Below, one piece after another: positions 1-35,696 of a stretch of 35,696 nucleotides of DNA. This DNA comes from a bacterium (lineage in GTDB: Bacteria > Patescibacteriota > Minisyncoccia > Minisyncoccales > CG1-02-41-26). Under the pieces are notes generated by a model. That model was not told the origin of the DNA. It searched no databases and was given only the letters and a program-made list of their open reading frames with translations. Numbering within the stretch: position 1 is the stretch's first letter; each line of letters opens with the position of its first letter. The DNA is taken from contig JAGGVK010000053.1 in assembly GCA_021158045.1 (NCBI GenBank), positions 1-35,696 of the forward strand, in the 5' to 3' direction. A program made the translations under genes and the position numbers.

Positions 1-150
1 AGAACACCCTGATGTAGGAGAGGGGCTGGGAAGCGTGGATTCCGCTGGAAGCGGGATGACCGTAGAACCGTAGGGTCTCCCGTGTAGGAAAATATTAAAA
101 ACCGAGGGTTGTTAAAGAGTCCCGCTGAAAGCGGGACGATTACCTCCCTG
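1..150. repeat. Partial or diverged copy of the hairpin-rich gene-end element, upstream of rpsU
   Basis: Shares CTCCCGTGTAGGAAAA (77-92) and AACCGAGGGTT (about 100-110) with the reverse complement of the element at 9147-9254; contains hairpin CCCGCTGAAAGCGGG. The window edge truncates the view. Confidence 0.55.
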
Positions 151-152
151 TT

Positions 153-371
153 ATGTATATGTCCTTAGAAGTTTACAAACAAGGTCAAGAAAATTCTCAT
201 AGTTTGTTGCGTCGTTTTTCTCAAAGGCTGAGGCGAAGTAGAATTTTGCTCGAATTTCGGCGTCGACAATTCAAAAAGAGGAATAGAAGCAAAACGTTAA
301 AAAAGAGGTCTGCTTTGAGAAGAAAAGCAGTTAGGGAACAAATAGAGCAGGCTGGGGAGTTTAAACTTTAG
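153..371 (+). CDS. rpsU: 30S ribosomal protein bS21
   Basis: Small, basic, Arg-rich protein with S21-like MSLEVYK...RRFSQRLRRSRILLEFRRRQF...KR pattern; start may be 159. Confidence 0.8.
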   Translation: MYMSLEVYKQGQENSHSLLRRFSQRLRRSRILLEFRRRQFKKRNRSKTLKKRSALRRKAVREQIEQAGEFKL

Positions 372-416
372 GAAAGAAAATTTCTGAGATTTTTAGTTGA
401 AGCGAATCTTGCTTTT

Positions 417-872
417 ATGATTGAAGTGTCTGTTAGTAATTTTTCTAAAATTGCAGTTAGAAAAAGTTTTTTAGAAAAAGTAGCCAGGCTCTTTTTTAAA
501 AAAGAGAAAGTGGCAAAGCCTATTAGTTTGTCTGTTGTTTTAGTTTCTGAAAAAGAAATTAAAAGGCTAAATGCAAAATATCGCCATAAAAAGGAGGTGA
601 CAGATGTATTAAGCTTCAACCTAAGAGAGGGCTTTAAGTTTCCTTTAAACTCTTGGAAGAATGATTTAATAGGGGAAATTGTGATTTGCCCCAGAAGGGT
701 TAAACTGCAGGCTAAGGATTTTGGAAATTCTTTTTACGGTGAATTGGCTAAAGTGCTTGTGCATGGCATTTTGCATCTTTTGGGTTTTAACCATGAGAAG
801 GGTGGAAAAGAAGCAAAAGTGATGATAGGGAAAGAGAAGGAATATTTGAATTTTATTTTGTCTCAGTTATAA
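417..872 (+). CDS. ybeY: Endoribonuclease YbeY / rRNA maturation factor
   Basis: LNAKYRHKKEVTDVLSFNL and HGILHLLGFNHE metal-binding motif (HxxxHxxxxxH). Confidence 0.92.
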   Translation: MIEVSVSNFSKIAVRKSFLEKVARLFFKKEKVAKPISLSVVLVSEKEIKRLNAKYRHKKEVTDVLSFNLREGFKFPLNSWKNDLIGEIVICPRRVKLQAKDFGNSFYGELAKVLVHGILHLLGFNHEKGGKEAKVMIGKEKEYLNFILSQL

Positions 873-882
873 TTTAAGAAGG

Positions 883-2106
883 ATGTTTATGGGATATCAT
901 ATTATTACAGCCTTAGATATTGGCTCTTCCTTTATAAAGGCATTGATTGCGAGAGAGGACAAGAAAGATAGTAAAATTGAAGTGCTTGGTAAAGGAATTG
1001 TGGCTTGCGGTGGCTTAAGAAAAGGAGAAATTTTACATTTAGAAGAAGTTACTTCTGCAATTGCTAAATCTGTTAATTTAGCGCAAGAAGAAGCCGGCCA
1101 GAAAGTAAAGAGCTGTGTTTGTAATATTAATGGGTCTCATCTTTTTTCTACGCTTTCTCAGGGATTAGTTTCTGTTTCTAGAGCCGACCAAAGAATTTCT
1201 CCAGACGATGTTGCTAGAGCCCTACATCAGGCAGAAAACATCACTTTGCCTTCAAATAAAGAAGTTTTAGAATCTTTTCCAATTGATTTTATTGTCGATG
1301 GAGAGAAGGGCATTAAACAGCCTCAAGGATTAAAGGGAAACCGGTTAGAGGTGCGGACTTTGCTTTTATGTATTTTTTCGCCGGTGCTGGAGAATTTAAC
1401 AAAAGCAGTGCTAAATGCTGGTTTGAAAATTGATGACATTATTCCTTCTGCAATAGCAGCGGCTAGGAGCTGTTTAACGAATAAGGAAGAGGAGTTGGGT
1501 GTTTTATTGGTTGATATTGGAAGCGCAACAACAGGGATGGTAGTTTTTGAAGAAGGAAATTTAATAGATTATGAAGTATTTCCTATTGGCTCTGCTAACA
1601 TTACTAATGATATTGCTCTTGGTTTGCGGACTGATATTGTTACTGCTGAAAGAATAAAGAAAGAGTATGCGCGTATTTTCTCAAAAGGGAAAAAGCCAAA
1701 GAAGAAAAGCGCTTCTGATAAAATACAAATTCCAGACAAGTCTTTGGTCTTTTCTAAAAGAGAATTGCGCGATATTGTAGAATCAAGAGTTTCGGATATT
1801 TTTACAGAAATCCAAAAAGTGTTAAAGAAAAAACTATCTCAAAAACTTCTGCCTGGTGGTATAGTTTTAACGGGTGGAGGAGCGAAACTGCCAGGGTTGG
1901 AGGACTATGCCCGGCAAAACCTTAAACTTCCTTCGAGAATCGGGGTTCCTAAGGGTATTGAAGGATTAGAAGAAGACCCTTCATTGTCTGTGGTAGCCGG
2001 ACTCCTAAGAGGTAAAAGTGGCTTTATGGGTTGGGAGGCTCCTGAAGAGGCAGATACTGGTTTTTTTAGGAAGATAGGAAACATTTTTAGAATATTTTTA
2101 CCGTAA
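883..2106 (+). CDS. ftsA: Cell division protein FtsA
   Basis: Actin-like fold motifs (ALDIGSSFIKALIA, VDIGSATTGMVVFEEG, GGIVLTGGGAKLPG) and C-terminal amphipathic GFFRKIGNIFRIFLP. Confidence 0.92.
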   Translation: MFMGYHIITALDIGSSFIKALIAREDKKDSKIEVLGKGIVACGGLRKGEILHLEEVTSAIAKSVNLAQEEAGQKVKSCVCNINGSHLFSTLSQGLVSVSRADQRISPDDVARALHQAENITLPSNKEVLESFPIDFIVDGEKGIKQPQGLKGNRLEVRTLLLCIFSPVLENLTKAVLNAGLKIDDIIPSAIAAARSCLTNKEEELGVLLVDIGSATTGMVVFEEGNLIDYEVFPIGSANITNDIALGLRTDIVTAERIKKEYARIFSKGKKPKKKSASDKIQIPDKSLVFSKRELRDIVESRVSDIFTEIQKVLKKKLSQKLLPGGIVLTGGGAKLPGLEDYARQNLKLPSRIGVPKGIEGLEEDPSLSVVAGLLRGKSGFMGWEAPEEADTGFFRKIGNIFRIFLP

Positions 2107-2153
2107 GTTTTATAATAAATTTTTGAAGAGGGTAACTGTGCCAATATTATTAT

Positions 2154-3092
2154 ATGAATTTTTCTCCTAAAATTAAGGCTATTGGTCTTGGAGGCTGTGG
2201 CGTGAACACGGTTTCTGAACTTTCAAAATGCGCAAGGTTGAAATCTTTAGGAATTGAACTTATTGCAGCTAATACTGATTTTCAATCTCTCAAGGTTTCG
2301 CCAGTTCCTCGTAAAATTTTATTAGGCCCTCAAACAACCTTTGGTTTTGGCACAGGTATGAACTTAAAGCTTGGTGAGAAGGCTGCCAAAGAATCGTTGC
2401 CAGAGATAGAAGAGTCTATTAAAGAGGCAGATTTGCTTTTCATCACTTGCGGTTTAGGAGGAGGCACAGGAACAGCAGCAAGCTTTGTAATTGCAGACTT
2501 GGCTAAAAGGCTTGGTATTTTAACTGTGGCAGTTGTGACATCTCCATTTTCATTTGAAGGCGCCCAGCGTTTGAAAATTGCGAATTTAGGTTTAAGAAGG
2601 CTGGTAGATAAAGTTGACAGTATTGTGCCTATTTCTAATGATAAGCTCTCTGGGTTTATAGATAAGAACATTTCTTTAAAGGAGGCTTTTAAAAAATGCG
2701 ATGAAGTGTTACTAGAGGCGATTACTAGCATTTCTGACTTAATTTGTGTTCCGGGTATTATTAATGTCAATTTTGGAGACGTAAAGAAAACTTTAGAAAA
2801 GTCTGGCAGGGCTCTTCTTGGGCAGGGAGTAGCCCGAGGAGAAAATAGAGTGTTGAAGGCAGCAGAAAAAGCGGTACTTTCGCCTTTTATTAAATTTCCT
2901 TTGAAAGATGCCAAAGGAATGCTTTTAAATGTTACAGGGGGAGATGATTTAACATTGTTTGAAGTAAGAAACGCTGCTGAGTTCTTGCGCAAGTTAGCTT
3001 CTCAGGAAGCAAAGATAATTTTTGGCGCTTCAGAAGACAAAACATTAAAGAAGGGAGAAATTAAGGTTACAGTGATTGCTACAGGATTTTGA
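2154..3092 (+). CDS. ftsZ: Cell division protein FtsZ, ending at the end of the globular core
   Basis: GLGGGTGTAAS tubulin signature, NTDFQSL, NVNFGDV T7-like loop; ends VTVIATGF. Confidence 0.93.
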   Translation: MNFSPKIKAIGLGGCGVNTVSELSKCARLKSLGIELIAANTDFQSLKVSPVPRKILLGPQTTFGFGTGMNLKLGEKAAKESLPEIEESIKEADLLFITCGLGGGTGTAASFVIADLAKRLGILTVAVVTSPFSFEGAQRLKIANLGLRRLVDKVDSIVPISNDKLSGFIDKNISLKEAFKKCDEVLLEAITSISDLICVPGIINVNFGDVKKTLEKSGRALLGQGVARGENRVLKAAEKAVLSPFIKFPLKDAKGMLLNVTGGDDLTLFEVRNAAEFLRKLASQEAKIIFGASEDKTLKKGEIKVTVIATGF

Positions 3093-3184
3093 CAATTTTA
3101 TTTTTTTGTTGTATTATAAAAACAGTAAGTTTTACTTGCCTGTTAATATTACCAATCTTGACAGACAAGTCTTTCAGGTTAAAA

Positions 3185-3558
3185 ATGAGAGCAAGTAGGC
3201 AAAGCAATCGCCGAGCATATAACGATTATGTGCCCGGAGGAAAGTCCGAACACCTTTCTGCTTCTATAAGGAAGTGGAAAAAGTGGTAGCGGGTAACACC
3301 CGTCCGCCGTGAGGCGAGAGGTGCGAACAGAGACGCCCGACTTCGAAAGGAGGAGGGTGCCCTATAAAACGAGAGATTGTCTTATAGGGTAAGTTCCCAC
3401 AGAAATGTGGGAAGTGAAACGGCTAAATCCTTACCTGGTGCAAGACCAAATTTTGGTTGGTCGCTTGATCCCGAGAGTAATCGAGGGACCAGATAAATGA
3501 TTGCTGTTCCCATCTTTATGGGAATACAGAATTCGGCTTATTGCCTGCTTGCTCTCAT
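3185..3558 (+). ncRNA. rnpB: RNase P RNA, bacterial type
   Basis: GGAGGAAAGTCCGAACACC and ACAGAATTCGGCTTA conserved blocks; P1 formed by ATGAGAGCAAGTAGGCAA / TTGCCTGCTTGCTCTCAT. Confidence 0.95.
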
Positions 3559-3586
3559 TTTTGTTTTGAAATAAGAGAAAGAAAAG

Positions 3587-5455
3587 ATGAAGAATTTTAC
3601 TGTTAGAAATTTTGTGATTATTTCCCATATTGACCATGGAAAATCAACCTTGGCTGACCGTTTTTTGCAATTGACAGGACAGATTCCAGAAAATAAGATG
3701 CATCCCCAATATTTAGATTCAATGTCCCTTGAGAGAGAAAAAGGAATTACAATTAAAATGCATCCTTGCAGGATGGTGTGGAAAATGCCAAATGATTTGG
3801 CTAAAAAAGAAAGGGCTGATTATTGTGTTTTTAATTTGATTGATACACCAGGGCATATTGATTTTAGTTACGAGATTTCCCGGGCTATGGCAGCAGTTGA
3901 AGGGGCTATTCTTTTGGTTGATGCTTCCCAGGGCGTTCAGGCGCAGACATTGTTTAATTTAGAGACAGCTCGTTCACAAGGTTTAGAAATTATTGGTTTA
4001 ATTAACAAAATTGATATCCCCGGAGCGAAAGTAGAGGAGACAAAAAAAGAGGTCGCCTCTCTTTTAGAAGTTCCCGAGAAGGAAATTTTAGAAGTGTCTG
4101 CAAAATTAGGATGGAATGTAGGGAAAGTTTTTCGGCTTTTGGTAGAAAAAATTTCTCCTCCAAAAAAAATACTTGAATCTGGATTACAGGACCGATTTTC
4201 TGGGTTTTGTGCCTTGATATTTGATTGCAAATACGACCCGTTTTTTGGAGTTATTAGTTTTGTAAGGGTTTTTAATGGGGAGATTCGGAGAGGAGATAAA
4301 ATTTATTTTTTGAGGACCCAAGAAGAAGGGGAAGCGAAAGAAATAGGATATTTTTCTCCACAGTTTTCTGAAACGGGCAAGTTAGCAGCAGGTGAAATTG
4401 GTTATATTAAAACTGGCATTAGGGAGCCTGATAAGGTAAGAATAGGCGACACGATAATTAGAAACACGAAAAATCGGTATAAGGCTTTAAATTCCAAATC
4501 TATTATGCCCAAGCCTCTCCCAGGGTACAAAGAGCCAAAGCCAGTTTTGTTTCTTAGTTTATACCCTACCAATCCTGATAATTTCTTGAGTCTAAAAAGA
4601 AGTCTTCTAAAATTAAGGTTAAATGATGCTGCTCTTAGTTTTCGAGAGGAGTCAAAGACAATTTTGGGCAGGGGTTTCCGCTGCGGTTTTTTAGGCTCTT
4701 TGCATGCGGAAATATCAATTAGAAGACTGAAAAACGAATTTGGGCAGGACTTAATTAGCACTTTTCCACAAGTAATTTTTAGAGTTTTAAAAAAAGACGG
4801 AAAAGAATTTCTTTTAACTTCTCCTGCTTTTTGGCCAGACAGGCATAGCATAAAAGAGATTCAAGAGCCTTGGGTGCAATTGAAAATAGTCACCCCTCAA
4901 AGGTATCTTAGCCGTGTGTTTGAGATTCTAATTTCTGTTAAATCCGAGCTTGGAAAAACAGAATTTTTTAGCTCCGAAAAATATATTGTTAAAGCAGAGG
5001 CTCCCTTGAGAGAAATAATAAACAGCAATTTTTATGATAGGCTTAAAAAAGAAACATCAGGATATGCTTCCTTCAGTTTTCAAGAAGTTGGATTTAGAAA
5101 AGCAGATTTGGTAAAGCTTGACATATTGATTGCTGGCGAAAGAGAGAATGCTTTTTCTCGGATTGTGGCTCGAGAGAAAGCCTTTGTTTCGGCAAAGAAA
5201 ATACTTAAAAAGTTAAAAGAATCTTTGCCTCATTACCAGTTTGACCTTGTTTTGCAAGGGGCGGTTGGGGGAAAAATAATTGCTAGGGAAACAATTAAAG
5301 CGAGAAGGAAAGATGTTACTGCTCCTTTATACGGAGGGGATGTTACCAGAAAAAATAAACTTTTAAAGAAACAAAAGAAAGGCAAAAAAAAGCTTAAAGA
5401 AAGAAGACAATTTACTTTGCCTTCCGATGTTTTTTTGAAGATGCTAAAACCTTAA
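3587..5455 (+). CDS. lepA: Elongation factor 4 (LepA)
   Basis: NFVIISHIDHGKSTLADRFL G1 motif, DTPGHIDF, LepA C-terminal region GGDVTRKNKLLKKQKKGKKK. Confidence 0.95.
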   Translation: MKNFTVRNFVIISHIDHGKSTLADRFLQLTGQIPENKMHPQYLDSMSLEREKGITIKMHPCRMVWKMPNDLAKKERADYCVFNLIDTPGHIDFSYEISRAMAAVEGAILLVDASQGVQAQTLFNLETARSQGLEIIGLINKIDIPGAKVEETKKEVASLLEVPEKEILEVSAKLGWNVGKVFRLLVEKISPPKKILESGLQDRFSGFCALIFDCKYDPFFGVISFVRVFNGEIRRGDKIYFLRTQEEGEAKEIGYFSPQFSETGKLAAGEIGYIKTGIREPDKVRIGDTIIRNTKNRYKALNSKSIMPKPLPGYKEPKPVLFLSLYPTNPDNFLSLKRSLLKLRLNDAALSFREESKTILGRGFRCGFLGSLHAEISIRRLKNEFGQDLISTFPQVIFRVLKKDGKEFLLTSPAFWPDRHSIKEIQEPWVQLKIVTPQRYLSRVFEILISVKSELGKTEFFSSEKYIVKAEAPLREIINSNFYDRLKKETSGYASFSFQEVGFRKADLVKLDILIAGERENAFSRIVAREKAFVSAKKILKKLKESLPHYQFDLVLQGAVGGKIIARETIKARRKDVTAPLYGGDVTRKNKLLKKQKKGKKKLKERRQFTLPSDVFLKMLKP

Positions 5456-5456
5456 T

Positions 5457-5555
5457 TTATAGGAAGGGAAGGATTAGAAATGCAATTGTGCTGAAGGCTA
5501 CCAGCGAAACCAAGGCTATCCATAAGATTTTTACAATAATTTTTTTCTTTGCCAT
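5457..5555 (-). CDS. Possible 32-aa single-pass membrane peptide MAKKKIIVKILWIALVSLVAFSTIAFLILPFL
   Basis: Read on the reverse strand; KKK-rich N-terminus followed by a hydrophobic segment; fits between lepA and the divIC-like gene; too short for the ORF track. Confidence 0.4.
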   Translation of the reverse strand: MAKKKIIVKILWIALVSLVAFSTIAFLILPFL

Positions 5556-5573
5556 ATAATATATAATATATGT

Positions 5574-6011
5574 ATGATAACAAAATTACAAAAATTTAAA
5601 AGAGGGAAGAAAAAACCAGTCTTTAGTATCATTTTAATAGTTTTAGCCTTATTTTTTCTATCGGCGGTTTTTGCTTGGGGTAATCTAAGAATTCTGAAAA
5701 AGCGCTTAAGCTTAAAGACGCAGATTGAATCCTTGAAGAATAAACTAAGCGTTCTTAAAGAAAAGGAAGGGGCGTTAGAAAGGAAACTTCATCAATATAA
5801 AACAGATTACTATATGGAGAAGATAGCCAGAGAGAAACTTGATCTCAAGAAAAAAGGCGAAAAGGTTGTTGCTTTCCCTGTAGAGAGCGAGAGTTTTTCT
5901 CAAACATCAACTGTTGGGAATGAAAATAAAGAGAGAGGAAATTTTTGGGAAAATTTTCTAAAATCTTTTTTTGGCAGATTGCCTTTGAACAAACTTTTTG
6001 GAAAGAAATAA
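5574..6011 (+). CDS. Septum formation initiator (DivIC/FtsB/FtsL-like)
   Basis: N-terminal TM segment followed by coiled coil and YYMEKIAREKLDLKKKGEKVV motif. Confidence 0.8.
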   Translation: MITKLQKFKRGKKKPVFSIILIVLALFFLSAVFAWGNLRILKKRLSLKTQIESLKNKLSVLKEKEGALERKLHQYKTDYYMEKIAREKLDLKKKGEKVVAFPVESESFSQTSTVGNENKERGNFWENFLKSFFGRLPLNKLFGKK

Positions 6012-6016
6012 GGTTT

Positions 6017-6087
6017 GCGAGTGTAGTATAGTGGTAGTATGCAACCTTCCCAAGGTTGAGACGAGGGTTCGATTCCCTTCACTCGCT
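6017..6087 (+). tRNA. tRNA-Gly (anticodon CCC)
   Basis: Cloverleaf: acceptor GCGAGTG/CACTCGC, anticodon arm CAACC-TTCCCAA-GGTTG, T-loop GGTTCGATTCC. Confidence 0.95.
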
Positions 6088-6162
6088 TGTTTTCTTGGTT
6101 TTTTTCTTTTATGTCTTTGTTGTGGTTAAAAGAATAGTAGTTTTTTTGTAAGTACCATTTAT

Positions 6163-6233
6163 GCCGATGTAGCTTAATGGTAAAGCAATGGTTTCGTAAA
6201 CCATCGATGGCAGTTCGATTCTGCCCATCGGCT
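6163..6233 (+). tRNA. tRNA-Thr (anticodon CGT)
   Basis: Cloverleaf: acceptor GCCGATG/CATCGGC, anticodon arm ATGGT-TTCGTAA-ACCAT, T-loop AGTTCGATTCT. Confidence 0.95.
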
Positions 6234-6272
6234 TGGTGTGTTAGAATTTTATTGTTCCTTGCAACGAAAGGC

Positions 6273-6300
6273 TTGACATAGAACATAGTTCCGCTATACT
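6273..6300 (+). promoter_or_regulatory. Sigma70-type promoter for the structured RNA at 6307
   Basis: TTGACA (6273-6278), 16-nt spacer, TATACT (6295-6300). Confidence 0.65.
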
Positions 6301-6306
6301 AAAAAT

Positions 6307-6447
6307 AGCCTCACCTTTCTTAGTTAGATTCAGGGACAAGCTTTTTTCTAAGGGAGCTCAATATTTGTTGAATCCTTGGATTTAACGTGAGAGCACCCAT
6401 TTTGGATTTTTTCCTGAAAGATTCTTTCTAAGAAAAAGGTGGGGCTT
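6307..6447 (+). ncRNA. Rod-shaped structured RNA, 6S RNA-like
   Basis: Closing stem GCCTCACCTTTCTTAG / CTAAGAAAAAGGTGGGGC, inner stem ATTCAGG/CCTGAAAGATT, large internal loop, apical hairpin GTTGAATCC-TT-GGATTTAAC; noncoding, preceded by a strong promoter. Confidence 0.5.
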
Positions 6448-6573
6448 TGTGTTTATTTTTATTATTACTATAAAAAGAAACAGCAGCAGCAACCTCGAGC
6501 ACTTTTATTAGTTAAATTATCAAAGCTAAATTTAGAATACTTCCCAATAATTGAAAACTAATGTTTGGCGCAA

Positions 6574-6801
6574 TTATTTAGCTTGGATTTTAGAAAGAGT
6601 TTTAATGCATCTTGTGCATGCCAAAACTCTCTTCCCAGCAAATTTTCGGAATGGTTGTTTCTTGATATCTTTAGGTATTTTTACCCATTGAAGGTTTGGA
6701 TACCTTACTCGTTTTGGCGTAGGGTTATATTTGCCTCGAAGTTTATTAAGCTTTCTGCCAACTTGAGGCTTTTTTCCGCATATTTGGCAAATTCGACTCA
6801 T
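6574..6801 (-). CDS. rpmB: 50S ribosomal protein bL28
   Basis: MSRICQICGKKPQVGRKLNKLRGKYNPTPKRVRYPNLQ, with CxxC and CTRC. Confidence 0.9.
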   Translation of the reverse strand: MSRICQICGKKPQVGRKLNKLRGKYNPTPKRVRYPNLQWVKIPKDIKKQPFRKFAGKRVLACTRCIKTLSKIQAK

Positions 6802-6961
6802 AGGTATATAATATTTATGTGTGGTTATCCTAATTTTCTATAAGAGGACAAATCTTAGAAAAAATAGGAACCGTACATAATTATTTTAAGCTGCACTGGC
6901 AATGTATTATTAATTATAAAGATAGCATAAATTGCTTTAATTTTCAAATCATCCAGTTATT

Positions 6962-7627
6962 ATGGGGATAATATTATTTATTCTTGTTATAATTATATTT
7001 TTGTATTCGATTATCCTGCACGAGATTTCCCATGGAGCGATGGCAAATCATCTTGGCGACCCGACAGCAAAATTAGCGGGAAGATTAACTTTGAATCCTC
7101 TAAAACACTTGGACCCTATTGGTTCTGTGCTTTTGCCTTTTCTTTTGCTTGTTATGGGTTCTAAAATAGTTTTTGGCTGGGCAAAGCCAGTTCCTATTAA
7201 TCCTTTAAACCTAAGAGACAAAAAATATGGCTCAGCTAAAGTAGCTGCTGCGGGTCCTTTAGCAAACATTATAATGGCAGTAACATTTGGTTTAATTGCT
7301 CGGTTCTTTTTAGTTTTGCCATATACATCATTTTTGTTTAGGTTGGGAATCATTTTTGGTTATATATGTGGAATAAATCTTCTATTAGCAATTTTTAATT
7401 TAGTGCCAATTCCTCCTTTGGACGGTTCTCATATCCTTTTTTCTTTCTTAGGGGAGAGGGCTAATGGCTTGAAGATATTCCTTTCAAGGTATGGGTTTTT
7501 TATTTTACTCATTTTTATATTCTTTTTTACTGGATTGCTTTTTCCAGTTGTTAATTTTTTCTTCAGGTTAATTGTTGGCAAATCTTTTGCTTGGCTAGTG
7601 GAAATTCTGGAAGGATGGTTGACATAG
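6962..7627 (+). CDS. Site-2 protease family protein (peptidase M50)
   Basis: HEISHGAMANHLGD zinc motif, AAAGPLANI, NLVPIPPLDGSHI, multiple TM segments. Confidence 0.92.
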   Translation: MGIILFILVIIIFLYSIILHEISHGAMANHLGDPTAKLAGRLTLNPLKHLDPIGSVLLPFLLLVMGSKIVFGWAKPVPINPLNLRDKKYGSAKVAAAGPLANIIMAVTFGLIARFFLVLPYTSFLFRLGIIFGYICGINLLLAIFNLVPIPPLDGSHILFSFLGERANGLKIFLSRYGFFILLIFIFFFTGLLFPVVNFFFRLIVGKSFAWLVEILEGWLT

Positions 7628-7741
7628 TAGATTTTCTTTGCTAAATTTATCAGAAGCATAAAAATGCTTTCTTATTTTATTTTTATCTTTTTATTTTTTA
7701 TTACCGCGCCAATAATTACAACTGTTATAAAATACAACAAT

Positions 7742-8161
7742 ATGCCAACTTTACATCAACTATTAAAAAAATCGAGAAAGAAGACTAAGAAAAAAACTCG
7801 GGACAGGGCTCTAACTTTTTCTATGAACACCCTAAAGAACAAGAAAGTGTATTATCCTTCTCCATTTAAAAGGGGAATGTGTTTGAAGGTTTGGACTGTT
7901 GCCCCTAAAAAACCTAATTCAGCCCTGAGAAAGGTGGCTAGGGTAAGACTTTCAAATGGTTTGGAGGTTACAGCCTATATTCCCGGGGAAGGACATAATT
8001 TACAAGAGCATTCTATTGTTTTAGTTAGAGGCGGAAGGGTTAAAGATTTGCCGGGTGTGAGATATCATATTGTGAGAGGGGTGCTGGATACCTCTGGAGT
8101 AGAAAAGCGGAAGCAAGGGAGGTCGAAATTTGGGACCAAAAAGGAAAAAGCCAAGAAATAA
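7742..8161 (+). CDS. rpsL: 30S ribosomal protein uS12
   Basis: [14 protein letters not shown]...[38 protein letters not shown]; the ORF-track start at 7664 is too far upstream. Confidence 0.96.
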
Positions 8162-8180
8162 TTCTTATGACCAATGAACA

Positions 8181-8400
8181 AAATCTCAAATCTCAAATCT
8201 CAAATCTCAAAATGACATCTCAAAATGCAAAATTAGAAAATTCAAAATGCAAAATTAGAAAAGCAAAATTTCAAATCTCAAATCTCAAAATGCAAAATTA
8301 GAATGCTTGGCTAAGCCAAGCAGCAAGAGAAAAAAGAGATTGCTTCGTCAGTCGCTTCGCTCCTTCCTCGCAATGACAGGGGGAGGAATCGCTTCGCTCA
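8181..8400. repeat. AAATCTCAA-type tandem repeat plus a dispersed TTGCTTCGTCAGTCGCTTCGCTCCTTCCTCGCAATGACA repeat, in the rpsL-rpsG spacer
   Basis: Near-identical modules also occur at 27541-28010 and 35230-35696. Confidence 0.85.
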
Positions 8401-8470
8401 GGATGGCAATGTGGCGGATGGCGGAGCAATGAGCAAAGAGCAAAGAACATAAAAATTAGAAATTTAGAAT

Positions 8471-8935
8471 ATGGCAAAGAAATTCAAAAAAAGAGAAATC
8501 AAACCGGATATCTTATACAACAGCGTTTTGGTGGCAAAGTTTATTAACCATATAATGAAAAAGGGCAAGAAATCTTTGGCTCAGAGAATTTTGTATAGAG
8601 CTTTTGAGATTATAAAGAAGAAAACAGGGAAAGAACCGTTGGAAGTTTTTAGGAATGCTATAGAGAATGTTGGTCCAGTTATCGAAGTTAAGCCAAGAAG
8701 AGTTGGCGGAGCTACTTATCAAGTACCAGTGGAAGTTAAAAAGGAAAGAAGTGTCAGTTTAGCTATGAGGTGGATTTTGACAGCAGCAAGGTCTAGCAAG
8801 GGAAAACCAATGGAGGAAAAACTAGCTAAAGAAATAATTTCTGCTGCCAATAACGAAGGAAATGCTGTAAAAAAGAAGATTAATATTCATAGGATGGCTG
8901 AAGCCAACAGGGCTTTTGCTCATTTTGCAAGATAG
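8471..8935 (+). CDS. rpsG: 30S ribosomal protein uS7
   Basis: S7 motifs [36 protein letters not shown]. Confidence 0.96.
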
Positions 8936-9035
8936 GCGCAAAGCGAAAAGCGCAAAATGTAAAATAACAGCGCAAGGCCAAAAAAATTTTGAATTTTAAG
9001 TTGTTATTTTATACTTTCGCTTTTTGTTTTATGTT

Positions 9036-9146
9036 TCTCTAATTGATTTCTTATCTTATATATGCCAAGATTATATCCAAATATATGCCAAGATTATATC
9101 CAATAGAAAAAACAAGAGACATTGGTATTATCGCTCATATTGATGC
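9036..9146 (+). pseudogene. Truncated direct copy of the fusA leader and 5' end
   Basis: Nearly identical to 9272-9381 (leader plus [21 protein letters not shown]), then breaks into GTCGC... Confidence 0.9.
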
Positions 9147-9254
9147 GTCGCAGTTAACACTGTTCCCCAGAAACCCTCGGTTTCTGGCGGTCGGCCTTCG
9201 GCCTCCCTGTTTTCCTACACGGGAGGATACCCAATCCTCCCGACCCCTCCTTGT
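9147..9254 (-). mobile_element. Hairpin-rich gene-end element, copy E1 (108 bp)
   Basis: Shares AGGGGTCGGG...CCCGTGTAGGAAAACAGGGAGGCCGAAGGCCGACCGCC...GGGTTTCTGGGGA...GCGAC (reverse strand) with the copy at 19827-20038; flanked by direct and inverted copies of fusA sequence. Confidence 0.75.
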
Positions 9255-9319
9255 GCATCAATATTCGCTTTTCTCTAATTGATTTTTATCTTATATATGC
9301 CAAGATTATATCCAAATAT

Positions 9320-11425
9320 ATGCCAAGATTATATCCAATAGAAAAAACAAGAGACATTGGTATTATCGCTCATATTGATGCTGGTAAAACTACAGTTACT
9401 GAACGTGTTTTGTTTTACACCGGAATATCCCATAAAATTGGAGAAGTCCATAATGGAGAAGCTATTATGGATTGGATGGCTCAAGAGAAGGAAAGGGGCA
9501 TTACTATTACGTCGGCTTCAACAACTTGTCATTGGATTCCTGAAGGCTTGGAGAAGAAAAAAGAAAACGAATATCAAATAAATATTATTGATACGCCCGG
9601 TCACATTGATTTTACAGTAGAAGTTCAAAGAAGTTTACGAGTTTTAGATGGAGCTATTGTTGTTTTTGACGGTGTAGCGGGAGTTGAGCCCCAGTCGGAA
9701 ACTGTTTGGAGGCAGGCTGATAAATTTAATGTTCCTAGAATTTGTTTTGTTAACAAAATGGATAGAATGGGCGCGGATTTTGACAGAAGTTTTCAGTCAA
9801 TCATAGAAAAATTGTCGCCAAATGCTGTAGCAGTCCAAATTCCTATCGGTAAAGAGGATAAATTTGAGGGAGTGATTGACCTTATTAAAATGAAAGCATT
9901 GTATTTTGAAGGTGACTTTGGACAGGATGTTGTTGAAAAGGAAATACCAGAAAATCTAAGAGAGCAAGCAGCCCAGGCAAGAAAGGAAATGTTAGAAAAG
10001 GTAGCAGCAGAAGATGCAACTTTATTAGAAAAGTTCCTTTCAAACAAGGAAATTACCATAGATGAAATCAGGAAAGTTTTAAGAAAGAGCACTTTAAATT
10101 ATAAGCTAATACCTGTTTTTTGCGGGTCTGCCCTTAAAGATAAAGGCATACAACCTTTGTTAGACGCTGTTTGCTATTACTTGCCAAGTCCTAATGACCT
10201 CCCTCCAGTGAAAGGCACGAATCCTTTAACCGGAGATTTTGAGGAAAGGAAACACTTGGATTCTGAACCTCTGGCTGCTTTGGTGTTTAAAATTGCAACT
10301 GACCCTTATGTAGGAGCGCTTAGTTATTTTAGGATTTATTCCGGCTATCTTAGAAAGGGTTCTTATGTTTTAAATACAACGACAGGCGTTAAAGAAAGAA
10401 TAGGTAGAATATTAAGAATGCATGCCAACCAGAGAGTTGAATTAGACGAGGCTTTTGCCGGAGACATTGTGGCTACTGTTGGTCTTAAGAAAACAAGCAC
10501 TGGACACACCCTTTGCGACCCGGCTCATCCCATTGTTTTAGAGAATATTGCTTTTCCTGAGCCTGTAATCTCGGTGAGGGTAGAGCCGAAAACTCGAGCT
10601 GACCAAGAGAAATTGGTAGTGGCTTTAAAGAGGCTATCAGAAGAAGACCCCACATTTCGTATTAAAGAGGATTTAGAAACCGGAGAGACTATAATTTCGG
10701 GCATGGGGGAATTGCACCTTGAAGTTTTAACTGATAGGATGAAAAGAGAGTTTGGTGTTGTAGCCAATGTTGGCAGGCCTCAAGTGGCTTATAAGGAAAC
10801 TGTTTGCAGCGAGAGCGAGGCTGAGGGAAAGTATATTCACCAATCAGGAGGTAGGGGGCAATATGGCCATGTGTGGCTAAGAATAAAGCCAAAGGAGAGG
10901 GGAGAAGGATTTGAGTTTAAAAATGCTATTAAAGGAGGAATTATTCCTCAAGAGTTTATCCCAGCAGTTAAGAAAGGAGTAGTAGAAGCCATGGGAAAGG
11001 GAGTTCTGGCAGGTTATCCAATAGTGGATGTGGAAGTTACATTGTACGACGGTTCTTTCCACGAAGTTGACTCTTCAGAAGTTGCTTTTAAAATTGCAGC
11101 CGCAGAAGCTTTGAAGTCTGCTTCCCAAAAGGCAAAGCCCGTATTATTGGAGCCGATAATGAAAATTGAAGTTATTGTTCCTTCAGAATTCTTTGGAGAT
11201 GTTATTAGTGATTTAAACAGGAGGAGAGGCATTATTGAGGAGACAAAGGATAGGCTTAGCTTAAAAATAATTGACGCGAAAGTTCCCTTAGCGGAGATGT
11301 TTGGCTACGCTACTGGTTTGAGGTCCTTGACTCAAGGGAGAGGAACGTTTACAATGGAATTTGACAGATATGAGAAAGTACCGGAGAATATAAGTCAGGA
11401 GATAATTGAAGGTAAGAGGAAATAG
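9320..11425 (+). CDS. fusA: Elongation factor G
   Basis: [35 protein letters not shown]; full-length EF-G to [22 protein letters not shown]. Confidence 0.96.
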
Positions 11426-11453
11426 TAAATTGAGAAAAGTTAAATTCCATTGT

Positions 11454-11658
11454 TCAGATAGGGGTCGGGGAAGAAGAATTCTTCCCCGTGGCGGAAATCT
11501 CTCTCCAAATCGCCAAAGGCGATTTGGAGGCCACATGAGGTCTCCAATTCCGCTGAAAGCGGAATTGGAGTAATAGCAGGGGTTTTAAGGAGCGAAGCGA
11601 AGCGAGGCTGAGATTGTCGAAGCCGAGCGCCTGCCAAAGGCAGGAGGAGCAGAGCGAC
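11454..11658 (+). mobile_element. Hairpin-rich gene-end element, copy E3 (205 bp)
   Basis: AGGGGTCGGGGAAGAAGAATTCTTCCCCGTG..., paired hairpin module CCAAATCGCC/GGCGATTTGG + TCCAATTCCGC/GCGGAATTGGA, ends GCGAC; opposite orientation to E1 and E2. Confidence 0.75.
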
Positions 11659-11733
11659 ACAATGGAATTTGACAGATATGAGAAAGTACCGGAGAATATT
11701 GCCCAGGAAATCATAGAAGGCAAAAGAAAGTAA
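11659..11733 (+). pseudogene. Displaced fusA 3' end (diverged duplicate)
   Basis: First 41 bp identical to 11351-11391, remaining 34 bp diverged mostly at synonymous sites; encodes [22 protein letters not shown]. Confidence 0.92.
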
Positions 11734-11826
11734 AAAACTTTAATTGTTTTTATTTCATCGTGGTTTTCCTCAAGCAATTTGTTTAATGATTGGTTGAGGT
11801 AAAAAAAGCACGATTGGTTAACAATT

Positions 11827-12120
11827 ATGGAACTAGAAGACATTAGGCAGTTTGTTAATTCTAACAATGAAAAAATTATCTTAGTTGAACATGGAGAGCC
11901 AACAGTTGTTCTGATGTCTTATGAAACCTATAAGGAGTCTTTTGGCGGTAATTTTCAGGAGGGGGAGGGGAAAAGAAATGAAACAAATACAGAGGTGAAC
12001 TTAGCAGAGAAGAAGCCTTTTTTCGAATCTAACGAGCCTGAAGATTTAGTCCCTGGTGATTCTGAATTAGAAGAAGGTGAAAATTATGGAAGTATTTCTA
12101 TTGATGATTTGCCGTTTTAG
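11827..12120 (+). CDS. Phd/YefM-like antitoxin-type small protein with acidic tail
   Basis: IRQFVNSNNEKIILVEHGEPTVVLMSYETYKES resembles the Phd/YefM fold; acidic C-terminus; no toxin-like ORF adjacent. Confidence 0.55.
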   Translation: MELEDIRQFVNSNNEKIILVEHGEPTVVLMSYETYKESFGGNFQEGEGKRNETNTEVNLAEKKPFFESNEPEDLVPGDSELEEGENYGSISIDDLPF

Positions 12121-12152
12121 AATATGATATCTAATGTTTATTTGTGTTTTGC

Positions 12153-12181
12153 TTGACTTTGTGATTTCTTTTTTATAGAAT
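12153..12181 (+). promoter_or_regulatory. Putative sigma70-type promoter upstream of tuf
   Basis: TTGACT (12153-12158), 17-nt spacer, TAGAAT (12176-12181). Confidence 0.4.
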
Positions 12182-12311
12182 AGTAAAATAGTTGAATTTT
12201 TAATTTTTGTATATTATATTAATATAATACAATAACGAAACTTAATTTGAATTTGACAACTTTTTTATAAGTTATCATTTTCAAATTTTAAGTTTTTAGT
12301 TTAAAAGTTTT

Positions 12312-13508
12312 ATGGCACAAGAAAAATTTGAGAGAAGCAAGCCGCATTTGAATATAGGCACTATTGGTCATGTTGACCATGGCAAGACTACCTTAACTGC
12401 TGCTATTCTTAAAATTGCCAAAATGAAAGGGTTTAAGTCAGAAGAAAAAGGAGTTCAGGAAATTGATTCAGCTCCAGAAGAAAAGGCCCGCGGACTTACT
12501 ATTAATATTTCTCATAATGAATTCGAAACAGCCAAACGCCATTATGCTTTAATTGATTGCCCGGGTCACGCTGATTATATTAAAAATATGGTAACTGGAG
12601 TAGCGCAGATGGATGGTGCAATTTTGGTTGTCTCAGCTGTTGATGGTCCTATGCCTCAAACAAGGGAGCATGTTCTCTTGGCGCGGCAAGTTGGTTTGCC
12701 TTCTATTGTTGTTTTTCTAAATAAAACTGACCAAGTTAATGACCCAGAAATGGTAGAATTGGTGGAATCTGAGGTTAGGGAATTGTTAAATAAGTATAAT
12801 TTTTCTGGAAAAGATACGCCAATTATCAAAGGCTCTGCCCTTCAAGCTTTGAATGTCAAATCTTTAGATGAGGAGGCGGCAAAACCGATTCTTGAATTGC
12901 TTGATACGATAGATAGTTATTTCCCAGAACCGGTAAGGGCATTGGATAAGCCGTTTTTAATGGCAATTGAGGGTGTTGTTTCAAAATCCGGCAGAGGAAC
13001 AGTTGCTACAGGGCGAGTTGAGAGAGGCATTATACACGCCGGCGACAAGGTTGAAATAGTTGGTTTGCGCCCTACGAGAGAGACGGTAGCAGTGAGCATT
13101 GAAATGTTTAGAAAGTCTTTAGATGAAGGTAGAGCAGGGGATGATATTGGAGTTTTGTTAAGAGGCCTAAAAAAAGAAGAAGTAGAGAGAGGCCAGGTTT
13201 TAGTTGCTCCGGGAACAGTAACGCCTCATTCTGAATTTGAATCAGAAGTGTATATTTTAACAAAAGAAGAAGGAGGACGCCATACGCCTTTCTTCTCTGG
13301 TTATAAGCCGCAGTTCTACATTAGAACTTGTGATGTAACTGGGGAAGCAACTCTTCCAGAGGGAACAGAGATGGTTATGCCTGGCGATACAGTCAAGTTG
13401 AAAATTAAACTGATAGTGCCAGTAGCTTTGGAAGAAAAACAAAGGTTTGCCATTAGAGAAGGCGGGAGAACTGTTGGAGCAGGCGTTGTGACCAAAATAA
13501 TCAAGTAA
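12312..13508 (+). CDS. tuf: Elongation factor Tu
   Basis: [38 protein letters not shown]-terminal [16 protein letters not shown]. Confidence 0.97.
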
Positions 13509-13540
13509 AGAAGAAAAGTTATAAATTTGTCTAAAGGGCT

Positions 13541-13885
13541 ATGATTGCTGAAACGAAAGCTGCAAAAAAAGAAGAAGTTAAATCACGGTTGAGGGTAAAA
13601 CTGAAATCTTACGATTATAAAGTGGTAGATATGAGTTGTCACCAGATTGTAGATATGGCTTTTAGGGTTGGGGTTAAAGTAATTGGACCTATTCCTTTGC
13701 CTACGGAGACAAGAAAATACACGGTAAATAGGGCAACCTTTGTACACAAAGATTCAAGGGACCAGTTTGAAATGAGAGTCCATAAGAGATTGATAGAGAT
13801 ATTGAATCCTAACCAGAAATTTATTGAGACATTAAGAGACATTAATCTTCCAGCAGGTGTGGAGATATCAATAAAAGCAACATAG
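13541..13885 (+). CDS. rpsJ: 30S ribosomal protein uS10
   Basis: RVKLKSYDYKVVD, GPIPLPTETRKYTVNRATFVHKDSRDQFEMRVHKRLIEI. Confidence 0.96.
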   Translation: MIAETKAAKKEEVKSRLRVKLKSYDYKVVDMSCHQIVDMAFRVGVKVIGPIPLPTETRKYTVNRATFVHKDSRDQFEMRVHKRLIEILNPNQKFIETLRDINLPAGVEISIKAT

Positions 13886-14017
13886 CCTTAGAACTTGTAA
13901 AACTGCAGGAGTTGGCAACTTTTTTGTTTTTACCATGTTATTTGAGAAAAACGAAAACTGTGTTTTAGAATTCTGAATATTTTAGCAAGAAGACTAACTT
14001 TTAAGGATAGAAATAGA

Positions 14018-14046
14018 ATACCGGGAGTTAGCCCCGGTATTTTATT
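14018..14046 (+). terminator. Hairpin + T-rich tract between rpsJ and rplC (terminator or attenuator)
   Basis: ATACCGGG-AGTTAGC-CCCGGTAT followed by TTTATT. Confidence 0.55.
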
Positions 14047-14081
14047 AGGGAAAGCCTAATTCTGGCAGGATTTCCAAAAGT

Positions 14082-14714
14082 ATGAAATTTATTTTAGGAA
14101 AAAAAATAGGGATGTCGCAAATTTTTAAGGAGGGGAAAATTATACCTGTTACTTTGATTGAAGCGGGTCCTTGTTTTGTGACACAGATAAAGGAAGAGAA
14201 AGGCATACAGGAATCCTCTAATAAAGGAAAGGGGAAGGGCAATGACGGATATAATGCTGTACAAGTAGGATTTGAGAGATTGGAAGGCAAAAAAGTCAAG
14301 AGAACACAGAAAGGAAAACCATTTAAACATCTAAGGGAATTTAGAACAAAAGAAATAGAGAATTATAAAGTGGGCCAGAAAATTGACCTCTCTGTTTTTA
14401 AAGAAGGAGAAAAGGTAAAAGTGTCTGGGATTTCAAAAGGAAAAGGTTTTCAAGGAGCAGTTAAAAGGTGGGGTTTTAGCGGCAGAAATGCTACTCACGG
14501 AGTAAAGCACGAACACCGAACTTTGGGTTCGGTTGGCAGTTCTTTTCCAGAAAGGGTATTAAAAGGCAAGAAGATGCCAGGGAGGATGGGATATAGGAGG
14601 GTAACTGTGAAAAATTTAGAAATAGTTAAAATTGACCAAGAGAGTAATATAATAGCGCTTAAAGGGGCTGTTCCCGGGAGAAGGGGAATGCTCCTTGAGA
14701 TTTCTAATTTCTGA
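14082..14714 (+). CDS. rplC: 50S ribosomal protein uL3
   Basis: ILGKKIGMSQIF, GKGFQGAVKRWGFSGRNATHGVKHEHRTLGSVGSSFPERVLKGKKMPGRMG. Confidence 0.95.
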   Translation: MKFILGKKIGMSQIFKEGKIIPVTLIEAGPCFVTQIKEEKGIQESSNKGKGKGNDGYNAVQVGFERLEGKKVKRTQKGKPFKHLREFRTKEIENYKVGQKIDLSVFKEGEKVKVSGISKGKGFQGAVKRWGFSGRNATHGVKHEHRTLGSVGSSFPERVLKGKKMPGRMGYRRVTVKNLEIVKIDQESNIIALKGAVPGRRGMLLEISNF

Positions 14715-14715
14715 T

Positions 14716-15363
14716 ATGAAAATACCTGTTTACAACCAAGAAGGGAAAGAAATAGAAAATATGGTGTTGCCTAAAGAAGTTTTTGGCATTAAGATGAATC
14801 TTGATTTAGTGCACCAAGTAGTTGTTTCCCAAATGGCAAATAGGAGGAAACCGATAGCGCATACGAAGGATAGAGGGGAAGTAAGGGGTGGCGGTAGAAA
14901 GCCTTGGCGCCAGAAGGGCACAGGAAGGGCAAGGGCCGGTTCAAATAGGTCTCCTATATGGATTGGCGGTGGAGTTACTTTTGGCCCCCGTAAGGAGAAG
15001 AAATTCAAAAAGAGAATTCCCAAGAAGATGAAGCGGAAAGCTCTTTTTATGGTACTTTCTGAGAAAGCAAGAAGAAATCAAATAGTTTTATTGGATAAGT
15101 TTGATATTAAGAACATAAAGACAAAAATTGTTTTTAATGTTTTAAGCAAGATTCCTTTAGAATCTCGAAATGCCTTGATTATCCTGCCTAAATATGATAA
15201 AAATATTATTCTCTCTTCCCGAAATATCCCTAAGATAGACACTTGCCAGGCGAAAGATATTAACGCTTTGGATATTCTGTCTTTCAAGTATTTAGTGATG
15301 CCAAAAGAATCAATAAAAGTGATAAAAGAGACGTTTGTAAAAAAGCCAAAAAGCGGAGATTAA
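14716..15363 (+). CDS. rplD: 50S ribosomal protein uL4
   Basis: RGEVRGGGRKPWRQKGTGRARAGSNRSPIWIGGGVTFGP; ATG at 14716. Confidence 0.95.
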   Translation: MKIPVYNQEGKEIENMVLPKEVFGIKMNLDLVHQVVVSQMANRRKPIAHTKDRGEVRGGGRKPWRQKGTGRARAGSNRSPIWIGGGVTFGPRKEKKFKKRIPKKMKRKALFMVLSEKARRNQIVLLDKFDIKNIKTKIVFNVLSKIPLESRNALIILPKYDKNIILSSRNIPKIDTCQAKDINALDILSFKYLVMPKESIKVIKETFVKKPKSGD

Positions 15364-15479
15364 GCATAGGGGAAGCAAGAGTTGTTTGTTGCCTTTTTGC
15401 ATTATTATTTCTAGCGCAGGATAGAAGTAATTAATTTCTACTTCTTAATATTTTTTCATTATATGTTTGAATTTTTACT

Positions 15480-16031
15480 ATGCCTTTATTAAACATTTTT
15501 AAAAAAAAGAAAGAGAGGAAGGAAAAGAAAAAGGAGAAAGAAGGGGAAGAAAAGGGCAGGTTGGCAAAACCGGCAAAAGAGAACACGGAGAAGATAAACA
15601 TCAAAGAAGCTGTAAAAAGCAAAGGAAAAAGAATTGTTGAGAAAGAGAAAAAGGAAACAAAAGGAAAAGCAAGAAAAAAAGAACCGAATGTCAAGAAAAA
15701 AGAAAAGTTGATTGAAGAAACACCCCTGGCAAAGAAGAGAAAACCTTATCCTTTTGCTTACAGGATTTTGAAGAGCCCTCATATAACTGAGAAGGCTACT
15801 TTATTAGCAGGGAGAAATAAATATGTTTTTAGAACTTATCCGAAAGCGAATAAAACAGAGATTAAAAAGGCGGTAGAGAGCATTTATAATGTAGAAGTGG
15901 TTTCAGTAAGGACAATTCATATTCCTTCAAAGAAAAAGCGATTGATGGCCCAAGAGGGACGAAAGAGTGGTTACAAAAAAGCAATAGTGACCTTAAAAAG
16001 GGGCCAGGAAATAGAAATATTACCAAGGTAA
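15480..16031 (+). CDS. rplW: 50S ribosomal protein uL23 with a long charged N-terminal extension
   Basis: L23 core from about AYRILKSPHITEKATLLAGRNKYVFRTYPKANKTEIKKAVESIYNVEV; preceded by about 85 Lys/Glu-rich residues. Confidence 0.92.
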   Translation: MPLLNIFKKKKERKEKKKEKEGEEKGRLAKPAKENTEKINIKEAVKSKGKRIVEKEKKETKGKARKKEPNVKKKEKLIEETPLAKKRKPYPFAYRILKSPHITEKATLLAGRNKYVFRTYPKANKTEIKKAVESIYNVEVVSVRTIHIPSKKKRLMAQEGRKSGYKKAIVTLKRGQEIEILPR

Positions 16032-16097
16032 AAGAGTTGATTGCCAGAAATCTGTAGAGAGGTTTAGAGGTTATTTGTTAAATAAAGATTTTCAAAT

Positions 16098-16877
16098 ATG
16101 GAAAAAATTTTAACTAAAAAGAAGCCTGAGAAAAGTTTATTAAAACCGCTTAAAAAGACAGGCGGAAGAAATATATCTGGCAAGATTACTGTTCGCCATA
16201 GAGGAGGAGGAGTAAAACGTCTTTATAGGATAGTTGATTTTAAAATGACAAAGATGGGTGAGAAAGCAAAAGTTATTGCTTTGGAATACGACCCTAATAG
16301 AACTAGTTTTATTGCCTTGATAGAATATCCAACAGGAGCGCGTAGTTATATTATAGCTCCACAAGGGTTGAAGGTGGGCAGAGAGGTAGAGTTTGGTGAA
16401 AAAGTTTCCCTCTCAATTGGCAATCGAATGAAACTTAAAAATATTCCTGTTGGAACTTTTGTTTATAATATTGAGATGAGCCCAAATGGAGGAGGAAAGA
16501 TTGCCAGAGCAGCTGGAAATTCTTGCCAAGTTATATCACAAGAGGAAAAATATACTGTTTTAAAAATGCCCTCAGGGGAACAGAGAAGAATTTTAGGCAA
16601 TTGCTTTGCCTCAATAGGGGTAGTTTCCAATGCAGGGCATCGTTTTCAGAAGATCGGCAAAGCAGGAATAATGCGTTTAAAGGGAAGAAGGCCAGTGGTA
16701 CGAGGGTCAGCTATGAATCCTTGTGACCATCCTCATGGAGGAGGAGAGGGAAGAAGTCCTATTGGGCTTTCCCATCCCAAAACTCCTTGGGGAAAACCGG
16801 CTTTGGGAGTAAAAACAAGAAAGAAGAAAAAGTGGACAAATAAGCTTATTATTAAAAGAAGAAGAAAAAAAAGATAA
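16098..16877 (+). CDS. rplB: 50S ribosomal protein uL2
   Basis: GRNISGKITVRHRGGGVKRLYRIVDF, GRRPVVRGSAMNPCDHPHGGGEGRSPIG. Confidence 0.96.
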   Translation: MEKILTKKKPEKSLLKPLKKTGGRNISGKITVRHRGGGVKRLYRIVDFKMTKMGEKAKVIALEYDPNRTSFIALIEYPTGARSYIIAPQGLKVGREVEFGEKVSLSIGNRMKLKNIPVGTFVYNIEMSPNGGGKIARAAGNSCQVISQEEKYTVLKMPSGEQRRILGNCFASIGVVSNAGHRFQKIGKAGIMRLKGRRPVVRGSAMNPCDHPHGGGEGRSPIGLSHPKTPWGKPALGVKTRKKKKWTNKLIIKRRRKKR

Positions 16878-16886
16878 TCAAAATAT

Positions 16887-17198
16887 ATGGCACGCTCACT
16901 TAAAAAGGGTCCTTATGTTGACCCAAAGCTGTTAAAAAAATTGGCTAAATTGAAGCAGGGAGATAGTACGGTAATCAAAACTTGGTCCAGAGCCTCAACG
17001 ATAACACCGGAGATGGTAGGTTTTAATTTTGGTGTTTATAATGGCAAAGAGCATATTAAAGTTTATATTACTGAGGACATGGTGGGGCATAAGCTTGGTG
17101 AGTTTGCTCCTACTACTGTTTTTCATAGGCATGGTGGAAAAATGCAGAGGGAGATAGAAACAAAAGCAAAGGCAAAGGAAAACCAGAAAGCAAAATAG
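16887..17198 (+). CDS. rpsS: 30S ribosomal protein uS19
   Basis: [43 protein letters not shown]. Confidence 0.95.
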
Positions 17199-17238
17199 GA
17201 CTTTGCGTGAGGAATGAAAACTAATTATTTGTTATACT

Positions 17239-17856
17239 ATGGAGATAAAGGCAAAATTAAAATATTTGCATATAAGCCCAAGAAAGGTTAGGATGGTAGC
17301 GGATTTAATTCGAGGGAGAGATGTAAATCAAGCGAAAGCTCTCTTGGAATTTACTATTAAAAGAGGAGGGGTGCCATTGAAAAAATTGTTAGGTTCGGCT
17401 GTAGCCTCCGCGCGCCATAATTTTCAGTTAGAGGAAGACAATTTGTATATTTCAGAAATAAATGTTACCGAAGGCCCAAAGCTTAAAAGATACAGGGCTC
17501 GTTCTCATGGACAAGCATATTTGATTCAAAAGAAGACATCCCATATTACTTTAGTTCTTCGAGAGAAAGAGGAAAAAGCAAAGAAAACGCCATCAAAAGG
17601 GAAAGAGCCAACTCAAGCAGCAGCGAGAGCGGAAGAAAAAATTGAAAAACAATTGGATAAGAAAGAGGAAGGAAAAATAGAAAATGCAGCAAAAATAGAG
17701 CAGAAATCTTCCTCCCAAAGTTTGAAAGTTCCACGAGTATCTGAAAAGCCTACAAAAACTAAGAAATTGGAAAGAAAAAACAAAGAGAGAAAATCTTGGA
17801 AGAAAAAGAGAGAAAAGAAAAATTGGAGAAAAGTTTTTAGGAGAAAAGCATTTTAA
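17239..17856 (+). CDS. rplV: 50S ribosomal protein uL22 with a long charged C-terminal extension
   Basis: L22 core LKYLHISPRKVRMVADLIRG...GPKLKRYRARSHGQAYLIQKKTSHITLVL, then about 95 charged residues. Confidence 0.93.
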   Translation: MEIKAKLKYLHISPRKVRMVADLIRGRDVNQAKALLEFTIKRGGVPLKKLLGSAVASARHNFQLEEDNLYISEINVTEGPKLKRYRARSHGQAYLIQKKTSHITLVLREKEEKAKKTPSKGKEPTQAAARAEEKIEKQLDKKEEGKIENAAKIEQKSSSQSLKVPRVSEKPTKTKKLERKNKERKSWKKKREKKNWRKVFRRKAF

Positions 17857-17951
17857 GGCTTATGGAAAAACTCGTAAATTTCAATTTTAGATTGCCTTTT
17901 TCCTATACTGCTTGCTTTCATTTAATAGAGTTATTAAGGATTTTGTAATAT

Positions 17952-18608
17952 ATGAGCCATAAAACTAATCCAAAAGTATTAAGAGTGAGAGGCTTAAAAG
18001 ACTGGCTAAGTAGAGGCTATTATGGTAAGAATTTAGCCCCGGTCCTTGAAGAGGATTTAAAAATCCGTAATTTTTTGCAGAAGAAATTGTCATCAGCAGC
18101 TGTTGAAAATATAGAAATTGAAAGGTCAGGCTCTTTATTAAAAGTTATTATTAACACTGCAAGACCGGCTTTAGTTATTGGTAGAGGGGGGAGGGATGTT
18201 GAAAGGTTACAGAAATCCTTGAAAAAGATTGTTGAAGAGCCTTCTGCGAAAAAGAGTTCAAGGGTTCAGCAAGTTAAGATTGAAATTAAGGAGGTAAAGA
18301 ATTTTTGGGAATCTCCAAATTTATGTGCTCAATGGATTAGCCAGCAATTAGAAAAAAGAGTGCCATACAGGAAAGTATTAAAAATGGCTTTATCTAAAAT
18401 AATGGCTCAAAAGGCAGTGAAAGGGGCTAAGGTTGAAGTTTCCGGGCGGTTAAATGGAGTGGAGATTGCTAGAACTGAGTGGTTGGGAGAAGGGCAATTG
18501 CCCAGAACCACTCTTAGGGCTGTAGTAGATTATGGTTTTCAACAAGCCTATTGCAAGTATGGAGTTATAGGTGTGAAAGTTTGGATTTACAAAGGTGAAA
18601 GAAAATAG
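17952..18608 (+). CDS. rpsC: 30S ribosomal protein uS3
   Basis: MSHKTNPKVLRVRGLKDWLSRGYYGKN, KH motif LVIGRGGRDVERL, GVIGVKVWIYKGE. Confidence 0.95.
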   Translation: MSHKTNPKVLRVRGLKDWLSRGYYGKNLAPVLEEDLKIRNFLQKKLSSAAVENIEIERSGSLLKVIINTARPALVIGRGGRDVERLQKSLKKIVEEPSAKKSSRVQQVKIEIKEVKNFWESPNLCAQWISQQLEKRVPYRKVLKMALSKIMAQKAVKGAKVEVSGRLNGVEIARTEWLGEGQLPRTTLRAVVDYGFQQAYCKYGVIGVKVWIYKGERK

Positions 18609-18689
18609 AGGTTTTATGTATGCCATATTGTTTGTAATAAACTGAAATTTTTATTATAGTTTAGTTTTAAGAATTCGGGAATAATTAGT

Positions 18690-19106
18690 ATGTGGGAGCC
18701 AAGGAAGACAAAATTTAAAAAGCAGCAGAAAGGAAGAAGTAGAAAGCGCCTCAAAGAATTAAAGGGAGTAGAACTGTCGTTTGGCAGTTTTGGGATGCAA
18801 GCTCAAGATGCCTGCTGGTTGACAACTCATCAGCTTGAGGCAGTTAGGCGTGTTTTGCTTAGGTACTTAAAGAAGAGAGGAAAATTTTGGTTTAGGATAT
18901 TTCCCCAAAAACCCATTACATCTAAAGGGAATGAAGTGCCGATGGGGGGCGGTAAAGGGGCAGTTGTTGATTATGTGGTGCCAGTGCGTCCTGGAAGGAT
19001 TATTGTTGAAATAGACGGGGTAGAGGAAGGTTTGGCAAAAGAAATTATAAAACAGGCGTCAGCTAAACTGCCTATTAAAGTAAAGTTTATAAAGCGCCTT
19101 TTATGA
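18690..19106 (+). CDS. rplP: 50S ribosomal protein uL16
   Basis: PRKTKFKKQQKGR, GKFWFRIFPQKPITSKGNEVPMGGGKGAVVDYVVPVRPGRI. Confidence 0.95.
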   Translation: MWEPRKTKFKKQQKGRSRKRLKELKGVELSFGSFGMQAQDACWLTTHQLEAVRRVLLRYLKKRGKFWFRIFPQKPITSKGNEVPMGGGKGAVVDYVVPVRPGRIIVEIDGVEEGLAKEIIKQASAKLPIKVKFIKRLL

Positions 19107-19315
19107 AAAAGAAAGAAAAAATTAGGGAGTTCTCACGTTTAGGGAAAGATGAACTTCAACAACTATTGATAAAACAGAGTTGGAAGTTGCACCAGCTTAG
19201 ATTTGACCTTGCTTCAGGCAAGGTTAGGGATATAAGGATTATAAAGGAGACAAAGAAGGACGTTGCCAGAATTAAAACACTTCTTAAGACGAAAGAAAAA
19301 GGTTTGAAACATTAA
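19103..19315 (+). CDS. rpmC: 50S ribosomal protein uL29
   Basis: Short helical L29 pattern; ATGA overlap with rplP. Confidence 0.88.
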   Translation: MKKKEKIREFSRLGKDELQQLLIKQSWKLHQLRFDLASGKVRDIRIIKETKKDVARIKTLLKTKEKGLKH

Positions 19316-19420
19316 GGAATTTATTTTTGAGAGAAAAAAGGCATAAATTGGTTTCAAATTTGACATTATTTACAAATTCTGTTTTAATCTATCTAGTGAG
19401 TTGAGTAAAAAAGAAAGCAT

Positions 19421-19696
19421 ATGCCAAAAAAGCGTTTAATCGGAACTATTATATCTAATAAAATGCAGAAGACAGTTGTTGTAAAAGTGGAAAGGTTAAA
19501 GCAGCACCCGAAGTATAAAAGAAGATATAAAGTTCATAAAAAATATAAAGCCCATATTGAAAAGGACTTAGGGTTTAAAGTTGGGGATAAAGTTGTGATT
19601 GAGGAATGCAGGCCAATTAGTAAAGACAAAAGATGGAGAGTGGTAAGCAAATTGAAAAGCGAAAAACCGCAGAGCAAGATTGAAAAAGAGAATTAA
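19421..19696 (+). CDS. rpsQ: 30S ribosomal protein uS17
   Basis: [40 protein letters not shown]. Confidence 0.94.
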
Positions 19697-19786
19697 TTTA
19701 ATTTTAGATTTTAGATTGTCATTTTTCATTTTTCATTTTTCATTTTTAATTTTCATTTGGCTGAGCCCGCTTTAGCGGGACGAAGG

Positions 19787-19825
19787 AATATGATTCAACC
19801 AGGAACAAAATTGAAAGTAGCTGAT
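19787..19825 (+). pseudogene. Truncated direct copy of the rplN 5' end
   Basis: 39 bp AATATGATTCAACCAGGAACAAAATTGAAAGTAGCTGAT identical to 20105-20143, then breaks into GTCGC... Confidence 0.93.
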
Positions 19826-19826
19826 G

Positions 19827-20038
19827 TCGCTTGCCCTCCTGCCTTCGGTAGGCGCTCACTTCATTCGCTTCGCTCCCCAGAAACCCAGCTTTTACTCCAA
19901 TTCCGCTTCAGCGGAATTGGAGGCCACTTGTGGTCTCCAAATTCGCTTTTTGCGAATTTGGAGTATGTTTGGCGGTCGGCCTTCGGCCTCCCTGTTTTCC
20001 TACACAGGGGAGAATTCTTCTCCCCTGACACCCCTTTG
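19827..20038 (-). mobile_element. Hairpin-rich gene-end element, copy E2 (about 212 bp)
   Basis: Same core as E1 and the same paired hairpin module as E3; bounded by AAAGTAGCTGATG (19814-19826) and its inverted copy CATCAGCTACTTT (20039-20051). Confidence 0.78.
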
Positions 20039-20107
20039 CATCAGCTACTTTTGCCTTATTGACTTTAACTGAATTTAAATTTATTTTAGAAACATTATAG
20101 ACTAAAT

Positions 20108-20476
20108 ATGATTCAACCAGGAACAAAATTGAAAGTAGCTGATAATAGCGGAGCTAAAATTGTGCAGTGTTTTAATTTGCCCGGTGGCACGAGGAAACGT
20201 TATGCTCAACTTGGCGATGTAATTGTAGCTGCAGTTAAGAAAGCTGAGCCAAGAAAAGAAGTTAAACTTCACAGTATTGTAAGGGCAGTTATTGTTAGGC
20301 AAAAAAGAGAATATAAAAGAGAAGATGGCTCATATATTAGATTTGGCGATAATGCTTGTGTAATTTTAGCTGATAAAAAAAATCCAAAAGGAAATAGGAT
20401 TTTAGGGCCTATCCCGAGAGAATTAAAGAGGAAAGGATTTGAAAAAATAGTTACAATGGCAAAGGAAGTAGTTTAG
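20108..20476 (+). CDS. rplN: 50S ribosomal protein uL14
   Basis: MIQPGTKLKVADNSGAKIVQCFNLPGG, FGDNACVILADKKNPKGNRILGPIPREL. Confidence 0.96.
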   Translation: MIQPGTKLKVADNSGAKIVQCFNLPGGTRKRYAQLGDVIVAAVKKAEPRKEVKLHSIVRAVIVRQKREYKREDGSYIRFGDNACVILADKKNPKGNRILGPIPRELKRKGFEKIVTMAKEVV

Positions 20477-20614
20477 GGTTGGTCGAAAAATTTGCGCCCA
20501 AGGGCAACGAAATCGAGCATCAAGCATATAGAGTGTTATGTGCTCAGGCGCTTGGTGCAAGAATTCATAAATTCATTTGCGCATAAATGCGCTTATTCAT
20601 TAACGATTTCTAAC

Positions 20615-20935
20615 ATGAAATTAAGAAAAGGTGACCAAGTTTTAGTGATTAATGGTAAAGACAGGGGAAAGAAGGGAAAAATTCTTCGTGCTTTTCCTAA
20701 AGATAATAAAATTTTAGTTGATGGAGTTGCTATTCATAAGAAACATGTTCGGCCTAAGAAAGAAGGAGAAAAAGGGCAGATTGTGGAAGTTATTTCGCCA
20801 ATTTCAGCATCAAAAGTGAAATTAATTTGCCCCCACTGCAAAAAGCCTACAAGGGTAGGCTATAAAGTAATTTTGCAGGGGGATAATCGGAAGTTAAAGG
20901 TAAGAATTTGCAAAAGATGCGGGGAAGAAATATAA
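20615..20935 (+). CDS. rplX: 50S ribosomal protein uL24 with a CxxC...CxxC zinc-ribbon-like tail
   Basis: MKLRKGDQVLVINGKDRGKKGKILRAFP; CPHC...CKRC; ORF-track start at 20492 is upstream of the likely ATG. Confidence 0.93.
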   Translation: MKLRKGDQVLVINGKDRGKKGKILRAFPKDNKILVDGVAIHKKHVRPKKEGEKGQIVEVISPISASKVKLICPHCKKPTRVGYKVILQGDNRKLKVRICKRCGEEI

Positions 20936-20992
20936 TATTGCTTTAAAACTTTGGTTTCAAAATTTTAATTTGTGTCTTCAAGCTGTATTAAT

Positions 20993-21565
20993 ATGATCCA
21001 TCTAAGCGAAAAATATAAAAAGGAAGTGATTCCGGCTATGATGAAAAAGTTTGGTTATAAGAATCGCTTAGCTGTTCCTAAAATTAAGCAAGTAGTTATA
21101 AATTGCGGATTTGGAAAATTGGTTACCAGCGAAAGCAAAAGCGAGCAAAAAAAGATTCAAGAGCATATTTTAAAAGATATGGCTCTAATCACCGGACAGA
21201 AACCTGCCTTAAGAAAAGCAAGGAAATCAATTGCGGGATTTAAACTAAGAGAGGGGAATTTTATTGGAGCGAAGGTTACTTTAAGAAAGAGGAGAATGTA
21301 TGATTTTTTGGAAAGATTAATTTATATAGCTTTTCCTCGTAGCCGAGATTTTCGGGGCCTTGACCCAAATTCTGTTGATAAAGCCGGTAATTTAACAATT
21401 GGAGTTAAGGAGCACACAATATTCCCTGAGATTTCTGTGGAGAAAGAAAAGGCTATATTTGGAATGAGTATTACTGTAGTAACTAGCGCAAATTCTCGAG
21501 AAGAAGGATTGGAGTTGTTAAGGCTAATGGGTTTTCCTTTAAGGGTAGAGAATAAAAAAATATAG
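20993..21565 (+). CDS. rplE: 50S ribosomal protein uL5
   Basis: [47 protein letters not shown]. Confidence 0.95.
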
Positions 21566-21627
21566 AGAAAAGTTTTGAGAAAATAATTTATTTTGCATTT
21601 TTCATTTTTATTCTTATAGTTAATTTT

Positions 21628-21813
21628 ATGGCTAAGAAATCGCAAATAGTAAGAGCTAAGAAAAAACCCAAATTTAAAACTCGAGTTGTGAGGCGCTGTT
21701 TTAGATGTGGAAGGCGGCGTGGCTATATGCGAGAATTTGGCTTGTGTAGAATATGCTTTCGTGAATTAGCAAGTAAAGGAGAGATTCCGGGAGTCAAGAA
21801 AAGCAGTTGGTAA
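21628..21813 (+). CDS. rpsZ: 30S ribosomal protein uS14, zinc type
   Basis: [39 protein letters not shown]. Confidence 0.95.
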
Positions 21814-21850
21814 TGTAAAATAGTTTTATAAGTTTACTAATATTTTGTCT

Positions 21851-22243
21851 ATGCTTGATCCAATTGTAGATTTATTAAATAGAATACGTAACGCTCAGGC
21901 TGTTCGCCATCAGATGGTAGAAATACCTTTTTCTAAAATGAAGCTGAAAATTGTGGAAATTCTAGCCGAAAAGGGATTTATCGGTTCTGTTAGAGTTAAA
22001 AAAAAGAGAGGGAAAAAGATAATTAGCATTATATTAAAATATAACGAGATGGGCCTGCCGCAGATTTCTGGTTTGAAGCGTATTTCTAAATCAGGACAGA
22101 GAGTTTATAAAAAATCAGAAGAGCTTCAGAAAGTTAGAGGTGGATATGGGCTCCTAATTGTTTCTACGCCAAAAGGGTTGATGACAGGGCAGGAAGCGAG
22201 AAAAAAGAGATTAGGAGGAGAGATAATCTGTGAGGTATGGTGA
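21851..22243 (+). CDS. rpsH: 30S ribosomal protein uS8
   Basis: DPIVDLLNRIRNAQ, GLLIVSTPKGLMTGQEARKKRLGGEIICEVW. Confidence 0.95.
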   Translation: MLDPIVDLLNRIRNAQAVRHQMVEIPFSKMKLKIVEILAEKGFIGSVRVKKKRGKKIISIILKYNEMGLPQISGLKRISKSGQRVYKKSEELQKVRGGYGLLIVSTPKGLMTGQEARKKRLGGEIICEVW

Positions 22244-22286
22244 GCATCTAAGATAGAAATAATTTTTATTTTACATTTTAAATTAT

Positions 22287-22835
22287 ATGAGTCGTATTGG
22301 TAAAAAACCTATAATAATACCTCAAGGAATAGAAGTTAAAATTAAGGGCCAGGATGTTATTGTTAAAGGTCCGAAGGGCGAGATTTCTCAAAAGATTCCC
22401 CAGGAGGTTTTAATAAAGAAAGAAGAAAACAGGATAGTGCTCTCCCTTAAAAGACAAACAAAAGAGGCTTCATCTTTTTGGGGGCTAACAAGGGCGCTTT
22501 TGGCAAATAATATAAAAGGGGTATCAGAAGGATTTGAAAAAAGGCTTGAATTACGAGGAATTGGCTATCGGGCAGTAATGGATGGAGAAAATAAAATTCG
22601 CTTAGAAGTTGGTTTTTCCCATCCAATAATTATTTCGGTTCCTGAGGGAATTCAAGCTTCTGTGGAAAAAAATATTATTATTATTTCTGGTATTAACAAA
22701 CAAAAAGTTGGAGAATTTGCGGCAAAACTGAGGAGAATTCGCCCTCCTGAGCCATATAAAGGCAAAGGAATTCGTTATTTAGGAGAAAAGGTAAGAAGAA
22801 AAGAAGGAAAGAAAGCAGCGACGACCGCCGCCTAA
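22287..22835 (+). CDS. rplF: 50S ribosomal protein uL6
   Basis: MSRIGKKPIIIPQGIEVKIKGQDVIVKGPKG, RPPEPYKGKGIRYLGEKVRRKEGKK. Confidence 0.95.
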   Translation: MSRIGKKPIIIPQGIEVKIKGQDVIVKGPKGEISQKIPQEVLIKKEENRIVLSLKRQTKEASSFWGLTRALLANNIKGVSEGFEKRLELRGIGYRAVMDGENKIRLEVGFSHPIIISVPEGIQASVEKNIIIISGINKQKVGEFAAKLRRIRPPEPYKGKGIRYLGEKVRRKEGKKAATTAA

Positions 22836-22899
22836 TTAATGAATCTATGAATCTTTTGCGAACACACGAATATTCGTAAATTTGTTGATAAAGAGCCTT

Positions 22900-23307
22900 A
22901 TGAAAAAAGCAACAAAAAAAGAAGCAAGGGATAGACGCCACAAAAGGGTAAGGGCTAAGATACATGGAACGGCTCAGGTGCCACGGCTTTGTGTTTTTCG
23001 TTCGCGGAAATACATTTATGCGCAATTAATTGACGATGAAAAAGGAAGGACTATTGTTGCTGCTAATGATTTAAAGCTGAAGCCATTGCCTTTGCAAAGA
23101 ATTAAACATCAAAACAAAGGCGAGAAAGAGCAGGAAGAATTATTAAGCAGGAAAGTTGCTTTGGCTTTTGAGGTAGGAAAGCTAATTGCCCAGAGGGCTG
23201 TTGCTAAAAAGATTAAAAGAGTTGTCTTTGATAAGGGGGGGTATAAGTATCATGGAAGGGTTAGGGCAGTTGCAGAGGGAGCTAGAAAGGGAGGCTTAAA
23301 ATTTTAA
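22900..23307 (+). CDS. rplR: 50S ribosomal protein uL18
   Basis: [63 protein letters not shown]. Confidence 0.94.
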
Positions 23308-23328
23308 CTCTGAAGTTCTTGTAAATTT

Positions 23329-23811
23329 ATGTTTCACAATAAAAGAGAACCAAAAATTAAAAGCGAATACGAATCTGAGCTTTTAGACTTAGCAAGGGTA
23401 ACCCGAGTTACTGCTGGAGGAAAGCAGCTTAGGTTTCGAGCAGTTGTTGTTGTTGGCAATAAGAAAGGGAAAGTTGGGGTGGGGGTATCTAAAGGGACTG
23501 ATGTTGGAAAGGCCATAGAAAAGGCTACAAGATTAGCAAAGAAAAATATAGTAGAAATTCCTATTGTTGAAAATGGCATACCTTATGTGACAGAGGCTAA
23601 ATATAGTTCCTCGAGAGTTTTGATTCGCCCTCAAAGTCAAGGCAGGGGGCTTGTGGCCGGAGGACCAGTGAGAGTAGTATGTAGGTTGTTGGGGCTGAAA
23701 GATATATCTGCTAAAATATTGTCGAAATCAAGAAACAAGTTGACCATTGCTAGAGCAACAATAAAAGCATTGGAGAAATTGAAAAGTGAAACTCGAGCGG
23801 AGCAAGATTGA
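23329..23811 (+). CDS. rpsE: 30S ribosomal protein uS5
   Basis: DLARVTRVTAGGKQLRFRAVVVVGNKKGKVGVGVSKGTDV. Confidence 0.95.
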   Translation: MFHNKREPKIKSEYESELLDLARVTRVTAGGKQLRFRAVVVVGNKKGKVGVGVSKGTDVGKAIEKATRLAKKNIVEIPIVENGIPYVTEAKYSSSRVLIRPQSQGRGLVAGGPVRVVCRLLGLKDISAKILSKSRNKLTIARATIKALEKLKSETRAEQD

Positions 23812-23945
23812 AAAAGAGAATTAATTTAATTTTGGATTTTAATTATCATTTTTAGATTGTCATTTTTCATTTTTCACTTTTCATTTTTCATTTTTAATTT
23901 AATTTGATTTTAGATTGTCATTTTTCATTTTTCATTTTTAATTTA
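23800..23945 (+). repeat. 34-bp duplicate of the rpsQ 3' end followed by TCATTTTTCATTTTT low-complexity array
   Basis: 23800-23833 is identical to 19672-19705 (GAGCAAGATTGAAAAAGAGAATTAATTTAATTTT); related CATTTTT arrays follow both genes. Confidence 0.88.
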
Positions 23946-23950
23946 TTAAC

Positions 23951-24430
23951 ATGCAGTTACATCAACTAAAACCAACTCACAAGAGGAAAAAGAAGAAAAG
24001 GATAGGGCGTGGAGGAAAACGCGGTAGATATTCGGGTAGGGGAATAAAAGGGCAAAAGTCAAGAGCAGGAAGAAAAATGCAGCCGTTCATACGAGAATTA
24101 ATCAAAAAATACCACAAGCTTAGAGGTTATAATATGTCCTCTCGTGAGAGGGTTGTTGGCGTTAATGTAGATGTTTTAGACAGGTATTTTAAAGATGGTG
24201 AGTTAGTTAATCCCAAAATTTTGACTGCAAGGAGAATAATTCGTAAAATAAAGGGAAGAATGCCTAAAATTAAAATTTTAGGGAGAGGAGAACTAAAAAA
24301 GAAACTAGTAGTTAGAGGATGTGAAGTATCAAAAGGAGCTGAAGCAAAAATTAAGAAAGTTGGGGGCACAGTGAAAGTGGCAAATAGCCAAGACCAAATG
24401 TCCAATAAAGCTCAAAGCTCTAATGGTTAA
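23951..24430 (+). CDS. rplO: 50S ribosomal protein uL15
   Basis: MQLHQLKPTHKRKKKKRIGRGGKRGRYSGRGIKGQKSRAG. Confidence 0.94.
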   Translation: MQLHQLKPTHKRKKKKRIGRGGKRGRYSGRGIKGQKSRAGRKMQPFIRELIKKYHKLRGYNMSSRERVVGVNVDVLDRYFKDGELVNPKILTARRIIRKIKGRMPKIKILGRGELKKKLVVRGCEVSKGAEAKIKKVGGTVKVANSQDQMSNKAQSSNG

Positions 24431-24588
24431 AGATAATTATATTTTTGGTTTTAAGAGTAAAGATTTAATTGGTTATTAGGATTTGAGATTTGAATTTTGA
24501 CCATTGGGCATTGGATTATTTCCTGTCCATGTGAGAGACAAAGTAATTATGTCCCTATGTAGTTCAGGGTTGAGTTTAAATATTTTTT

Positions 24589-25872
24589 ATGAACTGGTTT
24601 CAAAAACTCATTTTAATATTTAAAGATAAACAACTTCGTGGCAAGATATTGTTTGTTCTGGGTGTTTTTGGTGTATTTAGATTGATGGCAAATATTCCTA
24701 TTCCAGGCATTAATGTTGAAAATCTAAGAAAGATATTTGCCAGGAGCCCAATGCTGGGGCTTTTTGATTTGTTTGCGGGGGGAGCGTTGAGTAAACTCTC
24801 TATTGTGATGTTAGGGTTGGGCCCTTATATTACAGCTGTTATTATTCTACAGCTTTTGACAATGATTTTTCCAAGTTTAGAGAAAATGTACAAGGAAGAA
24901 GGGGAGCGCGGCAGGCAGAAATTTAATCAATATGGCAGAATATTAACCGTGCCTTTAGCAGCCCTGCAGGGTTATGGAATGTTAACTTTATTCCAAAAGC
25001 AAGGATTCATTCCTCCCCTTTCTTTGCCATTGCTTCTGGCTTCAGTTGCAACTATTGTTGGAGGGGCTATGCTTTTGATGTGGTTGGGGGAGTTAATTTC
25101 AGAAAAAGGAATTGGCAATGGAGTTTCGCTCTTAATATTTGCTGGTATTGTTGCAAGAACTCCTTCCGAGGTAGGAAAGCTTGCTGTGGGTTGGAATGTT
25201 GCCAATATTCCTTCATATATTTTATTTTTTGTAGGCGCTTTGTTTATCATCACAGGAGTGGTCTTGATAAATGAGGCAAGGAGAAATATTCCCATATCTT
25301 ATGCAAAAAGAGTGAGGGGGCAGAAAGTATACGGAGGGGTTTCAACTTATTTGCCGATGATGGTTAATCCTGCTGGTGTGATACCTATTATTTTTGCCTT
25401 GAGCCTTTTGCTTTTTCCAGGCATGCTTGCAAATTTGTTGTCTGCTACTGGTAATCCAACATGGGCTAATTTTGCTATAGGAATTAATAATATATTAAAA
25501 AATCTTTGGGTTTATGGAATATTGTATTTTGTTTTAGTTTTTCTTTTTACTTACTTTTATACGGCTATTACTTTTGACCCAAAAGCTATTGCCGAAAATC
25601 TCCAAAAAATGGGCGGGTTTGTTCCCGGAATTAGGCCCGGCGCTTCTACAGCAGAATTTTTGCATAAAATTCTATATAGAATTCTTATTATTGGAGCTAG
25701 TTTTTTAGGCTCTGTAGCCGTTTTACCAACTGTTATTCAGTCTTTAACCGGTGTTCATGCTTTTAGCTTCTTAGTTGGTGGTACCGGGCTTTTGATTATT
25801 GTCAGTGTTGTTTTAGACACATGGCGGCAAATTAAAGCCCAATTGGAGATGAAAGAATATGAAAGATTCTAA
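24589..25872 (+). CDS. secY: Protein translocase subunit SecY
   Basis: LFDLFAGGALSKLSIVMLGLGPYITAVIILQL, SEKGIGNGVSLLIFAGIVA, GGFVPGIRPG. Confidence 0.96.
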   Translation: MNWFQKLILIFKDKQLRGKILFVLGVFGVFRLMANIPIPGINVENLRKIFARSPMLGLFDLFAGGALSKLSIVMLGLGPYITAVIILQLLTMIFPSLEKMYKEEGERGRQKFNQYGRILTVPLAALQGYGMLTLFQKQGFIPPLSLPLLLASVATIVGGAMLLMWLGELISEKGIGNGVSLLIFAGIVARTPSEVGKLAVGWNVANIPSYILFFVGALFIITGVVLINEARRNIPISYAKRVRGQKVYGGVSTYLPMMVNPAGVIPIIFALSLLLFPGMLANLLSATGNPTWANFAIGINNILKNLWVYGILYFVLVFLFTYFYTAITFDPKAIAENLQKMGGFVPGIRPGASTAEFLHKILYRILIIGASFLGSVAVLPTVIQSLTGVHAFSFLVGGTGLLIIVSVVLDTWRQIKAQLEMKEYERF

Positions 25873-26001
25873 AAGGTTTTTGCTTTTGAAAGCGAACCGA
25901 GGTGTGGCCTGGACATCTATAAAGCCTTTATTCCTTTCTATAGCAGTACCGAGCGCATAAAGCTTTATGTGTTTAATACCTGCCAATAAACAATCTCTAA
26001 T

Positions 26002-26697
26002 ATGAGAAACAAATTGGTTATAATCTTATTAGGAGCCCCAGGCGCAGGCAAAGGAACGCAGGCTGAACTTTTGTCGGAGAAATTGAATTTGTATTATTTT
26101 GAAACAAGCAAAATCTTGGAAAATGCAATCAAAAAAGCCAAAGAAGGGGATTTTATAAAAGTTGCTGGCAAAAAATATTTTTTCGACTATGAAAGAAAAC
26201 TTTGGGAAACAGGAAAACTTTGCGACCCGCCTTTTGTTGTTTTTTTAGTTAAAGAAAAGATTAAAAACCTTTATAAATCAGATGAAAATTTAGTTATTGC
26301 CGGGTCTCCGCGGACATTATACGAAGCAAAGAGTATAATGCCCCTCTTGGAGAAATTATATGGCGTAGAAAATATTAAGGTTGTCTTAATTGAGGTTTCT
26401 GCCCAAGAATCGATATTTAGAAATTCTCATCGAAGAATTTGCCGGTTGATGAGGCATCCTATTTTATACAATAAAGAAACCAAGAATCTTAAAATGTGTC
26501 CTTTAGACGGTTCAAGATTAATTAGAAGAAAGGGCCTTGACGACCCCGAAACTATTAAAGTAAGGTTAAAGCAATATCATACCAGAACCCTTCCTTTGGT
26601 GGACTACTTTAAGAAAAGAAATTTGGCGGTGAAGAGAATCAATGGTAAGGGGTCGGTGGCTAATGTTTTTAAAAGAGTTTTGGAAGCATTAGAATAA
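26002..26697 (+). CDS. adk: Adenylate kinase-like nucleoside monophosphate kinase (divergent)
   Basis: GAPGAGKGTQAELLSEKLNL P-loop, GSPRTLYEA, GLDDPETIKVRLKQY. Confidence 0.82.
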   Translation: MRNKLVIILLGAPGAGKGTQAELLSEKLNLYYFETSKILENAIKKAKEGDFIKVAGKKYFFDYERKLWETGKLCDPPFVVFLVKEKIKNLYKSDENLVIAGSPRTLYEAKSIMPLLEKLYGVENIKVVLIEVSAQESIFRNSHRRICRLMRHPILYNKETKNLKMCPLDGSRLIRRKGLDDPETIKVRLKQYHTRTLPLVDYFKKRNLAVKRINGKGSVANVFKRVLEALE

Positions 26698-26721
26698 AGT
26701 TTGAACATATATAAATCTAAA

Positions 26722-27483
26722 ATGATTTCTGTCAAATCTAAAAAGGAGATTGAAATAATGAGCGAGGGAGGAAGGTTGTTGGCTGAAATTTTAGACGAGG
26801 TGTCAAAAGAAATTAAGCCAGGAATTACTACTCAAGAATTAGATAAACTAGCGGAGGAACTTATTTTGAAAGCAGGTGCGAAACCTGCTTTTAAAGGATA
26901 CAATGGCTTTCCGAATACCCTTTGTACGTCAGTTAACGAGGTGGTTGTTCACCAAATTCCTTCCCGTTACAAGCTGAAAGAAGGGGATATTATTACCTTA
27001 GATATAGGCCTTGTGTTCAAAGGCTTTTTTAGCGATATGGCAAAAACATATCCGGTGGGCAGAGTTAGCCCGGAAGTTTTAAGGTTGATTCGCGTAACTA
27101 AAAAAGCGCTGAAGTTTGCTATTAAAAAGTCAAGAGAGGGGAATACTTTTGGCGACATTGGAAACACAATACAAAGATATGTTGAGTCTCAGGGGTTTGG
27201 TGTAGTCAGAGAGCTTTGCGGGCATGGTATTGGCAGAAATTTGCATGAAGAGCCCGAGGTTCTAAATTATGGAAAGCGCCATAAAGGGCCCAAAATTAAA
27301 GAGGGAATGACCTTTTGTATTGAACCTATGGTTACTATGGGCGATTGGCATCTCGTGCAGTTTAAAGATGGTTCTGGCTGGAAAACTCGAGATGGTTCTC
27401 TATCTTGCCATTTTGAGCATGAAATAGCTGTAACAAAAAATGGCCCCATTGTTCTAACAGAACTTAAAAAGGCTCTGAAGTGA
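26722..27483 (+). CDS. map: Type I methionine aminopeptidase
   Basis: GYNGFPNTLCTSVNEVVVHQIP, DIGLVFKGFFSDMAKT, GHGIGRNLHEEPEVLNYG. Confidence 0.95.
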   Translation: MISVKSKKEIEIMSEGGRLLAEILDEVSKEIKPGITTQELDKLAEELILKAGAKPAFKGYNGFPNTLCTSVNEVVVHQIPSRYKLKEGDIITLDIGLVFKGFFSDMAKTYPVGRVSPEVLRLIRVTKKALKFAIKKSREGNTFGDIGNTIQRYVESQGFGVVRELCGHGIGRNLHEEPEVLNYGKRHKGPKIKEGMTFCIEPMVTMGDWHLVQFKDGSGWKTRDGSLSCHFEHEIAVTKNGPIVLTELKKALK

Positions 27484-27540
27484 GTTCTTAAATCAACAAG
27501 TTTTCTGGCATTTTTTCTCTCTGTCGTTACAATGAGCCTT

Positions 27541-28010
27541 CCTCTCTTGTCATTGCGAGGAGTCTTCCTCTCTTGTCATTGCGAGGAAGGAGCGCAGCGA
27601 CTGACGAAGCAATCTCTTACGCCTGTCATCACAAGAGCTGTAGCATCCCTTAGCCACGAGCGAAGCGTGATGGGACAGGCAGTAAAAATGAAAGATGAAA
27701 AGTGAAAAATGAAAAACTAAAATCTAAAATTAAAAGAAACTTTGCATTTTGAATTGTCATTTTGAGATTTGAGATTTGAGATTTGAGATTTAACTGGGGT
27801 TCTTCGCTTAACGGCTCAGAATGACAATTGGTAGTTGTTCCATAACGAAGCAATGAGATTGCCGCGTCGTCCCGCCTTCGGCGGAACTCCTCGCAATGAC
27901 AAAAAGGAGCATCATTGTGAGGAACCTCCCTCTCTTGTCATTGCGAGGAAGGAGCGCAGCGACTGACGAAGCAATCTCTTTCCCTCTGTCATCTGAGCGA
28001 AGCGAAGTAT
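27541..28010. repeat. Cluster of dispersed intergenic repeats between map and the galT-like gene
   Basis: TCATTGCGAGGAAGGAGCGCAGCGACTGACGAAGCAATCTCTT at about 27575-27617 and 27940-27982; AAATCTCAA-type tandem (reverse orientation) around 27765-27792. Confidence 0.9.
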
Positions 28011-28079
28011 CTCCAGTATTTTATTTTTTAGTAGTTGGTGTATAATAGAATGTGAAAAAGCCTATTTTATAAAGAGAAT

Positions 28080-29189
28080 ATGAAAAATCGCTTTCATCAA
28101 AAAAATTCTAAAAAAACTCATCATCTTAACTCGCGTAAGAAACGAACTCTACAAGAGAATAGCATATCCAAAAGAGCGAATTTTCCATCTGAGCTTCGGT
28201 TTGACCCTATGGGTAGAGACTGGGTGGTAATTGCTACAGGTCGGGCAAAGCGTCCAGAAACTCTCAAATGGGCTGAGCAAACAGAAGAAAAAGTGTCTGA
28301 ATCGGATTGTCCTTTTTGCCATATGGAAACTCAGAAATTTCCTACTTTAATCTTTTCCCATGGCAAGAGAGTTTTGAGGTCTAAAAATGTTCCAAAAAAT
28401 TGGACAACAGTTTCTATTCCTAATAAATTTCCTGCCTTCCAATCCTCAGATTCTTTAGGCGAGAGAAGAGAAGGGCCTTATAAGATAATGAGAGCAGTTG
28501 GTTTCCATGAGGTAGTTATAACTCGCGACCATAAAAGGCATATCGCAAAGTTATCTATATCTGAAATAAAAGAATTAATTGATGTTTATCATTTGAGATA
28601 TTCGTTTTTGATGCGCCAAAAGCGTGTTAATTATGTTTCTATATTCTGTAATCATGGGGTAAGGGCTGGTGCTTCTATTGCCCATCCTCATTCTCAAATT
28701 ATAGCTGTTCCTCTTATTGACTCTGATTTGAGAAAAGCCCTTAATAATGCCAGAGAATATTATAAAATTCATAAGAAATGCGTTTACTGTGTGAGTAATG
28801 ATTGGGAGAGAAAACAAAAGAAAAGGATTGTTTTTGAAAATGAGAAGTTTTTAGCTATTTGCCCTTTTGCTTCTAAATCAGCTTTTGAAGTTATTATTTC
28901 TCCTAAGAAACATTCTTCCCGATTTGACGAGATAACAGAAGAGGAAAAATTTTCTTTGGCTGAAGCTTTTAAAGTTGTTTTATCAAAACTTGACAAGGGA
29001 TTAAATAATCCACCTTATAATTTTTATTTACATAGCGCTCCATGCGATGGTAAAAATTATAACTTTTACCATTGGCACTGGACAATTTTGCCAAAGACAA
29101 CTACCCCTGCCGGCTTCGAATTAGGTGTGAGAATAGAAATTTCTACCATTGAACCAGAAAAAGCGGCAGCGTATCTTAGGAAGCAATAA
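28080..29189 (+). CDS. galT: Galactose-1-phosphate uridylyltransferase-like protein (HIT superfamily)
   Basis: LRFDPMGRDWVVIATGRAKRP, CPFC, HPHSQIIAVP, HWHWTILPK. Confidence 0.82.
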   Translation: MKNRFHQKNSKKTHHLNSRKKRTLQENSISKRANFPSELRFDPMGRDWVVIATGRAKRPETLKWAEQTEEKVSESDCPFCHMETQKFPTLIFSHGKRVLRSKNVPKNWTTVSIPNKFPAFQSSDSLGERREGPYKIMRAVGFHEVVITRDHKRHIAKLSISEIKELIDVYHLRYSFLMRQKRVNYVSIFCNHGVRAGASIAHPHSQIIAVPLIDSDLRKALNNAREYYKIHKKCVYCVSNDWERKQKKRIVFENEKFLAICPFASKSAFEVIISPKKHSSRFDEITEEEKFSLAEAFKVVLSKLDKGLNNPPYNFYLHSAPCDGKNYNFYHWHWTILPKTTTPAGFELGVRIEISTIEPEKAAAYLRKQ

Positions 29190-29354
29190 AACAATAAAGG
29201 TAATAAGATAATAAGAAGTTTAATGGTTCAATGGTAGAAATTTCGGTTTCCCCCGTAGTGGACGCCACCCACCCGCCACCCTAACAGCGAGGCGAAGCCC
29301 GCTTTCGTTAAAACTTCAGCGAGGCGAAGAGGTTATCATGCATTTAACAATAAT

Positions 29355-30137
29355 ATGATGCCATTAATTATTGCGAATTTAAAGTGTAATCCTTCTACTC
29401 TAAGAGAGGCCAGGCGCCTTTTTATTTCTTTAAAAAAAGGATTGGGAAATATTAGGAAAGCACAAGTTGTTGTTTGTCCTCCTTTTTTATATATTCCAGA
29501 ACTTATTAAAATATTCGGCAGGGCTGGTAAGATAAAATTTGGCGCCCAGGATTGTTTTTGGGAAAAAGAAGGCGCCTTTACAGGAGAAGTTTCTCCTCTT
29601 TCTCTCAAAAGCATTGGAGTAAGCTTTGTTATTTTAGGTCATTCCGAGAGAAGAATAAATTTTGCAGAGAGCGATGAAATGATAAATAAAAAATTAAAAG
29701 CAGCATTATCTGTGGGTCTTTTGCCTATTTTGTGCGTTGGGGAGACGAAAAAGGAAAGGAGAGAGGGAAGAACTTTTCAAGTTTTGAAGAAGGAACTCCG
29801 AGTTGGCTTAAAAGGCGTTTCTGCCAAAAACGCTTCAAAAATAATCTTGGCTTACGAACCAATTTGGGCTATTGGGTCGGGAAAGCCCTGTGAGCTAAAT
29901 GAGATTATAGTAGAGGTGCTTTCCATAAGAAAAATTATTGCTGCTTTGTATAGAAAGAAAGTTGCCAGAGAAGTAAAAGTAGTTTATGGGGGCAGTATTG
30001 ATGCAGAGAATATATCTAAATATAGCACTGACTCTAATTTACAAGGTTTTTTGATAGGGGGGGCTTCTTTGAACTCTCGGGAGTTTATGAAAATTGTTGG
30101 AACAATAGTTAAAAAAAATTCGGATTTTAACTTTTGA
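29355..30137 (+). CDS. tpiA: Triosephosphate isomerase
   Basis: ANLKCNP, ILGHSERR, LAYEPIWAIGSGKP, VVYGGSIDAENI, GFLIGGASL. Confidence 0.94.
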   Translation: MMPLIIANLKCNPSTLREARRLFISLKKGLGNIRKAQVVVCPPFLYIPELIKIFGRAGKIKFGAQDCFWEKEGAFTGEVSPLSLKSIGVSFVILGHSERRINFAESDEMINKKLKAALSVGLLPILCVGETKKERREGRTFQVLKKELRVGLKGVSAKNASKIILAYEPIWAIGSGKPCELNEIIVEVLSIRKIIAALYRKKVAREVKVVYGGSIDAENISKYSTDSNLQGFLIGGASLNSREFMKIVGTIVKKNSDFNF

Positions 30138-30150
30138 ATTTACTAGAGAT

Positions 30151-30669
30151 ATGCCAAATATTGAAAAAGGCAGTTTTTACAATCCTACTCTTGGTAAAAT
30201 AAGTTTTGCTCGTGTCTGTCAGGAAATTCTCAATTATATGTTAGAGAAGCCTGATAGATTTTATGAAGTCGTAGTTGGATGCGATTCTTCTTCAGAAGAA
30301 ACACCTTCTTTTCCAGTGGCTATTGTTGTTTTGAGAGTTGGAGAAGGGGGAAGGTTTTTTCTGCGCAAAATTATAAGGTTTAACAAAGGAAAGAAGGTTT
30401 TTCATAATTTTCATCAGAGAATATTGCAAGAAATTTTATTGTCTTGTGAAATAGGATTATCTTTACGAGAGAAGTTGACTGAGAAAATTAACTCTTCGCA
30501 CAAGGAGTTGAATTACCAGTTTCGTTATATCCACGCTGATATTGGTGAAAATGGCCCTACTCGAGATATGATAAAAGAGGTTATTGGATTAATTCAAAGC
30601 AATGGTTTTGAAGCAAAAATAAAACCAGAATCCTTTGCAGCTTCAATAGTGGCTGACCGTTTTACCTGA
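30151..30669 (+). CDS. DUF458/YkuK family, RNase H-like fold protein
   Basis: FYNPTLGKISF, VVGCDSSS, IHADIGENGPTRDMIKEVIG. Confidence 0.72.
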   Translation: MPNIEKGSFYNPTLGKISFARVCQEILNYMLEKPDRFYEVVVGCDSSSEETPSFPVAIVVLRVGEGGRFFLRKIIRFNKGKKVFHNFHQRILQEILLSCEIGLSLREKLTEKINSSHKELNYQFRYIHADIGENGPTRDMIKEVIGLIQSNGFEAKIKPESFAASIVADRFT

Positions 30670-30769
30670 TTTTTAGGATTGCAAAGTTTTAGTAGAAGAT
30701 AAATGTTTGAAGAAGCTCTCAGCTTCTTTATTTTTTACGAAAATAAATTATACTGAATATGAAGCAAAA

Positions 30770-32659
30770 ATGACATCCAAAGAATTACGAAAAAGATTCC
30801 TAAATTTCTTTAAACAAAGAGGGCATAAGATTATTCCTTCAAGCTCTTTAATTCCTTTGTCTTCGACAGTTCTTTTCACATCTGCGGGTATGCAGCAGCT
30901 TTTGCCTTATTTATCAGGAGAAAAAGATGTGGTAAAAGATTTTGGCACACGGCATTTAGCTTCTTATCAAAAATGTCTTCGCACGGGTGATATTGAACTT
31001 ATAGGTGATGATACACACAATACTTTTTTCGAGATGCTGGGAAATTGGTCGATTGGGCAGGATGAAAAAGGAGAATATTTTAAAGAGAAAGCTATTAATT
31101 ATGCTTTGAATTTTTTCTGTGATGTTTTAGGGTTAAAAAGAGAGCGCTTATGGGTAACTGTTTTTAGCGGAGCAAAAAATATTCCCCCAGACAAGGAGTC
31201 TTTTGAAATATGGAAGAAATATGGGATACTCCCTTCTCATATTAGAAGTTTTGGTATGACGGATAATTTTTGGGGACCGGTTACAAAAGAAGGCCCTTGC
31301 GGCCCATGCACGGAGATTCATTATGATAGGGGGGAAGAATATGGTTGCGGTTATCCTGACTGTGGGCCTAATTGTCCTCGATGCCAGAGATTTGTAGAGC
31401 TGTGGAATTTGGTTTTTATGGAATATAATAAAAAGTTGAAAACCAAGAATTCTTACAATAGAACCATAGCGTTAAAACAGGCCTCTGAAAGTTTCCAATA
31501 CGAAAAACTGCCTCAAAAAAATGTTGATACTGGCATAGGCTTTGAAAGGCTGGCAGCCGTTTTAGAAGGGAAGCCTTCGGTTTATGAAACAGACATTTTT
31601 TGGCCGATTATTCAAGAGATAGAAAAGAAGTCTCCTGTAAATTATTTACAGCAAAAGAGAGTGTTTAGAATTTTAGCCGACCATTTGAGAGCTATAGTTT
31701 TTTTGGTTTCAGAAGGTGTTGTGCCAAGCAATTTAGATAGAGGGTATGTTTTAAGAAGAATTTTGCGCCGTATGATTAGATATTCTACTTTGCTCTTGCT
31801 TAAGGGAGTTTGGTATGCGGATTGTTTGAAGAGAATAGGAGAATATTACGAGGGAATCTATCCTAGCCTTCTCCAAAATGAAGAGAGGGTTATTACGGTT
31901 ATTGAAAATGAGAGAGAACAATTTGAAAGAACATTGCAAAAGGGGATGAAGCAGTTTAAGAAATTGATAGAATTTAAGCTCAAAAATGGAAAGCCAAAAA
32001 TTATTAGGGGAGAAGAAGCCTTCGAACTTTATGAGACTTATGGTTTTCCTCTTGAGCTGACTGTGCAATTAGCCCAAGAGAAAAATTTTTCGGTGGAGAG
32101 AGAAAACTTTTGGAAAACTTTTAAGGAACACCAGGAAATCTCTCGCCGGGGGGCGGAGAAGAAATTTGGAGGGCATGGAATAGAGAAAATACAAAGCAAA
32201 GAGGAAAAGATAAAAATTACAAAACTTCACACAGCCACCCATCTATTGCAAGCTGCTTTGAGAAAAGTTTTGGGTTCTCAAGTTAAACAGCAAGGTTCTG
32301 ATATTAATGAAGAGAGATTGCGGTTTGATTTCTCTTTTAATAGAAAGCTGACCGGCAAAGAACTTAAAGAGGTTGAGAATTTAGTAAATGAAAAAATAAA
32401 AGAGAACTTAGCGGTTAAATTTGATAAATTGCCGTTAGAAGAAGCTTTGAGATCTGGAGCTTTGGCTTTTTTTCGAGAAAAATACCCTTCAGTTGTTAAG
32501 GTTTATACTATTTTTAACCCAGAAACAAAAGAAGTTTTTTCTAAGGAGATATGCGCTGGTCCCCATGTGCGCACAACATCTCAATTAGGGCATTTTAAGA
32601 TTTTAAAAGAACAATCTTCAGAAAGGGGAGTAAGGAGAATTCGGGCTACTTTAGAGTAG
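30770..32659 (+). CDS. alaS: Alanine--tRNA ligase lacking the C-terminal C-Ala domain
   Basis: LRKRFLNFFKQRGHKIIPSSSLIP, FFEMLGNWSIG, GPCGPCTEIHYDRG; ends after editing-domain CAGPHV...RRIRATLE. Confidence 0.93.
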   Translation: MTSKELRKRFLNFFKQRGHKIIPSSSLIPLSSTVLFTSAGMQQLLPYLSGEKDVVKDFGTRHLASYQKCLRTGDIELIGDDTHNTFFEMLGNWSIGQDEKGEYFKEKAINYALNFFCDVLGLKRERLWVTVFSGAKNIPPDKESFEIWKKYGILPSHIRSFGMTDNFWGPVTKEGPCGPCTEIHYDRGEEYGCGYPDCGPNCPRCQRFVELWNLVFMEYNKKLKTKNSYNRTIALKQASESFQYEKLPQKNVDTGIGFERLAAVLEGKPSVYETDIFWPIIQEIEKKSPVNYLQQKRVFRILADHLRAIVFLVSEGVVPSNLDRGYVLRRILRRMIRYSTLLLLKGVWYADCLKRIGEYYEGIYPSLLQNEERVITVIENEREQFERTLQKGMKQFKKLIEFKLKNGKPKIIRGEEAFELYETYGFPLELTVQLAQEKNFSVERENFWKTFKEHQEISRRGAEKKFGGHGIEKIQSKEEKIKITKLHTATHLLQAALRKVLGSQVKQQGSDINEERLRFDFSFNRKLTGKELKEVENLVNEKIKENLAVKFDKLPLEEALRSGALAFFREKYPSVVKVYTIFNPETKEVFSKEICAGPHVRTTSQLGHFKILKEQSSERGVRRIRATLE

Positions 32660-32684
32660 TTATATTTTATGTTAAAATAAACAT

Positions 32685-33890
32685 ATGAGTTCTATTTTTT
32701 CTAAAATCTTTTCTAAAAAACAACCTTCTCAAAACATTTTCTCAAAGAAAAATAAGTTTCTTCTTATCAATATAGGCGCCAATCAAATAGAAGGTTTAAT
32801 TTTTAATTCATCTAAGAAGTTTCTTCAAATTATTGATTATAAAATAGAGCCTATAGAATGCTTTGGGGTGTTTGAGTCGCGTGATTTTAACTCAGATGTA
32901 ATTAGAAAAGCATTCTCTGCCCTTTTTGATAACCTAAAAATAAAAAAGGGTGAGTTCTCAAAGGTGCTTGTAGGGTTGCCCCCGGAAATTTTGAAAGCAA
33001 GAATAAGTTATGTAGATTTGCACAGAACAAGAGATAGTATTATAGATGTGAAAGAATCAGAAGATATTTTGCAGTTTGTTTACCAAGAATCAGATAAATT
33101 ATACCACCGCCAAATTTTGGAAAAATACAAAATACTGCCGGAAGATTTTCTTTTTCTGAGGAGGAAAATTTTGGGTATTAAAATTAACGGTTACAAAGTG
33201 CCCGCTATTTTGGGATATAAGGGAAAATTGCTTGAGTTTAGAGTGCTTAGCTTGTTTGGTTTTACTGAACAGGTTAAAAGATATCAGGGATTTCTCAAAG
33301 AATTTGGTTTTCAGGATATTGAGTTCTTTCATGAATCTGAAGGAATTGTTGCTGAACTGAAAAGGGGGCAAAAATTTTTTGGAGTTTTAATTGATATTAA
33401 TTCTTCCAGCACTCAGATTTTTTGGATTAAAAATAGTGCTTTATACTGGATAGGAGATTTTAAGATAGGAGATTCTCTTTTCCAAGAAGCGCTCTCTAAA
33501 CATTTCGGTATGGATAAATCCTTAATAAGTGAATTGGAAGGTAAGTTTCTGGAAGGAAAGGTTAGCAGAGGTTTACAGGAAGAACTCCGAGAACTTTTTG
33601 CTCCCTTGTTTTTCAAATGGGTTACTGGGCTAAAACAAGAACTTGCCTCATTGGAAAAATTGGGTTTTGTGCCTCCTCAAATATTTTTCTTCTGGGGAAA
33701 GAGTGTTGTGCCCATACTTTTCCAATACCTTAAAAAGGATATCGATTGGGGAGGATTGATGTTTTCTAAAAATATGAAGATTTCATTCATATTGCCGCGC
33801 AATTTGCAAGTTAAAGGTCCTACTGCTTGGTTAAAGAATCCAGGCTTTACAAGGACAATATTATTGGCTCGAGCTTCTATTTATGATTAA
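32685..33890 (+). CDS. Actin-like ATPase-fold protein (FtsA/PilM-like), divergent
   Basis: LLINIGANQIEGLIF, FGVLIDINSSSTQIFWIKNSALYWIGDFKIGDSLFQEALSKHFG resemble phosphate-1/phosphate-2 regions of the FtsA/PilM group. Confidence 0.6.
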   Translation: MSSIFSKIFSKKQPSQNIFSKKNKFLLINIGANQIEGLIFNSSKKFLQIIDYKIEPIECFGVFESRDFNSDVIRKAFSALFDNLKIKKGEFSKVLVGLPPEILKARISYVDLHRTRDSIIDVKESEDILQFVYQESDKLYHRQILEKYKILPEDFLFLRRKILGIKINGYKVPAILGYKGKLLEFRVLSLFGFTEQVKRYQGFLKEFGFQDIEFFHESEGIVAELKRGQKFFGVLIDINSSSTQIFWIKNSALYWIGDFKIGDSLFQEALSKHFGMDKSLISELEGKFLEGKVSRGLQEELRELFAPLFFKWVTGLKQELASLEKLGFVPPQIFFFWGKSVVPILFQYLKKDIDWGGLMFSKNMKISFILPRNLQVKGPTAWLKNPGFTRTILLARASIYD

Positions 33891-35157
33891 AAAGTTTTTT
33901 GACATTATCCCTCCTGCAAAAATAAAAGAAAGGCCCGCTAAAACAGTTTCTGGAGCCTATCCTGCTTCAAAAAAGAAGCCTTCCTTGAGAAAAAAGAGGT
34001 CTCTTTCAAAGATATTAACATTGGCAATAGCATTGTTGCTGTTTTTTACTGGCCTTGTTTTGTTCTTGAGCTTTAACTCTAAAGCTACTATAGTTTTGAT
34101 GCCATACGAAAATCCTATTGAAGCTGAAAAGATGGTTTCTGCTTCTTCTGAAACTGGTTCATTTAGCCTTGAAAAAGGAATTGTGGAGGCAAAAATTCTA
34201 AAAGTGGAGGAAACTGACATAGACAGATTTTCTTCAACTGGGGAGAAAACAAAAAAAGGAAAGGCGCATGGCGTTTTGCGCATTTATAATAAAGTAACAC
34301 CCTCAAGGAGTATTGTTTTTAGAGCAAACACTCGTTTTTTATCTTCAGAAAATTCAAGAATGTTCATTTGTCCACAAAAAATATATATTCCCGGAAGCTA
34401 TATAAAAGACAAGAAGGTTATGCCAGGAACTGTAGATGTTGAAGTAGAAGCTGTTGAGCCAGGAGAAAGTTACAATATAGCTCCTTCAAAATTTTCTATT
34501 CCTGGGCTTGCGGGCACTTCACTTTATTATAGCGTGTATGCGGAATCAAAATCGCCTTTTTCTGGAGGGTTTACGAAGAAAGTCAAAGTTGTAAGTGAAA
34601 AAGATATTTCTGGAGCCAAAGATATTTTGCAAAAAAGGCTCTTCACAAAAGCTAAGGAGGATTTGGAAAAAAAGGCACCTGATAATTTTAGTTTATCAGA
34701 AGAGTCTATTTTAGAGAGTTCGCCTCAGATATCTTGCCAACAGAAAATTGGAGATGTAAGTGATAGTTTTTTTTGCCAGGGAAGCACAACGATTCAAGCT
34801 ATGGCTTTTAATTCATTCCAGTTAAATGAACTTGCGAAGAATTTTATCCTTTCTAAAGCTTCTCCTGATAAAAAAATTAATGAAAAAAGTATCTCTTTCC
34901 ATTACGATGTGCATCATATGGATATCCAACATAAAAAAGCAGAGCTTCTTCTGAAAGTTTCCGCAAAAACCTACAAAGAGATTGATAGAGAATCATTTTT
35001 TTCAAAGATTAAAGGCAAATCAATTGGAGATGTTAAGAAAATTATCTTTGAAAACTATCCTTGGATTAAAAGTTCAAAAATAAAAGTGTTTCCGTTTTGG
35101 TCACATATTATCCCTAAGGACAAAAATAGAATTTATGTCCAAATTGTTTTAGAATAG
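33883..35157 (+). CDS. Bitopic membrane protein, baseplate-J-like extracytoplasmic region
   Basis: Cytosolic basic N-terminus, TM ILTLAIALLLFFTGLVLFLSF, then VEVEAVEPGESYNIAPSKFSIPGLAG resembling baseplate J repeats; overlaps the upstream gene by 8 nt. Confidence 0.55.
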   Translation: MIKKFFDIIPPAKIKERPAKTVSGAYPASKKKPSLRKKRSLSKILTLAIALLLFFTGLVLFLSFNSKATIVLMPYENPIEAEKMVSASSETGSFSLEKGIVEAKILKVEETDIDRFSSTGEKTKKGKAHGVLRIYNKVTPSRSIVFRANTRFLSSENSRMFICPQKIYIPGSYIKDKKVMPGTVDVEVEAVEPGESYNIAPSKFSIPGLAGTSLYYSVYAESKSPFSGGFTKKVKVVSEKDISGAKDILQKRLFTKAKEDLEKKAPDNFSLSEESILESSPQISCQQKIGDVSDSFFCQGSTTIQAMAFNSFQLNELAKNFILSKASPDKKINEKSISFHYDVHHMDIQHKKAELLLKVSAKTYKEIDRESFFSKIKGKSIGDVKKIIFENYPWIKSSKIKVFPFWSHIIPKDKNRIYVQIVLE

Positions 35158-35212
35158 CGAGAAGTATATAGAAATTAGCTGCTATTTTGAATATCCCTAA
35201 TTGTTATTCTGA

Positions 35213-35696
35213 GCCGTTAGGCGAAGAACCCCAGTTAAATCTCAAATCTCAAATCTCAAATCTCAAAATCACCCTGAAGCAGAACAAGTTCGCTACAGGG
35301 CAGGCAATTCGAAATTCAAAATTACATAGAAAGTTCTAAATCCGAAATCCCAAACAAAACTAAATGAGAAATCAAAAATCAAAAATCTAAAGGGCGTTGC
35401 TTAGCTAAGCTAAGCAACGCCCAAAGTAGCGCTCCACTCAGGATGACAGAGGAAAAGGGATTGCTTCGTCAGTCGCTTCGCTCCTTCCTCGCAATGACAA
35501 GAGGGAGAATCGCTTCGCTCCTTCCTCGCAATGACAGGGAGGGAGAGAACTGCAATAACCTCCTTTTTGTCATTGCGAGGAGCTCCGCCGAAGGCGGGAC
35601 GACGCGGCAATCTCATAGCTTCGTCATGGAACGACCACCAATTGTCATTCTGAGCCGTTAGGCGAAGAACCCCAGTTAAATCTCAAATCTCAAATC
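35213..35696. repeat. Dispersed repeat cluster at window end
   Basis: TTCTGAGCCGTTAGGCGAAGAACCCCAGTTAAATCTCAAATCTCAAATC occurs at about 35216-35264 and 35648-35696; inverted counterpart at about 27776-27830. Confidence 0.9.
35392..35422. repeat. 31-nt perfect palindrome GGGCGTTGCTTAGCT-A-AGCTAAGCAACGCCC
   Basis: 15-bp arms around a single central base. Confidence 0.9.

What the first reader, a model, noticed from the sequence alone, without database searches (positions are those of the whole stretch)
11454..11658. Covarying hairpins show that the element fold is conserved across copies
The same positional stems have different but compensated sequences. First hairpin: GGGAGGAT/ATCCTCCC (E1), GGGGAGAA/TTCTCCCC (E2), GGGGAAGAA/TTCTTCCCC (E3). 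Module stem: CCAAATTCGC/GCGAATTTGG (E2) vs CCAAATCGCC/GGCGATTTGG (E3). A second module stem, TCCAATTCCGC/GCGGAATTGGA, is conserved in E2 and E3, and a terminal hairpin CCT(A/G)CC-AAGGCAGG precedes GCGAC. E1 lacks the two-hairpin module, so the element is modular. Paired substitutions imply selection or a replication constraint on an RNA or ssDNA fold.
Basis: seen in the sequence. Interest (0 to 1): 0.88.

Follow-up and report, generated by a model that had tools for sequence, protein, structure and literature searches.

The report
Gene-end-restoring structured mobile elements
The hairpins belong to an undescribed family of tiny folded mobile DNA elements in ultra-small bacteria that insert at the ends of essential genes, carrying a spare copy of the gene's end and a short antisense copy of their landing site, which may mean insertion is guided by base pairing.

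Summary
A covariance model seeded on five copies finds the family in 85 of 246 genomes of the same Patescibacteria order, up to 18 copies each, and sparsely across the phylum. On 112 copies, 97.4% of paired cells are standard pairs and 18 of 22 pairs show two-sided changes (0/500 shuffles). Rfam has no match.

About half the copies share one anatomy: X | T1 - guide - linker - core - GCGAC | T2. T2 is the displaced original end of a conserved gene (fusA, pgk, rpsI, rpsJ, rplK, secY, tRNAs). T1 is a replacement gene end that keeps the gene intact. The guide is the reverse complement of the first ~15 nt of T1 (complementarity score >=12 in 36% of copies, 0.2% in controls). T1 and T2 differ mainly at synonymous sites (pS 0.60, pN 0.13), and the same sites are hit repeatedly in different genomes.

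Best reading: small non-autonomous homing-like elements, inserted precisely 5' of a 15-nt target by guide pairing. Mechanism, enzyme and acting nucleic acid are inferred. Reverse transcriptase, IS110, TnpB and Y1 transposase do not track the element.

The parts
11351..11425 (+). E3 T1: replacement 3' end of fusA up to its stop codon; first 41 nt identical to T2, then diverged mostly at synonymous sites
   Evidence: direct repeat D8; T1/T2 comparison
11440..11453 (+). E3 guide TTAAATTCCATTGT, reverse complement of T1/T2 start ACAATGGAATTT(G)A
11454..11658 (+). E3 linker, structured core, insert module, terminal hairpin and GCGAC 3' end (the finding)
11466..11488 (+).
11503..11570 (+). E3 two-hairpin insert module inside P4, shared with E2 and L049 only
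11659..11733 (+). E3 T2: displaced original fusA 3' end, no longer part of the gene
9147..9272 (-). E1: element inserted near the 5' end of fusA; GTCGC (rc GCGAC) at 9147-9151, guide at 9255-9264, core 9162-9248
9048..9146 (-). E1 T2: displaced fusA 5' end
   Evidence: repeat D5
9283..9381 (-). E1 T1: fusA 5' end that keeps the gene intact (99% identical to T2)
   Evidence: repeat D5
19826..20104 (-). E2: element at the start of rplN; GTCGC at 19826-19830, core 19932-20033, guide 20040-20051
19787..19825 (-). E2 T2: displaced start of rplN (39 nt)
   Evidence: repeat D11
20105..20143 (-). E2 T1: start of rplN that keeps the gene intact
   Evidence: repeat D11
21..120 (+). fourth, divergent copy (looks like class B: no guide, just before a start codon)
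   Evidence: E = 1e-4

Best explanation
E1-E3 are members of a family of small (about 130-300 nt) non-coding mobile elements of Patescibacteria. The mobile unit is [T1 - guide - linker - structured core - GCGAC]. It inserts precisely 5' of a target T near the end of a conserved gene. The guide, a ~15-nt antisense copy of T carried just upstream of the core, base-pairs with T and sets the insertion point, so GCGAC is joined directly to the recipient's T, which becomes T2. T1, the gene end carried by the unit, replaces the lost end, so the host gene survives. The same unit can then spread to the orthologous gene of other species (homing), tolerating a few mismatches between guide and T2. Shown here: the conserved fold, the anatomy, T1 matching the guide better than T2, T2 having been a functional gene end, repeated use of the same sites, and tandem units with exact boundaries. 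Inferred: that pairing directs insertion, that a trans-acting enzyme cuts 5' of T, and that the folded plus strand (RNA or ssDNA) is the guide molecule. How a new guide arises at a new site is unknown.
For: Core covariation on 79 and 112 copies. Guide complementary to upstream T1: score >=12 in 36% of 118 copies against 0.2% for mismatched pairs; downstream matches >=9 in 42 copies, 30 of them right after a GCGA-like end. 53 of 60 copies with a T1-guide stem carry T2 in register directly after GCGA (T2 was found by similarity to T1, so one search is the unbiased test). Per position 2-13, the guide pairs T1 at 83-100% and T2 at 62-87%. In 25 coding cases T1/T2 differ with pS 0.60 and pN 0.13. 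At fusA, T2 and its downstream flank are alignable between G084 and G106, as expected if T2 is native. Orthologous sites are hit in different genomes: fusA 3' end x5, rpsI x3, pgk x3, rpsJ, rpsG, rplK, secY and a PHP-domain gene x2 each, gapA x2. In L127 two full units stand in tandem, joined exactly at GCGAC|GGGTTC of a tRNA. The same anatomy appears at the 3' end of rplL in another class (L221).
Against: No trans-acting enzyme was found. No excised or circular form can be seen in assemblies. Guide mismatches show no G-T wobble preference, so nothing proves an RNA guide. About half the copies lack a detectable guide, including a class B with conserved flanks next to start codons. In E3 and L057 T1 and T2 are identical for 37-41 nt and only then diverge, so recombination after or during insertion must be added.
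Confidence: 0.5

Rival explanations
1. The inverted copy of T is a by-product, not a guide: the element inserts at breaks or hairpins, and fold-back or template-switch synthesis from the broken end leaves a short antisense copy of T next to T1.
For: It explains how every new site gets its own matching guide. The guide matches the neighbouring T1 best with no wobble bias. Some guides are simply the 3' arm of a terminator-like hairpin with a 1-8 nt loop.
Against: The guide has a narrow length (about 12-16 nt), a fixed spacing to the core and a T2 register at GCGAC, and the same orthologous sites are hit again and again. A by-product would not explain insertion at recipient T2 sequences that already differ from the guide.
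Confidence: 0.2
2. The elements are non-autonomous single-strand (HUH, Y1) transposons of the IS200/IS605 or REP/RAYT kind. Read on the other strand they have a target-complementary stretch and target-identical cleavage sites at both ends, and a Y1 transposase moves them in trans.
For: The geometry on the minus strand resembles IS200/IS605 elements, whose target choice is by base pairing (IS608, PMC5934647). Y1_Tnp genes are common in the order: 26/36 element-bearing against 15/30 element-free genomes.
Against: The most element-rich genomes G039 and G084, and G000 itself, have no Y1_Tnp. Core helices favour G-U over A-C on the plus strand, the opposite of what minus-strand folding predicts. 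A 15-bp guide and a carried gene end are not known for this family.
Confidence: 0.15
3. The elements are miniature integrative elements of a tyrosine recombinase, which classically use the 3' ends of tRNA and conserved protein genes and restore them on integration.
For: Target choice and gene restoration are what such integrases do (own knowledge). The four genomes with 15 or more copies (G039, G084, G104, G205) have a second PF00589 gene.
Against: The second recombinases are polyphyletic, one is a duplicate Xer, element-free G010 has one, and none lies next to an element. Many unrelated target sequences are used, each with its own antisense copy, which recombinase core sites do not need.
Confidence: 0.1
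4. No dedicated mobility: structured host RNAs (terminators or leaders) are spread with neighbouring genes by ordinary homologous recombination or transformation.
For: Class B copies sit 22-25 nt before start codons of housekeeping genes with conserved flanks, and some T1/T2 pairs are mosaic.
Against: Right junctions are exact at GCGAC|T2 even where T2 diverges from T1 within the first 7 nt. Homologous recombination does not create T1-guide-T2 anatomy at dozens of unrelated sites.
Confidence: 0.05

Closest known systems
IS200/IS605 elements (IS608, ISDra2) and REP/RAYT elements
   Same: small, hairpin-rich, target chosen by base pairing in IS608, non-autonomous copies, precise insertion
   Different: ~15-nt antisense target copy, carried gene end, no consistent Y1 transposase, fold evidence on the other strand
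IS110/IS1111 elements with bridge RNA (seekRNA)
   Same: structured non-coding part that could pair with the target; precise insertion
   Different: no IS110 transposase in 22 of 24 element-bearing genomes (one hit over the cut-off, one below); pairing is one contiguous stretch with T only; carries T1
Group I/II introns and IStrons
   Same: structured element with a stretch complementary to flanking sequence, homing into conserved genes, gene left functional
   Different: no intron core (no Rfam match), pairs with the downstream flank, no splicing needed because T1 restores the gene, reverse transcriptase does not track the element
Genomic islands at tRNA and protein-gene 3' ends (tyrosine integrases)
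   Same: use of conserved gene ends, replacement gene end carried in, displaced fragment left behind
   Different: 130-300 nt, no integrase gene, antisense copy of the target, many different targets per family
OMEGA systems (TnpB/IscB with guide RNA)
   Same: scaffold with a short guide; IscB-type RNA also has its guide at the 5' end (own knowledge)
   Different: no TnpB in 22 of 24 element-bearing genomes; guide is an internal antisense copy, not the flank itself; IscB not searched

Membership tests
Any Rfam 15 family | score above gathering cut-off | tested here: not met
   only RNase P and two tRNAs in the window; E-value scans of E1/E3 and three relatives give only weak sub-threshold hits
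IS200/IS605 or REP/RAYT | Y1 HUH transposase available in the genome | tested here: not met
   absent from G000, G039, G084, G014, G023, G042; genomes are not all complete
IS200/IS605 or REP/RAYT | target recognised by base pairing with an element-borne guide | tested here: inconclusive
   complementarity is strong, function untested
IS110 / bridge RNA | DEDD_Tnp_IS110 recombinase | tested here: not met
   1 of 24 element-bearing genomes over the cut-off
Group II intron / retroelement | reverse transcriptase in the genome | tested here: not met
   7/24 with and 9/24 without elements; absent from G039, G084, G205
Group I or II intron | intron RNA core | tested here: not met
   no Rfam match
TnpB OMEGA | TnpB-type nuclease | tested here: not met
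   2 of 24 element-bearing genomes
Tyrosine-recombinase island | integrase encoded in or tracking the element | tested here: not met
   no integrase gene fits in the unit; extra recombinases polyphyletic and not adjacent
Tyrosine-recombinase island | gene end restored, remnant displaced | tested here: met

The most novel reading that the evidence does not exclude
A new kind of programmable mobile element: a ~100-nt structured RNA (or ssDNA) scaffold with a 15-nt 5' guide that directs its own precise insertion at the ends of essential genes, replacing the gene end with a carried copy and acquiring a new guide whenever it takes a new site.
Probability: 0.4. Interest if true: 0.95.

Novelty: categorically new. 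Interest (0 to 1): 0.85.

Why it matters
The element would combine three things not known together: a conserved structured scaffold, an element-borne ~15-nt antisense copy of its target, and a replacement gene end that makes insertion into essential genes harmless. If pairing directs insertion, it is a new guided DNA-insertion system, made of almost nothing but nucleic acid, in a large uncultivated bacterial phylum. It would also mean that the ends of ribosomal and translation genes in these bacteria are being exchanged between species. The question is testable with existing metagenomes.

Tried and rejected
Rfam: no family. Simple consensus patterns in the own genome failed because of a spacing error of mine or gave nothing; the covariance model replaced them. 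Viral contigs, phages and plasmids: no match. Non-Patescibacteria hits of an 18-base pattern are not confirmed by the model. Reverse transcriptase, IS110, TnpB and Y1_Tnp as the trans enzyme: rejected or not supported by co-occurrence. Extra tyrosine recombinases looked promising in the richest genomes but are polyphyletic and not next to elements. Literature searches for such elements in Patescibacteria found none; most subscription journals are not held. Two paper searches failed on syntax.

Full report
What was checked. E3 runs from 11454 to GCGAC at 11654-11658. E1 and E2 are the same kind of element on the minus strand. The E3 region folds much better than shuffled sequence (z -5.3). Three copies cannot establish covariation, so the family was expanded.

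The family. A covariance model (R1, 87 positions) built from E1 and four relatives finds 85 of 246 genomes of the order, with up to 18 copies per genome, and 24 of 384 genomes sampled across the phylum. Named records with the core include Nealsonbacteria, Staskawiczbacteria and Colwellbacteria. Nothing was found in Rfam, phages, plasmids or viral contigs.

Covariation. On 79 copies 97.5% of cells are standard pairs and 19 of 22 pairs show a two-sided change; on 112 copies the figures are 97.4% and 18 of 22. No shuffle of 500 reaches these values, and sliding the 3' partners by one to three columns drops pairing to 33-63%. These alignments were fitted to the model, so the pairing percentage leans towards it; the two-sided changes, such as TT/AA to CC/GG at the foot of P4, are visible in the raw seed sequences too. 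Per helix, P2, P3 and P4 are each supported. Single-stranded GTGTAGGAAAACAG between P2 and P3 and the CCGAGGG apex of P4 are strongly conserved. G-U outnumbers A-C 28 to 7 on the plus strand.

Each of E1-E3 is flanked by a direct repeat of a gene end (D5 fusA 5' end, D11 rplN start, D8 fusA 3' end). Just before the core lies an antisense copy of the first 10-14 nt of the repeat, and the core ends GCGAC directly before the other repeat copy. The general form is X | T1 - guide - linker - GGGGTCG core - GCGAC | T2. In 118 copies the complementarity of guide to upstream T1 reaches a score of 12 in 36% against 0.2% for mismatched combinations; downstream, 42 copies match at 9 or more and 30 of these start directly after a GCGA-like end. 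Of 60 copies with a T1-guide stem, 53 have T2 in register after GCGA. That last number is partly selected, because T2 was located by similarity to T1.

T1 is new, T2 is old. The guide fits T1 better than T2 (83-100% against 62-87% at positions 2-13). In 25 cases where X reads into T1 up to a stop codon, T1 and T2 differ at 0.60 of synonymous and 0.13 of non-synonymous sites, so both were functional gene ends until recently. At fusA in G084 and G106 the sequence downstream of T2 is alignable between the two genomes, which makes T2 the native end. E1, E2, L125 and L206 have identical or nearly identical T1 and T2 over 39-110 nt and look like recent or within-lineage insertions. In E3 and L057 the first 41 and 37 nt are identical and the rest is diverged, which needs a recombination step.

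Targets. The element sits with the gene interior on its X side, so that T1 restores the gene. The same sites recur in different genomes: fusA 3' end five times, rpsI and pgk three times, rpsJ, rpsG, rplK, secY and a PHP-domain gene twice, gapA twice, tRNA T-arms many times, and rplL in another class. Gene names here are my reading of the translated ends, not database annotations. L127 has two complete units in tandem on one tRNA, joined exactly at GCGAC|GGGTTC. This supports the unit boundaries, though unequal recombination could also make tandems.

How it probably works. The most economical reading is a mobile unit T1-guide-core-GCGAC that is placed exactly 5' of a target T through guide:T pairing, with T1 rescuing the host gene. 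What moves it is unknown. Reverse transcriptase is present in 7 of 24 element-bearing and 9 of 24 element-free genomes, IS110 in 1 of 24 over the cut-off, TnpB in 2 of 24, and Y1 transposase in 26 of 36 against 15 of 30 but not in the two richest genomes. Extra tyrosine recombinases occur in several rich genomes but are not one lineage and are not near elements. Guide mismatches show no wobble bias, so an RNA guide is not proven, and an antisense copy left behind by fold-back synthesis remains a serious rival.

Limits. Many genomes are draft assemblies, some broken at these very repeats (C25/C23 in G000). About half the copies lack a detectable guide, partly through decay and partly because of a distinct class B. 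E-values from the model are rough. Relatedness among copies inflates the shuffle statistics. The literature held excludes most subscription journals, so 'undescribed' means not found here.

Noticed in passing
L055, L056, L075, L082, L090, L097, L101, L121, L141, L194 and others; window 21-120: Class B copies: CCCATATCGGAG-core-GCGACTAACTTTGTATTACCACTATG, 22-25 nt before start codons of housekeeping genes (nusG, rplN, atpE, rplT) and once before 16S rRNA, without guide pairing; perhaps a domesticated promoter or leader.
   Followed up: partly
5' side of the core in all copies, e.g. window 9238-9254 (-): The purine tract before GGGGTC mirrors the P2 5' strand across subfamilies (AGGAGGGG-TC-GGGAGGA, AAAGGGGG-TC-GGGGAAA); above shuffles (0/2000), as an antiparallel purine triplex would need.
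   Followed up: partly
T2 position 7 in L112, L108, L098, L116, L115, L084: T2 often has G where T1 has T (7 T>G changes at position 7), giving a guide A opposite G.
   Followed up: no
T2 at tRNA sites: L043, L085, L095, L135, L137, L155: The displaced tRNA 3' end usually carries 10-16 extra nt in the T-loop between GGTTC and GA.
   Followed up: no
L044 420-700 (G000 C43): Tandem copies behind a tRNA in which the P2 loop is opened and holds the tRNA end, as if the element were circularly permuted.
   Followed up: no
window 8332-8399, 27550-27618, 27912-27980, 35453-35557: Separate MITE-like repeat family with TCATTGCGAGGAAGGAGCG...CTTCGTC arms.
   Followed up: no
window 35199-35255 and 35640-35696: GTCATTCTGAGCCGTTAGGCGAAGAACCCC repeat, the second copy ending the contig.
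   Followed up: no
window 19704-19759, 23831-23944, 8181-8303: AT-rich short tandem arrays (TTTTTCATTTTTCAT, AAATCTCAAATCTC) between genes.
   Followed up: no
G000:C4:6741-7193 (L216): A single IS110-type transposase gene in this genome, rare among relatives.
   Followed up: no
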